From an uncultured Amylibacter sp. (GTDB lineage: Bacteria; Pseudomonadota; Alphaproteobacteria; Rhodobacterales; Rhodobacteraceae): 64,000 nucleotides of DNA. The stretch covers positions 1,571,747 to 1,635,746 of the forward strand of contig CANMGS010000001.1 of assembly GCA_947497475.1 (NCBI GenBank), in the 5' to 3' direction. Position numbers and translations under genes: made by a program. Below are positions 1-64,000 of the stretch, piece after piece. The notes beneath the pieces are model-generated. The model saw only the letters and a program-made list of their open reading frames with translations, did not search any database and had not been told where the DNA came from. Positions within the stretch are counted from its first letter, which is position 1; the number at the start of each line of letters is the position of its first letter.

Positions 1-299
1 AACCGCCCTAACTTTAAATTAGCGGAACCTAGGGCACTTAAAACATCAACGTTTAGTCCCTTTGTGACTGCGGCACGCGTGTAAGCTCGTAAAGCCACTT
101 CATATTCACCAGCGGCCATTAGGCGGTGACCAACAATAAGCCCATCCACAGCCTCGTCTATCTTTGCAACGTCAATTTGTGGGGCGCTTTTATCATCGGT
201 TATTTCAAGAGATGTATTTTGTTTTACATCACAACTTACACAGAAAACAAGCCCACATAAAAGTAAGGTAAATGAACGTATTTTTATATTATTAAACAC
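1..299 (-). CDS. tadD: TadD-like TPR lipoprotein (partial, C-terminus outside window)
   Basis: The reading frame opens with GTG at 299, eight bases after the tadC stop, and runs off the window edge, so only about 99 residues are visible. It starts with a basic N-terminus, a leucine-rich hydrophobic stretch and a cysteine pair (FCVSCD), as in a lipoprotein signal. The visible end (EYEVALRAYTRAAV, then a GSANLKLGR turn) reads as a tetratricopeptide repeat. In tad loci the gene after tadC is usually TadD, an outer-membrane-associated TPR lipoprotein needed for pilus assembly. Position and features both fit, but the missing C-terminus prevents a firm family call. The start codon is a best guess, with only a weak AGG upstream. 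Confidence 0.7.
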   Translation of the reverse strand, partial: MFNNIKIRSFTLLLCGLVFCVSCDVKQNTSLEITDDKSAPQIDVAKIDEAVDGLIVGHRLMAAGEYEVALRAYTRAAVTKGLNVDVLSALGSANLKLGR

Positions 300-307
300 A
301 AGCTGTA

Positions 308-1276
308 TTAACCTAGAACTTGCATGATTTGGTATACAGATGGACCAACCAACATGACCATAAGAGGCGGAACAGTGAACATCATTGTACATAGTGTCAT
401 TTTTGTTGGAAGCTTGTTTGCTTTTTCTTCTGCATTCATAATACGTTTGTCGCGCATCTCACCTGCATAAACACGTAAACTTTCACCGATTGAGGTACCA
501 AATGTTGTTGATTGGATTAACACTGTTACGAACGACTTAATATCTTGAACACCGCAACGCTCTGCAAAGTCCTTCAACACAGTTGGTTTATCTTTACCAG
601 CTCGCATTTCGTTCGACACGATCATAAATTCATCAGATAAATTAGGGTAGGAATGGCTAAGTTCTACACCAACACGGGTAATGCTTTGGTCAAATGACTG
701 CCCAGCTTCAATACATACTAGCATTAAGTCTAAGCTATCAGGAAAGCCATTTTCTAATTCGCTTAAACGTTCGCCAGCGCGACGCTTAACCCAAACAATC
801 GGAGCAGCATAGCCGATGATAATTGGTATGATAATTACTTTTGCCATATCAAATGCAGCTAAGTCTCTTGATATTATGAAAGCATATATAAGGCCTCCCA
901 GTAAACCAAGGGCAATTAATGCGAATTGGGCAAAATGATAGTTACGAACTGCATTTCTAGAACGATACCCAGCTTGCATCAAAGTCATTCGACTTTTTGA
1001 AAGCTCTTCTTGGCTTTGTGGTTCGAGAAATGCCGAAAATTTATCTAGATTGGGGCCTTTTGATGTTTCACGTAAATTCACAGACGCGGTTTTTTTTGCT
1101 GGTTTCTTAACCTGTGAGTGCGTTGGGGATTTGATGCGATCAAATGGGTCTTTTTGTTTCACCAAAATAAATGGTAGAGTCAATGTTACTAAAAATATCC
1201 CAACCACGCCAATGCCAATGATAGGGCCTGAAGGCCCTAAGAGTTCTGTTAAAGTATTGATTAATCCAGTTATCAT
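308..1276 (-). CDS. tadC: TadC, inner-membrane platform protein of the Flp pilus
   Basis: This type II secretion F-domain protein has a membrane segment near residues 15-40, a second hydrophobic block around 118-160 and a C-terminal one after about residue 290. The conserved cytoplasmic part lies between (GFPDSLDLMLVCIEAGQS and FAERCGVQDIKSFV). TadC pairs with TadB as the membrane platform on which the TadA ATPase drives pilin assembly. Three start codons are stacked (GTG 1282, ATG 1279, ATG 1276) and overlap the tadB stop. I chose 1276 because AAGG at 1287-1284 is then seven bases away. The gene is translationally coupled to tadB. Confidence 0.92.
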   Translation of the reverse strand: MITGLINTLTELLGPSGPIIGIGVVGIFLVTLTLPFILVKQKDPFDRIKSPTHSQVKKPAKKTASVNLRETSKGPNLDKFSAFLEPQSQEELSKSRMTLMQAGYRSRNAVRNYHFAQFALIALGLLGGLIYAFIISRDLAAFDMAKVIIIPIIIGYAAPIVWVKRRAGERLSELENGFPDSLDLMLVCIEAGQSFDQSITRVGVELSHSYPNLSDEFMIVSNEMRAGKDKPTVLKDFAERCGVQDIKSFVTVLIQSTTFGTSIGESLRVYAGEMRDKRIMNAEEKANKLPTKMTLCTMMFTVPPLMVMLVGPSVYQIMQVLG

Positions 1277-1278
1277 CA

Positions 1279-2238
1279 TCACACCTTAATATTTACCATT
1301 GCTTTCATGATGAAGATATTCAGTACAATCATGGCGCCAACAATTAATGCTGCGGGTACAAAAGCGGCTGTTTTTTGTACATCATCGTAATAATCTGGTT
1401 TGATAAATAAAATCGCAGCAAGCGCAAACAATGGAAAACCAGAAAGGAAAAATCCTGAAAATTTAGCCTCTGATGTGATCGCTTTAACACGCCTAAATAG
1501 TCTAAAACGTAAGCGAATGACTTGTCCTAAACCAGCTAATACTTCTGCAAGGTTACCACCAGACTTTGCTTGAATACTTACAGCAACTGTCAAGAAACGT
1601 AGATCCTGTACATCAATACGTTCTGCCAGATCTTCTAATGCTAAAGATATATCTCTACCATAAGTGGCTTCATCTGCGATCATGCCGAATTCACTCCCAA
1701 TTGGGTCAGGCATTTCTTGTGCTACAGTATTAATTGCGCTTGAAAATGGGTGTCCTACACGTAAAGAGCGGACAATAAGTTCGATTGCCTCAGGAAGCTG
1801 TTCTTCAAATAAAGCCAATCGATCTTTTGCTTTTTTATTTAACCAAACGAAAACACCACCTACACCCATTGCAATAGCAATAGCTACTGCGGCTAAATCT
1901 GGTAATTTTGTAAATGTTATCAATACTATAGCACTTATGATTGTCACTGCAACCATGATGCCGATCAGTGCTGACGGAGAAAAAGCAATATTAGCCTGAG
2001 ATGCTTTTTTTCCAAGAATTGAAAATATTGGCACGCGTTTTGATTTATTATGTTGCTCACGTTCTTTACGTAGAGTGTTCAGAACCTCTTCATGATCTTT
2101 GCCTTGTTCCATTAGTGCAAGGCGTCTGTTTACGCGTGAATTTAACTTGATACTTTTACCAAATACGGTCAAATACAGCCCTTCGATGATCATGATGATC
2201 CCGACAAACAATACAAGAAGTACTATAGCTATTGACAT
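1279..2238 (-). CDS. tadB: TadB, inner-membrane platform protein of the Flp pilus
   Basis: The 319-residue protein has an N-terminal membrane segment, a central paired hydrophobic region and a C-terminal hydrophobic end. Its F-domain signatures include FEEQLPEAIELIVRSLRVGH and a later SGGNLAEVL, typical of TadB, the partner of TadC in the tad pilus platform. A clear AGAGGA lies seven bases before the ATG. The gene follows cpaF after 11 bases and overlaps tadC, so it belongs to the cpaE-cpaF-tadB-tadC-tadD unit. Confidence 0.93.
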   Translation of the reverse strand: MSIAIVLLVLFVGIIMIIEGLYLTVFGKSIKLNSRVNRRLALMEQGKDHEEVLNTLRKEREQHNKSKRVPIFSILGKKASQANIAFSPSALIGIMVAVTIISAIVLITFTKLPDLAAVAIAIAMGVGGVFVWLNKKAKDRLALFEEQLPEAIELIVRSLRVGHPFSSAINTVAQEMPDPIGSEFGMIADEATYGRDISLALEDLAERIDVQDLRFLTVAVSIQAKSGGNLAEVLAGLGQVIRLRFRLFRRVKAITSEAKFSGFFLSGFPLFALAAILFIKPDYYDDVQKTAAFVPAALIVGAMIVLNIFIMKAMVNIKV

Positions 2239-2249
2239 AATCTATTCCT

Positions 2250-3704
2250 CTATTGTGCTGCTGATTTTGTGTAAATACTAGAAGGCAAGTCATAGCCCCA
2301 CTGTTTAAAACGATCAGAATAGGTTGAACGCATGCCAGTTGGCGTGAAAGCACCATCAATTTTACCATTATCAAGCGTGCCATAGATTTCATATTTGAAG
2401 ATTTCTTGCATTGAAATGATTTCGCCTTCCATACCGACGATTTCAGTGATTGATGTCATGCGCCGTGAGCCATCTTGAAGACGTTTTACCTGTACTATTA
2501 AGTTTACAGCAGATGCAATTTGCGCACGAGATGCAGATAAGGGAAGCTCAACACCAGTCATAGCAATCATGTTTTCTAGACGAGATACGGCATCACGCGC
2601 GTTATTCGCGTGAATCGTTGTCATTGAACCATCGTGACCAGTATTCATAGCCTGGAGCATATCGATAACTTCGTTGCCACGGGTTTCACCAACGATAATA
2701 CGATCTGGACGCATACGTAATGCGTTGCGTAAACAATCCTCTTGGGTCACGGCACCAGTGCCTTCAACGTTCGCTGGACGACTTTCCATGCGTGCCAAGT
2801 GTGTTTGTTGTAATTGTAACTCGGCCGTATCCTCGATCGTAGCAATACGTTCATTATTATCAATAAAACTGGATAAAGCATTTAAAGTTGTTGTCTTACC
2901 AGATCCTGTACCACCAGAAACGATCACATTTAAGCGCGTTGCTACAGCCGCTTGTAAGTATGCAGCCATTTCCTCGGTGAAAGCTCCAAAATTTACAAGC
3001 TTGTCAATACTAAGCTTTTCTTTCTTAAACTTACGAATGGAAACCAATGCACCGTCAACAGCAACAGGGGGAACCATCGCGTTAAAGCGTGAGCCATCTT
3101 TTAGTCGGGCATCCACATAAGGATTACTTTCATCTACACGGCGCCCAACGGCTGATACGATTTTATCGATTACGCGTAATAGATGTTTTTCATCAGCAAA
3201 ACGAATATCTGATAGGGATAGGACACCAGCACGTTCCACGAAAACTTGTTTGTGCCCATTGATAAGAATATCATTTACGTCTTCATCACGTAGAAGAGGT
3301 TCCAAAGGCCCAAGTCCAGTAACTTCATCTAAGAGCTCCTGAACAAGCTCGTCACGCTCAGCTTTGTTTAAAACAACACCCATTTCCTGTAAGCCATCAT
3401 ATGTGACCGCAGTTATTTCGCGACGCAGGTCAGATTCTGATGCTTTATCAATTGCTGCTAGGTTTAAGGTTTCAAGCAAACGCTTATGCATTTGCATGCG
3501 AATTTCTATCAAGCGTTCTCTACGTTTTTGATCTTTTGTCGGTTCATTTGTATTGAGTGTGGCTACTTTCGGAGCCATTTTTGGTATTACCGTAGCTGGC
3601 TTGGCAACCTTAGCCGCTGTTTCAGATTTTATTTCAGCCTCAACCGCTACAGGGGGGGTAGCGGTTGGTTTATCTGAGTTTGTTTTATTATATCTTTTAA
3701 ACAT
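2250..3704 (-). CDS. cpaF: TadA/CpaF pilus assembly ATPase
   Basis: This is a secretion ATPase of the VirB11/CpaF type that powers Flp pilin polymerisation at the inner membrane. The Walker A motif GGTGSGKTTTLN, an acidic box (IATIEDTAEL) and a Walker B/His-box region (DRIIVGETRGNEV, then TGHDGSMTTIHAN) are all intact. The length of about 484 residues matches the family. The frame extends upstream, but the ATG at 3704 (MFKRYNK) sits five bases after the cpaE stop with GCAGAG in the spacer, so I chose it. The N-terminal 70 residues are low-complexity and proline/alanine-rich, as is common before the ATPase core. Confidence 0.95.
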   Translation of the reverse strand: MFKRYNKTNSDKPTATPPVAVEAEIKSETAAKVAKPATVIPKMAPKVATLNTNEPTKDQKRRERLIEIRMQMHKRLLETLNLAAIDKASESDLRREITAVTYDGLQEMGVVLNKAERDELVQELLDEVTGLGPLEPLLRDEDVNDILINGHKQVFVERAGVLSLSDIRFADEKHLLRVIDKIVSAVGRRVDESNPYVDARLKDGSRFNAMVPPVAVDGALVSIRKFKKEKLSIDKLVNFGAFTEEMAAYLQAAVATRLNVIVSGGTGSGKTTTLNALSSFIDNNERIATIEDTAELQLQQTHLARMESRPANVEGTGAVTQEDCLRNALRMRPDRIIVGETRGNEVIDMLQAMNTGHDGSMTTIHANNARDAVSRLENMIAMTGVELPLSASRAQIASAVNLIVQVKRLQDGSRRMTSITEIVGMEGEIISMQEIFKYEIYGTLDNGKIDGAFTPTGMRSTYSDRFKQWGYDLPSSIYTKSAAQ

Positions 3705-3709
3705 CGTTA

Positions 3710-4978
3710 TTACTCTGCAGCTTCTGCAATATCTTGGTCGCCGCATAGCTCAGCAAACGTTTCCGCGATCTTAACAATGTCTTTGCGTAACGGGTTTTTT
3801 GCGACCATTTCTGCTAAAGGTGCACCGTGATCGCCAGTTGCAGGAACTGGCTTTCCTCCGTCAGAAAGTTGCCAGCGGAATTCAATATCTAAAGATTCCG
3901 TCATACGTTTAACTCGGGACTTACCACTTAAATCCGTTAGTTTAGGTGCCTTGTTTAGAATAAATTGAACTTTTTCGAACGGTAAGTCTTCGGATTTAAG
4001 AGCGCGCATAAAACGTTGAATGTTTTGTGCTGAACGCATATCTAAGCCAACAACGGATAGAAATAATTCACATTCGTTTAAGACTACTTCTGACCAACTA
4101 ACCAATGTACGCGGCAGGTCCACAATAACAACATCATAACATGATCGCGCTATATTTAGCAGGTGTTTTACATCTTCAGCCCCAATAAACTCTAAAGGAA
4201 TTGCATCTTGTGGTGAAGGCAATACATCTAGTTTTTCTGCATATTTTGACATAACTTGTTTAAAGGACTCGGCATCTGCGTTGTTCACTTCTGTCAATAA
4301 TTCGAATGCGGCTTCTGTTTTTGGGACATCTAAATAAGTAGCGACTGACCCGAATTGGAAGTCAAAATCAATTACACAAACGGTCTTTCCTTGCTCTGCA
4401 AGCATCGTTTGCATTTCCCAAGCAAGATTGGTTGTAAAAGTTGTCGCTCCAACACCACCGGACATGCCATATACAGGCAATAAGATGCCTTGTTTTGATG
4501 GTTGTGCGTTTGCAGTAGTTTGTTGGGTTTCAGATTGTACAAAAACTTCTTTGATCACCACTTTCTCTTCCGGTTCTTGAAGGACGCGGTCAATAGCTTC
4601 GTTCAATGCGTTTTCTGGAAGCGGGTAGGGGACAAAATCATCTGCACCTAAGCGCATCAACTGGTGAAGAGAAATTGGCGTTAAATCGTGTGTTACAAGA
4701 ATAATTTTGATATTGCGATCTTTTGCTGCGCCAACAATATTTGCAACAAATGTTAGGTCGTCTTCGTCGGTTTTATCCAAAGCGATTGTGATGAATTTTA
4801 AAGTATCAGCATGTGAACTGCGCAGAATGTCTTCTGCATTATTGAAATCCAAACCGCCCCATTTGGCACCAAGTTTTTCTTCTAAATCTTCGATGAGGAG
4901 ATCAAATTCCTCTAGGTCACGTGCGATAGCACATGCTTCAATTACATCAGTTTCTTGTACATCTACTGCATCAGTCAT
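3710..4978 (-). CDS. cpaE: TadZ/CpaE pilus localisation ATPase
   Basis: The N-terminal half resembles a receiver-like domain and the C-terminal half a MinD/ParA-type fold with a degenerate Walker A (YGMSGGVGATTFTTNLA). The usual GK is replaced by GA, which is typical of TadZ/CpaE. This family places the pilus machinery at the cell pole. Three start choices exist: the ATG at 4978 used here, or a TTG at 4990 that has a better-spaced GGAAGAG and would add four residues. The gene begins a unit separated from ompA by a terminator-like hairpin. Confidence 0.9.
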   Translation of the reverse strand: MTDAVDVQETDVIEACAIARDLEEFDLLIEDLEEKLGAKWGGLDFNNAEDILRSSHADTLKFITIALDKTDEDDLTFVANIVGAAKDRNIKIILVTHDLTPISLHQLMRLGADDFVPYPLPENALNEAIDRVLQEPEEKVVIKEVFVQSETQQTTANAQPSKQGILLPVYGMSGGVGATTFTTNLAWEMQTMLAEQGKTVCVIDFDFQFGSVATYLDVPKTEAAFELLTEVNNADAESFKQVMSKYAEKLDVLPSPQDAIPLEFIGAEDVKHLLNIARSCYDVVIVDLPRTLVSWSEVVLNECELFLSVVGLDMRSAQNIQRFMRALKSEDLPFEKVQFILNKAPKLTDLSGKSRVKRMTESLDIEFRWQLSDGGKPVPATGDHGAPLAEMVAKNPLRKDIVKIAETFAELCGDQDIAEAAE

Positions 4979-5099
4979 TTTTTTGCCCAATCTTTTGCTC
5001 TTCCAAAGTTTTCAATGTGAAAAACAAATTTCCTCTAGTTTGGAATAGAGATGAAATGTGGCATTTTTGGGGGTAGATATTAAAATAATGCTCTTTTTA

Positions 5100-5136
5100 T
5101 TGTAATAAAAATGGCCCACTCAAATTGAATGGACCA
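5100..5136 (-). terminator. Rho-independent terminator after the ompA-like gene
   Basis: Read on the minus strand, an eight-pair outer stem (5129-5136 with 5111-5118, one G-U pair) continues into a further A/T-rich stem around a very small loop, and is followed by TTTTTATT. It lies between the ompA-like stop and the cpaE start, inside the tad cluster. Confidence 0.65.
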
Positions 5137-5163
5137 TCGGTATTCGGATATTTTTAGAAATAC

Positions 5164-5835
5164 TTACTCAGTGCCTTCACTAGAAGCGTCCGCAATGAGG
5201 CCCCCTTTGTCTTTGATGATTTCTAAGTTTTCTAGTTTTATGTACTTATCGTAAATTTTCAAAGCATACTCGCCGTCTAGTTTACCTTCTTTTTTATGGC
5301 TTCCAAATCCGGTAACTTCAGTGACTGTTCTGCGGTTTTCACGGCTTGGCCCTTCAGTGAGCACGACTGGCTGTGTTTCGCCGAACGAAGCAACGCCTCT
5401 TAGTTTAGACCTGTTTACACCTAATGAAATCATATAGTTAACAGCTGCTTGTGCGCGTCTTTGACCAAGACGTTTATTGTATGCTTCTCCACCGACTTTG
5501 TCTGTATGACCGTAAACTGTGAAAACAATCTGTGGATGTTTTTTGACCCATTGTGCTTGACGGCGAAGTGCTGAGCGCGCTTGTTCATCTAAACGTGTTG
5601 AATTGAATTCAAAGTTAATTGTTGCAGGGGCTTCACTGGCAAATTTACGAGTTAAGTTTGCTAACATTTCACTAGTGTATATACCTGTGTGAACTGCTGT
5701 ATTATTTGAGACAGCAGCACCAAACGGAGCATTGAATCTCGTTGGTCCAACTTCTTCGTTTGAGAACCAATTTGCAGATTGGCAACCTGATAAAGCGATG
5801 GCTGACGCTGATAGGATTAATGTTGAATATTTCAT
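5164..5835 (-). CDS. OmpA-family lipoprotein of the tad locus
   Basis: The signal peptide ends in a lipobox (LSGC, Cys18), so the protein is probably lipidated and outer-membrane anchored. An OmpA/Pal peptidoglycan-binding domain spans roughly residues 72-165, with the hallmark stretches FEFNSTRLDEQA and VYGHTDKVGGEAYNKRLGQRRA. OmpA-like lipoproteins are regularly found beside the secretin gene in alphaproteobacterial tad loci, presumably tethering the secretin to the wall. A GGAGTGA lies before the ATG and the gene starts four bases after cpaC, so the two are co-translated. Confidence 0.92.
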   Translation of the reverse strand: MKYSTLILSASAIALSGCQSANWFSNEEVGPTRFNAPFGAAVSNNTAVHTGIYTSEMLANLTRKFASEAPATINFEFNSTRLDEQARSALRRQAQWVKKHPQIVFTVYGHTDKVGGEAYNKRLGQRRAQAAVNYMISLGVNRSKLRGVASFGETQPVVLTEGPSRENRRTVTEVTGFGSHKKEGKLDGEYALKIYDKYIKLENLEIIKDKGGLIADASSEGTE

Positions 5836-5839
5836 ATTA

Positions 5840-7249
5840 TCACTCCATCACATAACCATAGGAACCGCTAAAGTCTTGCGATGCAACAGTTCCGCTTTTA
5901 CGTGTTCTCTTACCGCCTTCTACATTGCCAAACAAAAATAAGTCGTTCTCGCTAGGCAGTTTTACACGATCTGTCGGTAATGCTAATGAATCTCCGTCTA
6001 CTGGTGAAACGATGTATGGCGTCACGATAATCACCAACTCACTTTGACTTCGAGAATAATCGGCACTTCTAAATAAAGCTCCTAGAATAGGGACATCGCC
6101 CAACCATGGAACTTGTCCTGCAAGGTCGCGGAAGTCATCTTGTAGTAAGCCAGCAATAGCAATGCTTTGCCCGTCTTTCATTTCTACAGAGGTTGAGGCC
6201 TCTCTACGGCTGAAAGCAGGAATAGTAATTGTTCCACTACTAAATGTATTTGTAGAATCAATTGCGCTTACAGCTGTTGTGATGACGAGGTTTATTAAAT
6301 CACCGTCTAGTACAGTTGGTATGAATTTCATTTCTACACCAAACGGTTTGAAGTCTACAGTAATGCTGCCGTTATTATTGTTTTGTGCAACTGGAATAGG
6401 GAACTCACCACCAGCTAGGAATGATGCTTCTGTTCCAGATAGTGCAACAAGGTTTGGTTCCGCCAAAGTGCGGGTTAAGCCTTTGCTTTCTAAAGCTTCT
6501 AATAATATATCAATAGCAATTGCACCAGACGAAAAACTTAAACCAAGTGCACCGTTTCGATCTACTAATTGCCCAGTCGTTAATGCACCAGTAGAAGTAA
6601 GAGCTGATCCTACAACTGCTTGACTATTTAATTTCCCAGTCGAACTTGTCGACAAACCTATCGAAGAATTGAGTGTTTTAGCTACGCTTCGCTGCATTTC
6701 TGCAAAGCGCACTTTTAACATCACTTGTTGCGAGCCACCTACAGAAAGTAAGTTTGTAACGCGATCTGGCGCATAACGTTGAGCAAGATCTAATGCCAAT
6801 GCAATTTTGCTAGGGCCAGATACTGATCCGCTTAGAACAATGCCATCATTAGCGGAACGCACTTGGATGTTCTCGCGTGGCATAATCTCTTTTAAAAGTT
6901 CTTTGAATTCAGAAAGGTCTGGGGTTACACGAACATTTACGTTTGTGATAAGTTTACCGTCTGCTCCCAATAGGGTCATAACCGTTCTGCCTGGCGATTT
7001 GCCTAGAACGTAGATAGTCTTATCAGATAATGTTGCGATATCTGCGATACTTGGGTTAGCAACCGATAGTTCCGCAAAAGACTGTTCAGATTCCATCACA
7101 ATTGCTTGGTTTAACTGAACTGAAATCGCTTTCGTTGTTGTTCCACGCATAATGCGGAGTGTGTTCTGCGCATAAGCCATAGTTGATGGTAGGGACGCAC
7201 TTATAAGTGCCCCAGTCACAACTGTGCATAGTATTTTCACTAATTTCAT
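5840..7249 (-). CDS. cpaC: CpaC/RcpA outer-membrane secretin
   Basis: This 469-residue protein carries a signal peptide (cleaved near AYAQ). An N-terminal region contains the pilus secretin N domain (MESEQSFAELSVANPSIADI), then a BON-like segment, then the secretin core with FLAGGEFPIPVAQ and the end motif VPWLGDVPILGALFRS. It forms the ring through which the Flp pilus exits. AGGCAGG precedes the ATG. It is separated from the upstream cpaB by 222 bases containing a strong terminator, so it probably has its own promoter there. Confidence 0.95.
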   Translation of the reverse strand: MKLVKILCTVVTGALISASLPSTMAYAQNTLRIMRGTTTKAISVQLNQAIVMESEQSFAELSVANPSIADIATLSDKTIYVLGKSPGRTVMTLLGADGKLITNVNVRVTPDLSEFKELLKEIMPRENIQVRSANDGIVLSGSVSGPSKIALALDLAQRYAPDRVTNLLSVGGSQQVMLKVRFAEMQRSVAKTLNSSIGLSTSSTGKLNSQAVVGSALTSTGALTTGQLVDRNGALGLSFSSGAIAIDILLEALESKGLTRTLAEPNLVALSGTEASFLAGGEFPIPVAQNNNNGSITVDFKPFGVEMKFIPTVLDGDLINLVITTAVSAIDSTNTFSSGTITIPAFSRREASTSVEMKDGQSIAIAGLLQDDFRDLAGQVPWLGDVPILGALFRSADYSRSQSELVIIVTPYIVSPVDGDSLALPTDRVKLPSENDLFLFGNVEGGKRTRKSGTVASQDFSGSYGYVME

Positions 7250-7423
7250 GTGATCCTGCCTCTCTGACCACTGTTTTCATTTTATTATTATTATTGTGTG
7301 TATCATGCGGCAATTCTATTTTTATTGCAAGAATCAATACTTTATTCAGTTTTGTTTGTGTGGATAACTCGCAACACACATTTAAATATATGAAATATAA
7401 TAGGTTAGCGGATCTTCAAATAA

Positions 7424-7447
7424 CAAAAAAGAGCGCTAAAAGCGCTC
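7424..7447 (-). terminator. Strong intrinsic terminator between cpaB and cpaC
   Basis: On the minus strand the seven-base stem GAGCGCT/AGCGCTC with a three-base loop is followed directly by six T residues. It lies 24 bases past the cpaB stop and would end transcription from flp-cpaB before cpaC. Confidence 0.85.
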
Positions 7448-7471
7448 CTGATGTTATTAACAATATTGTTA

Positions 7472-8314
7472 TTAATTAGAGCAAGGAATTGGAACTTGTA
7501 TAACTTCTGCACCTTTACGTGTTTTAATTGTACAAACTTTTTTCTCTTCTTTAACGATTTCTTGCGCTACTTCACGACCAAGAAGGTCATTCTGTGTGAC
7601 TTCGATTGTTCCTGACGTAGTCTCATCATCAACACCGCGTAAAGATAGCAATAATTTACCAGTCGATTGGGCTTGTGCCAATGATGCTACTGTCTTTGGG
7701 GATACAGCCACCGTTACTGTTTTGGCCACAGTTGGCGCTACAGATTGTGTGTTTGCACTTTGGTCGATTGCGATTAACGAAATACCATCCATAATTAAGC
7801 GTGTTACCACAGTTCCGTTGGCTACTTTACCTGTCCAATAGATGTCAATTTTATCACCAGCACGAAGGAAGCCAGAAACACCAGACGCAACATCTACACG
7901 TAATGTAAATGCGCGCATGCCTTTGGTTAAAGATGATGCAACGCCTGCATCTTCTCCCAACCCGGTCACTTTAGTGGATAAAAGAATCTCGCCTTTATCA
8001 ACCGCGCGAATAACGGTTCTGAAAGCTTTTTTCTCAGTACTGTCGATGAGATCATCGATATTAGTGAAGGCTGTTTCTGGAATGCTATTAGCAGGCCATT
8101 CAACGACTTCGATATCTTCTTTTTGTAAGACTTGGCCGTATTTCAAATTCTTTGCTGCAACATATACATTTGCTAGCTCAACGTTTTTTGAAACACGTTT
8201 TTTAAGTTCGGCAATGTGGCTTGCATTTGCGTTAAATTGTTGACCAGCAAAATAAACTGCACCACCCGCTAAAGCGACACCCAATATTAATACCAATGCA
8301 AATACAATACGCAT
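7472..8314 (-). CDS. cpaB: CpaB/RcpC pilus assembly protein
   Basis: The 280-residue protein has one N-terminal membrane anchor (IVFALVLILGVALAGGAVYF) and an SAF-type domain (YGQVLQKEDIEVVEWP), followed by the RcpC/CpaB C-terminal region (VDVASGVSGFLRAGDKIDIYW). CpaB is a periplasmic partner of the secretin. The open frame extends 20 codons upstream, but the ATG at 8314 has GAGG at proper spacing and begins right before the membrane anchor. It follows flp after a hairpin, so it may receive only readthrough transcription from the pilin promoter. Confidence 0.93.
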   Translation of the reverse strand: MRIVFALVLILGVALAGGAVYFAGQQFNANASHIAELKKRVSKNVELANVYVAAKNLKYGQVLQKEDIEVVEWPANSIPETAFTNIDDLIDSTEKKAFRTVIRAVDKGEILLSTKVTGLGEDAGVASSLTKGMRAFTLRVDVASGVSGFLRAGDKIDIYWTGKVANGTVVTRLIMDGISLIAIDQSANTQSVAPTVAKTVTVAVSPKTVASLAQAQSTGKLLLSLRGVDDETTSGTIEVTQNDLLGREVAQEIVKEEKKVCTIKTRKGAEVIQVPIPCSN

Positions 8315-8373
8315 ACTAACCTCATACAACTGCCTGATTGTGTGCGCTCTGTTATATTTTTTTATTGAGCGCA

Positions 8374-8400
8374 AAAGATAGCCACAATGCGGCTATCTTT
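8374..8400 (-). terminator. Hairpin terminator or attenuator after the flp pilin
   Basis: A perfect ten-base inverted repeat (AAAGATAGCC/GGCTATCTTT) with a seven-base loop lies 37 bases past the pilin stop. The T-run is short and part of the stem, so partial readthrough into cpaB is likely. That would keep pilin expressed above the assembly genes. Confidence 0.6.
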
Positions 8401-8436
8401 AGAATTATATAAAATAGTGTTATACTATTTTTGGTA

Positions 8437-8610
8437 TTAAGAACCGATGATTGAGTTAACTTGTGCTTCAACATCAATAGCTGCAACACCTGTGTTAACT
8501 GCGCCAGATAGAGCTGAACCAACACCAACCGCGATCAAAACAGCACCAGCTGTTAGAACTACGAAATCTACTGTTACAGCACCTGATTCATCATTAAAAA
8601 ACTTTTTCAT
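8437..8610 (-). CDS. flp: Flp-type pilin precursor
   Basis: The gene encodes 57 residues: a short charged leader (MKKFFNDESG), then a hydrophobic helix starting AVTVDFVVLTAGAVLIAVGV. Flp prepilins are cut by a TadV peptidase after the glycine, here Gly10. In the mature form the usual Glu5-Tyr6 pair is Asp5-Phe6, a conservative but unusual change. The ATG at 8610 has an excellent GGAGGG, while upstream in-frame ATGs have none. The gene is first in the tad order and probably has a strong promoter in the AT-rich region before it. No tadV is in the window. Confidence 0.88.
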   Translation of the reverse strand: MKKFFNDESGAVTVDFVVLTAGAVLIAVGVGSALSGAVNTGVAAIDVEAQVNSIIGS

Positions 8611-8947
8611 TTGTGTACCCTCCAAGGTCTCTAAGTTAAGAAAGCTTGTTTTTGTGTTGTGGGGTATGTTGCCCCGTTGCTTTCGAGACCTAATAGGCAC
8701 TTTAAATGCGGCAACAGTTTGGCTGCTTATAAAAAAAGTAAAAAAAGTAGAAATAAATCTAAATAAAGTTTTTAAAATCAATATATTTCAATTGGTTATG
8801 TGGTTTATTTTTTAGACTATTTTTTTCTTATTTTTAGTTAGCACCAATAATTATGTCTAGAATGTCACAGTATTTACGTAAATATGACCACATTTCCCCC
8901 GTTTTTCATAAAACCGCGTATAAGGGACGAAAAAAAGCAGGCAAATA
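8611..8947. other. Divergent intergenic region between flp and the transglycosylase gene
   Basis: This stretch of about 340 bases is very AT-rich and contains no convincing coding frame. It must hold the flp promoter on the minus strand and the promoter of the gene at 8948 on the plus strand. I could not pick confident -35/-10 pairs among the many A/T tracts. Confidence 0.6.
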
Positions 8948-9799
8948 ATGGTTTTTAAGCAGTCAAAAATGATTTGTATTGGCGTATCGGCTATATTCTT
9001 AGCGGTATCTGGTACGCAAACAGTCGTATTGGCTGAGAATAAATCTACTTTTAAACTTATTAAGGTCGAAAAACGCCCGTTAGGTTCGCGGATTAATATC
9101 CAAATTCAGCCAGAAGAATCGTATTACCATCAGGATAGAAATAAAAAAGTGCCTGTTGCACCTACTTCAGTAGTATCCAAACATACACCAAAGCCGTCAG
9201 ATCACTATGATTGGTTTTGGTCAGGATTTTCTCATGATATATCTAATGCATCTTTAAGCCGCCTAATCGATGCCGAAGATAAATTAGCACTAACTCCAAA
9301 GAAAACTGGAAATATAGCACCAAGTTTGAAATCTATGCGGACCCTTGTGGAAAAATATGGTTCTCAAATTATGGTCGCGACTTTGGATAAGAATGTATCA
9401 CCTGCATTCGTACTTGCTGTTATTGGCGTAGAATCCGCAGGTAAGACTGATGTTGTAAGTTCAGCAGGTGCAGTTGGGTTAATGCAATTAATCCCCGATA
9501 CCGCGAAACGCTTTAATGTAACAGACAGCACTGACCCGAAACAAAATATTTCAGGAGGTGCAGCTTATTTGGATTGGTTGTTTAAAGAGTTTCAAAGCGA
9601 CCCTATCTTGGCGCTTGCAGGATATAATGCAGGCGAAAATGCTGTGAAGAAGCACAAAGGTGTTCCGCCTTTTGCTGAAACGCGCGGATATGTGCCCAAA
9701 GTTGTAGCTGCGTGGAAGGTTGCAAAAGCACTATGTAAAACGCCTCCAAAGTACGCAACGGATGGATGTGTGTTCGATCTGAGCCCGAAAATACAGTAA
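8948..9799 (+). CDS. Lytic transglycosylase (SLT domain)
   Basis: The 283-residue protein has a signal peptide ending near residue 28 (VVLA) and a C-terminal SLT lysozyme-like domain from about residue 145. Visible signatures are the catalytic Glu162 in GVESAGKTD, GLMQL at 177-181, GYNAGENAV at 225-233 and a following RGYVPKV. It should cleave the glycan strands of periplasmic murein. Two cysteines near the end (CKTPPKYATDGC) could form a disulfide. It lies divergent to the pilus locus, so it may help the pilus cross the wall, but that is inference from position only. AGG precedes the ATG. Confidence 0.88.
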   Translation: MVFKQSKMICIGVSAIFLAVSGTQTVVLAENKSTFKLIKVEKRPLGSRINIQIQPEESYYHQDRNKKVPVAPTSVVSKHTPKPSDHYDWFWSGFSHDISNASLSRLIDAEDKLALTPKKTGNIAPSLKSMRTLVEKYGSQIMVATLDKNVSPAFVLAVIGVESAGKTDVVSSAGAVGLMQLIPDTAKRFNVTDSTDPKQNISGGAAYLDWLFKEFQSDPILALAGYNAGENAVKKHKGVPPFAETRGYVPKVVAAWKVAKALCKTPPKYATDGCVFDLSPKIQ

Positions 9800-9870
9800 C
9801 AGTAATAATACGGGCTGGCCAAATCAGACAAACATGAACAAATTGCCTTCATATAATGATGGGGGATGCA

Positions 9871-11835
9871 ATGTCAGATAGTTTAAAGCCTTTATGGGTG
9901 CCGTCGGATGAACGTGTAGAGGCAAGCCTATTGGCACAGTTTCATGCACAAACATCAAAGCGTTCTGGCATCGAGACGCTTGATTATGATTTACTTTGGG
10001 ATTGGTCCGTCACGGAACCTGATCAATTTTGGGATGCTTTTTGGGATTTCAGTGGTGTTGTAGGAAACAAGAACACGCCTGTACATAACAATTCAAAAAC
10101 GCTGATAGACGCGCAATTTTTTCCAAATGCAGAGATAAATTTTGCAGAGAACCTATTATCAAAAGCAAATGATGGTACTGCCATTGTATTTCATAGCGAG
10201 GATGGCGGCCGTAAAGAATGGTCTTGGGAGGAACTATTAGAAGTTGTTTCTAAACTTCAGCAAGCTCTAAAAGATAAAGGCATAGTAGCAGGAGACCGTG
10301 TTGCTGGTTTTCTGCCTAATGTACCTGAAACGATCGCTGCAATGCTTGCTGTTACCAGTCTGGGGGCTGTTTGGTCATCGTGTTCGCCTGATTTTGGACT
10401 TAATGGTGTAAGAGACCGTTTTGGTCAGATCGAACCCAAAGTATTATTTACGGCAGATGCATATCACTACAATGGTAAAATACATTCATCTTTAGAGGTT
10501 GCATCTGATCTAGCGGCAGCAATTCCGTCTATACAAGATGTGATTGTGATACCTTATGTGGAGCAAAATGCAGATATTAACGTGCTTGGCGCTAAAGGGG
10601 GTCATTTCGACGTTCTATTACAGTCATATCAAGCTGGGGATATCGAGTATACGCGGGTAAACTTTGCGGCTCCTTTATTCATATTGTTTTCGTCCGGCAC
10701 GACAGGTCTTCCAAAATGTATCGTGCATTCAGTTGGTGGAACTTTGCTGCAGCACTTAAAAGAACATCAGTTGCAATGCGATATTAAGCCAAATGACCGT
10801 TTCTTTTATTTTACGACATGTGGATGGATGATGTGGAACTGGCTTGCCAGTGGCTTGGCTTCTGGCGCAACACTAATCTTGTTTGATGGCTCTCCGTTTT
10901 ATCCAGATGGTAACCGACTTGCTGATATTGCAGCAGCAGAAAAGGTTACCCATTTTGGTACATCAGCTAAATATATAGATGCTTGCGCAAAAACTGGTGT
11001 TAAGCCTGCGGCTACACATGATCTGTCCGCATTACGTACAATTATGTCAACAGGGTCTCCTTTGGCACCAGAGGGATTTGATTATATATATAGTGATTGG
11101 AAGTCGGATGTTTGTTTATCTTCAATCGCTGGCGGTACAGATATCGTAGCTTGTTTTGTTGGCGGAAGCCCAATCAGTCCTGTCTACCGTGGCCAGTGCC
11201 AAAAGCGTCACTTAGGTATGAATGTTCAAGTCTTTGATGAGAATGGTGTGCAAACTATTGGGCAAGAACCCGGTGAGCTAGTTTGTGCCTCTGCGCATCC
11301 GTCCATGCCAATTGGGTTTTGGAATGATGACGGTAATACCAAATATAGTGCCGCATATTTCGAAAAATTCGACAATATATGGCATCATGGTGACTGGGTA
11401 GAATTAACAGAACAAAAAGGTATGACGTTTTTCGGTCGCTCTGATGCCGTTCTAAATCCAGGTGGAGTGCGTATTGGCACTGCAGAAATTTACCGACAAG
11501 TAGAGCGCATAGAAGAAGTTCTTGAAGGTTTGGTGATTGGTCAGCAATGGGACAATGATGTGCGTGTTGTTCTATTTGTACGTTTGCGCGAAGGTGTTGA
11601 ACTAACTGAAGATCTCATCAAACGGATCAAGACCGAGATACGTCAAAATGCTACACCGCGCCATGTTCCTGCAAAAGTAGTAGCTGTTGCTGATATTCCA
11701 CGTACCAAATCAGGAAAAATTACTGAGATAGCAGTGCGTGATGTTGTTCATGGCCGACTTGTTAAGAATACAGAAGCCATGGCTAACCCAGAGGCGTTAG
11801 AATTATATAAAAGCTTAGAAATATTACAGAGCTAG
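9871..11835 (+). CDS. Acetoacetyl-CoA synthetase
   Basis: This is an AMP-forming acyl-CoA ligase of about 654 residues, the length of acetoacetate-CoA ligase. The AMP-binding motif FSSGTTGLPKCIVHS, the later GRSDAVLNPGGVRIGTAE and the C-terminal catalytic lysine context TKSGKITE are intact. The N-terminus (LWVPSDERVEASLLAQF) is specific to acetoacetyl-CoA synthetases rather than acetyl-CoA synthetases. The enzyme feeds acetoacetate into polyhydroxybutyrate, leucine or ketone-body metabolism. The ATG at 9871 has GGGGG five bases upstream, so it is preferred over the ATG at 9856. No pathway partner is adjacent. Confidence 0.9.
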   Translation: MSDSLKPLWVPSDERVEASLLAQFHAQTSKRSGIETLDYDLLWDWSVTEPDQFWDAFWDFSGVVGNKNTPVHNNSKTLIDAQFFPNAEINFAENLLSKANDGTAIVFHSEDGGRKEWSWEELLEVVSKLQQALKDKGIVAGDRVAGFLPNVPETIAAMLAVTSLGAVWSSCSPDFGLNGVRDRFGQIEPKVLFTADAYHYNGKIHSSLEVASDLAAAIPSIQDVIVIPYVEQNADINVLGAKGGHFDVLLQSYQAGDIEYTRVNFAAPLFILFSSGTTGLPKCIVHSVGGTLLQHLKEHQLQCDIKPNDRFFYFTTCGWMMWNWLASGLASGATLILFDGSPFYPDGNRLADIAAAEKVTHFGTSAKYIDACAKTGVKPAATHDLSALRTIMSTGSPLAPEGFDYIYSDWKSDVCLSSIAGGTDIVACFVGGSPISPVYRGQCQKRHLGMNVQVFDENGVQTIGQEPGELVCASAHPSMPIGFWNDDGNTKYSAAYFEKFDNIWHHGDWVELTEQKGMTFFGRSDAVLNPGGVRIGTAEIYRQVERIEEVLEGLVIGQQWDNDVRVVLFVRLREGVELTEDLIKRIKTEIRQNATPRHVPAKVVAVADIPRTKSGKITEIAVRDVVHGRLVKNTEAMANPEALELYKSLEILQS

Positions 11836-12151
11836 AGCGAAGCATAAGCATTACTGTGATACTTAAAAGTGTATAAAGTTTTGTGACATAACGCCATAAG
11901 GCCTTTGGGGTGAAATACATCAAAAGAGAAGCTACGCTTTTTGTTTTGAGAGATGTAAACACCAAGGATGGCTTGCAAATAATCTAGGAAGATAAAGCTA
12001 GCTTTCCAAAATGGTGCATTTCTAATATTATTTGTACCTCACTCGCCATTACCATTGGTATGAATGTTGATAAACGTGCACTTAATTATTGGTTATGATA
12101 ATTCTTGTGATCTGACTGATCATAGCTCTGCCAAAAATACTAGAATTTGAC
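11836..12151. other. Intergenic region without recognisable gene
   Basis: About 316 bases lie between two convergent genes. I see no coding frame with a ribosome-binding site. Only short palindromes stand out, such as AAAGCTAGCTTT at 11994-12005. Confidence 0.5.
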
Positions 12152-12391
12152 TTAAGCCGTGGTTTTTTTAATCTGATAACTGCCTTCTGGTAGGTCTAAA
12201 GCGGCCTCTATATCTTTTAATTGAGATAATGAGAGCGTGATCTTTTGAACTTGGTCTGTGCGTGGGTCAAGTTGTTCTATTGTGACCTGAGATGCAAATA
12301 CGTTTATTGTAACATCTTCGGTTAAAGGCGCTGGGCCTTCATCAATCAATGTTACAACGGTGGCGTCGAATTCGTGTTCTATTGTAAACAT
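12152..12391 (-). CDS. Conserved-looking small protein of unknown function
   Basis: This frame of 79 codons encodes an acidic, soluble protein with alternating hydrophobic residues (TVVTLIDEGPAP, VTINVFASQVTIEQ) suggesting a small beta-rich fold, and ends in a basic tail. There is no signal peptide or cysteine. The ATG lacks a clear Shine-Dalgarno sequence. I do not recognise the family. It is divergent to the DUF1127-like gene, sharing a 175-base regulatory region. The balanced composition and protein-like pattern make it more likely real than a chance frame. Confidence 0.6.
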   Translation of the reverse strand: MFTIEHEFDATVVTLIDEGPAPLTEDVTINVFASQVTIEQLDPRTDQVQKITLSLSQLKDIEAALDLPEGSYQIKKTTA

Positions 12392-12493
12392 AAGACAAGG
12401 CTAACGAAGATATAGCGAGCTGGCAATCATCGATGTCTCTTAATTGATATGTGCCTAATGCATAACGACTATGTTGAGCTGGCTGTTGTTTTG

Positions 12494-12499
12494 TATACT
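12494..12499 (+). promoter_or_regulatory. Possible -10 element for the DUF1127-like gene
   Basis: TATACT matches a sigma70 -10 hexamer and would start transcription some 25 bases before the leader hairpin. No good -35 sits 16-18 bases upstream, so an alternative sigma factor or activator is possible. Confidence 0.3.
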
Positions 12500-12528
12500 G
12501 TAAATGCCCACCTTAGGATTACGAAACA

Positions 12529-12545
12529 AGGGCACCTCCCGCCCT
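12529..12545 (+). ncRNA. Cuckoo-RNA-like hairpin with anti-Shine-Dalgarno loop
   Basis: AGGGC and GCCCT form a five-pair stem presenting the loop ACCTCCC. Small stress RNAs of the CcsR or cuckoo type in Rhodobacter expose C-rich loops of this kind (CCUCC motifs) and occur next to DUF1127 genes. Here a single such hairpin lies 22 bases upstream of a DUF1127-like start codon. It could be a leader element or part of a processed small RNA. The assignment rests on motif and context only. Confidence 0.45.
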
Positions 12546-12566
12546 AGTCATCGAAAAGAGGTTACA

Positions 12567-12788
12567 ATGGCACAAGTTATTACATCATCCGTTTTCCAGA
12601 ACTTAGAAGCAGCAATTGTAAATATTGCAAATAACATTACGGGCTTCTTCGTAAGTGTTGTCGAGGCAAATGCACGTAAAGATGAATTTGAAAAGCTACA
12701 TGCACTAACTGATGAGCAATTACGTGTTCATTACGGCATTAACCGTTCAGAAATCGTATCTTATGTTTTCCGTGATAAATTGGTTTAA
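12567..12788 (+). CDS. DUF1127-like small protein
   Basis: The 73-residue product ends in a pattern typical of DUF1127 proteins: LHALTDEQLRVHYGI followed by a polar helix-turn and YVFRDKL. An N-terminal amphipathic segment (NLEAAIVNIANNITGFF) precedes it. In Rhodobacter a DUF1127 protein cooperates with neighbouring C-rich-loop small RNAs in stress response and RNA decay, which fits the hairpin just upstream. AAGAGG lies six bases before the ATG at 12567, so the longer frame from 12504 is rejected. A strong terminator follows. Confidence 0.75.
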   Translation: MAQVITSSVFQNLEAAIVNIANNITGFFVSVVEANARKDEFEKLHALTDEQLRVHYGINRSEIVSYVFRDKLV

Positions 12789-12823
12789 TAAATTACATCA
12801 CGTATAGGCATCTTGGAATTTTG

Positions 12824-12852
12824 AAAAGCGCATGGGCAATCATGCGCTTTTT
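12824..12852 (+). terminator. Intrinsic terminator of the DUF1127-like gene
   Basis: An eleven-base perfect stem (AAAAGCGCATG/CATGCGCTTTT) with a six-base loop runs into a T-run. It lies 36 bases past the stop codon. Confidence 0.85.
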
Positions 12853-12857
12853 GTTTG

Positions 12858-12881
12858 GGTAACTTATATCAGTAAGTTACC
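12858..12881. repeat. Nine-base perfect inverted repeat
   Basis: GGTAACTTA and TAAGTTACC are separated by six bases. The repeat begins six bases after the terminator T-run and has no T-run of its own, so it looks more like a protein-binding dyad than a second terminator. Confidence 0.5.
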
Positions 12882-13391
12882 GCTGTATTTATAGTAAAAT
12901 ATAGGAATGAAGTGCTTAAGCGCGCATTTAATCACATGTTTGTTGGATATTGTGTGATTGTTTTATGAGTATATTTTAAAGTGAAAGCCGTTTCCCAAGT
13001 TTAGTAATTAATCATACGAAAAATGGGAACAAGTCGCTGAAATTTTGATTAATACTCATAAAAATAAGGCAATTGATGTTATTTTGCGTTTTAAGCTGAG
13101 TCGTTTACTGCCCATGCAGAACTTGAATCTGGTATAAGATTTCATCGTATTATTAGTGTCAGATGCATATCTGTTGCATGGATGTAACTATCCGCCATTC
13201 AATTACCAGTAAACTGTTCGTGCGACTTGTTTGTGAAGGAATATTATGTGTTTTTATGTGCACAGGCAAAACCCTGAGGGGTGATGTTTATGACTACTAC
13301 TCTGATTTGAGGCCGAACAGACACTGTTTTTCCGATATGTCAGAAAAATGAATATGCTAACTTAGCAACACGATCATAAAGGATTGGGATA
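12882..13391. other. Long leader region upstream of the porin
   Basis: These roughly 510 bases carry no convincing gene; the frame at 13163-13351 has no ribosome-binding site or recognisable product. The region holds an inverted pair ATTAATCA (13007-13014) and TGATTAAT (13046-13053), 31 bases apart, which could be regulator half-sites. Porin genes often have long regulated leaders. Confidence 0.5.
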
Positions 13392-14540
13392 ATGAAGAAC
13401 ACATTACTTACAACTACAGCTTTAGCTATGACAGCTGGCGCAGCATTTGCTGACGGTCACGCAGTTGACGTTAAAGTTGGTGGTTTTTACAACACAACAG
13501 TAGCAATCTCTTCTGTTGATACAACAAACTTTGTCAGTGCACCTGGTGATTTTGATGGTCTAGACGTTCTGTCTAACGCTGAAATTATCTTTAAACCATC
13601 TATCACATTGGACAATGGCATCAAATTTGGTGCGGAAATCCAGTTGGAAGCTGGTTCAAACACAAACGGCGACCAAATTGATGAATCATTCATTTCTATC
13701 TCTGGTGACTTTGGCCAAGTGTTGATCGGTTCTGAAAACTCTGCTGGTTACAAAATGACTGTATCTGCACCAGACGTTTCACCAATCTTCGCACAATCAA
13801 GCTCATTGACAGCATTTGTTCCTTACTCAGGTAGCCTTGATACAAACAACGATGGAACTGCCGATACAGAACTTGGTAACAATTTCTTCCGTGGCACTCT
13901 GGGTGCAACATTTATTGAAAACGCTGGTAACAACGACGCAAACCGTATCACATACTTCTCACCACGTTTCGGTGGCCTACAGTTGGGTGTATCATATGCG
14001 CGTGACGCTGGTGAAACTAATGGCCCAGTCAATAACGACACTACTTTGACTGACATCGTTGATATCGCTGCGAACTATAGCGGTTCTTTTGGTGGCGTAG
14101 ACATCAATGCATCTGCTCGTTACGGTACAGCTTCAGCTGCTACTGGTACAGATCCAGAAATCTGGGGTGCAGGCCTTAAACTTGGTTTCTCTGGTTTCTC
14201 AATCGGTGGTTCATTTGCTGAACAAGACGGTTCTGCAACAAACGCTGTTGGCGTTCTTAACGCATCAGACGGTTCATCATATGATGTAGGTATTGGCTAT
14301 GCAAACGGCCCAATGAGCTACTCATTGACTTACTTCTCAGGTACAAACGTTGATGATGACCTTGCAGCAGCTGGTGCAGATGAAACATTGGATACAATCG
14401 TTTTGGCTGCGAAATACAAAGTTAACTCAAACTTCGCTGTATCTGCATTTATTGCAAACACAGAGTTTGAAGAAGAAGCTGGTGGTCAACAACAGGTTGA
14501 CGGTACTGTACTTGGTGTAGCTGCTCAGTTCAGCTTCTAA
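13392..14540 (+). CDS. Outer-membrane porin
   Basis: The 382-residue protein starts with a clear signal peptide (cleavage near AFADG) and then consists of alternating amphipathic strands typical of a 16-stranded alphaproteobacterial porin. It ends in phenylalanine (GVAAQFSF), the outer-membrane assembly signal. Motifs such as GGFYNTTVAIS, ISISGDFGQVLIGSEN and GAGLKLGFSGFSIGGSF match the Rhodobacteraceae porin family. It allows diffusion of small solutes. An AAGGATTGGGATA sequence precedes the ATG, codon use looks like a highly expressed gene, and a strong terminator follows. Confidence 0.93.
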   Translation: MKNTLLTTTALAMTAGAAFADGHAVDVKVGGFYNTTVAISSVDTTNFVSAPGDFDGLDVLSNAEIIFKPSITLDNGIKFGAEIQLEAGSNTNGDQIDESFISISGDFGQVLIGSENSAGYKMTVSAPDVSPIFAQSSSLTAFVPYSGSLDTNNDGTADTELGNNFFRGTLGATFIENAGNNDANRITYFSPRFGGLQLGVSYARDAGETNGPVNNDTTLTDIVDIAANYSGSFGGVDINASARYGTASAATGTDPEIWGAGLKLGFSGFSIGGSFAEQDGSATNAVGVLNASDGSSYDVGIGYANGPMSYSLTYFSGTNVDDDLAAAGADETLDTIVLAAKYKVNSNFAVSAFIANTEFEEEAGGQQQVDGTVLGVAAQFSF

Positions 14541-14566
14541 GTTTAGTTACTTCTTGTAATTATAGA

Positions 14567-14594
14567 AAAGGGGTGGCCTAGGCTGCCCCTTTTT
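14567..14594 (+). terminator. Intrinsic terminator of the porin gene
   Basis: AAAAGGGG pairs with CCCCTTTT around an inner GCC/GGC stem, and the T-run extends to six residues. It lies 27 bases past the porin stop. Confidence 0.85.
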
Positions 14595-14635
14595 TCTATG
14601 TATAGATTGCATTCAATTGAAAGAGTCCTTCACTA

Positions 14636-15463
14636 ATGAAATCTATCGTATGGCTGGCATCTTACCCTAAGTCTGGCAACACATGGTTGCGGGTATTTTT
14701 AGCGAATTATATTATTAATTCTGATAAGCCTGTCCCAATCAATGACGTACATAAAATTGGGATTGGGGATTCAAATTCTAAAGCATACCAAATGGTCATG
14801 AAGAAGCAATTTGACCCAACAAACCCTCAGTTATGCGCAAAAGTCAGGCCTGCGGTCTTACAAGGTATTGTAAATAACAAGGCTGATGTGAACTTGGTAA
14901 AAACACATAATGAAAATGGGGCGGCTTTTGGTACACGTTTGGTCCCACCAGAGCTTACGCGGTCTGCGATTTATATTATGCGCAACCCTTTAGATATGAT
15001 CCTATCTTATGCCAATCATTATAATATGACTATTGATGCTGCGATTGAAGGGATTGCGCGTAAGAGTAATACTTTACGCGGTGGGGGGGAATCTGCTTTT
15101 CAATTTTTAGGAACATGGTCCAATCATGTCATTGGCTGGACTAAAGCCCGTAAATTTCCAGTTTTGACACTGCGTTATGAAGACATGTTAGCCAATCCTG
15201 ATGAAGAATTTGCGCGGGTTATAGAGCATCTTGGCCTTCCTATTGATCTGGAGCGTTTGGATAGGTCCGTGAAATTCTCTGAGTTTAAAGAACTCCAAAA
15301 ACAAGAAGATGAAACCAATTTTGTTGAAAAATCGGACACACAAGAACGTTTCTTTCGCTCGGGTACATCTGGCCAGTGGAAAAACGAATTAACACAAGAG
15401 CAAGTTGATCAAATTATACGAGATCATGGGCGCGTTATGAAAAAATATGGATATGAAGTCTGA
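14636..15463 (+). CDS. Sulfotransferase domain protein 1
   Basis: The 275-residue protein has the PAPS-binding loop at its N-terminus (SYPKSGNTWLR) and the second PAPS motif (YIMRNPLDMILSYANH). A C-terminal FRSGTSGQWKNELT segment is typical of cytosolic-type sulfotransferases. It should transfer sulfate from 3'-phosphoadenylyl sulfate to an alcohol or amine of an unknown acceptor. The stop codon overlaps the next start by one base (TGATG), so the two genes are translationally coupled. It has only a weak AAAGAG before the ATG. No PAPS synthesis genes are nearby. Confidence 0.88.
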   Translation: MKSIVWLASYPKSGNTWLRVFLANYIINSDKPVPINDVHKIGIGDSNSKAYQMVMKKQFDPTNPQLCAKVRPAVLQGIVNNKADVNLVKTHNENGAAFGTRLVPPELTRSAIYIMRNPLDMILSYANHYNMTIDAAIEGIARKSNTLRGGGESAFQFLGTWSNHVIGWTKARKFPVLTLRYEDMLANPDEEFARVIEHLGLPIDLERLDRSVKFSEFKELQKQEDETNFVEKSDTQERFFRSGTSGQWKNELTQEQVDQIIRDHGRVMKKYGYEV

Positions 15464-16329
15464 TGCATCAACGAAATATTATATGGATTGGGTCCTATCC
15501 GAAATCTGGTAACACATGGGTCCGATCTTTTTTGGGGAATTATTTTCAACCAACTGGAAAAGACTTAGGAATTAACGAGCTATCCTCTATTACTACGTCG
15601 GATGTTCGTAAGGATTGGTTTAATAAAGCTGCTGGTGGACAGTTTGTAAGTTCTGGGATCGAGGATTGGCTTGCAATGCGTTCCAAAGTATTAAAGCTTA
15701 TTAATCAGTCTACTGGCGCTAACCGTTTTGTAAAAACTCATTCGAAAATTGCAAAGATCCAAGGGCATGATTTGATTGCTCCAGCTGTGACAGCCGCTGC
15801 AATATGCATAATTAGAAATCCGTTTGATGTAGCAGTTTCGTTTTCGCGACATCTGAATGTGTCATATGATGAGACGATCAGGCGCATGTGTGACGCTACT
15901 AGCGTCACTTCGACTGACAACGGGATATTAGAAGCCCTTGGACGTTGGGATGACCATATTCAAAGCTGGATGAAAGCCCCAGGCTTACCGCGTCATGTGA
16001 TGCGGTATGAAGATATGATTGATAACCCTAAAGCTGCTTACAAAGGGCTATTAGCATTCCTGCAGGTGCGGCCTGAATATGATCGTTTGCAAAAAACACT
16101 GAAAGAAACATCTTTTAAGGCGCTTCAAGCGCAAGAAGAAAAAGAAGGTTTTAAAGAAAAGCCGCCTGAAATGAAACGTTTCTTTGCATCAGGTAAAGCA
16201 GGGGGGTGGGTTGATGTTTTAACTGCAGAACAAGCCTCTCGAATCCATTCAGAGTTTAAATCTACTATTGAAGAGTTCTTCCCAGAAGTGGGTGAACAAG
16301 CTTTGGCATTTATTGCTTCTCAGAAATAA
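15463..16329 (+). CDS. Sulfotransferase domain protein 2
   Basis: This 288-residue protein is clearly related to its upstream neighbour. It has the same PAPS loop (SYPKSGNTWVRSFLGNY), the second motif (IIRNPFDVAVSFSRHL) and a C-terminal FFASGKAGGWVDVLT segment. The pair probably arose by tandem duplication followed by divergence and may act on two positions of one acceptor or as a heterodimer, which is inference. Translation is coupled to the first gene by a TGATG overlap. A weak hairpin (ACACGG/CCGTGT, 16360-16387) follows without a T-run. Confidence 0.88.
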   Translation: MHQRNIIWIGSYPKSGNTWVRSFLGNYFQPTGKDLGINELSSITTSDVRKDWFNKAAGGQFVSSGIEDWLAMRSKVLKLINQSTGANRFVKTHSKIAKIQGHDLIAPAVTAAAICIIRNPFDVAVSFSRHLNVSYDETIRRMCDATSVTSTDNGILEALGRWDDHIQSWMKAPGLPRHVMRYEDMIDNPKAAYKGLLAFLQVRPEYDRLQKTLKETSFKALQAQEEKEGFKEKPPEMKRFFASGKAGGWVDVLTAEQASRIHSEFKSTIEEFFPEVGEQALAFIASQK

Positions 16330-16430
16330 GAATGAATTGATGGCCAGATAGTTTTGGGTACACGGGTGAGTAGCAAGCGTCCGTGTTCTGTTATTATCTG
16401 ACCACCAAATCCATTATTGGTATCCAAACC

Positions 16431-16448
16431 CCTAGTCCTTAGACTAGG
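16431..16448 (-). repeat. Perfect hairpin overlapping the stop of the RTX gene
   Basis: CCTAGTC and GACTAGG form a seven-pair stem with a four-base loop that includes the TAA stop (16441-16439). There is no T-run, so it may protect the mRNA 3' end or be a weak terminator. Confidence 0.4.
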
Positions 16449-19400
16449 AAGTCTGGATTTCTTACCAATACCTCTGCTTCATGAGACTTCAGTGATAGTC
16501 GTGCTGATGGTCCATATGTTTCTCTCTCAGAACGTAGCTCTGGGAATAAATTGTAGATTTCTTCTTGTGATTTTGTCTCCAGAGCATTCATGCCAACCGC
16601 ACCTGGGTGGAAGCTTTCAGAAGCAGCACCATTTGCGAATACGATCTCATGCTGATCGAACATCATGTGATAGTATGTTACATCACCACCTTCGACAGGA
16701 TATATCGTGTCACTGTTTGTCAGATGTTTTGCGGATACAAGTACTTCGCGAGCGCCAAACAACAACTCTGCTTTCCAGCCAGAAACAACCATTCTGTGTA
16801 ATGGAGAAACCATTAAGTCACGGTCATTGGTCATTGCACCCGCTTTGATCATGATTGGCGCAAATTTACCTTCTGCTGCTACATGACGAGAGCCAATCCA
16901 GCTGATTTCTTTTAAACCATTGTCTTTGGTTAGAACTTTATCACCAGCTTTTAGATCTTCGATCGCGACTTCGCCGCGTTCTGTGACGATCATTGTGCCT
17001 TTGGTAAAGCAAGGGATACCAATTGCATTTAGCTCTCTGGCATCATCAACTTGAGTTGCACTTATACCAAACAGTGTCTGACTTGTTCCATCTGGGAAGG
17101 TGATCACGGCATTGCCAGCGCCATCTGATGTTACAACAACATCGAAAGCTGTGATCGGGTCGCCGGCTGCATTTGTGAATGATGATACGTCAAATACATC
17201 GTTTGGTTGGGTTGGGTTTCCGTCTGCATCTAAGACAGGGCCATCAAAGTTAAAGATAATGTCATTACCATCACCATTATTCAGGATGATTGTATCTGTG
17301 ACACCATCATTACCACCAAGGCCAGATGTGCCTAGGTTAAGTGCATCGTTACCTTGGCCAGCATTAATGACATCTGCACCAGCGCCCAAGCCAATTACAT
17401 CATCACCTGTAGAACCAGTCGCTGTATCATCTTGATCGGTGAGTAGGATATTTTCGATCTGAGTGAATGTAATGCTGTCTGTATTGGCTGCGTTTGTGGT
17501 AATCGTACCCGCTTCTGGCGTGGAGACATTCAATGTCACTCCGCTGTCTGTGAAGCCACTTAAATCAAGCGTATCTTCATCAAGAGTACCGTTCCCTCGT
17601 AACTCACCACCTGTTACAACATCTATTCCGAATTCAGAGGTGTAGATGAAATCATCATCATCTTCATTACCGAACAATTGGTCATTACCAAGGTCGCCAA
17701 AGATAGTATCTGAGCTGTCTCCGCCAAGGACAGTATCATCGCCTTCACCACCGAATAGGCTATCAGACTGAGAGCCACCAGTGATGGAATCATTCCCCAG
17801 ACCACCTTCGATAATGTCGTTTCCGGCGCCGCCATCAATTGTGTCGTTACCGCCTTGTCCAAAGATAGTATCGTTACCGTTGTTACCTTGGATATTATCA
17901 TCGCCACCGCCTGATGAGTCGAGGAATGTTGTGTCGAAACGGCTTGGCGCAACACCTGCTACAAAATCAGTATCAACGCTATCAATTGTAATTGATGTAA
18001 TAGGACCAGCTGTTAGCACGGCTGTATCAGCTGCTGTTTCTCCTGGAGCTAGATAAACATTGCCATCCACCGTTTGGAAAACAGTCGCTACGAATGTTGC
18101 TGTTGTACCATCTTCATATGTGATGGTTGCGTTGTACAAAACAACTGTATCAAGTTCTTGAGGTATACCGTCAATGATGAGAGGCTCATTCGCAGAATTT
18201 CCAGATCCTGCAACGATATTATCTCGATCAACAACGCCATCACCATCGGCATCGTTGGCTATAATTCTAACGGATTTTGATCCAACAGGGTCAGAATCTG
18301 AACCAAATGTTGTGCCGACAAGTGTGGGTGGATTTGCGCTTCCCTCGGTTTGTAAGGTGTTTTCCGATGTATCAAGATCATCAGAACCACCAATAAGTAA
18401 AGCATTCCATGACGTTGCAACGGTTTCCGTGCCCGCAGTGTTACCAGTGCCATTATCGCCAAAGATAACATCAGCATTGTTACCGCCATCGATAGAGTCG
18501 TTTCCGCCTCCACCAAATAACGTGTCATCGCCATCGGCACCTAGGATGCTATCATCACCAGAACCCGCAAAGACTGTGTCGTTACCAGTGCCTGCAAAGA
18601 CAGTATCATTATCTTCGCCCACTAAAATAGTATCATTACCAGAACCACCAACAATGACGTCTTCGCCAGGTGTCGAGATGATAAAGTCATCACCGCCACC
18701 GCCGTCAACAGAGTCGTCACCAAGGCCACCAAAGATACTATCGTTACCTTCGCCGCCATCGAGTGTGTCATCGCCAGCACCACCATTTAGTTGGTCGTTA
18801 CCTTCACCACCGATAAGTGAATCGTCACCGCCACCGCCAAAGATCGTATCATCACCAGCGCCGCCATCTAGGGTGTCATTGCCCTCTAGGCCGATTAGGA
18901 CGTCATTACCTGAACCTGAGATAACAGTGTTATCGCCGCGGCCAGCATCAATTGTATTTGTACCTTCACCAGCATCGATAAAGTCATCGCCGCTGCCACC
19001 CATGATACTATCGTCGCCACCAAGACCGATAATTGTATCGTCACCAGTACCAGCTAGGACAGTGTTGTTACCAATACCTGTATTGATATTGTCATCACCA
19101 GTACCACCCATGATGAAGTCACTACCTTCGCCACCTAAGATGCTGTCATTACTGTCACCACCATCTAGGGTATCATTTCCTAAACCACCGTCTAGGAAGT
19201 CATCACCAGCATTACCGAATAGGGTGTCATCGTCATCGCCACCGAACAAGCTATCGTTATCACCGCCACCACTTAGGATGTCGGCACCAGCCTGACCAAA
19301 CAGACGGTCCTGACCAAAGTTACCTTCTAGTGTATCATTGCCTTCGCCGCCATCGACTGTGTCGTCGTCAAAGCCACCTGATAAGGTATCGTCGCCTAGG

Positions 19401-22400
19401 CCTCCGAAGATTTCATCAGCGCCAACGTCACCAGTTGCACTGTCATTACCATCGCCACCTTCGATACGGTCTTCACCAAAGCTACCAATCAGACTGTCAT
19501 TGCCTTCGCCGCCAAACAGCTGATCATCGCCAACCCCGCCGTCTATTGTATCGTTGCCAATGCCACCGCGACCGATGTCCGAACCTTGTTCAAGGATAAG
19601 TGTATCGTTGCCGCTTTCGCCATCAACGATGTCATTGCCCAAACCTGATATAACAGTATCATCCAGATCCCCCGCAAGAACACGGTCATCATCTAGGAAA
19701 GTGCCATCTGCACCGATACCATCTAGGTTATCAATGAAATCACCATCATTATCGCCAGTGTAATTCAGATCAATGAGATCGGCAGTCGGTACGCCATTAA
19801 AGTCACCGCGAACAATACCATCACGATCATTACTTACAATGTTGATGCTTTCAATGTTGCGGAAAGTAAATGCACCACTTTCAGCAATCGTACCATCTGC
19901 AAGTTGGAAACGAGCCTGAACAACACCAAATTCTGTTTGTATACCCGCTGGGATTGTATCCCCGAAGTTCACAGTGATTGTGCCGCCAGGAACAGGAACA
20001 CCATTCTCATCTGTAAATGTGATTGTGGAGAACTCAAATACATTTAATGTATCAAAGTCATCGCCACCTTCATCACCATCGATAAGTGTACCATTGTCTA
20101 CAGAGAGAGAACCATCAGGGTTAGTAACGATAGTACCGCCACCAGCACCAATGAATGTATCGCGATCATCGCCACCAAAGAGTGTATTGGCATCTGGGCT
20201 ACCACTGATTGTATCGTTCCCACTGCCACCAAATACAAAGTCATTACCGTTACCAGAACGGATGAAGTCGTCACCTGTGCCACCTTCGATGCTGTCATCA
20301 CCATTACCGCCGATCACAGTATCATCATCTGCACCAGCATCAACTGTGTCGCCGCCTTCACCAGCTTCGATATAATCTTGACCAGCGCCGCCATTGATAG
20401 AGTCAGCTCCGTCACCGCCAAACAGGTTGTCGTTGCCAGCACCGCCATCGATGAGGTCATCATCGGCTTCGCCGTCGATGAAATCATCTCCGTCACCGCC
20501 GAATAGGCTATCGTTGCCAGTCACACCGACAAGAACGTCATCACCAGCGCCACCGAATACGGTATCATCACCTTCACCAGCATCTAGGCTATCATTACCA
20601 ACACCACCATCGATAAAGTCGTCATCTTCGTTACCATCGATTAGATCGTCGCCAAATTCACCAAAGATTGTATCATTACCAGCGCCACCAGTGATAAAGT
20701 CACCTGTGTCTGTGCTTTCGCCCAAGATAGAAACATTGTCGATTGCAACACCAACGTTGTTTTCTTCGCCTAGGCCTTCAAATTCTAATAAGTTACGACC
20801 ATCGCCAGAACCAGCCGTCAGTGTAAATGAGAATGTCTCAAACGAGCCGCTTTCTGGTGTGATTGTTGCGATTAATTCGCCACCGAAATAGACGTTTGCG
20901 CTTTCTGAGAACCCATTTGAATTGGCAGCGTCGAATGTAAAGTCGTAGGTTTCACCTTCAACCATACCTTGGATATATTGGCCAACACGTACGTTGCCAT
21001 CTACACTGTCTAAATCCAACCAGTTGTTGCCATCGCTTGCGGTTAGGCCACCACGACCATCGTTGTGAATTTCAAATTGATCCGTACCATTGTCGGCTGA
21101 CCAAAGATTGATAGAACCGTCTGCAAGTAAACCAAAGTCAGTTGGGATGCCGCCAGGTAGCAAGCTGCTGACATCTGTCGGGTTTTCAAATGAGGCATTC
21201 AATACCAAGTTTTCTGGGTTGCCCGCCAAAGCGTTACCACTACCACCAAGGATAAGGTCATCACCTTCACCGCCTTCAACGGTATCTGAACCTGAGCCAC
21301 CAATAACTTGGTCATTACCAGCACCACCTGTCACAAGGTCGTTGCCAGATGTATTCAGATCGCCACCAGGTGCATTAAATGCGTCGCCGAATACGAAATC
21401 GTCGCCTTCGCCACCAAACAAGCTGTCGTCGCCATCGCCACCGATAAGATTGTCATTGCCAGCTTGGCCGTTTAGCTCGTCATTGCCTTCGCCACCATAT
21501 ACGTCATCTTCTGCATCACCTGCGATAACTTCGTCATCACCACCAAAGGCTAATACGACGTCTTGGTCGCCAGAAGTACCGAATGTGCCGTCATTGGCAT
21601 CAATAAAGTCACCTTCAGGATCACCATCATAGTTGATGTCGATGATTTCAGCATCATCTGTGCCTTCAACAAGGCCGTTCAGTCCACCTTGACCATCGAT
21701 TATCAGGTTTTCGATTTCTGTGAATTCAAGTGTACCTGTTACAACGTCATTTTCGTCCAAGAATTCGATTGTGCCGTTTTCAGTAACCGCATTGTCTACG
21801 CTTGGGTTGCCGTCGTTGTCTGTGTAAAGGACGCGGGCAGGGCCTGTGACGCGTAATGTATCAAAGTCATCGCCAAGTTCACCACCATCGATCACATCGC
21901 CAGCTTGGCCCGTGATAAAGTCGCGGTCAGCGCCAGCGTCTACAACATCATTACCTGCACCTGTGTCGATTGTATCATTGCCAGCACCGCCAAGGATGCT
22001 GTCATTACCTTCGCCGCCAGATAGGCTGTCAGCGTTGTCACCACCATCCAAGCTGTCATCACCAGCTTGACCAGTCAATGTATCACGGCCTTCGTTACCG
22101 GCTAAAGTGTCGTCACCTTCACCACCGCCAAGAACATCATCGCCCTGACCACCAGTAAGGTCATCATTCCCTGTGCCACCAGTCAATTGGTCGTCGCCAG
22201 CTTCACCCGATAATGTGTCGTCTTCTGAGCCGCCGTCAATAACATCACCGCTATCGCCGCCTGATAAGATGTCAGCACCTTCGTTGCCAAGAACTATATC
22301 AACACCTTCGTTGCCAGTGGCCACGTCATTGTCGGCGCCTGCAAATATTACATCGTCGCCAACGCCGCCATCTATCGTGTCGTCACCTTCGTATCCAAGG

Positions 22401-25258
22401 ATAATATCGTCGTCGCCATCTGCGCCATTTACACTGTCGCCTTCAAGGTCAACAAATACGCCGCCGCCAGCACCGCTTGTTGGTGTGATAACATCATTGC
22501 CAGCTGTACCATCAACAGTGATGTCACGCGCAACAACGTTTTCAATTTCTGTAAAGTTAACAATCGTACCATCATCCAGAGTTGCAGTACCTGTTAAGCC
22601 GCCATTTTCATCTGGGTTGGTATTTGTGAACACAACCTGAGTTTCAAAATCTGTAACTAGGCCTGTTAAATCTAATGTATCGCCGATCGTTTCACCGACT
22701 TCGCCACCGATAACTTGTATGATTTGACCATCGCCGACTTGTGTTGGGTCAATCGTGATATAATCGTCGCCACGATCACCAGATACTGTATCTCCAACAC
22801 CTGCTGCGATTGTATCGTCGCCATCACCACCGAATATTTGGTCTGCGCCTTCGCCGCCAGCAATGCTATCGTTGCCGCCTTTGCCTTCGATGACGTCATC
22901 ATTGCCGTCATCACCATCAACACTGTCACCATCAACATCCACAAATGGTGTGTCGCCAGCACCGCTTGTTGTTGTGATGATATCGTCACCTGATGTACCA
23001 TCAACAGTGCCATTTCCAGTTACAATGGTTTCGATTTCAGTGAAATTAACGATCGTACCGTCATTTAATGTTGCAGTACCTGTTAGGCCGCCATTTTCAT
23101 CTGGGTTTGTATTTGTGAAGGTGATTTGTGCTGCAACGTCATCTACCAATCCAGATAGGTCAAGAGTATCACCGATTGTTTCATCAGTTTCACCACCGAT
23201 GACTTCAATAATTTCCCCGTTACCCATTTGTGTTGGATCAATCGTGATGTAATCATCACCACCATCGCCAGAAACAACATCACCTACGCCAGCGAAAATC
23301 GTATCTTCGTCGTCACCACCGTAAATTTCATCGGCACCATCACCACCAGTGATTGTATCGTTGTCATCGCCACCTTCTAGAAGGTCGTCGCCACCTTTGC
23401 CGTCGATAACATCATTACCAGCGCCACCAGACAATTCATTTGTGAATGTGTCTTCAGGAGTGGTGCCTTGTTGATCAAAGCCAACCAAAACATCGTCAAA
23501 ATCTGTACCAACGACACCGTCAATACCACCTGCGATTGTGTCATTTTCTGCGTCACCGCCAGACAAATCACCTGTGCTGAGGTCAACATTAACAGCTGCA
23601 TCAGAATTAGAATAATCTATATTATCCTGACCTTCGTTGCCTTGGAATGTATCTGCACCTTCGCCGCCAACAAAAATATCATCACCAGCACCACCATACA
23701 ATTCGTTACTACCAGCGCCGCCTGCTAGAACATCATCACCAGCTTGGCCAAATATTTCGTCATCACCAGCTCCGCCATCTATTGTGTCATTGCCGTCTGC
23801 GCCCGTGCCAGATGTTAATGTATCAAAGAACACATCTGAAACGGTGATATGCGAACTTGAGCCGCCATCGTTTGTGTGGATGATTTGAATTCTTGCAACA
23901 GGGCCTGCAATTTCAACAAGGGCTGAATGGTCTTCGCCTGCGTTTGAAGAGTTTCCACCTTCTGATGTAATTGTATCGTTACCTGCAACACTGTCTTCGT
24001 CGGACAATGTGACAGATGAACCAGCATCGCTGATTGAAACTTCTACAGGATTTCCTTCGGCATCAAATGCCAAAATTTGTAGGATAGAATCGTTGTCCAC
24101 ATCGTTTACACGGAAATCGATATTCGCAACTTCTTCAGAGAAATCTAGCTCGTAAGTTGCTGTTTCTCCATCATTTTCTGTTTGAGATTCAAACGCACTG
24201 TTTTCGTTTACAGTTTCTGTACCACCGTCAATACCAGTGATATTCTGATCATCATCTTCGAAATCTGTTTCTACACCAGAACCAGAACTACTGATCAATT
24301 TATATGTAACGTCTACTGAACCTGTATTTTGTGTAAACGTAGGCTCAAAGTCATCAGACTTATCAATTTGGCCACCATTATCTGGATCAGGTACTTCGCT
24401 CCAGTTGAAAGATTCTCGACCTGAGACGACACCACCAGGAATATCGCCACCATAGATTACATCATCGCCAGCGCCGCCAATGATAGAGTCATCGCCATCG
24501 AAACCAGCGATTACATCGTCATCGCCATCGTCGCCGTCGATTGTGTCGCCATCACTGTCAACAAAACCAACCAACATTGTGTCATCGCCAGAAGTACCTT
24601 CTACAATTCCATTGCTTACTTCGGCTGGCAACGTGTCGTAGGTGATGTTGGAAACTAGGATCTGTTGATCCGTGACTTCGCCATTTGCATATTCGATCAC
24701 GATTTTGGATACAGGGCCATCAATGTTCACAAGCAATGAAGAGTTTGCATTGGTTGGTGAAGAATCCACTGTGCCAGTCGCAGTCGCTGTGCCACCATTA
24801 ATATCAATCGTAGAAGGAGCTGTGAGTGTGACATCAACTTCATTTCCAGCAGCATCAAAAGCTGTGATTGTTACGATATCAATGTGACGGTCACTGTCAG
24901 AACCGATGTCCAAATCATTAATGCGGAAAGCTACATTGGTGATGTTATCGCTTAGGTCAGAGCCTGCATTTGCTGAAAAGTCGATTGTGGCTGTGATTGT
25001 AGCGTCAGCAGCAGAGCCATCCCCACCTGGACCGAAAAGAGATAATGAACTGTCGCCATCGAAGTTCTCTGGCCCTTGGAAAATATCGTCGTCGCTTACT
25101 GTCGCTGTTGCAGCGCCACCAGATTGATCAACAAATGACACAAATGCAGAAATGAGGCCCATGTCATATGTGGCGCCTCCCTCTAAATCCGTATTGTCCG
25201 CTTTATCTTCCCAATTCAAAACGTTTGAATTGCTAGTTCCACCACCATAAACAGTCAT
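16439..25258 (-). CDS. Giant RTX calcium-binding repeat protein with C-terminal Hint domain
   Basis: The 2939-residue protein is built mostly of GGxGxDxLx nonapeptide (hemolysin-type) repeats, which fold as calcium-binding beta-rolls in secreted proteins. The N-terminus (about 77-215) and a related block (about 366-481) are non-repeat beta-sandwich-like modules. A jelly-roll module lies at about 1348-1510 and another non-RTX module at about 2270-2450. A Hint (Hedgehog/intein-type) domain starts at Cys2750 (PCFTKGTMIV, then MVSPLHRMVV). No signal peptide is seen, so type I secretion is likely, but no transporter is adjacent. The ATG at 25258 has GGAGTGAG; the longer frame adds an unlikely N-terminus. 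Such proteins are usual in roseobacters and probably act as adhesins or matrix proteins. Confidence 0.92.
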   Translation of the reverse strand: MTVYGGGTSNSNVLNWEDKADNTDLEGGATYDMGLISAFVSFVDQSGGAATATVSDDDIFQGPENFDGDSSLSLFGPGGDGSAADATITATIDFSANAGSDLSDNITNVAFRINDLDIGSDSDRHIDIVTITAFDAAGNEVDVTLTAPSTIDINGGTATATGTVDSSPTNANSSLLVNIDGPVSKIVIEYANGEVTDQQILVSNITYDTLPAEVSNGIVEGTSGDDTMLVGFVDSDGDTIDGDDGDDDVIAGFDGDDSIIGGAGDDVIYGGDIPGGVVSGRESFNWSEVPDPDNGGQIDKSDDFEPTFTQNTGSVDVTYKLISSSGSGVETDFEDDDQNITGIDGGTETVNENSAFESQTENDGETATYELDFSEEVANIDFRVNDVDNDSILQILAFDAEGNPVEVSISDAGSSVTLSDEDSVAGNDTITSEGGNSSNAGEDHSALVEIAGPVARIQIIHTNDGGSSSHITVSDVFFDTLTSGTGADGNDTIDGGAGDDEIFGQAGDDVLAGGAGSNELYGGAGDDIFVGGEGADTFQGNEGQDNIDYSNSDAAVNVDLSTGDLSGGDAENDTIAGGIDGVVGTDFDDVLVGFDQQGTTPEDTFTNELSGGAGNDVIDGKGGDDLLEGGDDNDTITGGDGADEIYGGDDEDTIFAGVGDVVSGDGGDDYITIDPTQMGNGEIIEVIGGETDETIGDTLDLSGLVDDVAAQITFTNTNPDENGGLTGTATLNDGTIVNFTEIETIVTGNGTVDGTSGDDIITTTSGAGDTPFVDVDGDSVDGDDGNDDVIEGKGGNDSIAGGEGADQIFGGDGDDTIAAGVGDTVSGDRGDDYITIDPTQVGDGQIIQVIGGEVGETIGDTLDLTGLVTDFETQVVFTNTNPDENGGLTGTATLDDGTIVNFTEIENVVARDITVDGTAGNDVITPTSGAGGGVFVDLEGDSVNGADGDDDIILGYEGDDTIDGGVGDDVIFAGADNDVATGNEGVDIVLGNEGADILSGGDSGDVIDGGSEDDTLSGEAGDDQLTGGTGNDDLTGGQGDDVLGGGEGDDTLAGNEGRDTLTGQAGDDSLDGGDNADSLSGGEGNDSILGGAGNDTIDTGAGNDVVDAGADRDFITGQAGDVIDGGELGDDFDTLRVTGPARVLYTDNDGNPSVDNAVTENGTIEFLDENDVVTGTLEFTEIENLIIDGQGGLNGLVEGTDDAEIIDINYDGDPEGDFIDANDGTFGTSGDQDVVLAFGGDDEVIAGDAEDDVYGGEGNDELNGQAGNDNLIGGDGDDSLFGGEGDDFVFGDAFNAPGGDLNTSGNDLVTGGAGNDQVIGGSGSDTVEGGEGDDLILGGSGNALAGNPENLVLNASFENPTDVSSLLPGGIPTDFGLLADGSINLWSADNGTDQFEIHNDGRGGLTASDGNNWLDLDSVDGNVRVGQYIQGMVEGETYDFTFDAANSNGFSESANVYFGGELIATITPESGSFETFSFTLTAGSGDGRNLLEFEGLGEENNVGVAIDNVSILGESTDTGDFITGGAGNDTIFGEFGDDLIDGNEDDDFIDGGVGNDSLDAGEGDDTVFGGAGDDVLVGVTGNDSLFGGDGDDFIDGEADDDLIDGGAGNDNLFGGDGADSINGGAGQDYIEAGEGGDTVDAGADDDTVIGGNGDDSIEGGTGDDFIRSGNGNDFVFGGSGNDTISGSPDANTLFGGDDRDTFIGAGGGTIVTNPDGSLSVDNGTLIDGDEGGDDFDTLNVFEFSTITFTDENGVPVPGGTITVNFGDTIPAGIQTEFGVVQARFQLADGTIAESGAFTFRNIESINIVSNDRDGIVRGDFNGVPTADLIDLNYTGDNDGDFIDNLDGIGADGTFLDDDRVLAGDLDDTVISGLGNDIVDGESGNDTLILEQGSDIGRGGIGNDTIDGGVGDDQLFGGEGNDSLIGSFGEDRIEGGDGNDSATGDVGADEIFGGLGDDTLSGGFDDDTVDGGEGNDTLEGNFGQDRLFGQAGADILSGGGDNDSLFGGDDDDTLFGNAGDDFLDGGLGNDTLDGGDSNDSILGGEGSDFIMGGTGDDNINTGIGNNTVLAGTGDDTIIGLGGDDSIMGGSGDDFIDAGEGTNTIDAGRGDNTVISGSGNDVLIGLEGNDTLDGGAGDDTIFGGGGDDSLIGGEGNDQLNGGAGDDTLDGGEGNDSIFGGLGDDSVDGGGGDDFIISTPGEDVIVGGSGNDTILVGEDNDTVFAGTGNDTVFAGSGDDSILGADGDDTLFGGGGNDSIDGGNNADVIFGDNGTGNTAGTETVATSWNALLIGGSDDLDTSENTLQTEGSANPPTLVGTTFGSDSDPVGSKSVRIIANDADGDGVVDRDNIVAGSGNSANEPLIIDGIPQELDTVVLYNATITYEDGTTATFVATVFQTVDGNVYLAPGETAADTAVLTAGPITSITIDSVDTDFVAGVAPSRFDTTFLDSSGGGDDNIQGNNGNDTIFGQGGNDTIDGGAGNDIIEGGLGNDSITGGSQSDSLFGGEGDDTVLGGDSSDTIFGDLGNDQLFGNEDDDDFIYTSEFGIDVVTGGELRGNGTLDEDTLDLSGFTDSGVTLNVSTPEAGTITTNAANTDSITFTQIENILLTDQDDTATGSTGDDVIGLGAGADVINAGQGNDALNLGTSGLGGNDGVTDTIILNNGDGNDIIFNFDGPVLDADGNPTQPNDVFDVSSFTNAAGDPITAFDVVVTSDGAGNAVITFPDGTSQTLFGISATQVDDARELNAIGIPCFTKGTMIVTERGEVAIEDLKAGDKVLTKDNGLKEISWIGSRHVAAEGKFAPIMIKAGAMTNDRDLMVSPLHRMVVSGWKAELLFGAREVLVSAKHLTNSDTIYPVEGGDVTYYHMMFDQHEIVFANGAASESFHPGAVGMNALETKSQEEIYNLFPELRSERETYGPSARLSLKSHEAEVLVRNPDFLV
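22330..23290 (-). repeat. Tandem 489-bp duplication within the RTX gene
   Basis: Two adjacent copies of a 163-codon module align with a fixed offset of 489 bases. Shared landmarks include GDDYITIDPTQ, NTNPDENGGLTGTATL and DGTIVNFTEIE. The copies differ at many codons, so the duplication is not recent. Confidence 0.8.
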
Positions 25259-25879
25259 TTTATACTCACTCCACGCCAAACTGGCTACTCTGCTACTCAC
25301 TAATCTTGGGCGTTCCCCCAAAGAATTTTCAACACCAACTCTTTCCGTCAGCCCTTAGTTACTTGCAGCAAAGGGCTTAGGTCGTTTCCGGCTATACTAA
25401 CCTATAGGCGGTGTTCCCAAATCAAGAATACAAAACCTATAAGGCAATAGCAAGAGTCGTACTATACTTTAGGTATAACAGAACGTTACGTGCCGTTAAG
25501 TCAATTGTTAATATAAAAACATTATAACTAATTGTAATTGAATGATAAAAAAATGATTTAATTTTTTTTAAAAAAAACAATATTTATCATATGAATTGAT
25601 TGTTTCCATACGCAAAACAAACGAAAAAAATATACTAGATTCGAATGTCGGAAAAATTTTATGAGTCGACTAAACTTTGGGTAGTATTTTGTGCAGTGTG
25701 GAAGAGTAGGATTATATAGATAAGACTGCGGGCAATGGTCGGAGTGAAGTTGGTAAAATAATTTATAGAATGAAGATGAAAATGGACGGCTTATTCAAAA
25801 GCTAAACACCACATTGAAAGCTATACAAAAATAGCTGTTGTTTTTTATGATCTAATTGGCTCTGACGATTAGGTTTAAA
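25259..25879. other. Long AT-rich leader of the RTX gene and gap before tRNA-Phe
   Basis: About 620 bases hold no convincing gene. Near the RTX start there is a hairpin (AGCCCTT/AAGGGCT, 25350-25377) that would lie in the RTX transcript leader. The remainder is A/T-rich with several poly-A and poly-T tracts and probably contains the RTX promoter. Confidence 0.55.
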
Positions 25880-25956
25880 TGGTGCCCGGGGGCGGATTTG
25901 AACCACCGACACGAGGATTTTCAGTCCACTGCTCTACCCCTGAGCTACCCGGGCAC
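25880..25956 (-). tRNA. tRNA-Phe (GAA)
   Basis: The minus-strand sequence folds as a full cloverleaf: acceptor GTGCCCG paired with CGGGCAC, D-arm GCTC...GAGC, anticodon loop CTGAAAA with anticodon GAA, T-arm with GGTTCAAATCC, and an encoded CCA. It is a typical alphaproteobacterial tRNA-Phe and lies downstream of yacG on the same strand. Confidence 0.97.
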
Positions 25957-26040
25957 GGGTTTGCGATAGTGTTACATCCATCGCTGGGTCGGGGCGTTTT
26001 AGGATAGGGTGCGCACATGCGCAAGAGGTAATATGCGTTG

Positions 26041-26223
26041 TTAGTGTAATTTCTGATTTTCTTCTGAAAAACCTGTCGGAATACTATCTTCATCGTCGGT
26101 TTCAACAGCTGGAATTGCGTATCCACCTGTCAGCCATTTACCCAAGTCTAAATCGGCACAACGTTTTGAACAAAACGGGCGGTATTTGGCGTCTGTGTCT
26201 TTATCGCACATGGGGCAGCTCAT
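26041..26223 (-). CDS. yacG: YacG, zinc-binding DNA gyrase inhibitor
   Basis: The 60-residue protein has the YacG zinc site Cys3-x2-Cys6 and Cys18-x3-Cys22 (PMCDKDT and RPFCSKRCADLDLGKWL), followed by an acidic tail. YacG binds GyrB and inhibits gyrase in Escherichia coli. Its ATG overlaps the stop of the RNase E/G gene (ATGA), so it is the last gene of the infA-maf-RNase-yacG unit. Confidence 0.93.
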   Translation of the reverse strand: MSCPMCDKDTDAKYRPFCSKRCADLDLGKWLTGGYAIPAVETDDEDSIPTGFSEENQKLH

Positions 26224-27263
26224 AGAGATATTACCTCGGATAGGGGTAAGCGTTCACGTTTTCGTTGCAATTCATAATGACCCAAAGTGGTCCATCCGAC
26301 AAGAATGGTATCAATCCCATCTGCCTTAAAAGCGCGGCGTAATTCGGTTTCGATGGAGCGGCGTTCATTTTTTGGGCTGGGCGCGAAATCAATCACGATC
26401 TGACCACCAAGGCCGCGTAGACGCAGTTGACGTGGTAAATCTTTTGCTGTGGCCAGATTGGCCTTTAGCCCCGCCGAGAGCGAGAAATCAGAGCCTGTGT
26501 TTACGTCTACGGCCACCAATGCCCTTGTCGGTTCTACAACCATAGAAGCGCCGCCTGATAAGGAGGACTCTGCGCGTCCTAGGGCGTATATGTGATCCCA
26601 TACACCTAAGGTTTCAAAACAACCGTCTTCGGCGATAACTTCATCTACGTCTGTCCAATTTACCCATGCCTGTTCAGCTGCATCTGGGGCATCAAGCAAC
26701 AGTTCAGGTTCGCCAGAGGCGTCTGATAATACGGCATTAGCCGTTTGAACCATTGCGGCAACATCTGCATATATATCGTCATCTGGCGCGCCATTACATG
26801 CAGAGCGCAGGATGAGCCCGCAGTTCTCTGGAGCCTCTGCGAAAGCTTCGTGGGCTATTTCGCGCAAACGCAATTGTTCTTCTTCGTCGCGGATGCCGCG
26901 GGCGATGTTAACACCTGGGTTATTCGGTGTGACGATAGCGTAGCGGCTTTTGAATAACAGTTTATTAACCACGGGTGCGGCTTTACCTGGTTCGGCATGT
27001 GTCATGACTTGAACCAGCATTGTGGTGCCTGGGGCGATTCCCTTGGCTTGTTTTAAGAAACCTTTTTGACCGTTGCCTAAGTTCAAGATCAGGCCGTTTT
27101 GGCCTTTCATGGGCTGTGTCGCTTTTGCGCGATAAATCGCATTTGGGCGCGGGGCATCTGATGTGGGATCGATCAACAGATCAACAAGCTTACCATTTGC
27201 CAACATGGCTGCGGCGCGCTGTCCGTCTATCGTATCTATGGCAACGATTGTTCCTTTTTTCAT
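26220..27263 (-). CDS. Ribonuclease E/G family protein (short form)
   Basis: This product of about 347 residues is shorter than RNase E or RNase G. It begins with an S1-like region (GQNGLILNLGNGQKGFL, residues about 50-90) and contains the DNase I-like catalytic segment with the metal-binding acidic residues (ALVAVDVNTGSDF, then GGQIVIDFAPS). The zinc-link cysteines of long RNase E are not evident. In Rhodobacteraceae a short RNase E/G-like gene sits between maf and yacG, as here. The ATG at 27263 overlaps the maf stop by four bases; the upstream extension overlaps maf and is rejected. Confidence 0.85.
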   Translation of the reverse strand: MKKGTIVAIDTIDGQRAAAMLANGKLVDLLIDPTSDAPRPNAIYRAKATQPMKGQNGLILNLGNGQKGFLKQAKGIAPGTTMLVQVMTHAEPGKAAPVVNKLLFKSRYAIVTPNNPGVNIARGIRDEEEQLRLREIAHEAFAEAPENCGLILRSACNGAPDDDIYADVAAMVQTANAVLSDASGEPELLLDAPDAAEQAWVNWTDVDEVIAEDGCFETLGVWDHIYALGRAESSLSGGASMVVEPTRALVAVDVNTGSDFSLSAGLKANLATAKDLPRQLRLRGLGGQIVIDFAPSPKNERRSIETELRRAFKADGIDTILVGWTTLGHYELQRKRERLPLSEVISL

Positions 27264-27844
27264 GATGAAACCTCGTTGTAATCTAATGGGTATCCAACGC
27301 CTGATAACATGCCTGCAACTTCGGTTAGAGGAAGGCCTACGACACTGCTGTAGGATCCGTTTATCCATGGGATGAATGCAGCGGCAATGCCTTGGATAGC
27401 ATAAGCACCAGCTTTGCCTTGCCATTCGTTTGAGCGGATATAACCAGAGAGTTCTATGTCTGATAGAACTTTAAATTTTACGGCAGTCGTGACCTGTTTT
27501 TCGATCACGCAATCTTTGGTTTTCAAGGCTACAGCCGTGATCACGCGATGACGGCGACCTGATAAAATCTTTAAGTATTCAATAGCTTGCGCTTCATTGG
27601 TTGGTTTTCCAAGTATGCGACGGCCAACAGCAACAACTGTGTCAGCGCATAAAACGATTTCATCATCTGTGTGATCAATTGCTTGCAACTTATGGGCAGT
27701 TATGCGGCGGGCATAGGGTAAAGGCAGCTCTGCCTTTTGTGGGGTCTCATCGATATCCGCAGGGCGGATATCACTTGGTGTAACGCCGATTTGCGCAAGC
27801 AGTTCTTGCCTGCGCGGACTGGCTGACCCCAGAACCAATTTCAT
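27260..27844 (-). CDS. maf: Maf-family nucleotide pyrophosphatase
   Basis: The 194-residue protein opens with the Maf signature LVLGSASPRRQELL and carries CADTVVAVGRRILGKP and the catalytic SYSSVVGLPL near the end. Maf proteins hydrolyse non-canonical or modified nucleoside triphosphates such as dTTP/UTP or m7GTP. It starts four bases after infA and overlaps the RNase E/G gene, so the three are co-translated. Confidence 0.94.
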   Translation of the reverse strand: MKLVLGSASPRRQELLAQIGVTPSDIRPADIDETPQKAELPLPYARRITAHKLQAIDHTDDEIVLCADTVVAVGRRILGKPTNEAQAIEYLKILSGRRHRVITAVALKTKDCVIEKQVTTAVKFKVLSDIELSGYIRSNEWQGKAGAYAIQGIAAAFIPWINGSYSSVVGLPLTEVAGMLSGVGYPLDYNEVSS

Positions 27845-27848
27845 GGTT

Positions 27849-28067
27849 TTACTTATAGCGGTAGTTGATGCGGCCCTTAGTCAGGTCATAAGGCGTCATT
27901 TCCACCTGAACCTTGTCACCAGCCAAAACGCGAATGCGGTTTTTACGCATTTTGCCAGCTGTGTGGGCGATAATCTCATGGCCGTTCTCTAGCTCTACCC
28001 GAAATGTCGCATTCGGCAGAAGCTCAACAACGACACCATCGAATTCGAGAAGTTCTTCTTTAGCCAT
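27849..28067 (-). CDS. infA: Translation initiation factor IF-1
   Basis: The 72-residue protein is a textbook IF-1: [19 protein letters not shown] at the start, an OB-fold core ([20 protein letters not shown]) and [13 protein letters not shown] at the end. It binds the ribosomal A site during initiation. The ATG at 28067 has AGGAG at good spacing. The 380-base region upstream holds a leader hairpin and phased repeats and separates it from the divergent YHS gene. Confidence 0.98.
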
Positions 28068-28156
28068 GTTTACTCCTAGTTTGTAACTGTATTGGGGATA
28101 AAATCCCTTTGCGGGGTTACATGATGGGGTTTCAGAGGAATTACAAGTAAAAAGGC

Positions 28157-28185
28157 TCTTAACCGTGCGTTTCAGATGGTTAAGA
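28157..28185 (-). promoter_or_regulatory. Hairpin in the infA leader
   Basis: TCTTAACC and GGTTAAGA form an eight-pair stem around a 13-base loop, about 90 bases upstream of the infA ATG. It could be a leader structure or a regulator dyad. Confidence 0.4.
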
Positions 28186-28307
28186 CAGGTTAATGCAACA
28201 GATTTTGCTGCTAAATAGGGTGTATGATTTGCGTATGACACACGTATGGAAAGCGTATGGCACCTGTATGGCCTGATAATATGGATGTTTTGTTAAGAAT
28301 GGTTAAT
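28179..28307. repeat. Two copies of GTTAAGANNGGTTAAT flanking the phased repeats
   Basis: The 16-base element is at 28179-28194 and 28292-28307 and matches at 14 of 16 positions. Each copy itself repeats GTTAA with a 10-base period. It resembles tandem TTAA half-sites of the CtrA kind, although the spacing is six rather than seven bases. Confidence 0.45.
28222..28276. repeat. Five direct GTATG repeats with exact 11-bp period
   Basis: GTATG occurs at 28222, 28233, 28244, 28255 and 28266, each followed by six less conserved bases. The exact period of one helical turn places all copies on the same DNA face. Seven-base elements plus four-base spacers are how PhoB/OmpR-type regulators bind, so a multi-site operator for the infA or YHS promoter is likely. 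Confidence 0.7.
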
Positions 28308-28447
28308 TTTCACGAGTTTAGGACGCAACATTCGTTAAATTTGTATGAATTATCTGAGAACAATGAAATGTGATTGGTGTTTTGGGCGTAGTTCGCAGAG
28401 TTTAACGCAAAGATTTATATACTAGATATTTCAAAGGGAGACGGATT

Positions 28448-28915
28448 ATGTCGGAAAATAAATACACATTGAAACGCCGTGAAATGATGACACTTTCCAT
28501 TGCGACTGCTGCAAGTGTTGTGGCTTTCCCGTCTTTTGCAAAAGACCGTATTTCTAAAACGCGTAGTGGTGTAGCTATTAAAGGGTTTGATACGACGGCC
28601 TATTTTGAAAAAGGGGCGCCTGCTAAAGGTGCTGCTGCGAATGTAGTGGAATGGAAGGGTGCAAAGTGGCAGTTTGCGTCCGCAGAAGAGGCGGCGATGT
28701 TTAAGGCCAACCCAACTGCATTTGCACCACAATTTGGCGGCCATTGTACGCGGGCGATGTCCATTCGTAAGGTTGTGCCTGGTGACCCAAAGGTTTGGCG
28801 TATTCGCGGGGATAAATTGTATTTATTCTATGCACCTGTTGGGCGGGATTTGTTTGATAAGGGGCCAGATGAGATGATTGCAAAGGCCCAAGTTTATTGG
28901 GATAGCTTAGGCTAA
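28448..28915 (+). CDS. YHS-domain protein with Tat-like signal
   Basis: The 155-residue product starts with a twin-arginine-like leader (LKRREMMTLSIATAASVV, cleaved near SFA). A YHS domain follows (VAIKGFDTTAYFEKGAPAKG, then GGHCTRAMS). Members of this family are annotated as YHS domain-containing (seleno)proteins; here the key position is a normal cysteine and no in-frame UGA is present. YHS domains are thought to bind metals or take part in redox. The function is unknown. It is divergent to infA and overlaps the phosphatase gene by nine bases tail to tail. Confidence 0.82.
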   Translation: MSENKYTLKRREMMTLSIATAASVVAFPSFAKDRISKTRSGVAIKGFDTTAYFEKGAPAKGAAANVVEWKGAKWQFASAEEAAMFKANPTAFAPQFGGHCTRAMSIRKVVPGDPKVWRIRGDKLYLFYAPVGRDLFDKGPDEMIAKAQVYWDSLG

Positions 28916-29350
28916 GAAACGTTTTTTGATGTTTGCAATGATGTCGTCGCGAACGGCGCGGTAAGCTGCAAGTTTATCTTCGCGGTTTTCGCCTGAACCT
29001 GTTGGATCGGCGGTTTCCCAGTATTCTACGTCTACGGCACTGTTCTTTGTCAGTTCTGCAATACGTCTGTGGGATGTTGGGGAAAGGGCTATGACAAGGT
29101 CAAAGCTGTCCAAACGGTCGCCCCAATCTTCGAGTTCTTCAAATGAACGGGATTTGTGTTTGGATAATTCTACGTCGAGTTCTTTACAGACAGCTACAGC
29201 GAAACCGTCTACATCATTATCGCCTTTGACGCCTGCGGATTGGATAAAGATTTTTGTGCCAACCAGATTTTTCATTAATCCTTCGGCCATAGGCGAGCGG
29301 ATAGAGTTATGATCACAACAAAATAGAACAGCAGATGGATTGTCAGACAT
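28907..29350 (-). CDS. Low molecular weight protein-tyrosine phosphatase family
   Basis: The 147-residue protein has the P-loop Cys12-x5-Arg18 (FCCDHNSIRSPMAEG) and the distal catalytic aspartate in ETADPTGSGEN. Both phosphotyrosine phosphatases and arsenate reductases share this fold; the extra cysteine pair used by arsenate reductases is not evident, so a phosphatase is more likely. It starts five bases after the UPF0262 gene and is the last member of the murA-hisD unit. Confidence 0.88.
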   Translation of the reverse strand: MSDNPSAVLFCCDHNSIRSPMAEGLMKNLVGTKIFIQSAGVKGDNDVDGFAVAVCKELDVELSKHKSRSFEELEDWGDRLDSFDLVIALSPTSHRRIAELTKNSAVDVEYWETADPTGSGENREDKLAAYRAVRDDIIANIKKRFLA

Positions 29351-29355
29351 GATGA

Positions 29356-29844
29356 TTACCCGCGGAAATGCAGAACGCAGATTAAGGTAAAAAGACGCCT
29401 TGCTGTGCGTTTGTCTGTTTCGATTTTACCTTCAAGGCGTTCTTGCACCAAACGCCCGCCTTCGTCGTGAATGCCACGACGACCCATATCAATTGCTTCG
29501 ATTTGGGCAGCTGGTAAGCTTTTGACGGCGTCAAAGTAAGCTTCACAGATTTGGAAGTAATCTTTAATCGTATCTTTAAATGGTGACAACGAGAGATGAA
29601 ATTCACCAGCTTTGTCATCCTGTTCAGTCACAACATCAAAAACCAGACGTTTGTCTTGTATCGATAAAGTTAACTTGTATGGGCCAGCTGGTGTAGGTGC
29701 ATCGCCTTTGTCTGGAAGGCCAAACGCGTTGTCTTCGATCAGGTCATAGATCGCGATCTTTCTTTCTTGATCCACTTCGGGGGTAGGGGCAGGTAAACCC
29801 GTGTCATCCAATTCGATGTGGGTAAGGTAGGAAATCTCAGCCAT
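29356..29844 (-). CDS. UPF0262 family protein
   Basis: The 162-residue protein matches UPF0262, an alphaproteobacterial family with no known activity, with landmarks DQERKIAIYDLIEDNAF and SLSPFKDTIKDYFQICEAY. It is soluble and acidic. It overlaps the hisD 3' end by eight bases, and the hisD-UPF0262 pairing is a conserved arrangement in this group. A role tied to histidine synthesis or nucleotide metabolism would be speculation. Confidence 0.88.
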   Translation of the reverse strand: MAEISYLTHIELDDTGLPAPTPEVDQERKIAIYDLIEDNAFGLPDKGDAPTPAGPYKLTLSIQDKRLVFDVVTEQDDKAGEFHLSLSPFKDTIKDYFQICEAYFDAVKSLPAAQIEAIDMGRRGIHDEGGRLVQERLEGKIETDKRTARRLFTLICVLHFRG

Positions 29845-31150
29845 CTTTGCCTTCGTTCAATTGATCAAGACGTGCCCTTACGGACAGTCCGTGTGCCTCT
29901 AGGCTTTCGGATTTAGCTAATGTTTCAGCGGCAGGCCCGATTGCTGCGAGTGCGTTTGGTGTCATCTTGGCCAATGTTGTGCGTTTCATAAAGTCCAAAA
30001 CCGACAAACCTGATGAAAATCTTGCGGATCGTGCTGTTGGTAACACGTGATTTGGCCCACCGATGTAGTCGCCAATGGCTTCTGGTGTCCATGCACCGAT
30101 GAAGATTGCACCTGCGTGGCGGATGGATTTGGAGTATTCTTCGGCATCCGCAACGCATAACTCTAGGTGTTCTGGTGCAATACGGTCAGATAGTTGAGCT
30201 GCTTCGAATAGATCATCTACGATGATAACGGCACCGAAATCTTCCCAGCTTTTGCGGGCAATGTTGCGGCGTTCTAGTGTTTCTAGGCGTTTTTCGATAG
30301 CTGCAATAACCTTGTCGCCGAATTTCGCATTGTCTGTGATCAGGATCGCTTGTGCGCTTTCATCGTGTTCGGCTTGGGATAGCATATCAACGGCAATCCA
30401 GTCTGGATTGTTATCTTTGTCAGCAATCACAAGGATTTCTGAAGGGCCTGCGATCATATCAATGCCAACGGTGCCATATACACGGCGTTTGGCAGCGGCA
30501 ACGAATGCATTGCCGGGACCTGTGATGGTATCGACTTTTTCGATTGTGTTTGTGCCATATGCCATTGCAGCAATCGCTTGGGCGCCGCCGATGCGGTAAA
30601 CGGTTTCGACACCTGCAAGACGGGCCGCTAACAAAACGAGCGGGTTGTATTGGCCATTTGGTGTTGGTGCGCAGATTGCTAGGCGGTCAACACCCGCGAC
30701 TTTAGCTGGTATTGCGTTCATTAATACGGATGAAGGGTAGGAGGCTAGACCTCCCGGTACATACAAACCTGCGGCTTCGACAGCTGACCAGCGCCAACCC
30801 AGTTTAGCACCTGTTGCATCTTCCCACCATTCGTCTTGGGGTAGCTGCTTCTTGTGATAATCGCGGATGCGGGTTGCAGCGAGCTCTAAGGCTTCTGCTT
30901 CGGCTTCTGGTACTTCTGCAATAGCAGCATCAATTTCATCTTTGGTGAATGCCAATGTTTGTGGTGTCAGATCAAAGCCATCAAATTTAGATGTTAATTC
31001 AATCACGGCGTCATCACCGCGTGTTTGAACATCGCTGATGATCGCGGCAACAGCATCATCCACCTCAACGGTGGTTTCGCGTTTGTTGTTTAGAAACGCT
31101 ACAAATGACGCTTCGAAATCGGCGTCTTTGATGTTTAGAACGATAGGCAT
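29837..31150 (-). CDS. hisD: Histidinol dehydrogenase
   Basis: The 437-residue enzyme oxidises L-histidinol to L-histidine in two NAD-dependent steps. Family signatures are GLYVPGGLASYPSSV, the zinc-ligand region LSQAEHDESAQAIL, GPSEILVIAD and GGPNHVLPT. The length matches the family. It starts three bases after the DUF2948 gene and overlaps UPF0262, so translation is coupled. The rest of the his pathway is not here except hisC at 59382. Confidence 0.97.
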   Translation of the reverse strand: MPIVLNIKDADFEASFVAFLNNKRETTVEVDDAVAAIISDVQTRGDDAVIELTSKFDGFDLTPQTLAFTKDEIDAAIAEVPEAEAEALELAATRIRDYHKKQLPQDEWWEDATGAKLGWRWSAVEAAGLYVPGGLASYPSSVLMNAIPAKVAGVDRLAICAPTPNGQYNPLVLLAARLAGVETVYRIGGAQAIAAMAYGTNTIEKVDTITGPGNAFVAAAKRRVYGTVGIDMIAGPSEILVIADKDNNPDWIAVDMLSQAEHDESAQAILITDNAKFGDKVIAAIEKRLETLERRNIARKSWEDFGAVIIVDDLFEAAQLSDRIAPEHLELCVADAEEYSKSIRHAGAIFIGAWTPEAIGDYIGGPNHVLPTARSARFSSGLSVLDFMKRTTLAKMTPNALAAIGPAAETLAKSESLEAHGLSVRARLDQLNEGKDG

Positions 31151-31153
31151 TGT

Positions 31154-31639
31154 TTATTCGACCGTATGATTTGGTGCAGACTTGGATACTGCTTTGTAGG
31201 GTTTTGTGACATCTTTCAACGTGACATCTAGGCACTCTACATCCAAAACCAAAGCACCATCGCCAGCGAGTGTGAAAATAAGCTGACCTTCGCCGTCTTT
31301 TCCTGCTTTGAAATCAACGGATAAGACTGAAATTATCTGTTCTTTGTCGGTTCTGTCTATGCCCATTGAAGACACTTTCAATACGCCGTTTACAACCAGC
31401 ATAGATTGCACGCGTTCATACACACGGTTGCCACGTTCTGCCTGTGTTTTGTCTTCCCAACGAAAACGGTTCAGCAGCAAGCCAAAACGATTGGCAGATG
31501 GTTGCCATGATGTTTCTTTTAAAGGGAGTACTGCATCTTGGATCAACGTTGAAATGATGTTTAGATCATCTGTATCCTGTGCGATAAGACGTAATGATTG
31601 TTCAATGCCATCTTCGAATTTAGCGTCTTGTTGGGTCAC
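31154..31639 (-). CDS. DUF2948 family protein
   Basis: This 161-residue protein is the small gene regularly found between murA and hisD in Rhodobacteraceae, annotated as DUF2948. Visible segments are [18 protein letters not shown] and [14 protein letters not shown]. It is soluble with no catalytic motif I can name. Its start overlaps the murA stop by four bases (ATGA). Function unknown. Confidence 0.85.
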
Positions 31640-32901
31640 TCAGATACCCTTTCGATATTCGCACCACAGGCGGAAAGTTTATCTTCTAAACGCTCATAGC
31701 CGCGATCCAAGTGATAAACGCGTGATACGATTGTTTCACCTTTGGCAGCAAGGCCTGCAAGGATAAGGGATACAGAGGCACGCAGGTCAGTTGCCATGAC
31801 GGGCGCACCTTTAAGTTTTTCAACACCAGTCACTGTGGCTGTGCCACCGCTGACTTCGATGGATGCACCCATGCGGATTAATTCTGGGGCGTGCATGAAG
31901 CGGTTTTCAAAGATGGTTTCTTCTAACACGGATGTACCGTCTGCCGTGCAAAGCATCGCCATCATCTGAGCTTGTAAGTCTGTTGGAAACCCAGGGAAAG
32001 GTTCGGTGACGACATTCACGCCCTTGATGCGGCCATTGCGACTGGCCACTTTAAGGCCGCGTTTGGTTTCTGTGACTGAGATACCGCAAGCATCTAGTTT
32101 TTCGCAAAACGCTGCAAGCAGATCGATACGCCCGCCCAGTAATTCCACCTCGCCGCCAGCGATAACAGGGGCAAGCATATATGTACCAAGCTCGATGCGA
32201 TCCGTGACAACAGGGTGGGTGGCGCCGTGCAGTTTTTCGACGCCTTCAATAGTGATATCCGTTGAGCCGTCACCGCTGATTTGTGCGCCCATTTTGCGCA
32301 AGCAATCGGCAAGATCCACGATTTCAGGTTCACGGGCTGCGTTTTTAATAACAGTTGTACCTTTGGCAAGCGTTGCAGCCATAAGTAGGTTTTCTGTGGC
32401 ACCAACAGATGCGAATTCCAACTTGATCACAGCGCCTTTTAATCCAGTAGGAGCTTTGGCGTGAACATAGCCTTCTTTTAATTCGATTTCCGCACCTAAA
32501 GCTTCAAGACCTTTCAGGTGCAGATCAACTGGGCGCGCACCAATAGCGCAACCGCCTGGCAAAGAAACGATAGCTTCACCATCGCGTGCAAGCATTGGGC
32601 CAAGCACCAAGATTGACGCACGCATTTTACGTACGATGTCATAATGTGCAGTGTGGTTTGTGATTTTATGTGTGTCCAATACGATGATTTGACCGTCTTG
32701 CATCACGGCAACTTCGGTGCCCAAAGAGGATAGCAATTCGTTGGTTGTTTTAATATCAGACAAACGCGGTACATTCGTTAATGTCAAAGGCTCGTCTGTA
32801 AGCAACGTTGCAGGCATCAATGTGAGGGCTGCATTTTTTGCGCCCGCAATAGGGATTTCACCACTTAAAGGGCCATTGCCCCGTACAATAATCGAATCCA
32901 T
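31636..32901 (-). CDS. murA: UDP-N-acetylglucosamine 1-carboxyvinyltransferase
   Basis: The 421-residue enzyme transfers enolpyruvate from PEP to UDP-GlcNAc, the first committed step of peptidoglycan synthesis. It begins [16 protein letters not shown] and has the active-site loop cysteine in [14 protein letters not shown], the fosfomycin target. The late motif [20 protein letters not shown] is also intact. TAAGG at the end of the preceding 47-codon gene supplies the ribosome-binding site five bases upstream. Confidence 0.97.
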
Positions 32902-32906
32902 CTGCC

Positions 32907-33050
32907 TTACCCCTTAGTATCTGCCGCTTTGCGTGTACGGCTTTGTGCTTTGCGCCTTTGCAGGTTCTCACGCAATTGCTTGCGTAACCGTTCAGCACGT
33001 TCTGCTGCGGCTTTTTCTTTGGCTGTCATTGGCTTTTCTTTTTCAGTCAT
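32907..33050 (-). CDS. 47-residue highly charged protein upstream of murA
   Basis: A small frame encodes [20 protein letters not shown] followed by a strongly basic helix ([20 protein letters not shown]). The whole protein is predicted to be one charged, coiled-coil-like helix. It has AGGGTG before its ATG and its end carries the murA ribosome-binding site, so it is probably a real leader gene coupled to murA. I do not recognise the family; a nucleic-acid-binding or regulatory role is possible. Confidence 0.65.
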
Positions 33051-33143
33051 GTGACACCCTTTACAATAAGCTTTGTGCGGGGTCTAGACAAAGTGCTTTA
33101 TCCCTTGCGTTTCATGCGGCTTACGCTAAAAAGCGCGCATCGT

Positions 33144-33218
33144 GCTGCTGTAGCTCAGTGGTAGAGCGCGTCATTGGTAATGACGAGGTCGGGAGTTCAA
33201 TTCTCCCCAGCAGCACCA
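33144..33218 (+). tRNA. tRNA-Thr (GGT)
   Basis: The sequence folds as a cloverleaf: acceptor GCTGCTG with CAGCAGC, D-arm GCTC...GAGC, anticodon stem CGTCA/TGACG with loop TTGGTAA (anticodon GGT), T-arm with GAGTTCAATTC, discriminator A and encoded CCA. Confidence 0.97.
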
Positions 33219-33450
33219 GTTTTCTTAAATTTAAAAGGCCTCAAAGCTTTGCTTTTTTATGCAGCTCTTTGATTTTATGTACGCATAGGTTTGCCTTTGT
33301 GAAAAAAAACATGTGGGAGTTGGTAGTTTGTAAAAACTCTAATTAGGCTCACCCCAACTAATGATTACCAAAATCATCTGCGGTTAAAATAGCTGCTTTG
33401 GCTGTTTTTTGATACATGTGAAATCAAACAAGATTTTGAAGGGCGACTTA

Positions 33451-34677
33451 ATGCATATTGAGGAAGTTGATACCGTCGTAATTGGTGGTGGCCAAGCAGG
33501 CTTAGCCATGAGCGAACACCTTAGTAATGCGGGTATCGAACATCTAGTTCTTGAAAAGAATAGAATTGCTGAACGGTGGAGAACTGCGAGGTGGGATTCA
33601 TTGGTTGCAAATGGCCCTGCATGGCATGACAGGTTTCCAACAAAAGAATTTTCATGTTCTGGCCCTGATGATTTCCCAACAAAGGATGGGGTGGTTAAAT
33701 ATTTTGAAGAGTTCGCTGATCAGATAAGTGCACCTATTAGATGTGGCGTTAATGTAGATGCAGTGCATCAGCTTTCAAATGTAGAGGGTTTTAAGCTGCA
33801 GACTTCTGACGGGGAAATTAAGGCAAAGAATATCGTAGCCGCTACTGGTCCTTTCCAAATACCTGTTATTCCACCTGTCATTCCAGACACCGCTAATGTT
33901 ACCCAAATGCATTCTACAAGTTACGACAACCCAAAGAGTTTACCTCAAGGTGCTGTCTTGGTTGTGGGTGCGGGTTCATCTGGTTCGCAGATAGCAGATG
34001 AGCTGCTGCGCTCTGGAAAAGAGGTTTATCTTTCAGTTGGACCTCATGATCGTCCGCCAAGAGGGTATCGGGGTAAGGATTTCGTATGGTGGCTTGGTGT
34101 GTTGGGTAAATGGCAAATGAAAACACCACCAGCTGGCAGAGAGCATGTAACGATTGCAGTCAGTGGTGCGCATGGCGGTCACACAGTAGATTTCAGAGAA
34201 TTCGCATCACGGGGCATGACCCTTTTAGGAATGACACAGGATTTCAAAGATGACGTGCTTTTTTTTGCGCCTGACCTTGCCGCGAATATAGCTGAAGGTG
34301 ATGCAAACTATTTATCCCTTCTCGAAGAGGCGGATGTTTATATTCAGAAAAACAATCTTGATATGCCCGAAGAACCAGAAGCAAAAATCATTGGATCTGA
34401 TCCTGAAGCTGTGAGCAATCCTATTCTTGAGCTGAATTTATCAAAGGCAAATATTACAACTGTCATTTGGGCAACGGGTTTTGTACAAGATTTTAGTTGG
34501 CTAAATGTTGATACCTTTAATGAAAAAGGTGTGCCGCAACATGATCGTGGCGTTTCTAAAGTGGATGGTGTTTATTTCCTAGGATTACCATGGCTGTCTA
34601 TGCGCGGGTCTTCCTTTATATGGGGTGTGTGGGAAGACGCAAAATATCTTGCAAGCCATATTGCGAAACGGATTTGA
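33451..34677 (+). CDS. Flavin-containing monooxygenase-like oxidoreductase
   Basis: The 408-residue protein has the FAD-binding motif VVIGGGQAGLAMSEHL at the start and an NADPH-binding motif VVGAGSSGSQIADELL near residue 170. The ARWDSLVANGPAWHDRFP and WATGF segments are typical of CzcO/YUCCA-like monooxygenases. It probably oxygenates a soft nitrogen, sulfur or ketone group of an unknown substrate. GAAGGG lies upstream of the ATG at 33451; the longer frame begins at 33409. It is followed by the M20 deacetylase after 19 bases, so both may belong to the catabolic cluster. Confidence 0.82.
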   Translation: MHIEEVDTVVIGGGQAGLAMSEHLSNAGIEHLVLEKNRIAERWRTARWDSLVANGPAWHDRFPTKEFSCSGPDDFPTKDGVVKYFEEFADQISAPIRCGVNVDAVHQLSNVEGFKLQTSDGEIKAKNIVAATGPFQIPVIPPVIPDTANVTQMHSTSYDNPKSLPQGAVLVVGAGSSGSQIADELLRSGKEVYLSVGPHDRPPRGYRGKDFVWWLGVLGKWQMKTPPAGREHVTIAVSGAHGGHTVDFREFASRGMTLLGMTQDFKDDVLFFAPDLAANIAEGDANYLSLLEEADVYIQKNNLDMPEEPEAKIIGSDPEAVSNPILELNLSKANITTVIWATGFVQDFSWLNVDTFNEKGVPQHDRGVSKVDGVYFLGLPWLSMRGSSFIWGVWEDAKYLASHIAKRI

Positions 34678-34696
34678 TCCTAAAGTTTGAGAACAT

Positions 34697-35851
34697 ATGA
34701 AGACAAAAGACATACTAAGAGATTTAATTGCTTTTGAGACCGTTAGTTCGCAGTCAAATCGCTCGTTAATTGATTATTGTGCTGATTTGTTAAAATCGGC
34801 AGGCGCAGATGTTGCGATAATAACTGATCCTATAGAAAATAAAGCAAACTTATACGCGACGATTGGACCATCTGACTTATCTGGCGTTCTATTGTCGGGG
34901 CATACAGATGTTGTCCCTGTTGAAGGGCAAGCATGGACGGTCCCTGCCTTTAAGATGACTGAGGCAGATGGCAAATTATTTGGCCGCGGTACAACGGATA
35001 TGAAAGGGTTTGTCGCAAGCGTGTTATCGACTGCTCTTAAAGCAAGTAATATAAGTTTAAAAACACCACTCCATATTGGATTATCCTACGATGAAGAGAT
35101 CGGCTGTATTGGTGTGCGCTCTATGATTGATATGTTGGCTGATGCTCCCTTTCGCCCTGCTATGTGTATTGTTGGCGAACCAACATTAATGGCCGTTGCA
35201 ACAGGGCATAAGGGTAAGAGTGCATACCAAGTGAATTGTACTGGTAGGGAAGGGCATTCTGCACTTTCTCCAAATGCTTTGAATGCCATCCATTTGGCCT
35301 GTGATATGATTTCGTTCATCCGTGATTTGCAAAAAGAAATAGAAAGCACCTCTATACGTGATGATGATTATGACATTCCATATACAACACTTCATGTAGG
35401 TAAAATTGAAGGTGGTGTTGCTTTAAATATAGTGCCGAACCAGGCAGGGTTCAGTTTCGAGATTAGGAACTTGATTGGTGATGACCCAGGAGCGTTGTTA
35501 GATAAAATAAACCAACATGCTGAAGCCTTACTTGAACCAATACGCACAGAATACCCCGAAGCGAAAATAGAGGTTACACTAACTAACTCTTATCCACCCT
35601 TAAATACTTCTAAAGATGCTGAGGTCGTAAGTTTTGTTAAATCCCTAATAGGATCAAATGCGACTATAAAAGTGGCTTTCGGAACTGAAGGTGGTTTATT
35701 CTCATCGCAACTTGGCATCCCCACAGTGATCTGTGGACCTGGTTCAATGGAGCAAGGCCATAAACCTGATGAGTATGTGAGTGTTGAACAATTAGATAAA
35801 TGCGATGCTATGCTTGATGCTTTACTGCATAGGTTGCTTATTGGTCTTTAA
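34697..35851 (+). CDS. M20-family deacetylase, ArgE-like
   Basis: The 384-residue zinc hydrolase shows the M20 metal-binding motifs: GHTDVVPVEGQAW, GRGTTDMKGF, YDEEIGCIG with the catalytic glutamate, GEPT and the terminal GPGSMEQGHKPDEYV. It is closest in pattern to acetylornithine deacetylase and related N-acyl amino acid hydrolases. Context beside Rieske and RidA genes suggests a catabolic N-deacylation (for example of an N-formyl or N-acyl ring-cleavage product) rather than arginine synthesis. It overlaps the LysR gene tail to tail by four bases. Confidence 0.88.
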   Translation: MKTKDILRDLIAFETVSSQSNRSLIDYCADLLKSAGADVAIITDPIENKANLYATIGPSDLSGVLLSGHTDVVPVEGQAWTVPAFKMTEADGKLFGRGTTDMKGFVASVLSTALKASNISLKTPLHIGLSYDEEIGCIGVRSMIDMLADAPFRPAMCIVGEPTLMAVATGHKGKSAYQVNCTGREGHSALSPNALNAIHLACDMISFIRDLQKEIESTSIRDDDYDIPYTTLHVGKIEGGVALNIVPNQAGFSFEIRNLIGDDPGALLDKINQHAEALLEPIRTEYPEAKIEVTLTNSYPPLNTSKDAEVVSFVKSLIGSNATIKVAFGTEGGLFSSQLGIPTVICGPGSMEQGHKPDEYVSVEQLDKCDAMLDALLHRLLIGL

Positions 35852-36780
35852 TTGGGCAGCACAACACCTGGTAAACCATTTGTTTTGACGTGACTTTGCA
35901 CATGTTCAAAGAAGGCTTCGACAATCCGCGAACGGTGATCCACTTGTTTGGTTACTAAGCCCAATACAAGCGGGTGAATGTCATCTTGAAGGCTTCGAAA
36001 TTCCAATTTCTCTCCGTCTGGTGCAAATTCAGATTTTGTCCGCATATTAACAAGGCTATAGCCATATCCATTCGCAACAAGGCTGCGAACGACTGACAAA
36101 TCGGATGTCCGCTCCATAATGTTTGGTCGCACGCCATTAGATTGAAAAACAGATAAGAAGTACTCACGGCTAATTGGCAAATCAAGCAGGATCATAGCTT
36201 CATCTTCTAGGTCACTTAAAGACACCGATGGTTTTCTTGATAGGGCATGCCCAGCAGGTAACATTACATATGGCGGCAAAGATATAATCTTATTGAAATG
36301 TACGTCCTTTGGGATCTCCATTTCATATGTAATTGCTACGTCGATTTCTGCACGGCCTAGCATGTTAAACAAATCAACCTGATGCCCTTCATGCAAGGTG
36401 ACTGACGCATCTGGGTATTTAGTTTCAAAAGATCTGCGAATTGCTGCGCTAATCAAAGGGGCGACTGTTGTCAGAACTCCTATAGAAATTGGCCCTCGTG
36501 GTTTGTCCGAAATATCGCCCGCTAGATCGTTTAACGCAGCCGCATCATCCAAGATACGTTTTGCTTCGTTGAATATACGCTGTCCCCCTGGAGTAAGAGA
36601 TAAGCCTTGGGCATGATGTCGGACGAATATCTGTATGCCGAATTCTGCTTCTAGCTGACTGATTGCAGCAGATATCGATGGCGACGAAACATTCACACGT
36701 TCCGATGCAAGTGCAATTGTTCCTGCCTCACCGACAGCAACAAGATATTCCAACTGTCTGAACGTAAAGCGTAAAGGCAT
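35848..36780 (-). CDS. LysR-type transcriptional regulator
   Basis: The 310-residue protein begins with a winged helix (FTFRQLEYLVAVGEAGTIAL, SPSISAAISQLEAEFG) followed by a periplasmic-binding-protein-like effector domain. It lies 37 bases downstream of the Rieske gene on the same strand, so it is probably the last gene of the catabolic operon and regulates it. A likely target is the dyad at 40371-40393 ahead of the first operon gene. Confidence 0.9.
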   Translation of the reverse strand: MPLRFTFRQLEYLVAVGEAGTIALASERVNVSSPSISAAISQLEAEFGIQIFVRHHAQGLSLTPGGQRIFNEAKRILDDAAALNDLAGDISDKPRGPISIGVLTTVAPLISAAIRRSFETKYPDASVTLHEGHQVDLFNMLGRAEIDVAITYEMEIPKDVHFNKIISLPPYVMLPAGHALSRKPSVSLSDLEDEAMILLDLPISREYFLSVFQSNGVRPNIMERTSDLSVVRSLVANGYGYSLVNMRTKSEFAPDGEKLEFRSLQDDIHPLVLGLVTKQVDHRSRIVEAFFEHVQSHVKTNGLPGVVLPN

Positions 36781-36817
36781 AAAGATTTATCACCTGAAAC
36801 TAATCGTAAAGCAATGA

Positions 36818-37972
36818 TTAGGTGTTGTGTTTCGCGAGCCACAAAAGGAAATCGTGCACTGTGCCTTCGTAGTCAGGTCCAGCCAAAGGCCCGCCGGTAG
36901 CATGGATTGAGCCAAATGCAGATTGCATAATCTCTAACTTTTCACGATCTTCCCTATTAACATCTTCCCATAAAGCAATGCGTTGGTTGATTGTATCTTG
37001 GTCAAATTCATCGCCATAAACAGACATTGTCCATCGCACTTCAATTGAATCTGCTGTTTGTGGTCGAATTGAAAGAGATACTAAAAGTGATGCCGCAATA
37101 CTGACCACTTGGCATGGGAAAACCGCAAATAATGTTGAACGATGTTGGTCTTTGGCAGAAAGGCCTGGTGCTCCTTGTCCTCGTGATGGAATATCTTGAG
37201 GGTAATTTGCATAGTAACTTGTAAAACTATCACCAGAGGCAGCTTTTTCGCTTAATCCAGTTGGCGTATATCCATGTAACGTTTGTGGGTGCACAACCGA
37301 TAAATGATAACCTTCCATGAAATTTTCCACGAGACATTTCCAATTCGTTTTCCAAACCTCTATGGCTGAATGAACGATCTTGTAATTATCTGGCTCATAA
37401 GCACCAATGAGCGTTTCAAGTCCTGTAAGCTCTTTGTCTATATCAGTTGGGTTTTGATCTAAGCATACATAGACAAATCCAAAACGTTCAACGCAGGCAA
37501 ACTCTCCAAGTTTACATGTTTGGGGATCAAAGCCTTCGTTTTCCATACGTGTTGCACGTAACAAAGTACCATCTGTGCCATATGTCCATGCATGATATGG
37601 GCATACGAAACGTTTGCTGTTTCCTTGACCTTCAACCAATCGCATGCCGCGATGCCGGCATACATTAGATAGGGCTTTGATACCTGATGCATCTCTAACA
37701 ATGATCAATGGTTCGCCCAATAGGTGAAGCGTTAAATAATCACCTTCTTGTGCAAGTTCATCAGCACGCCCAGCGCAATGCCAACCGCTTTTTAATACAG
37801 TCGCGCATTCATAATCAAAATAAGCTTGGTCGGCATAAAAATGACCGGGAAGTCCAAAAGGAGCTCCAGCTGGAGCTGCCGCAATTGTGGTCATTTGTTC
37901 CTTCATCGCCTCAACATGTGGCAATGCTTCAAAGAGATTGTTATCTTGTATTGTCATCCCCTGGAACTCCAT
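36818..37972 (-). CDS. Rieske non-haem iron oxygenase, alpha subunit (operon distal)
   Basis: The 384-residue protein has the Rieske [2Fe-2S] ligands in CRHRGMRLVEG and CPYHAWTYG and the mononuclear iron site in ENFMEGYHLSVVH. It is of the GbcA/stachydrine demethylase-like class that acts on quaternary or N-methyl amines, though the substrate is unknown. No reductase is encoded nearby. It overlaps the DUF1028 gene by 32 bases; the alternative ATG at 37957 would cut this to 17. It is the second Rieske gene of the cluster. Confidence 0.9.
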   Translation of the reverse strand: MEFQGMTIQDNNLFEALPHVEAMKEQMTTIAAAPAGAPFGLPGHFYADQAYFDYECATVLKSGWHCAGRADELAQEGDYLTLHLLGEPLIIVRDASGIKALSNVCRHRGMRLVEGQGNSKRFVCPYHAWTYGTDGTLLRATRMENEGFDPQTCKLGEFACVERFGFVYVCLDQNPTDIDKELTGLETLIGAYEPDNYKIVHSAIEVWKTNWKCLVENFMEGYHLSVVHPQTLHGYTPTGLSEKAASGDSFTSYYANYPQDIPSRGQGAPGLSAKDQHRSTLFAVFPCQVVSIAASLLVSLSIRPQTADSIEVRWTMSVYGDEFDQDTINQRIALWEDVNREDREKLEIMQSAFGSIHATGGPLAGPDYEGTVHDFLLWLAKHNT

Positions 37973-38624
37973 AAGATGGCGCTTCTCTTGGGTCTAGCGC
38001 GCGTTGAATATATGCATCTAGTTGTGGTTTGTAGACATCCCATGCTTTGGCAATTGCTTCGATTGGGCAATCTTCTGTCCAGTCACATCTTAGATCTGCA
38101 ACTGGCCATGAAACGTTATCGCAAATTTGCATCCCTGCGGAATGAACGGGGCCAGCTTCGCCTCCAGCTGCAAGACCTGATTGCATTGCAGCGATTAATC
38201 GATCACCAATGTGCCCAGATGTAGATAAGAAACCATCTACAATCGCCTGAGGCACATTTTTATTGGCAAGCAGGTTACCCGCTGAAATCACATCTTGGCC
38301 CGATGCGTCAGTCCATATTCCCAATGAGTGCGCCCCAGAGTGAATTCCTGTATGGCCATTGGCATCGATTGCTAGAACCTGACGGTAATCCTTATATTCA
38401 CTTTGAGCTATAGCCTCTGCAATCGCATCGCTAGCGTTCATGCCCGTTTGCATAAGGTCCAAGGTAAGCGGCCCTAATGTAGGGTCCGTGATGTTTTGAC
38501 TTGCGACAGCACCCACACCCGCGCGCGTATACGAACACCGTGCCGCAACCGCTGGCGAAGAAGATGATATGGCTACGCCAAACATTCCAGTTTCTGTGCA
38601 ACGGGCGACAACAGAAAACGTCAT
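37941..38624 (-). CDS. DUF1028 family protein
   Basis: The 227-residue protein starts with the DUF1028 signature MTFSVVARCTETGMFGVAIS and has GVGAVASQNITDPTLGP and later GNLLANKNVPQAIVDGF. DUF1028 has an Ntn-hydrolase-like fold and an unassigned activity, plausibly amide or lactam hydrolysis. Its ATG overlaps the RidA stop by one base (TAATG), and it overlaps the next Rieske gene, so translation is coupled in all three. Confidence 0.9.
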   Translation of the reverse strand: MTFSVVARCTETGMFGVAISSSSPAVAARCSYTRAGVGAVASQNITDPTLGPLTLDLMQTGMNASDAIAEAIAQSEYKDYRQVLAIDANGHTGIHSGAHSLGIWTDASGQDVISAGNLLANKNVPQAIVDGFLSTSGHIGDRLIAAMQSGLAAGGEAGPVHSAGMQICDNVSWPVADLRCDWTEDCPIEAIAKAWDVYKPQLDAYIQRALDPREAPSYGVPGDDNTR

Positions 38625-39037
38625 TATGGAATTACCGCCGTTGCATCAATTTCCACCAACCAATCGGGCCGCGCTAATGCCTGAACAACAAGCCCTGTTG
38701 AAACAGGATGAACGCCTTTGATATATTCGCCCATAGTGCGGTAAACAGCTTCGCGGTGCCGCGTATCCGTGATATACACGACCACTTTCACAAGATGTTC
38801 CATTTCACCGCCGGCTTCTTCTATAAGCTGTTTAATATTTTGCATAACCTTGTGTGTTTGTTCCGCTGGATCATGGCTTTCAATATTTTTCGCATCATCA
38901 AGGTCTTGTGGACATTGTCCCCGTAACCAAACAGTTTTCCCACCTTGGGTTACAACGGCTTGGCATAGATCATTATCAAGGTTTTGCTCTGGATAAGTAT
39001 CCTTGGTGTTGAATTTACGTATACGTGTGTGAGCCAA
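38624..39037 (-). CDS. RidA-family protein lacking the canonical arginine
   Basis: The 137-residue protein has the YjgF/RidA fold signatures VTQGGKTVWLRGQCP, MEHLVKVVVYITD and LVEIDATAVI. RidA deaminates reactive enamines and imines. In RidA the active-site arginine lies in a motif like PARSCVEV; here the aligned residues are PVSTGLVV, so the arginine is replaced by serine. This points to a divergent Rid subfamily rather than housekeeping RidA. It overlaps the DUF1028 gene by one base and likely acts on a pathway intermediate. Confidence 0.9.
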   Translation of the reverse strand: MAHTRIRKFNTKDTYPEQNLDNDLCQAVVTQGGKTVWLRGQCPQDLDDAKNIESHDPAEQTHKVMQNIKQLIEEAGGEMEHLVKVVVYITDTRHREAVYRTMGEYIKGVHPVSTGLVVQALARPDWLVEIDATAVIP

Positions 39038-39077
39038 AATTATTTTCCTATCTTAGCGTTATAAATGCATCGGAATG

Positions 39078-40202
39078 TCATTCCGCACGTTGCATCCTAT
39101 CATTAATATAACAGGCGAAGTCATAGTTTGGCCGTTCTAAATGCGACAAGTGTCCTGGTTTTGCTGATTGTGAACACAAGCCGCGATAAACCTTTTCTGT
39201 GCAACCTTTGTCCTCGACGTTTACTTCATCAAGAAGTGTTTTAAGCTTGGTGAAATTATCTTGCGCATCTTTGTCATCCACATAATATTGCGACATACCA
39301 CCACCAAAACCAATTTTGACCTGACCAACGCCATGCGGATGCAATGTAAGGTACCAGAAGTAACCAGGTGTTAAGGTAATAAGCAGGCTTGGGTAAATCG
39401 CTAACAAATATGTCATACGACGGCGCTCACCTTCCAGCCGCGTATTATTTGGATGTGCCATCGCTATTTCCAGTGAATCATCCTTAAGAATTGTATGGTA
39501 ATTGAAAGCATCCTCACCAGGCGGGCATATCATCTCTTCAAGCTTTGAAAGGCCCCCAATCGTACCTGCGTGACACACCGGCAGATGATAACTCTCCATG
39601 AAATTTTCAGCCAAAACTTTCCAGTTTGTATCCCAGATATGTGTTTCATAAAATGTCTCGGTATAAGAAGACATATCATAGTCACCGACCAGCTCTTCTA
39701 CTTTCTTGAGCTCTTCTGAAACAGGTTTTGCTTGCGGATTTAATGTTACGAAAACCCAACCCAACCATTCTTCGCATTTGACTTGAGGCAATTTATAATT
39801 GTCTTTGCAAAAACCCTCATTCAAGGTCATCGCTGGTGCACCGCGTAATGAACCATCTAAATTATATGTCCAAGCATGATATGGGCATACAATTGAGCGT
39901 GTATTGCCGCGCCCCTCTAAAAGCGTAGACATGCGGTGCAGACAAACATTGGACATTGCTTTTAGATCACCATGTTGATCACGTAATACGATGATTGGTT
40001 GCTCAGCTAGATCTAATGTGACGTAATCGCCAGATTTTGCCAATGAAGATGAACGTCCAACACAGAACCAATCTTTCGAAAAAATATCCTTTAACTCACG
40101 TTCAAGAAAATCCTCTGATGTGTAAACAGAAGGTGGCATTGCGCGCGCTTGCTCAAACGGAACTGAAACGTTTTGTTTTAATTCGGAAACTGATTCAGTC
40201 AT
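39078..40202 (-). CDS. Rieske non-haem iron oxygenase, alpha subunit (operon proximal)
   Basis: The 374-residue protein has the Rieske ligands CLHRMSTLLEG and CPYHAWTYN and the iron site ENFMESYHLPVCH. The ATG at 40202 has GGAGAGCG upstream; the longer frame begins with an unlikely N-terminus. It is the first gene of the minus-strand unit that continues with RidA, DUF1028, the second Rieske gene and LysR. Both Rieske proteins are alpha subunits without beta subunits, as in GbcA- and CntA-like oxygenases, so electron transfer must come from elsewhere in the genome. Confidence 0.9.
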   Translation of the reverse strand: MTESVSELKQNVSVPFEQARAMPPSVYTSEDFLERELKDIFSKDWFCVGRSSSLAKSGDYVTLDLAEQPIIVLRDQHGDLKAMSNVCLHRMSTLLEGRGNTRSIVCPYHAWTYNLDGSLRGAPAMTLNEGFCKDNYKLPQVKCEEWLGWVFVTLNPQAKPVSEELKKVEELVGDYDMSSYTETFYETHIWDTNWKVLAENFMESYHLPVCHAGTIGGLSKLEEMICPPGEDAFNYHTILKDDSLEIAMAHPNNTRLEGERRRMTYLLAIYPSLLITLTPGYFWYLTLHPHGVGQVKIGFGGGMSQYYVDDKDAQDNFTKLKTLLDEVNVEDKGCTEKVYRGLCSQSAKPGHLSHLERPNYDFACYINDRMQRAE

Positions 40203-40370
40203 TTCGCTCTCCAGATGCCAACTATTATAGAGAACTACCGCAATGAGGTTATGGGTAAAGTATCTTGTTGCATAGGCTTGCTTTGACATAAACTAATCAG
40301 GTTTTTTCGGTTATATGGAATGTGTTTCGCTCAAGAAAATATCTATGAAATAAGCTATTTTCGAATTCTA

Positions 40371-40393
40371 TTTTAAGTTAAAATAACTTAAAA
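40371..40393. promoter_or_regulatory. Ten-base perfect dyad upstream of the Rieske operon
   Basis: TTTTAAGTTA and TAACTTAAAA are separated by three bases, about 170 bases before the first Rieske ATG. The dyad and its T-N11-A-like spacing would suit a LysR-type regulator such as the one at the end of the operon. Confidence 0.5.
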
Positions 40394-40425
40394 GACCTCG
40401 ATAATGATGAATTAAATACTCTTCA

Positions 40426-40447
40426 TTCGCAAATATTCATTTGCGAA
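40426..40447. promoter_or_regulatory. Nine-base perfect dyad upstream of the EF-hand-like gene
   Basis: TTCGCAAAT and ATTTGCGAA are separated by four bases and end 64 bases before the ATG at 40512. The inner GCAAAT/ATTTGC pair resembles metal-regulator dyads of the Fur type, though I cannot assign a regulator. Confidence 0.5.
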
Positions 40448-40511
40448 CGCATCTGATTTTAGAGATTATGCGTATAAAAGGTATCTTCAACATTATTTTG
40501 GTGAGGTGTTT

Positions 40512-41177
40512 ATGAAGAAATTTGCATTTATTGCGGGTACGTTTGTTGCTCTTTTAGCCGCATTTATCACAAGCGTTATTATGACAGGCGAACAGGATAA
40601 AACCATGGCACAAGAGCATATTGCTCATGTTATGATCCGCTGGGATGATACGCCTTTGAATGATGGTTTTTTACCAACTGCTTTGAAAGAAGCAATTGTT
40701 GCAGCAGCGCATGCGCAATATTCGAAAGATGAATTGGGCAATCTTGCTGGGATGCAGTTGCACGCTACCCATGTACGTCATGCGATTGATCCAGCGTTAG
40801 AAGAAAGTGGCCCAGGCTTGGGGTATGGTCTTTTGAAAGCATCGGAAGGTGTTGTAAAACATATCACTCTGGCGAGCCAAATGCATGATGCATCTGATGC
40901 CGTGAAATCCCATACTATACATGTGGTAAAGGCAACAGAAACGACTATGTCACGTGCAAAGGAAGCTTTGCGAGCTGCAGATGCTATTCTGGCAGCGACA
41001 ACTGCAGAAGAAGCAAATCCATATGCAGTTCAGATGGCTGCAATGGCTGAAGCGGCGCATTTAGGTCTGGACGTGAATGGCGATGGCCAGATCACTTGGG
41101 ATAACGATGAAGGTGGCTTGAAAGTTGCTGATCAACATATGGGCTTTATGTTAGAGGCGGAAGGTTTGAAACGCTAA
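40512..41177 (+). CDS. Exported or anchored histidine-rich EF-hand-like protein, function unknown
   Basis: The 221-residue protein begins with a hydrophobic N-terminus (FIAGTFVALLAAFITSVIM) that is a signal peptide or anchor. The rest is helical and rich in histidine (for example MQLHATHVRHAI). One EF-hand-like calcium loop DVNGDGQITWD is present near residue 190. GAGG lies five bases before this ATG; a GTG six bases upstream is less likely. I do not recognise a family. Metal binding is plausible, and the dyad upstream would fit metal control. Confidence 0.7.
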   Translation: MKKFAFIAGTFVALLAAFITSVIMTGEQDKTMAQEHIAHVMIRWDDTPLNDGFLPTALKEAIVAAAHAQYSKDELGNLAGMQLHATHVRHAIDPALEESGPGLGYGLLKASEGVVKHITLASQMHDASDAVKSHTIHVVKATETTMSRAKEALRAADAILAATTAEEANPYAVQMAAMAEAAHLGLDVNGDGQITWDNDEGGLKVADQHMGFMLEAEGLKR

Positions 41178-41218
41178 CATCTATTGCGGCGCAAGGTGGT
41201 TTCCCCTAAGCCGAGTGA

Positions 41219-42574
41219 ATGACCCAACCTATGACATATAATAGCCATGCTAAGGCAATCATGGTATTAGGCTTGCCAATCATTGGCAGCCATGTGGCGC
41301 AAATTGCGATCACGACCACAGATACCGTTATGATGGGATGGTACGGTGTCGAAGAACTGGCTGGATTGGTTCTTGCGGGTTCGATGTTTTTCGTGATTTT
41401 TTTGGTCGGTGCCGGGTTTTCGTTTGCCGTGTTACCAATGGTGGCCAATGCATCGGAGATAGGTGATGATGTTAAAGTCCGTCGTGTCACCCGTATGGGG
41501 CTTTGGGCATCTGCACTATACGCATTGCTATTGATCCCTTTTATGTGGTGGTCAAAGTCTTGGCTTTTGGCATTGGGACAAGAGGATGTAACAGCACAAT
41601 TTGCGCAAGATTACTTACGTATTGCGGGCTTTGGCTTGTTTCCTGGGCTGTTTGTAATGGTCATGAAGAATTACTTGGCTGCATTAGAGCGCACGCAATT
41701 TGTGCTGTGGCTTACCGTTGTAAGTGCTGTTTTGAATGCTTTGTTGAATTATGCATTGGTATTCGGGAATTGGGGTGCGCCTGAATTGGGCGTGCGTGGG
41801 GCTGCGATTGCGTCTGTTGCGATTGTTTCGTTGAGTTTTCCGATCCTTGTTTTTTACGCGATTAGTGTGGTTCCTGAACACGCATTGTTCAAACGTATAT
41901 GGGTGATTGATATAGATGCTTTAACGCATGTTTTTAAATTGGGTTGGCCGATTGGATTAACGAATTTAGCAGAAACAGGTTTATTTACTGCAACGGCCAT
42001 TATGGTTGGTTGGGTTGGGACGCATGAATTGGCGGCACATGGAATTGCGCTGCAATGGGCCGGATTAACGTTTATGGTTCATTTAGGCTTGTCCAATGCT
42101 GCAACAGTTCGCGTGGGGCGGGCAATTGGCCGCAAGGATATGATTGGCCTTAAACGAGGCAGTATAATGGTTACAGCGATGTCATTTGGATTTGCATTCC
42201 TGATTGTTGCTGTTTTTGTAATCTTCCCAGAGGCCTTAATTAGTGTGTTTATAGATCATAAGGATGAGGCGAGAGATCAAATAATTGCAGTAGGTGTTGG
42301 ATTGTTGGCAATGGCTGCATTATTTCAAATTGCTGATGGTATTCAGGTTATCGGGCTTGGCTTGTTGCGTGGGGCACAAGATACGCGCGTGCCAATGATC
42401 TATGCTGGGATTAGTTATTGGATGATTGGCATCCCTGCGGGTTATGTTATTGGCTTTATTTGGGATTATGGTGCCGTGGGAATCTGGATGGGGTTGGTCT
42501 TTGGATTATCCGTAGCCGCTATTTTGTTAAGCGTGCGGTTTTGGACGCGATTGGAACGGAATGAATTTCACTGA
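41219..42574 (+). CDS. MATE-family multidrug efflux transporter
   Basis: The 451-residue protein contains about 12 hydrophobic segments arranged as two MatE domains. Typical segments are LGLPIIGSHVAQIAITTTDT near the start and LGLSNAATVRVGRAIGRKD in the second half. Such transporters exchange Na+ or H+ for cationic drugs or dyes. The ATG lies 41 bases after the EF-hand-like gene, so joint transcription is possible. Substrate unknown. Confidence 0.9.
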   Translation: MTQPMTYNSHAKAIMVLGLPIIGSHVAQIAITTTDTVMMGWYGVEELAGLVLAGSMFFVIFLVGAGFSFAVLPMVANASEIGDDVKVRRVTRMGLWASALYALLLIPFMWWSKSWLLALGQEDVTAQFAQDYLRIAGFGLFPGLFVMVMKNYLAALERTQFVLWLTVVSAVLNALLNYALVFGNWGAPELGVRGAAIASVAIVSLSFPILVFYAISVVPEHALFKRIWVIDIDALTHVFKLGWPIGLTNLAETGLFTATAIMVGWVGTHELAAHGIALQWAGLTFMVHLGLSNAATVRVGRAIGRKDMIGLKRGSIMVTAMSFGFAFLIVAVFVIFPEALISVFIDHKDEARDQIIAVGVGLLAMAALFQIADGIQVIGLGLLRGAQDTRVPMIYAGISYWMIGIPAGYVIGFIWDYGAVGIWMGLVFGLSVAAILLSVRFWTRLERNEFH

Positions 42575-42640
42575 CGCCTGCGTGTTCTGGCAAATTTCAA
42601 AACATATTTAACAAGAAGCTAATATCTACGCAGGTTGTGG

Positions 42641-43408
42641 TTATGCGAAAGGATCATTGGGATAGGTCACATGTGCCAGATATAATCCATGTGGTGGGCA
42701 AACCGTTCCACAAGCGGCACGATCTTTGGCCTCTAATGCGTGCTTTACATCAATTGGTTTCCAATTCCCTCTGCCGACGTGCTCTAAAGTTCCAACAAAA
42801 CTGCGTACTTGATTGTGTAAAAAGCTGCGGGCGCGAATAGTGAAACGGTATTCTGTGCCATAATTTATAGGGATTTCTTCAATATCTAAGACATCAAGCG
42901 TTTTTACGGGTGATTGGGCTTGGCAAATTGTTGATCGAAAAGTTGTGAAATCATGTAGTCCCAATAGATGCGAGGCCCCTTCGCGCATGGCGTCTATATC
43001 CAATGGGTTGTTGACTTGCCAAACAAGGCCAACTTCGTGGGATAATGGGGCACGGCGTGCCAATAGGCGAAATGTGTATTCGCGTTCGACAGCATCAAAT
43101 CGAGCATGAAAATCATCATCGACACGAGCGGCTTGTAAGATTGATACTGGATCCGCACGTAGGTGGTAATTTAAGGCTTCGGAAAGACGAAATTCTGCCC
43201 AGTCTTTTTCCATATCCACATGCGCCACTTGCCCATATGCGTGGACACCTGCATCGGTACGCCCAGCACCTTGGATACCTTCGCAGTTTTTTTCTAATTT
43301 TAACAAGGCTTCTTCAATAGTTTGTTGAACAGACGGAACATCCCGCTGTTTTTGCCAACCTGAGTAAGGTTTGCCATGGTATTCGATTTTTAAAGCATAT
43401 CTGGGCAT
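42641..43408 (-). CDS. truA: tRNA pseudouridine synthase A
   Basis: The 255-residue enzyme modifies U38-U40 in tRNA anticodon arms. The catalytic aspartate lies in [17 protein letters not shown], with the start [19 protein letters not shown] and the terminal [13 protein letters not shown] typical of TruA. The ATG at 43408 is chosen because the conserved N-terminus starts there; the frame continues 12 codons upstream. It is convergent with the MATE gene. Confidence 0.96.
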
Positions 43409-43506
43409 AAGTGTTGCGTTACCGTGTGAAAGAGAATTTGCCAAGACCCCCTGTAAATATCTCTCATTCGTGCTTAACTCTGAATGAATAGTAATAAAGG
43501 TGCAAT

Positions 43507-44925
43507 TTGGTACTTGGTAATCTGATTGATGGTATTGCGCGGAACGCGGAACGGGCTGCGGATGGTGTGTCCGAAGCCTTGTTCGAACCTGTTATTCGTC
43601 TGGGTGTCACGGGCTTATCCCGCTCTGGCAAGACAGTGTTTATCACGTCTTTGGTGGCTAATTTGTTGGATCGCGGGCGGATGCCGCAGTTTATGGCCGC
43701 GCAACAAGGGCGTATTGTATCCGCATATTTGCAGCCGCAACCCGATGATACGGTGCCACGATTTGATTACGAGGCGCATTTGGCGGCGATGACAGGGGTA
43801 AAACCCAGTTGGCCGCAATCGACGCGGTCTATAAGCCAATTACGACTGTCATTTCGGGTGCAACCTAGCGGGATTATTGCTGGAATGCGTGGCGCGCGTA
43901 CTGTTCATTTGGATATTGTCGATTATCCAGGGGAATGGCTGCTGGACTTGCCATTGCTAGATTTAAGTTTTGAGGAATGGTCAAAGCAAGCTCTTGCATT
44001 GGCTGAAAAGCGCGTGCCACAATCGGATGCGTTTTTTGAATTGTTGGGTAATGTTGATCCTGCAGCATCATTAGATGAATTACCTGCGCAATGGTTGGCT
44101 AAAAGCTTTACGGAATATTTGAGTGCTAGTCGTGAGGCAGGATTTTCGGCCTGTGCGCCAGGGCGATTTTTGATGCCCGGGGATTTGGAAGGATCACCTG
44201 CATTAACGTTTTGTCCATTACCAGAGAGCGCATCGAAACGGGGTACGCTGTACCGCGAATTTCAACGACGATATGAAGCGTATAAAGCCAAAGTGGTTAA
44301 GCCATTTTTCAAAGACCATTTTTCGCGTATTGATCGCCAAATTGTTTTGATAGATGCGCTGGGAGCTGTGCATCATGGCCCGCAAGCGGTTGGGGATTTG
44401 CGCGCTGCTTTGGTGGATGTGTTGAAAGCGTTTAGGCCAGGAAGACAATCTTGGTTGTCATCCATTTTAGGAAAACGTCGTGTTGAAAAAATCCTGTTTG
44501 CAGCAACAAAGGCCGATCATTTACATCATAATCAACACTCGCAATTGACGTCATTAATGCAAGCTTTGGTGCGTGATGCAAAAGACCGTGCTGAATTTTC
44601 TGGCGCGCAAACAGCAGGTACCGCTATGGCGAGTATACGTACAACAGTAGAAGAAACGCATGATCATAACGGTACGGCTTTGGACTGTGTGCGAGGAACA
44701 TTACTGGAAACAGGAAAACAAGCTGCGATGTATGCTGGGCATTTGCCCGATGATCCTACAGATATTTTGAGTTTGGCGCAATCTGAAGCTTCGGACTGGT
44801 TGGATGCAGATTATGCAATAATGAACTTTGCGCCTGCAAAAGTGTCTTTAAAACAAGGAGATGGGCCGCCTCATATTCGGTTGGATAAAGCGGCAGAGTT
44901 CTTATTAGGGGATAAGTTATCATGA
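43507..44925 (+). CDS. YcjX family P-loop protein
   Basis: The 472-residue protein has a GTPase-like P-loop ([17 protein letters not shown]) and the YcjX signatures [17 protein letters not shown] and FCPLPES. YcjX/DUF463 proteins are GTP-binding and stress-associated with unknown target. The start is a TTG at 43507 with AAAGGTG four bases upstream; no in-frame ATG gives the conserved N-terminus. The stop overlaps the next gene (ATGA). Confidence 0.88.
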
Positions 44926-45920
44926 AGCAGAAACCTGTTGTGATTGATTTGGAACCACAAAAAACCAAGAGGACAGAAACAAACCCTGCTGATGTGCCAC
45001 CTGTGCCAGAATTAGATGTTACAGCGGCACCACCTGCAGCGATGGAAGCTGTTGCGCGGCTTGCTGCGCGAAAACCGTCGCGGATTGCGCGAGTATTTTG
45101 GTGGTCTGCGATGACCTTGCTTGGGTTTGTCGTTTCAGTAGCATTTTGGGATTTTACGGCGGATTTGATGACGCGTAATATATGGCTCGGTCGTGCTGCA
45201 TTGGTATTAATTGGATTGGTCGTTATTGGATTTCTGGTCTTTGCTTTGCGAGAATTGGCTGCATTTGCACGGCTTAAACGTATGGATGATTTACGTGCAG
45301 CATCATTAGATATTTCTGATTTACAGCAGGCACGCAGTTTTTCTGATCGGCTGAGACAGTTATATAAAGGACGCCGCGATTTGCGTTGGGCGTTCACCAA
45401 TTTAGATGAGCGATCAAGTGACGTGTTTGATGCTGAAGCGCATATGGGTTTGGTGGAAAACACGGTTATTGCCCCATTGGATGCGATTGCGATGAAAGAG
45501 ATTGAGGCTGCGAGCCGCCAAGTGGCAACAGCGACGGCTATTATTCCATTGGCTTTGGCTGATGTTGTTGTGGCTTTGACTGCAAATGTGCGGATGATAA
45601 GACGAATTGCTGAAATATATGGTGGCCGGTCGGGAACCTTTGGATCGTGGCGTTTGATGAAAGCGGTTGCAGGACATTTGGTGGCAACGGGCGCTGTAGC
45701 GATTGGCGATGATATGATCAGTTCTATTGCGGGGGGCAGTGTTTTATCGAAATTGTCACGCCGTTTTGGCGAGGGTATTATAAATGGTGCTTTGACCGCG
45801 CGTGTTGGTGTAGCGGCAATGGATGTTTGTCGCCCTATGACGTTTCAAACAATAAAACGCCCATCAGTCACTATGATGATGAAAAACGCTTTGGTTGGAT
45901 TTGTAGGGCGTAGCGGTTAG
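44922..45920 (+). CDS. YcjF/TIGR01620 family membrane protein
   Basis: The 332-residue protein has a proline-rich N-terminus, two membrane segments near residues 60-110 (MTLLGFVVSVAFW and ALVLIGLVVIGFLVFAL) and a DUF697 C-terminal region (PLALADVVVALTANVRMIRRI). It is the standard partner of YcjX. Its ATG overlaps the ycjX stop by four bases and its 3' end overlaps the convergent globin gene by four. Confidence 0.87.
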   Translation: MKQKPVVIDLEPQKTKRTETNPADVPPVPELDVTAAPPAAMEAVARLAARKPSRIARVFWWSAMTLLGFVVSVAFWDFTADLMTRNIWLGRAALVLIGLVVIGFLVFALRELAAFARLKRMDDLRAASLDISDLQQARSFSDRLRQLYKGRRDLRWAFTNLDERSSDVFDAEAHMGLVENTVIAPLDAIAMKEIEAASRQVATATAIIPLALADVVVALTANVRMIRRIAEIYGGRSGTFGSWRLMKAVAGHLVATGAVAIGDDMISSIAGGSVLSKLSRRFGEGIINGALTARVGVAAMDVCRPMTFQTIKRPSVTMMMKNALVGFVGRSG

Positions 45921-46330
45921 CGCAATTTGGGCGGTTGATCACTTGGAGTGTCGCGATAAGCCAAACCCATTTGTAAGCCTCGTCCGATACGGCGGGCGAA
46001 TGCGTTAAAGCTGTCAGCCTGATGCGGATCTAATGTTTCGCGTAAGCTAAATTCAAAAAGATCCAACCAGATTGGGAAGTGCTCTTCATGTACATGTGGT
46101 GTTGCCATATGCATGGCCATTGGGTTCCCATCATACTCTTTTTCATGCAGAATTGCATTTGCCCAAAAGCGTGCAATCTTTGCCTCATGTTCAGGCCAAG
46201 CCGTAGGTTGGTGGGGAATACTTTTGGCGAAAATTGGACCTAGGGTCGGATGTTTTCGTACATGGTCGTAAAAGAAAGCAACCACATTTTCAATATCCGC
46301 ACGTGTCACATCAAATCTTGGAGGTAACAT
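45917..46330 (-). CDS. Group III truncated haemoglobin
   Basis: The 137-residue protein has the truncated globin pattern of group III: RADIENVVAFFYDHVRKHP, then AKIARFWANAILHEKEYDG, MATPHVHEEHFPIWLDLF with the proximal histidine, and ARRIGRGLQMGL. Such globins bind O2 or NO and often serve in nitric oxide detoxification. It starts two bases after the 51-residue membrane protein, so both are one unit, divergent to an NsrR-like regulator. Confidence 0.92.
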   Translation of the reverse strand: MLPPRFDVTRADIENVVAFFYDHVRKHPTLGPIFAKSIPHQPTAWPEHEAKIARFWANAILHEKEYDGNPMAMHMATPHVHEEHFPIWLDLFEFSLRETLDPHQADSFNAFARRIGRGLQMGLAYRDTPSDQPPKLR

Positions 46331-46332
46331 TC

Positions 46333-46488
46333 TTATGCAAATGCAATCGCTAGGATCAAACCAACGGGCAGCCAGATCAGAAAGTTAAAGAATGATCGCA
46401 TCAGTCCCATATCTGATTTTGGATCAACGCCATATCTCATACATAGGTATGTTCCTGGCCATAAAATGATATCTGCAATCTTTTCCAT
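46333..46488 (-). CDS. 51-residue membrane protein coupled to the truncated globin
   Basis: A short frame encodes MEKIADIILWPGTYLCMRYG, a polar turn with SDMGLM, and a strong membrane helix (FFNFLIWLPVGLILAIAFA). Its stop is two bases before the globin ATG, so it is translationally coupled. The ATG follows AGGAA and a short spacer. I recognise no named family. Context suggests a membrane partner of the globin in NO handling, which is inference. Confidence 0.72.
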   Translation of the reverse strand: MEKIADIILWPGTYLCMRYGVDPKSDMGLMRSFFNFLIWLPVGLILAIAFA

Positions 46489-46517
46489 CGTGTGATTCCT
46501 TAATTGCGTATTTATTT

Positions 46518-46546
46518 TACCGAATATATAAGGTTTTAATTCGGTA
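46518..46546. promoter_or_regulatory. Perfect dyad between the globin unit and the NsrR-like gene
   Basis: TACCGAAT and ATTCGGTA are separated by 13 bases, so their centres lie 21 bases (two helical turns) apart. The dyad lies 22 bases before the Rrf2 ATG and 29 bases before the membrane-protein ATG, an ideal place for a repressor acting on both promoters. Confidence 0.6.
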
Positions 46547-46568
46547 TTGTAAATGCTAAATAAGTTAC

Positions 46569-47009
46569 ATGCAGTTAAGTAAGTTTACAGATTATGGTTT
46601 ACGGGTGCTGATGCATCTTGTGGCGGTGTCCCCAGATAAGGTTTCGGTTCATAAAATTGCCGAGGTTTTTGATATTTCCGAACATCATGTGGCAAAGGTC
46701 GCATCCCAACTTGTCAAAGGTGGGTTTGTTGCATCTGGCCGCGGGCGTGCAGGAGGGCTGACATTGGCGCAAGATCCGAAACAGATTTCTATCGGAGCCG
46801 TGGTTAGGCATTTATCAGGAGATGTGCCTGTTGCAGAATGTTTTAATTCAGCTGGTTGTGATTGCCGTATATTTGCGCAATGTGGGTTAAAAGGACCGCT
46901 TTACGAGGCGCAACAGGCGTTTTTTACCGTTTTAGATAAATATACTTTGGACGCTGTTGTAAAAGAACGGTCTTTGTTGCGTGAATTGCTGGAACCTAAC
47001 TACAGTTAA
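46569..47009 (+). CDS. nsrR: Rrf2-family regulator, NsrR-like
   Basis: The 146-residue protein starts MQLSKFTDYGLRVLMHL and has the winged-helix signature ISEHHVAKVASQLVKGGFV and RGRAGGLTLA. The Fe-S ligand region has four cysteines (ECFNSAGCDCRIFAQCGLK). NsrR senses nitric oxide through an iron-sulfur cluster and represses detoxification genes; the adjacent globin supports this identity. The cysteine spacing is close to but not identical with classical NsrR, so another Rrf2 subgroup is possible. Confidence 0.82.
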   Translation: MQLSKFTDYGLRVLMHLVAVSPDKVSVHKIAEVFDISEHHVAKVASQLVKGGFVASGRGRAGGLTLAQDPKQISIGAVVRHLSGDVPVAECFNSAGCDCRIFAQCGLKGPLYEAQQAFFTVLDKYTLDAVVKERSLLRELLEPNYS

Positions 47010-48187
47010 GTTTTAATCCCACGATGAGGAGACACCATTGTTCCTTTTACAAGGCTTGTTAAGATTTGGGGGACAGGTGGAATTGCGCTGGATGGGGCTA
47101 AAATCCAATCGCGTATTATAGGTAATATACGACTGTCAGATTGATACATTGGTGTAAACATCCAGCTCATGGCTTGGTAGATTTGGACATGTCTTTTTCT
47201 GGATTTGTGATACTTGACCAAAACTTGGCCTAAATCATTGTCTTTCAAAGACTCAGCAAGAGCATAGGCATCCAATAGAGCCATATTTGCCCCTTGACCT
47301 AATTGTGGGCTTGCCCGATGAGTTGCATCTCCGATGTGCACTAATCCTTGTGAATATGGTTTGCTCAGCGTTCCATGTGAGTACCGTGCATGTGTCATTT
47401 GGGAATGCGAATGAATTTGTGTAACGAAAGGCTCCAGATCAGGCCATAAGTCGATGGCATCTTTTTGCCAGTACTCTATTGGAGTGTTTTCCCATGAAGT
47501 GAACGCGTTTCGTGGAATAGACCAGAACAATGCTGCTTTTGGTATCGGATCATTTGGTAAGGTTCCAATTGGTAGGATACCAATCATATTGCTTGCGCGG
47601 CGGTAACGTTGTTGGAGGTGCGAATAACTGAGTTTTGTGGCATCAGGCCAATCCACAGTGCCCCAAATGGCGCCATAAGGAAGTGGTTTTGCTGTGATTG
47701 GGCTGAGCGGAGATTTTGCGCCAGCTGCGTCGATTATCAGGTCAAAAGGGTCAGAGTTTTCACCTGTCTCAAAGGAAAGAATACGTTTATTATCTTTTAA
47801 GGTTGCCGCTTTAACACGGCTGGCTGCCGTTATACCAACGCCTTTGCGCTTTACGGTATTCAATAAAGCTTCGAACAGGCTAGCGCGGTGGATACCTAGG
47901 CCGAAATTTTCGCCTCCTTCTGGACCATAGGAGACATCTAAAACTTTGCGCCCTGTATGAGCCTCATAACCAAGCATTTGATAGCCTGCAGCCCCTTTGG
48001 AAAGTGCTTCATTTGCGGCACCTAGCTTTTCTAGGACACGTAAGCCAACGGGTTGGATAACCAAACCAGAGCCAACAGGGGCAGGTGTTTCGAATTGATC
48101 GTATAGAGTGATTTCGTGATCTGTATCAGCTAATAAATTAGCTATGGCCAATCCACCGATGCCACATCCAGCTATTGCAATCTTCAT
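47006..48187 (-). CDS. FAD-dependent monooxygenase (aromatic hydroxylase type)
   Basis: The 393-residue protein has the FAD motif MKIAIAGCGIGGLAIANLL, DG-like segment DLIIDAAGAKS and the FAD-ribityl motif HIGDATHRASPQLGQGANMA. This matches class A flavoprotein hydroxylases such as salicylate or urate hydroxylases. The start at 48187 has AAGGATTT; the frame extends upstream without a start signal. It overlaps the Rrf2 gene by four bases tail to tail. Substrate unknown. Confidence 0.86.
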   Translation of the reverse strand: MKIAIAGCGIGGLAIANLLADTDHEITLYDQFETPAPVGSGLVIQPVGLRVLEKLGAANEALSKGAAGYQMLGYEAHTGRKVLDVSYGPEGGENFGLGIHRASLFEALLNTVKRKGVGITAASRVKAATLKDNKRILSFETGENSDPFDLIIDAAGAKSPLSPITAKPLPYGAIWGTVDWPDATKLSYSHLQQRYRRASNMIGILPIGTLPNDPIPKAALFWSIPRNAFTSWENTPIEYWQKDAIDLWPDLEPFVTQIHSHSQMTHARYSHGTLSKPYSQGLVHIGDATHRASPQLGQGANMALLDAYALAESLKDNDLGQVLVKYHKSRKRHVQIYQAMSWMFTPMYQSDSRILPIIRDWILAPSSAIPPVPQILTSLVKGTMVSPHRGIKT

Positions 48188-48438
48188 CTTAAATCCTTGA
48201 ACGTATGACTTTAGCCTAATATGGGCGTAAAAACCGTAAAACCATGCGTTTGGTCGCACGGGCTGGGGTGGACGCGGGCGATATACCAACCTATAAGCCG
48301 CTTATGGCTTACGTATTGAACATTATCATACGAATTACTGGCCCGGCGCTTTAAACGAAAAGCGACCGGGAAAAGGCGTATGGACAGACCGCGCCGCTCC
48401 AAACTTGCCAAAAGAATTTACCAAAACTGGAAAAGAAT

Positions 48439-51360
48439 ATGTGCGCTGACACGCCTGAGTATAAAGATACATTGAACCTGCCTGTAACAGACTTCCCTAT
48501 GCGGGCGGGCCTGCCAAACCGTGAACCGAATTGGTTGGAGCGTTGGGAAAAAATCGGCATCTATGACCGTCTACGTGAAAAAGAAGGCCGCGAAAGCTTT
48601 GTGCTGCATGATGGCCCTCCTTATGCGAATGGGCATTTGCACATTGGGCACGCGCTGAACAAAATTCTAAAAGACTTTATCGTGCGCTCGCAACAGATGA
48701 TGGGCAAAGATAGCCGTTATGTACCTGGTTGGGATTGTCATGGTTTGCCGATTGAGTGGAAGATTGAAGAGCAATACCGCAAAAAAGGCCGAAACAAAGA
48801 TGATGTGCCTGTTGTTGAATTGCGTCAAGAATGCCGCAAGTTTGCTGAAGGTTGGATTGATATCCAGCGGGATGAATTCAAGCGTTTGGGCATTACGGGT
48901 AAATGGGACAATCCATACCTGACAATGAATTACCATGCAGAAGCTGTGATTGCAGATGAATTTATGAAGTTCGTCATGAATGGTGCTTTGTATCAAGGTT
49001 CTAAGCCTGTGATGTGGTCACCTGTTGAAAAGACGGCTTTGGCTGAGGCTGAGGTGGAATACCATGATAAGGAAAGTTTCACGATTTGGGTGAAATTTAA
49101 AGTTGTGCTTTCGGATACATCGCCAGATACAGCTGCGGATTTGAAAGACGCGTTTGTTGTGATTTGGACAACGACACCTTGGACTATGCCGTCGAATAAA
49201 GCGGTAGTTTACGGTGAGGGTATTTCTTATGGCCTTTACGAAGTGACAGGTACGCCTGATGAGTCTTGGGCAAATGTAGGGGATCGCTTTGTCCTTGCTG
49301 ACAATTTAGCAAGCGATGTGATGACCAAAGCACGTTTGGAGGAGGGGCAGTACGCCCGCGTGCGTGATGTACCTGTATCTGATCTGAAAGGCCTAGGCTT
49401 GTTACATCCTTTGGCAGACGCTGAAGGCGGTAATGGCGAATGGGATGATATCCGTGATTTCCGTGCGGCTGATTTTGTGACGGACACAGAAGGTACGGGT
49501 TTTGTGCACTGTGCGCCAAGTCACGGTATGGAAGAATTCGAATTGTACCGCGACCTAGGAATGCTAGAGCAAGTGATCACATATAACGTGATGGATGATG
49601 GTGGCTTCCGCGCTGATTTGCCGTTCTTTGGTGGGAAATACATCTTGAACCGCAAGGGCGGTGAAGGTGATGCAAATAAAACCATTATCGATAAGCTGGT
49701 TGAAGTCGGCGGACTTTTGGCACGTGGTAAGATCAAACACAGCTATCCACATTCTTGGCGTTCAAAAGCGCCGATCATTTATCGCAATACACCGCAGTGG
49801 TTTACAGCGATTGATAAGGAAATCGGCGGCAATAACGAGCACGGAAAAACGATCCGTGAACGTGCATTGACGGAAATCGATAACGTTAAATGGACGCCGC
49901 AAACTGGACGTAACCGTTTGTACTCTATGATCGAAGCGCGCCCTGATTGGGTAATGTCGCGCCAGCGTGCTTGGGGTGTGCCTTTGACATGCTTTACCAA
50001 AAAAGGCGCATTGCCAACGGATGAAGATTACATCCTGCGTGATGATGCTGTGAATGCGCGTATTGTGGAAGCTTTTGAAACGGAAAGTGCGGATTGTTGG
50101 TTCGAAGAAGGCTCTAAGGAACGTTTCTTGGGCAATGATTACAATCCTGATGACTGGGACCAGGTTTATGATGTTTTGGATGTTTGGTTCGATTCAGGAT
50201 CAACCCATGCATTCGTGATGCGCGATCGCGAAGATGGTGCTGAAGATGGTGTGGCAGATTTGTATCTTGAGGGTACAGATCAACACCGCGGTTGGTTCCA
50301 TTCTTCAATGTTGCAATCTTGCGGTACGAATGGCCGTGCGCCTTACAAAGGTGTGCTTACACATGGTTTCACGCTGGATGAGAAGGGCATGAAGATGTCC
50401 AAGTCTGTGGGCAATACGATTGCGCCAGAGCAGGTGATCAAACAATACGGTGCAGATATTCTACGCCTTTGGGTGGCTCAGGCAGATTATACCGCTGATT
50501 TACGTATTGGGCCTGAAATCCTGAAAGGTGTAGCTGACAGTTACCGTCGTTTACGTAACACGATGCGTTTTATGCTGGGGAACCTGAATGGGTTCACGGA
50601 TGCAGAGCGTGTTGAACCTGCAGATATGCCAGAGTTGGAGCAATGGGTTTTGCACCGTATGGCGGAATTGGATGTGGCTGTGCGCGAAGGTTATGCAGCC
50701 TATAACTTCCAATCTGTATTCCAGCAGCTATTCCAGTTCTGTACTATTGATCTATCATCTGTTTACTTCGATATCCGTAAAGATGCGCTGTATTGTGATG
50801 GGGATGACAGCATTACGCGTCGTGCATCACGTACTGTTTTGGATTTGTTATTCGCACGTCTGACGACTTGGTTGGCACCAATGTTGGCGTTTACGATGGA
50901 AGATGTTTGGTTGGAGCGTAATGAGGGCGATCAGGCCTCTGTGCATTTGGAAGACTTCCCTGAAACACCGAGTGCTTGGTTGAATGCTGATTTGGCAGCG
51001 AAATGGGCGAAAATCCGTGATGTACGCCGTGTTGTTACAGGTGCGATTGAGATTGAACGTCGTGAAAAAAACATCGGTGCATCTTTGGAAGCAGCCCCTG
51101 TGGTTTATGTGGCTGATGCAGGCGTTCGCGATATCCTGAACTCGGTTGATTTTGCAGATGCATGCATCACATCGACCATTGAGGTCTCTGCTGATGCAGC
51201 GCCAGAAGGCGCGTTCACACTTGAAGATGTTGAAGGTGTGGCTGTTGTCTTTGCGAAAGCACAGGGCGAGAAATGTGGTCGTTGCTGGAAAATCTTGCCT
51301 GATGTTGGTCAGAATTCACATGCAGGAACATGTGGACGTTGTTCTGCAGCGCTTGGTTAA
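48439..51360 (+). CDS. ileS: Isoleucyl-tRNA synthetase
   Basis: The 973-residue class I synthetase has the HIGH motif (NGHLHIGHALNK), the KMSKS motif (EKGMKMSKSVGN), the CP1 editing domain (VIWTTTPWTMPSN) and a C-terminal zinc knuckle (EKCGRCWKILPDVG, GTCGRCSAAL). The length matches bacterial IleRS. GGAAAAG precedes the ATG. The 251-base gap upstream holds only a short hairpin (TAAGCC/GGCTTA, 48294-48311). Confidence 0.98.
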   Translation: MCADTPEYKDTLNLPVTDFPMRAGLPNREPNWLERWEKIGIYDRLREKEGRESFVLHDGPPYANGHLHIGHALNKILKDFIVRSQQMMGKDSRYVPGWDCHGLPIEWKIEEQYRKKGRNKDDVPVVELRQECRKFAEGWIDIQRDEFKRLGITGKWDNPYLTMNYHAEAVIADEFMKFVMNGALYQGSKPVMWSPVEKTALAEAEVEYHDKESFTIWVKFKVVLSDTSPDTAADLKDAFVVIWTTTPWTMPSNKAVVYGEGISYGLYEVTGTPDESWANVGDRFVLADNLASDVMTKARLEEGQYARVRDVPVSDLKGLGLLHPLADAEGGNGEWDDIRDFRAADFVTDTEGTGFVHCAPSHGMEEFELYRDLGMLEQVITYNVMDDGGFRADLPFFGGKYILNRKGGEGDANKTIIDKLVEVGGLLARGKIKHSYPHSWRSKAPIIYRNTPQWFTAIDKEIGGNNEHGKTIRERALTEIDNVKWTPQTGRNRLYSMIEARPDWVMSRQRAWGVPLTCFTKKGALPTDEDYILRDDAVNARIVEAFETESADCWFEEGSKERFLGNDYNPDDWDQVYDVLDVWFDSGSTHAFVMRDREDGAEDGVADLYLEGTDQHRGWFHSSMLQSCGTNGRAPYKGVLTHGFTLDEKGMKMSKSVGNTIAPEQVIKQYGADILRLWVAQADYTADLRIGPEILKGVADSYRRLRNTMRFMLGNLNGFTDAERVEPADMPELEQWVLHRMAELDVAVREGYAAYNFQSVFQQLFQFCTIDLSSVYFDIRKDALYCDGDDSITRRASRTVLDLLFARLTTWLAPMLAFTMEDVWLERNEGDQASVHLEDFPETPSAWLNADLAAKWAKIRDVRRVVTGAIEIERREKNIGASLEAAPVVYVADAGVRDILNSVDFADACITSTIEVSADAAPEGAFTLEDVEGVAVVFAKAQGEKCGRCWKILPDVGQNSHAGTCGRCSAALG

Positions 51361-51365
51361 ATTGT

Positions 51366-51398
51366 AAAAATAGGCCGTATTTAATGCGGCCTATTTTT
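51366..51398 (+). terminator. Intrinsic terminator after ileS
   Basis: AAAAATAGGCCG pairs perfectly with CGGCCTATTTTT around a nine-base loop and ends in a T-run. The A-run on the other side makes it bidirectional in principle. It begins six bases past the ileS stop. Confidence 0.85.
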
Positions 51399-51459
51399 CA
51401 TGTTCACAATTTTGCGTGTTACTCTTGATAAATGAGAGTGTGTCGGCAAAACTATTTTT

Positions 51460-51942
51460 ATGAACAGTATCTCTTTTGACTCTCCTATAGGTAAAATCCG
51501 CATCATTGAAGAAGGCGGATATATCACGCGTCTTCGTTGGGGACATGAACTTGTTCAGAGCGACGAATACGACGAAGAAGACCAAGGTAAAAGTGACGTC
51601 TTAGATCAGGCTGTTGAACAGTTAAAAGCTTATTTTGCGGGTGAGTTAACCGAATTTGATTTGCCCATTGCCCCCAAAGGTAATCGCTTTCAGAGTGATG
51701 TTTGGCGTATTATGCAGTCAATCCCTTTAGGTGAAACATTGACCTACGGTGATGTTGCCAAAAAGCTAGGTGCTGCAGCGCAACCTGTAGGGCAAGCCTG
51801 TGGCCATAATCCTATTCCGATCATCATACCATGTCATCGCATTTTAGGAGCAAAAAATCTGGGTGGTTTTTCCGCTGAGGGCGGGATTGAGGACAAAGTT
51901 TGGCTATTAAAGCATGAAAAAGCTGCAGGACTGTTGATATGA
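51460..51942 (+). CDS. ogt: Methylated-DNA-protein cysteine methyltransferase
   Basis: The 160-residue protein has the acceptor motif IIIPCHRILGAKN with the reactive cysteine, preceded by RFQSDVWRIMQSIPLGETLT. It repairs O6-alkylguanine by suicide transfer of the alkyl group. The start has no clear ribosome-binding site. The stop overlaps the next gene by four bases (ATGA), coupling the two. Confidence 0.93.
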   Translation: MNSISFDSPIGKIRIIEEGGYITRLRWGHELVQSDEYDEEDQGKSDVLDQAVEQLKAYFAGELTEFDLPIAPKGNRFQSDVWRIMQSIPLGETLTYGDVAKKLGAAAQPVGQACGHNPIPIIIPCHRILGAKNLGGFSAEGGIEDKVWLLKHEKAAGLLI

Positions 51943-52364
51943 AAATATTGGCTCCGTTTGAAGCATTAGATCGAATAATGAAGAGCCAAGTTGGCATTTT
52001 TTGCTTAAGTATGGTTTTTGTTATTTGGTTGATCATTCAATTTTATAACAGCCCTTATATCAAAGAAGATTCATATTGGGTGCGTTTGGTTATTCCTGAT
52101 GCCTTGCAAGAACTGGAACCTGTGCTGCAATGTGGACCGCGGTATTACAAACGTGAGTTTGGAGATCGGGGTGACCTTAGTGGGAAGTTTTTAACTTTAG
52201 GTTATGGAACAACCGCCAGCAAAGAACAGATCGAGAGTACGTATGATCTAGCTGCGATCAGCGAAGCGGTTGGAGCACAATATGTTGTCGTAACCGTACA
52301 GGATGGGGATAGTGAAGTTAGCGGTTGTTTGACTGCTAATATTACAGCTTATATTGGTGCTTAA
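51939..52364 (+). CDS. Hypothetical membrane-anchored protein coupled to ogt
   Basis: The 141-residue protein has one N-terminal membrane helix (VGIFCLSMVFVIWLIIQFY) and a periplasmic-type remainder that includes two cysteines (VLQCGPRYYKREFG and GCLTANITAY). No known domain is recognised. It is translated with ogt through an ATGA overlap and ends one base before the convergent phosphatidylcholine synthase gene. Confidence 0.7.
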   Translation: MKILAPFEALDRIMKSQVGIFCLSMVFVIWLIIQFYNSPYIKEDSYWVRLVIPDALQELEPVLQCGPRYYKREFGDRGDLSGKFLTLGYGTTASKEQIESTYDLAAISEAVGAQYVVVTVQDGDSEVSGCLTANITAYIGA

Positions 52365-53060
52365 TTACACAGTTTTTTCCGGGATGATTTGTTGAACAAT
52401 ACCAACAAACATCAGGTAAAGGCTTGTGATTGATAATGCCGTGATTGTTGGTACGCCGATATTGAAATCAACCCATGCAGCGTAACCGCTAAGAGCTGTC
52501 CATAAAATCGCAATTGGCAAACTGATGTTGCGCCAGCGTTCTGTGCGGACAGGATGGATGAACTTTAGAGGTGCAAATTGTGCAGCTGCAATCAAAATAG
52601 TGAGTATTGTAATGATCTGCCAACTTGGTGTTGTTGCGAACATGACTAAGATGAACATATTCCAACATCCAGGGTAACCTGAAAAGCTGTTATCCTTTGT
52701 TTTCATTCGCGAATCTGCAAAATATACCACTGCTGTAAAGGTGATGATGATGATGCAGACCCAACCAGTCCAACCGTTTAACAGACCGCTTTGAAACAGA
52801 GCGAATGCTGGAATGAATACATAGGTGAGATAATCAATGATTAGGTCCATTAAGACGCCGTCATATTCGGGCGCGTTGGTCTTTACATCGTAACGCCGTG
52901 CTAGTGGGCCATCGATGCCGTCTACTATGAAAGCGACGACCAACCATAAAAACATCAAACTCCATTCTGATTCCACTGCCGCCAGCATTGCGAGCATGGC
53001 AAACACTGCACCTGTAGCGGTGAAGAAATGAACGGAAAGGGCTTTAATACGTAAACTCAT
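52365..53060 (-). CDS. pcs: Phosphatidylcholine synthase
   Basis: The 231-residue membrane protein has the CDP-alcohol phosphotransferase signature (VDGIDGPLARR followed by DGVLMDLIIDY) and about seven hydrophobic segments. The start (HFFTATGAVFAMLAMLAA) and YLTYVFIPAFAL match Pcs, which condenses choline with CDP-diacylglycerol in one step. Choline-dependent membrane lipid synthesis is common in Alphaproteobacteria. It is convergent with, and directly abuts, the upstream gene. Confidence 0.9.
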   Translation of the reverse strand: MSLRIKALSVHFFTATGAVFAMLAMLAAVESEWSLMFLWLVVAFIVDGIDGPLARRYDVKTNAPEYDGVLMDLIIDYLTYVFIPAFALFQSGLLNGWTGWVCIIIITFTAVVYFADSRMKTKDNSFSGYPGCWNMFILVMFATTPSWQIITILTILIAAAQFAPLKFIHPVRTERWRNISLPIAILWTALSGYAAWVDFNIGVPTITALSITSLYLMFVGIVQQIIPEKTV

Positions 53061-53098
53061 CAGACTTTCATACTAGGATCAGATCAGAAGGCAAGGTT

Positions 53099-54019
53099 TT
53101 AGCCGCCTTTTGGATGCGCCTTTTTATAGACTTCCATCAACCTTGCTTGGTCAACGGCAGTATAGGCTTGGGTGGTTGAAAGAGAGGCATGACCAAGCAA
53201 TTCTTGGATCGCGCGCAAGTCACCACCGGCCTCTAAGAGATGTGTTGCAAAGGAATGACGCAGAGCATGTGGCGTTGCAGAGGATGGTAGACCCAATTGC
53301 ATGCGAACCTGTTCCATAACTTTTTGAATTTGGCGTGGGTTCAGCTTTTTACCACGGACACCCAGAAAAAGTGGGGTATCAGGTTCATGTGAATGTGGGC
53401 ATAGACGTAGATATGTATCAACAGCTTCGCGGGCTGCTGGAATGACAGGCACAATGCGTTCTTTGTTGCCTTTTCCTAAGATTTTCAAAACCTCTGGCAG
53501 CGGCACTTGGCTGAATGTCATGTTTAAAGCTTCGGATATGCGTAAACCACAGCCATAGAGTAGTGTTAATACTGCCGTATCACGTGCACCGACCCAGCCA
53601 TCTTGTGATTGAAGCTCTGCAGTTTCGATAAGAGTTTTCGCGTCCACTTTGCCGACAGGTCGCGGTAATCCCGCTTGGAATTTTGGAGCGCGGGTGGCTA
53701 ACACAGCCGTGACTTCTAACCCTTCTGTTTCGGACAACCAGCGGTAAAAGCTTTTCACTGCCGATAAAGAGCGTGCTAATGATCGTGCTTTAACACCACG
53801 TCTGCGTTCATGTGCCATCCAAGATCGCATGTCGGTGATTGTGACTTTGCCAAGGGCGGTTTTTCCAAGGTTTCCGCCAAAGTGATTTGCAAGAAAACCC
53901 AGATATCCAGAAACATCGCGTTGGTAAGCCTCTATCGTTTTTTCGGATTGCCCACGGATGGCTTTGACATGGGTCAGCCAGTGTAACATCAGGTCATGTG
54001 CACCTGAACTGGCTGTCAT
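53099..54019 (-). CDS. xerC: Tyrosine recombinase XerC
   Basis: The 306-residue recombinase has the catalytic residues in GLRISEALNM (Arg), TPHALRHSFATHLLEAGG (His-x2-Arg) and LSTTQAYTAVD (Tyr), with an N-terminal SAM-like domain. Together with XerD it resolves chromosome dimers at dif. It immediately follows DUF484, the usual partner order. Confidence 0.95.
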   Translation of the reverse strand: MTASSGAHDLMLHWLTHVKAIRGQSEKTIEAYQRDVSGYLGFLANHFGGNLGKTALGKVTITDMRSWMAHERRRGVKARSLARSLSAVKSFYRWLSETEGLEVTAVLATRAPKFQAGLPRPVGKVDAKTLIETAELQSQDGWVGARDTAVLTLLYGCGLRISEALNMTFSQVPLPEVLKILGKGNKERIVPVIPAAREAVDTYLRLCPHSHEPDTPLFLGVRGKKLNPRQIQKVMEQVRMQLGLPSSATPHALRHSFATHLLEAGGDLRAIQELLGHASLSTTQAYTAVDQARLMEVYKKAHPKGG

Positions 54020-54736
54020 TTACGCCAACCAGCGGCGCATAATCCGCGCGAAGATACCACCAAGGAATAACAATAAATCGCTACCTTGTGCAGGAGCAAA
54101 TTGATCTACTTTTGAAGATCCTAAAACCAACATTCCAGGCAAGTTACCTTTGCCGAGATCAAGTTTTAACAAAGCTTCTGAACGGATGGGTTCAGAAGTT
54201 TCCGAAAATAACGAGATTTGATGTGGTTTTGTTGCACGCATTGTTACAGGGCGGCTGTTCATGTTGCGACCATGTGTGATGTAATCTTCGATTTCACCGA
54301 TGGCCATAAATGTAACACCAGTTCCAAATTCTTTAGATAATGACGGACCTTGGCCTGCTGACACAGCCTGTGTTTCTAGGCACAGGCAAACAGCATCAAT
54401 TCCAAGTGTAGTGGCAAGATCATTTTCGATAAACTTTAGAAAACCTGAAAAATCTTCGGGCTCAAGAACAGACAAAACTGCACGGTGGATTTGGTTCGTG
54501 CTGGATACATTATCATACGCGGCAGCGATGACAGTACGGTGCGTGTCTTCAAGCTTATTCAGCCGATCTTCCATGCGGTCCATTGCGATGGATCGCAGGT
54601 CAATCACATTACTGGCCTGTTGTGCGCGATCAGCTGCGATCAACGCACGCATGATGTCATGGTCTTCTAAGAAAGCTTTTGGGTTCGCAAGAATTTCGTC
54701 GCGAACCTCGTTAAACTTTTCTGTGGCTTCAGTCAT
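54020..54736 (-). CDS. DUF484 family protein
   Basis: The 238-residue protein matches DUF484, a GAF-like family typically upstream of xerC. Visible segments are NEVRDEILANPKAFLEDHDI near the start and LGKGNLPGMLVLGS near the end. The ligand is unknown. AAGGAC precedes the ATG, and its stop is immediately followed by the xerC start. Confidence 0.88.
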   Translation of the reverse strand: MTEATEKFNEVRDEILANPKAFLEDHDIMRALIAADRAQQASNVIDLRSIAMDRMEDRLNKLEDTHRTVIAAAYDNVSSTNQIHRAVLSVLEPEDFSGFLKFIENDLATTLGIDAVCLCLETQAVSAGQGPSLSKEFGTGVTFMAIGEIEDYITHGRNMNSRPVTMRATKPHQISLFSETSEPIRSEALLKLDLGKGNLPGMLVLGSSKVDQFAPAQGSDLLLFLGGIFARIMRRWLA

Positions 54737-54747
54737 ACTTGTTGTCC

Positions 54748-55401
54748 TTACAGGATTTGTTGACCCGTTTTAGCCCAATCTTTCATGAAAGCATCCAAAC
54801 CTTTGTCTGTTAGAACGTGGTTTGCCATTTTCTTGATTACTTCTGGTGGTGCAGTCATTACGTCAGCACCGATTTTTGCACATTCTGAAGCGTGGTTCAC
54901 AGAGCGGATAGAAGCAGCCAAGATTTGTGTGTCGAACATATAGTTGTCATAGATTGTACGGATGTCTTCGATCAGATCTAGACCATCTAAGTTAATATCG
55001 TCCAAACGACCGATGAAAGGTGAGATGAATGTCGCGCCAGCTTTTGCAGCCAGTAATGCTTGGTTTGCAGAGAAACAAAGCGTCACGTTCACCATTGTAC
55101 CTTCTGATGACAGTGTTTTACATGTTTTCAAACCAGCCCAAGTAAGTGGTACTTTCACAGCGATGTTGTCTGCGATTTTAGCCAACTTGCGGCCTTCTTT
55201 GATCATTTCGTCGTATTCCATTGCAACAACTTCGGCACTGACGGGGCCTTCGACCATAGCGGCGATCTCTTTGGTTACTTCCAAAATATCGCGACCTGAT
55301 TTCATAATCAGGGATGGGTTAGTTGTTACACCATCAACCATGCCTAGGTCGTTAAGTTCTGCGATTGCATCAACTTCTGCGGTATCTACGAAAAATTTCA
55401 T
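54748..55401 (-). CDS. Transaldolase-family protein (fructose-6-phosphate aldolase type)
   Basis: The 217-residue protein has the short transaldolase or FSA pattern: [31 protein letters not shown], the Schiff-base lysine Lys83 in [14 protein letters not shown] and [14 protein letters not shown]. It transfers or cleaves dihydroxyacetone units in the pentose phosphate pathway. AAGGG precedes the ATG at 55401; the longer frame begins in the priA divergent region. Confidence 0.93.
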
Positions 55402-55504
55402 GAAGGAACCCTTGTTGTCTTGTACGTTTGTTACTGTGCTTAAACGTGTATTACAGTATGCATGGCGAATACGAAACAAAAGAATGTAAAGAAGTCTGAA
55501 CAAA

Positions 55505-57709
55505 GTGACACGAACAGGGGAACAGTCCTATTTTGAAGCGGGTACGTTGGTGGCGGTATTAACCGCAGAACCAATCAACCGCTTTTTGGATTATAAAGCA
55601 CCAGAAGGGGGTGTTTTTGTTGGATCGTTTGTGCAAGTGCCGCTTGGACCACGTAAGGTTTTAGGTGTTGTTTGGGGCGCTGGTGTTGGTGGCTTTGACT
55701 TGTCCAAAGCACGACTCGTTTCGCAGGTATTAGATGTGGCGCCAATGCGCGAAGAGATGATGGTATTTCTGCAAAAGGTTGCGGATTACACGCTGACGCC
55801 TATGTCTGCGATGCTGCGATTGGCGACACGTGTCCCAGGTTTGGGTGATCCTGTTTCGATGCGAAAGGTTTATGCATTAGGTGATGTTGAACCTGATCGC
55901 ATAACGGATGCGCGGACGCGTGTTCTGGCTGTTTTGCGTGAGAATAAGATATCGCGGTTTACAAAAAAAGAATTGGCGGATTTGGCGGGTGTGACTGCAT
56001 CCGTTGTGGATGGTTTGGTGAAATTAAAAGCCGTGGCAGAGGTGGAAACACCGCGTGATACGGCCTATCCAAAGCTTGACCCGATGATGGCTGGATTGGA
56101 CTTAAGTGAGAGCCAGAAAACGGGTGGAGACGCTTTGCGGGCATCCATTGCAGAGCGAAACTATTCCACGACCTTGCTGAAAGGTGTCACGGGTTCTGGT
56201 AAAACCGAAGTCTATATGGAAGCGGTTGCAGAATGCTTGGCGCAGGGGCGGCAGGCTTTGGTTTTACTGCCAGAGATTGCCCTAACTGTTGAGTTTTTAG
56301 ACCGTGTAGAGAAACGCTTTGGTGCGCGGCCTGTGGAATGGCATTCGGGTGTGACAATGACAGAACGCCGCCGCTGTTGGCGGATGATAGGGGACGGTAA
56401 AGCACAATTGGTCGTGGGGGCGCGATCAGCCCTATTCCTACCATACCAAAACCTTGGCCTGATCATTGTCGATGAAGAACATGACACCTCTTATAAGCAA
56501 GAAGAAGGTGTGTTTTATTCTGCACGCGATATGGCTGTGATGCGCGCCTCTATTGTGGGTGCATCCGTTGTTTTAGCGTCTGCTACACCATCGTTAGAGA
56601 CTTGGGCGAATGCGGATGCAGGCAAATATAAGCGGATCGATTTGGAAGGACGTTTTGGTACTGCTGAATTGCCCGATATGGAACCGATTGATTTGCGCAT
56701 GGAAGATATGGAAACCCAAAGTTGGATTTCCCCTGCTTTGCATAGCGAAGTTCAATCGCGGTTGGAAAAAGGCGAGCAATCATTGCTGTTTTTAAACCGT
56801 CGCGGCTATGCGCCTGTGACGGTTTGTAGAGCATGTGGACATCAAGTGGGATGTGATGATTGCGATGCGCGCATGGTCGAGCATAAATATCATGGTCAGT
56901 TGATTTGTCACCAATGCGGGGAAACGAAGCCTGTCCCAACTAAATGCCCGAATTGCGATGTTGAGGGACGGATGGCAGCTGTGGGGCCAGGTGTTGAAAG
57001 ATTGGCCGAAGAGGCCGAGGTACGATTTCCTGATGCAAAGATTGAAGTGCTATCCTCTGACATGGCATTGTCGGCGCGTGCATTAAAAGAACGTATTCAT
57101 TCCATTGCTGCGGGTGATGCAGATATTATTATTGGTACACAGATGGTTGCAAAGGGACACAATTTCCCTTTGCTGACTTGTGTGGGCGTGATTGATGCTG
57201 ATCTTGGCTTGCAAGGTGGTGACCTGCGTGCGGCTGAACGAACGTTCCAATTGATCCGGCAGGTTGCAGGACGGGCAGGGCGCGCGGAAAAGCGCGGTGT
57301 TGCTTTTATTCAAACCCACCAGCCTGATCATCCTGTGATCCAAGCGATTATGAAGGGTGAGGAAGAAGAGTTTTGGCGGGCAGAAGCAGCGCAAAGGCGC
57401 GAAGCAGGGGTGCCACCCTATGGGCGTTTGGCGGGTATTGTCATTTCAGGACCAGATCTGAAGGCTGTTTATGATGTGGCAACGGCTTTATCGCGCAATA
57501 TAGATGGTTTGCGCCAGATTGGGGCGGATGTGTTTGGGCCAGCCCCTGCACCGATTGCGCGTGTGCGGGGCAATCACCGTGTGCGATTGCTGGTGAAGGC
57601 AGCGAAGACCACGCATATTCAACCAACGTTGGAACGTTGGCGGAATTCTATTAAAGCGCCGAATAATGTGCGTATTAGCATCGATATTGATCCACAGAGT
57701 TTTTATTAA
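55505..57709 (+). CDS. priA: Primosomal helicase PriA
   Basis: The 734-residue helicase has Walker A ([14 protein letters not shown]), the DEEH box ([11 protein letters not shown]), the zinc-binding block ([36 protein letters not shown]) and the RecG-like [12 protein letters not shown]. PriA restarts stalled replication forks. It begins with GTG at 55505 because no suitable ATG precedes the conserved N-terminus. Confidence 0.96.
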
Positions 57710-58111
57710 AACGTTTGATTTATGAGTGATCTCGGGATCGATGGTTGTGATTTTTACTATACATTTAGAAAATGTCCCAGTTGGGACGCTATATTAAGGT
57801 GCTGAATTTAAACATTTTTCCTGGAATAAAGCTTAAATATTTCAAAAAGAAATCTATGCGATACTATACCAACCCGCTTTCAACACCCGCTTCTGGCTTG
57901 TGTTGCCATATGTCCGCTTTGAACCCTTTGTGAACGTTCATAAACACAATAACTATGTGCGCATTTCGCCTGTTTATTCATTGTAATTTTACATCAGTAC
58001 TCTTCAGTATGCCGTTGAACACAGAAATTTGTATACGCGTGTATGGTATATGATTATTGCTTGCCGACATGGAGCCTGCAGATATAGCAGGCTGGGGAAT
58101 GGGGAAATACA
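57710..58111. other. Intergenic region with palindrome and leader hairpin
   Basis: About 400 bases lie between priA and the barrel gene. They contain a 14-base palindrome GTCCCAGTTGGGAC (57774-57787) and a seven-pair hairpin (AGCCTGC/GCAGGCT, 58073-58093) directly ahead of the ribosome-binding site of the next gene. I see no coding frame with support. Confidence 0.6.
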
Positions 58112-59098
58112 ATGACATCTAATTTAAGCATTAAGAGTGCATTCTTTGCGATGAGCTGTTGCTTATTCAGCAGCACGGCAAATGCAGATAATAGCGCAAT
58201 CACCGACCCGCTTTATAGGTTTAAAGCCTTTGAGGTAAACATTGGGGTAGGCAATGTTTTGAACACCTTGGATGGCACCTTCTTTGCAACAAATAATTCA
58301 AGTCCTGGTGCTTTTGGAGGGCCTTTAGTACCACTTCTTGATACAGATATTTTGGATATTGGTACGGGTGGTCGTGTGGCTCTTAAGTTCAGCCAACCTA
58401 TTACTGATAATAAACGGTTTTTCGTAGAGGCCGAAATTTCATCAACATCAGAAGGCTCTGTCTTTGCTCCAACTGTAGATGGAACATACCCTGGGTCATA
58501 TGATGATGGGTTTCTTGTGCCTGCAGGATTTACGGTTAACCAGAACATCGATACAGAAACACTTCAACTTAAGTTTGGGCAAGAATGGGCCACATCAAAA
58601 AATTGGCGATTTAGGGTCGCCGCACAAGCTGGCAAGGTCTCTCAGGATTTTGAGGGAGCCGTCTTTATTCCTGTAGGAACACTAGGTCGTAACTTTTCAA
58701 CAAACTCTGACAACACTCAGCTCGGACTTTCTGTTGGGAGCAGTTACTATTCCAATTTAAGTGAGGACGTTGGGTTAAGACTTTCTGCTGATTTAGGCGT
58801 GTTTCGAAATGATTTTACCTATAGCTACTCAAATGTCTTAGTTTCTGGAGTAACACAACAAAGTCTTTCCACTTCCGACATTGGCTTTAGTGCTGCAACA
58901 AAGTTTTCAGCAACTTTGGAAAAAACACTTAAGAATAATTCGCTAGTGTCTCTTGGTATTGGCCTTGAAAACTTCCACAATGTAAGCAGTGGATTACAGA
59001 CATTCTTAAATCCTCAGGGGACGGCCACAACTGCGGCTATTTCTAAAGATACAATCTCAACTGTATTTATCAGTCTGGGGTATACTCATACATTTTAA
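58112..59098 (+). CDS. Outer-membrane beta-barrel protein of unknown function
   Basis: The 328-residue protein has a signal peptide (cleaved near ANADN) and an amphipathic strand pattern (GRVALKFSQPITDNKRFFVE, TLQLKFGQEWATS, LGLSVGSSYYSNL). It ends SLGYTHTF, a C-terminal phenylalanine barrel signal. It resembles no named porin that I can recognise. GGGGAA precedes the ATG, and a leader hairpin lies just upstream. Confidence 0.75.
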   Translation: MTSNLSIKSAFFAMSCCLFSSTANADNSAITDPLYRFKAFEVNIGVGNVLNTLDGTFFATNNSSPGAFGGPLVPLLDTDILDIGTGGRVALKFSQPITDNKRFFVEAEISSTSEGSVFAPTVDGTYPGSYDDGFLVPAGFTVNQNIDTETLQLKFGQEWATSKNWRFRVAAQAGKVSQDFEGAVFIPVGTLGRNFSTNSDNTQLGLSVGSSYYSNLSEDVGLRLSADLGVFRNDFTYSYSNVLVSGVTQQSLSTSDIGFSAATKFSATLEKTLKNNSLVSLGIGLENFHNVSSGLQTFLNPQGTATTAAISKDTISTVFISLGYTHTF

Positions 59099-59381
59099 AC
59101 CAGTGGTGAATATCCGCTTTGTCTCCCATAGCTGACAACACACCGAACTTGTCTAATGGTGGCTTTAGCTTCTCAAAGCACATAACTGAGTGTAAGATTG
59201 ACCCGCTTTCCGATCTTTGCGTTTCCAAAAGGCTTCATCCTGCTCATATGTTTTTAGGATAGGAAACTTTCGTACCTCGTTTTGAAGCTTCATCTGTATT
59301 GGTTTCAGAAAAATCAAAACGCTATAATCTCTAGCCTTTCTAAATCCACCCCGTTAGAAGGATTTTTGAAGGGACGATAAG

Positions 59382-60464
59382 ATGACGACTAAGCTTAATA
59401 TTCAGCCAGGCATTATGGGTGTGAAACCCTATGTCGGTGGTGTCAGCAAAATCGATGGCAATGCCAATGCGATCAAGCTGAGCTCGAATGAAAATCCGCT
59501 TGGGCCAAGCCCAAAAGCGATTGCTGCTTATCAGGCAGAAGCGGGTTATTTGCATCGTTACCCATCTGAAAGTCACACTGGGTTGCGCGAATTGATTGCC
59601 GCGACTTACAAATTGGATGTAGACCGCATTCTTATGGGTTGTGGATCGGATGAAATCATCAGTTTTTTATGCCGTGCTTTTGCGGGTGAAGGGGATGAAG
59701 TCCTGTATACGGAACATGGCTTTGGCATGTACCAGATTTCAGCACGGCTTTCTGGGGCAACACCTGTGTCTGTGCCAGAGAAAAACCGTGTGACAGATGT
59801 GGATGCGCTTTTGGGGGCATGTACAGAAAACACGCGTCTGATATTCTTGGCAAATCCGAATAATCCAACGGGCACTATGACGCCTGACGCGGAAATTGTA
59901 CGTTTGGCAGATAATATGCCAGAGGGGTGTTTGCTGGTTCTGGACGGTGCTTATGCTGAATTCGTGTATGGTTTTGATGGTGGCGCTGCTTTTGTCGAAG
60001 CACGCGATAATGTTGTAATGACACGCACATTTTCGAAAATCTTTGGCCTTGGCGGTTTGCGTATAGGTTGGGGGTATGGCCCCAAAGAAGTTATGGACGT
60101 GCTTGGCCGTTTGCGTGGTCCGTTCAATGTCAGTTCGGCTGCGTTGGTTGCTGCAAAGGCTGCTTTGGAAGATACTGAATACACAGAACATTGCCGCGCA
60201 GAAAATGAAAAATGGCGTGGTTGGTTGGCTGCAGAACTGGAAAAGATTGGCCTGCCGTCTGATCCATCATTCGCGAACTTTATTCTTATCCGTTTTAAGG
60301 ATGAAGAAGAAGCTTTGGCTGCCAATGCGCATATGAATGAAAATGGTTTGATTGTGCGTATGGTTGCGAACTACAATCTGCCACATGCAATGCGTATTAC
60401 AATTGGCGACGAGCAATCATGTCGTCAGGTTGTTGCTGCGTTGACAGAGTTTAAGGCGGGGTAA
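59382..60464 (+). CDS. hisC: Histidinol-phosphate aminotransferase
   Basis: The 360-residue PLP enzyme has ETHLSSNENPLGPSP-like N-terminal SSNENPLGPSPKAI, the PLP lysine in TRTFSKIFGLGGLRIGWGYG and NPNNPTGTMTP. It converts imidazole acetol phosphate to histidinol phosphate and may also act on aromatic amino acids, fitting the coupled tyrosine-pathway dehydrogenase. AGGGACGATAAG precedes the ATG. The stop overlaps the next start by one base (TAATG). Confidence 0.93.
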   Translation: MTTKLNIQPGIMGVKPYVGGVSKIDGNANAIKLSSNENPLGPSPKAIAAYQAEAGYLHRYPSESHTGLRELIAATYKLDVDRILMGCGSDEIISFLCRAFAGEGDEVLYTEHGFGMYQISARLSGATPVSVPEKNRVTDVDALLGACTENTRLIFLANPNNPTGTMTPDAEIVRLADNMPEGCLLVLDGAYAEFVYGFDGGAAFVEARDNVVMTRTFSKIFGLGGLRIGWGYGPKEVMDVLGRLRGPFNVSSAALVAAKAALEDTEYTEHCRAENEKWRGWLAAELEKIGLPSDPSFANFILIRFKDEEEALAANAHMNENGLIVRMVANYNLPHAMRITIGDEQSCRQVVAALTEFKAG

Positions 60465-61387
60465 TGGCAGTTCTATACGAAAAAGTCGCTTTGATCGGTT
60501 TGGGTTTGATCGCTGGGTCATTGGCGCATGCGATGCGTCGTGGTGGTTTGGCCAATACGATTTCTGGATATGCACGCTCTGCTGAAACGCGCGAAATAGC
60601 TCGTGAGATTTCGTTGTGCGATGATGTTTGCGATAATGTTGCCGATACCGTTAAAGATGCAGATTTGGTCATTTTATGCGTACCTGTTGGTGTGATGGGT
60701 GTTGTTGCCGAAGAGATGAAACCGCACTTAAAAAGAGGTGCGATTGTTAGTGATGTTGGCTCAGTTAAGGCTGCAGTTATAGCGAGTGTCGCACCACATA
60801 TTCCTGAAGACGTGCATTTTATTCCTGCACATCCATTGGCTGGTACAGAACATTCTGGACCTCGCTCTGGGTTTGCTGAACTCTTTGATGACCGTTGGTG
60901 TATTCTTGTTCCTGTTGATGATACAGATCCTGATGCATTAGCGCAGTATGAGGTTTTTTGGAAAGCCGTCGGTTCTAATGTCGAGATAATGGGAGAAGAA
61001 CATCACGATCTAACATTGGCTGTGACTTCACATGTCCCGCATCTTATTGCCTACACTATGGTGGGTGTCGCGGATGATTTGGAGCGAGTTACTGATAAAG
61101 AGGTGATCAATTTCTCCGCTGCAGGTTTTAGGGATTTTACACGTATTGCAGCCTCTGACCCGACTATGTGGCGTGATGTTTTCTTGAATAATAAAGAGGC
61201 GACTTTAGATATTCTGGGCCGCTTTACTGAAGAGCTGTTTGATCTTCAAAAGGCCATCCGGGGTGGCGATGGCGATTACCTACACCAATATTTTACTAGG
61301 ACACGTGCTATACGCCGTGATATTCTGGATGCAGGGCAAGATACGGATGTGCCAAATTTCGGGCGCAACCTGACCAAGGAGAGCTGA
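60464..61387 (+). CDS. tyrC: Prephenate/cyclohexadienyl dehydrogenase
   Basis: The 307-residue NAD(P)-binding enzyme begins with the Rossmann motif VALIGLGLIAGSLAHAMRR and has HPLAGTEHSGPRSG and VTSHVPHLIAYTMV typical of TyrA-type dehydrogenases. It converts prephenate or arogenate in tyrosine synthesis. It is coupled to hisC, whose aminotransferase may complete the same pathway. Confidence 0.93.
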   Translation: MAVLYEKVALIGLGLIAGSLAHAMRRGGLANTISGYARSAETREIAREISLCDDVCDNVADTVKDADLVILCVPVGVMGVVAEEMKPHLKRGAIVSDVGSVKAAVIASVAPHIPEDVHFIPAHPLAGTEHSGPRSGFAELFDDRWCILVPVDDTDPDALAQYEVFWKAVGSNVEIMGEEHHDLTLAVTSHVPHLIAYTMVGVADDLERVTDKEVINFSAAGFRDFTRIAASDPTMWRDVFLNNKEATLDILGRFTEELFDLQKAIRGGDGDYLHQYFTRTRAIRRDILDAGQDTDVPNFGRNLTKES

Positions 61388-61392
61388 TCACT

Positions 61393-62364
61393 ATGATCAA
61401 TAGGGTGGCAGGTTTGGCTGTGTTGCTGGTGTTTGCAACGACAGCATATGCAAGTTTTGCACCTGACACCTCTCCTATTCCACGCCTTCGTGGAAGTGGC
61501 CCTGATACGACTGCAGTTGTTTTTAATGGTTTGAACCGCTCACCGATCCCACCATTACGCAGTAGTTTGCAATCGGAGAGGTTTGGTAAGACGAAAGAAG
61601 AAATAGCTGCTTTGGTTCAAATCGCAGAACATGAACGCCAAGAGCGTCTCTTTAAAGAGCTAGCAAACAAATCACAAACGTCTGGTCAGAGTTTATCTAT
61701 TGGGGTTGATCATATCAAAGCTTCTCCGATACCAAGATTACGTCCCAATTATATTGGTCGTGTCAAAACGACAAAGCGTGTTGCTTCTATTCAGCCTGTC
61801 AAACAACAATCTAGAAAAGAAGAAAGAAGAATTCGGTCACGTAAAGGGTCGGTTTGCGGTGTGCCTAGTATCAAGGGTATAAGTGTTGCAGGTATAAATG
61901 GTAAGGGACGATGCGGTATCGCGAAACCTGTAAAAGTGACGGAAGTTTCAGGTGTTGCGTTGACACGCGAGCTAACTGTGAATTGTACAACTGCCAAACG
62001 GCTGAATTCATGGGTTTCACGCTCTGCTAAGCCTGTGATTGGGCGCCAAGGTGGTGGATTGCAGGCGATTCAGATAATTGGCGGCTATTCCTGTCGGACA
62101 CGTAATAGCAGAAGAGGCGCTAAGTTATCGGAACATTCATTTGGTAATGCTGTAGATATTGCTGGTTTTAAGCTTCGCGATGGCACTGTTTATAGTGTGA
62201 AACGCAATTGGAGAAGCGGACGCGGAAGTTCAACTTTACGCCGTCTACATAAAACCGCTTGTGGGCCTTTTGGCACAGTATTGGGGCCAAATTCTGATCG
62301 GTTTCACGACGACCATTTCCACTTGGATATCGCAAAACACCGTGGAGGTGCGTATTGCCGTTAA
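61393..62364 (+). CDS. Extensin-like C-terminal domain protein with SPIPRLR repeats
   Basis: The 323-residue protein has a signal peptide and three copies of a short proline motif: SPIPRLR, SPIPPLR and SPIPRLR in the first third. The last 140 residues form the extensin-like domain found in alphaproteobacteria (CTTAKRLNSWVSRSAKPVIG, EHSFGNAVDIAGFKL, DDHFHLDIAKHRGGAYCR). The conserved His and Asp residues in HSFGNAVDI and HFHLDI suggest a peptidase-like metal site, as in D-Ala-D-Ala carboxypeptidase-related folds. The true substrate is unknown. Confidence 0.86.
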   Translation: MINRVAGLAVLLVFATTAYASFAPDTSPIPRLRGSGPDTTAVVFNGLNRSPIPPLRSSLQSERFGKTKEEIAALVQIAEHERQERLFKELANKSQTSGQSLSIGVDHIKASPIPRLRPNYIGRVKTTKRVASIQPVKQQSRKEERRIRSRKGSVCGVPSIKGISVAGINGKGRCGIAKPVKVTEVSGVALTRELTVNCTTAKRLNSWVSRSAKPVIGRQGGGLQAIQIIGGYSCRTRNSRRGAKLSEHSFGNAVDIAGFKLRDGTVYSVKRNWRSGRGSSTLRRLHKTACGPFGTVLGPNSDRFHDDHFHLDIAKHRGGAYCR

Positions 62365-63362
62365 TGCCGTTTCATGCGGGGCGCTTTACCAAGTGGAATG
62401 GGTCCAATGCTCATTACTCGGTTTGAAAAGCTTAAAGGTACATCCAGTGTTTCTTTATTGCCAGTAAGTAAGGCTACAAACCCGAGGCCTTTTTCAAGTG
62501 AACTGGCTGTTCCTGCGTCTAAAGTGCCCGAAGAAACGGCTAATTGAAGCATATCTTTCCAATTTTTGGCACGGATTGCGATTTTACCTGTTGGGTAACC
62601 TAACCCGTCTATATCCAAAGTTCCTTTAGCTTGTATTTGTAATTCACCCCATTTGGCATCAAAGGTTTCGATATCCAAGTAGGTCATATTGGGCGCAGCC
62701 CCTTCGACAGCAATACGGTCCCATTGAGCATCGAAGGCTGCAGTCGTTTTGATTGTTAGTGTCTCAAAAGCGCTTGGCAGGATAGACTTAGGATCCAGCC
62801 ATTTTTTGATAGCGGCAGATGGAACAAAATCATTTGCATCGAAGGCTATGTCATGTGCCATTTCCTTCGTTTCAGATTGTCGTGTGGCAAGAACGGCAGA
62901 GGCGATGCTGCTTTCTTGTTTATCACTTGTTTTCACTTTGAGATTTTTCAATGTAACGGTCGAGCTATCCAACTCTAGGCTTGTATTTGGTTCGAATATT
63001 AAGCTGCCACGCATATCTTCATTTGTAATCGTGAACTTTTTATAAGGCGTTGAAACAACCTGTTCAGATGGCCAAACTGCGATAAAGTGATTTGGCTTAT
63101 AACTGAGCGATAAGATTTCAAAAAATGGTGCCTGCCATGCCCATCCCGATCGCGGATTTACGAGCTCAAGGTCAGTGATAGCTGTGTCGAAACGATTTGG
63201 AAAACCTTTAACAGATAAATCGGTATAATTTGCCACCCATCCTTTTTCGCGCCGCTCTTCTAGCCATGATGTTGCGGCTGCTTCATGTGCACTCGAGCCT
63301 ATGAACCAATAACCAAACCATCCAAGTGACGCTATAATAAGTACACCAAAAATTGTGCGCAT
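62361..63362 (-). CDS. DUF2125 family protein
   Basis: The 333-residue protein starts with a hydrophobic N-terminal segment (IFGVLIIASLGWFGYWFI) and a periplasmic remainder with the DUF2125 pattern (VKGFPNRFDTAITDLEL, GWAWQAPFFEILSLSY). Its function is unknown. It overlaps the extensin-like gene tail to tail by four bases and is divergent to the ChaC gene. Confidence 0.85.
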   Translation of the reverse strand: MRTIFGVLIIASLGWFGYWFIGSSAHEAAATSWLEERREKGWVANYTDLSVKGFPNRFDTAITDLELVNPRSGWAWQAPFFEILSLSYKPNHFIAVWPSEQVVSTPYKKFTITNEDMRGSLIFEPNTSLELDSSTVTLKNLKVKTSDKQESSIASAVLATRQSETKEMAHDIAFDANDFVPSAAIKKWLDPKSILPSAFETLTIKTTAAFDAQWDRIAVEGAAPNMTYLDIETFDAKWGELQIQAKGTLDIDGLGYPTGKIAIRAKNWKDMLQLAVSSGTLDAGTASSLEKGLGFVALLTGNKETLDVPLSFSNRVMSIGPIPLGKAPRMKRH

Positions 63363-63426
63363 GATTTTATCCTGTTTTCATAAGTTTCTTCGGGTTATAG
63401 CATCTAAAGCAAGAGGAGCCAGTAGA

Positions 63427-63966
63427 ATGGTTGAAAATGGATTTTGGGTGTTTGGTTACGGATCTCTGATCTGGCACCCTGAGTTTACATATTCCAAGAA
63501 ACATATTGCGACACTTAATGGTTATGCACGTAGTTTTTGTATGTGGTCTATCCACCACCGTGGTACTGAAGATGCTCCTGGTTTGGTATTGGCTTTGGAT
63601 GAACATGATCAAGCTGATTGCCGCGGTGTAGCATTTTTTATTGAGCCAGAGCATGCAGTAAAAGCGATTGCTGATTTGCGAGAGCGCGAATTGGTTTCAT
63701 CTGCTTATTTGGAAATGTCTTTGCCAGTTACTTTAGACAATGGTGAACACATAGAAGCTGTGTCTTACGTAGTTAATCGTGATCATGTTCAATATTGCGG
63801 TGGTATGCCACTTGAAGAACAAGCGCAGATTATTGCACGTGCTGTTGGGGGACGAGGGCCAAATACAGAATATTTATATAATACCTGTGAATGTTTAAAT
63901 GGACTGGGTTTAGATGATGCTGATCTAGCTTTTTTAGAAAGTCGTGTGCGGGTTTTGGTAGCATAA
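63427..63966 (+). CDS. Gamma-glutamylcyclotransferase, ChaC type
   Basis: The 179-residue protein starts MVENGFWVFGYGSLIWHPEF with the GGCT-fold motif YGSLIW and has the catalytic glutamate region DLRERELVSSAYLE. ChaC enzymes cleave the gamma-glutamyl group of glutathione to 5-oxoproline and Cys-Gly. GAGGAG precedes the ATG at 63427; the longer frame from 63355 would overlap the DUF2125 start. Confidence 0.9.
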   Translation: MVENGFWVFGYGSLIWHPEFTYSKKHIATLNGYARSFCMWSIHHRGTEDAPGLVLALDEHDQADCRGVAFFIEPEHAVKAIADLRERELVSSAYLEMSLPVTLDNGEHIEAVSYVVNRDHVQYCGGMPLEEQAQIIARAVGGRGPNTEYLYNTCECLNGLGLDDADLAFLESRVRVLVA

Positions 63967-63967
63967 A

Positions 63968-63990
63968 AAAGGCCCCTAAAAGGGGCCTTT
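63968..63990 (+). terminator. Intrinsic terminator after the ChaC gene
   Basis: AAAGGCCCCT pairs perfectly with AGGGGCCTTT around a three-base loop, immediately after the stop codon. It works in both directions in principle. Confidence 0.82.
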
Positions 63991-64000
63991 AAATTACTTT

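Follow-up and report, generated by a model that had tools for sequence, protein, structure and literature searches.

The seven-gene cluster of an uncultured Amylibacter sp. most resembles a hin-type module for the degradation of imidazole-4-acetate (ImAA), here combined with a Rieske oxygenase entry step that probably N-demethylates a methylated imidazole. We put the probability of this reading at roughly 60%. The cluster lies in a 64,000-nucleotide stretch of the genome, referred to as the window. In the published hin pathway, histamine is converted to ImAA by HinCD and ImAA to aspartate by HinFLHG, and HinK binds ImAA (PMC8231116); HinF is an FAD-monooxygenase (EC 1.14.13.5), HinL an enamine deaminase, HinH an amidase and HinG EC 3.5.1.8 (PMC6467879). 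Homology and gene order suggest that the window encodes this ImAA-to-aspartate module, the pathway itself having been shown by others in Pseudomonas.

All seven frames are present and open at 33451-40202, and each matched its named family in Pfam or NCBIfam (Table 1). The gene content in the original prediction (Rieske, RidA, DUF1028, Rieske and LysR, with M20 and a flavin monooxygenase) was therefore recovered in full, and its reading as a catabolic unit is supported. The minus-strand order is Rieske 1, RidA, DUF1028, Rieske 2 and LysR. The RidA and DUF1028 frames have one base in common, and DUF1028 overlaps Rieske 2 by 32 bases, given a Rieske 2 start at 37972. On the plus strand the monooxygenase, for which an alternative TTG start is also open at 33409, lies upstream of M20; both converge on the minus-strand unit, with the 3' ends of M20 and LysR overlapping by 4 bases. 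The end of the Rieske 1 gene at 40202 is reasonable because the alignments of homologues begin near residue 30 of the longest frame, in most rows between 20 and 37. Since all seven genes recur together in loci L007-L011 and L037, the arrangement is not due to chance; locus L006 is without an M20 match. The family scan of the cluster proteins found no partner reductase gene for the Rieske proteins, and the genome holds three PF00175 proteins, one of them inside a dmm-like operon. The scan of nine proteins between 33.4 and 42.6 kb showed neither HinC/HinD nor histamine dehydrogenase. A search for a LysR box common to the two upstream regions gave only a single weak match, 14 of 17, besides unrelated palindromes.

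Table 1. Genes of the Amylibacter cluster, with positions in the window
Feature	Position	Strand	Family match
HinF-like flavin (FAD/NAD(P)H) monooxygenase	33451..34677	+	Pfam Pyr_redox_3/FMO-like
HinG-like M20 deacylase, predicted N-formylaspartate deformylase	34697..35851	+	NCBIfam acetylornithine deacetylase
LysR regulator, HinK-like	35848..36780	-	Pfam family match
Rieske 2 (Rie2), optional second oxygenase	36818..37972	-	Pfam Rieske + Ring_hydroxyl_A
DUF1028 protein at HinH place, predicted Ntn-type amidase, Thr2 nucleophile	37941..38624	-	Pfam
RidA-family protein, HinL-like, TTG start	38624..39037	-	Pfam Ribonuc_L-PSP
Rieske 1 (Rie1), predicted entry enzyme	39078..40202	-	Pfam Rieske + Ring_hydroxyl_A

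Among described modules, the hin pathway for imidazoleacetate and histamine comes closest, and the flavin monooxygenase is part of it as a HinF-like protein. A Klebsiella aerogenes record holds, in a row, genes for an aminotransferase, an aldehyde dehydrogenase, LysR, monooxygenase, RidA, DUF1028 and argE. The window monooxygenase is 62% identical to the monooxygenase of this hin-ordered locus. Identities for the other proteins are 57% for RidA (which in Klebsiella lies between the hinF- and hinH-like genes), 54% for DUF1028, 44% for M20 (against argE_2 in the hinG place) and 33% for LysR. The best solved relatives of the LysR protein are 6m5f, which we take to be HinK, and 3fzv, at 182 bits; the next best scores 79 bits.

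Ninety-three regions were defined as stretches around strong DUF1028 matches. An MTFS start is found for DUF1028 in 91 of them. The predicted structure of the window protein is closest to 2imh (TM 0.78) and then, weakly, to proteasome-type Ntn folds, in line with a predicted Ntn-type amidase at the HinH place; the equation of HinH with DUF1028 is by gene place. The arginine of the YPAR loop is catalytic in classical RidA enamine deaminases and is absent from the window RidA, whose loop reads HPVSTG. Likewise, 82 of 88 RidA rows read H/Y-P-x-S/C/T-T-G, with five giving no match and one reading YPRHRA. From the original prediction, a deacylase that would cleave an amide is supported.

In the proposed pathway, the HinF-like monooxygenase would hydroxylate ImAA, and the module with RidA (HinL) and DUF1028 (HinH) would open and hydrolyse the ring to N-formylaspartate. 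M20 (HinG) would then release aspartate and formate, and the HinK-like LysR would control the module. A methylated imidazole would be turned into ImAA by Rieske 1, in some cases with Rieske 2 acting after it. The simplest such reaction would be oxidative N-demethylation with loss of formaldehyde, acting for example on methylimidazoleacetate (the end product of histamine in mammals) or in two steps on 1,3-dimethylimidazolium-4-acetate. We infer both substrate and reaction: a methylated imidazole is probably the substrate, through removal of an N-methyl group. More tentative, with the odds somewhat against it, is the specific proposal that the two Rieske proteins make up a new imidazole N-demethylase pair converting methylated imidazole acetates (methylimidazoleacetate, or dimethylimidazolium betaines such as zooanemonin) to ImAA.

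The Rieske proteins were originally assigned to the class that acts on N-methylated or quaternary amines, and this assignment is upheld: the best solved relative of both is carnitine monooxygenase, and their match to NCBIfam GbcA lies far below the GbcA cut-off. Both carry the Rieske motif, the iron ligands and the Glu of ENFxExYHxxxxH, a residue that marks the CntA/GbcA-type class. Among rows of at least 50% identity, the ENFxExYH motif with this E is present in 39 of 40 for Rieske 1 and 15 of 17 for Rieske 2. The Rieske group is also present in some Burkholderiales.

Rieske 1 goes with the module across genomes. Tropicibacter oceani and Pseudosulfitobacter pseudonitzschiae carry both on plasmids, and Tateyamaria sp. 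Alg231-49 (L037) is a strain that also has Rieske 2. The sample comprised 295 genomes of the family, with roughly one for each genus; strong DUF1028 matches served as the module marker, and 90 genomes have it. Rieske 1 occurs in 68 genomes, 63 with the marker and five without. Rieske 2 occurs in 22, of which 21 hold the marker and 21 also hold Rieske 1. Histamine dehydrogenase is found in 50 genomes, 47 of them with the marker. Marker, Rieske 1 and histamine dehydrogenase occur together in 31 genomes, and 30 of these have one strong DUF1028 copy; both entries therefore seem to share one module. In genome G187, a unit of Rieske 1, Rieske 2, LysR and M20 has no DUF1028 in the fetched stretch, and the sole strong DUF1028 copy of that genome adjoins histamine dehydrogenase. 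In the Amylibacter genome, no histamine dehydrogenase was found at the level of the 50 other genomes, the best match (52%) having an apparently carnitine-type neighbourhood. Rieske 1 and histamine dehydrogenase exclude each other locally (Fisher p 0.004) but not genome-wide among module holders (31/63 versus 16/27, p 0.49).

Within the 93 regions, the partners of DUF1028 are RidA (88), the monooxygenase (69), LysR (60), M20 (46), Rieske 1 within 8 kb (38) and Rieske 2 (16). The second of the two Rieske genes in the original prediction is optional. In 34 of the 93 regions there is a member of the family represented in the scan by histamine dehydrogenase; a polyamine-type ABC ATPase accompanies it in 21, and seven regions combine Rieske 1 with histamine dehydrogenase next to a single module. 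Loci chosen via Rieske 1 suggested that Rieske 1 is a fixed core, which the regions chosen via DUF1028 contradict. Against the hin-type reading, neither RidA nor DUF1028 is nearby in 29 of 45 named Rieske 1 loci, some of which end at contig ends, and among 14 Rieske 1 stretches off-module or in module-less genomes (L204-L217) a HinF-like gene is seen in only two and an M20 gene in two. In the DUF1028 and monooxygenase trees, Rieske-type and histamine dehydrogenase-type regions are largely intermixed, and the window falls in a starred set of three rows, all Rieske-only, in the monooxygenase tree. Rieske-linked rows nevertheless cluster more than expected by chance, with 13 changes versus 17.5 shuffled in the monooxygenase tree (3 of 500 shuffles as low) and 18 versus 26.2 in the DUF1028 tree (0 of 500), so a special substrate for Rieske-linked modules is possible.

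So, does the cluster degrade homarine? In a homarine (N-methylpicolinate) operon, the Rieske proteins would oxidise the pyridinium ring, RidA, DUF1028 and M20 would release formate to give N-methylglutamate, and Mgd would finish the route. The operon homABCDER of Ferrer-Gonzalez et al. 2026 (Nat Microbiol 11:1531) reportedly comprises five genes and a regulator; Rieske, RidA, DUF1028, Rieske and M20 with LysR are likewise six genes, and a formyl-amino-acid end game would suit RidA, DUF1028 and M20. An Mgd-like operon, next to an AraC regulator gene, is present in the Amylibacter genome. In G187, the unit of Rieske 1, Rieske 2, LysR and M20 (L210) stands on its own with no monooxygenase. Another paper cites the 2026 study, which describes a conserved route for homarine, for the involvement of Mgd. 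The Mgd-type subunit (N-methylglutamate dehydrogenase), however, occurs in only 35 of the 68 Rieske 1 genomes, and among module genomes it is no more frequent with Rieske 1 (32/63) than without (13/27), so its co-occurrence was rejected as support for homarine. Mgd tiers were set by score and context was checked in 10 loci: three of four upper-tier loci lie beside dmm genes, the fourth ending at a contig end, and none of six lower-tier loci does. A role would also be needed for the flavin monooxygenase, which accompanies Rieske 1 in 27 of the 38 module regions that have Rieske 1; this argument is weak, because the monooxygenase adjoins just two of the 14 Rieske 1 stretches L204-L217. The pathway reportedly extends to SAR11 and SAR116, which would predict more matches outside the family than the four paralogues of 36-41% found in a class-wide search for Rieske 1 (a sample of 210 genomes). 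Ruegeria pomeroyi draws down homarine (PMC12817926), and its DUF1028 protein has no match above 71% in the 295-genome sample. The homarine reading fits less well than the hin-type reading and is disfavoured; we regard it as unlikely.

It would be a long shot for Rieske 1 to cleave a C-N bond, for example turning N-alpha-methylated histamine into imidazole acetaldehyde or ImAA plus a methylamine, as carnitine monooxygenase does on carnitine, with Rieske 2 as a partner in a different role. The carnitine monooxygenase relationship of both Rieske proteins is compatible with such chemistry, as are the dmm-, mgs- and mgd-like methylamine genes of the Amylibacter genome, but no methylamine genes were seen among the nine window proteins scanned and, judged by Mgd, Rieske 1 shows no link to methylamine users.

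Among the matches listed in a literature search of titles and abstract starts, no paper names the cluster or links a Rieske enzyme with methylimidazole catabolism, and DUF1028 is not used as a term in the literature searched. With the hin-type reading, the label 'unknown substrate' gives way to a testable pathway, DUF1028 may be assigned to the amidase position in histamine catabolism, and the Rieske group of the family and some Burkholderiales is predicted to feed imidazole catabolism. If the N-demethylase pair is correct, histamine-type catabolism would extend to methylated imidazoles in 68 of 295 genomes (Rieske 1), or 22 (Rieske 2). If homarine is correct instead, the data would point to a single ring-opening module serving both the homarine and the histamine pathway.

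The cluster can be set beside three known systems. The homarine pathway, reportedly carried by marine Rhodobacterales, acts on an N-methylated heterocycle, as proposed for the window cluster, but Mgd co-occurrence with Rieske 1 is not as it predicts. With CntA, GbcA and Stc2, which act on quaternary ammonium compounds, the window proteins share the Rieske and iron-site motifs and the ENFxExYH glutamate, yet similarity to the solved enzyme is limited to about their first 200-240 residues, and the gene context differs, the window having no dedicated reductase gene. The hin module of Pseudomonas putida U and P. aeruginosa, with homologues in Brevibacterium, appears to have the same five protein kinds. 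Klebsiella and Bradyrhizobium records retain its F-L-H-G order, and a number of family genomes show F-L-H-LysR-G (e.g., L104, L106 and L108), whereas in the window the monooxygenase and M20 genes make up a second, convergent unit and one or two Rieske oxygenases stand beside the module in place of HinC/HinD or histamine dehydrogenase.

Reading frames and family searches bear out the seven genes of the original prediction, both in position and in family (see the table). The minus-strand unit runs Rieske 1, RidA, DUF1028, Rieske 2 and LysR, and the flavin monooxygenase and M20 genes on its left are oriented towards it. The cluster may have been inserted at the tRNA-Thr gene. No reductase gene for the Rieske proteins was found within the cluster; the genome encodes three PF00175 proteins, one of them in a dimethylamine-monooxygenase-like operon.

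Coordinates of the cluster genes and of related features in fetched loci (L handles)
Feature	Record	Positions	Strand	Remark
tRNA-Thr	window	33144-33218		upstream of monooxygenase gene
Flavin monooxygenase	window	33451-34677	+	
M20	window	34697-35851	+	
LysR	window	35848-36780	-	
Rieske 2	window	36818-37972	-	
DUF1028	window	37941-38624	-	
RidA	window	38624-39037	-	
Rieske 1	window	39078-40202	-	
Third Rieske oxygenase and its neighbour	L058, window's own genome	3090-6953		adjoins dimethylglycine-dehydrogenase-like protein
Histamine/trimethylamine-dehydrogenase-like flavoprotein (51-52%) and its neighbourhood	L203, window's own genome	1610-10067		neighbourhood resembles carnitine breakdown, judged by protein starts
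Flavin reductase domain fused to LysR substrate-binding domain	L047	10134-11306		DNA-binding part absent (scanned in L047 only)
Fragmented copies of Rieske 1, Rieske 2 and LysR	L034	9013-13393		decay or assembly errors

The cluster is best read as a hin-type imidazoleacetate module with a Rieske entry step (probability about 0.6). In Pseudomonas, HinCD convert histamine to imidazole-4-acetate, HinFLHG take this to aspartate, and the LysR regulator HinK binds imidazole-4-acetate (PMC8231116). The four enzymes of the second stage comprise an FAD-monooxygenase (HinF, EC 1.14.13.5), an enamine deaminase (HinL), an amidase (HinH) and an enzyme of class EC 3.5.1.8 (HinG) (PMC6467879).

Independently of Rieske 1, we searched 295 genomes from the family of the window, sampled at about one per genus, for the cluster-type DUF1028. 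Matches at E 1e-50 or better occur in 92 genomes. Strong matches (>300 bits, the next scores being 236 bits and below) mark 90 genomes and 93 places. Each of the 92 places besides the window was retrieved with at most 8 kb of flanking sequence to either side; contig ends shortened several. At fixed identity thresholds, the 93 regions contain DUF1028 in 91 (the two misses fall below the 45% threshold), RidA in 88, the monooxygenase in 69, LysR in 60, M20 in 46, Rieske 1 in 38, Rieske 2 in 16, and an HpaB-type monooxygenase and HpaB-linked flavin reductase in 10 each; Rieske 1, RidA, DUF1028, monooxygenase, M20 and LysR all occur in 16. The core is therefore RidA-DUF1028, usually with monooxygenase and LysR, and M20 is present in half of the regions. 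Eight of the ten HpaB regions (L155, L162, L177, L187, L173, L186, L191, L128) gave no HinF-like monooxygenase, and a two-component HpaB-type enzyme possibly replaces HinF there. G120, the only further genome sampled from the same genus as the window, lacks both the cluster DUF1028 and Rieske 1 at the thresholds applied; within that genus the cluster thus seems to be accessory.

With families resembling antisense reading frames left out, the most frequent further neighbours are a polyamine-type ABC transporter (its ATPase family occurs in 39 regions, its permeases in 29 and 23 and its binding protein in 19), an aldehyde dehydrogenase (13 regions) and a 691-residue flavoprotein family (34 regions). 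The scanned member of this flavoprotein family is a histamine dehydrogenase by sequence (PDB 6de6, 1298 bits; 3k30, 821 bits). Across the same 295 genomes, against a background of 90 with the strong DUF1028 marker, Rieske 1 occurs in 68 (63 with the marker; odds ratio 93) and histamine dehydrogenase in 50 (47 with the marker; odds ratio 74), its matches being counted at E 1e-250 or better and spanning 55-100% identity. The yardstick, an N-methylglutamate dehydrogenase (Mgd)-type subunit, gives a weaker 3.3. One of the three histamine dehydrogenase genomes without the marker, G166, has a DUF1028 match at a contig start (148 of 224 positions). Rieske 2 is found in 22 genomes, 21 of which also have Rieske 1.

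Both entries are encoded in 31 of the 90 marker genomes, only Rieske 1 in 32, only histamine dehydrogenase in 16 and neither in 11, and 30 of the 31 genomes holding both contain a single strong copy of DUF1028. Locally, the 93 module regions divide into 31 with Rieske 1 only, 27 with histamine dehydrogenase only, 7 with both and 28 with neither, a tendency to mutual exclusion that is absent genome-wide. G187 carries a Rieske 1-Rieske 2-LysR-M20 unit on a separate contig, where the 14 kb retrieved contain neither RidA nor DUF1028; the genome's sole strong DUF1028 copy adjoins histamine dehydrogenase. On trees of DUF1028 (93 rows) and the monooxygenase (68 rows), histamine dehydrogenase labels change 21 and 19 times, respectively (shuffled labels, 23.8 and 20.0), and Rieske 1 labels 18 and 13 times (shuffled, 26.2 and 17.5). 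Given these many switches, the core seems common to both entries; Rieske-linked copies cluster somewhat, the window's monooxygenase among them. Of the 38 module regions that hold Rieske 1, 27 also have the monooxygenase, but only 2 of 14 Rieske 1 stretches elsewhere do, and the latter count speaks against a fixed link between the two genes.

A Rieske 1 scan of named genomes yielded 45 loci. The full seven-gene set is together again in L007-L011 and L037, L006 has all but M20, and other named loci hold parts; 29 of the 45 have neither RidA nor DUF1028 nearby, which a contig end explains in some. A set of Rieske 1, RidA, DUF1028, NAD(P)/FAD oxidoreductase and LysR is also present on named plasmids of Pseudosulfitobacter, Thioclava, Paracoccus, Tropicibacter and Paraburkholderia. 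All of these plasmids except that of Paraburkholderia have argE as well, and in the Paracoccus record a further ring-hydroxylating oxygenase gene lies ~5 kb off. Rieske 2 is an optional part of the cluster, since it had no match in the four of these plasmid loci searched (L063, L064, L065, L067).

The iron-sulphur and iron motifs are conserved in Rieske 1 and Rieske 2, and the best solved relative of each is carnitine monooxygenase, from a class that attacks N-methyl groups or the carbon adjoining a quaternary nitrogen. Should imidazoleacetate be the module's entry point, the simplest step would be oxidative N-demethylation of a methylated imidazole to imidazoleacetate by a Rieske enzyme, and Rieske 2 would suit removal of a second methyl group. 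The simple enamine hydrolysis originally proposed for RidA is doubtful because the protein lacks the usual arginine. By model comparison, the DUF1028 fold is closest to 2imh (TM 0.78) and weakly resembles proteasome-type Ntn hydrolases (TM about 0.4); its sequence begins with MTFS in 91 of the 93 regions, in keeping with what a threonine nucleophile at the N-terminus would need. The fusion protein of L047 may act as a reductase that the pathway ligand activates. Its ORF family is also present in L015, L017, L019, L020, L021, L027 and L050, and its flavin reductase part in 10 of the 93 family regions.

Could the cluster instead serve homarine degradation, with N-methylglutamate finished by Mgd? 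A homarine pathway was published in 2026. If it ends with N-methylglutamate and Mgd, carriers would be expected to have Mgd; Mgd-, dmm- and mgs-like genes are indeed encoded in the genome of the window. However, with subunit tiers set by score, upper-tier Mgd occurs in just 35 of the 68 Rieske 1 genomes and, inside marker genomes, in 32 of 63 with Rieske 1 versus 13 of 27 without it. In a context check of ten loci, dmm genes adjoin three of four upper-tier loci (the fourth ends at a contig edge) and none of six lower-tier loci. The counts speak against a strict Rieske 1-Mgd link; another enzyme could act on N-methylglutamate, and the monooxygenase counts are a weak argument against homarine. 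We consider the homarine route less likely than the hin-type reading.

The hin-type module itself is already known; among the matches listed in the literature searched, none described the module working with Rieske entry enzymes. From its place in the operon, DUF1028 is predicted to be the HinH equivalent. Relatives of the window's DUF1028 protein occur in 105 Klebsiella plasmid records, and the one inspected (K. aerogenes, 791 kb) has the hin gene order. The gene row of this Klebsiella aerogenes record reads aminotransferase, aldehyde dehydrogenase, LysR, monooxygenase, RidA, DUF1028 and argE, and the window proteins align with the last five at 33-62%.
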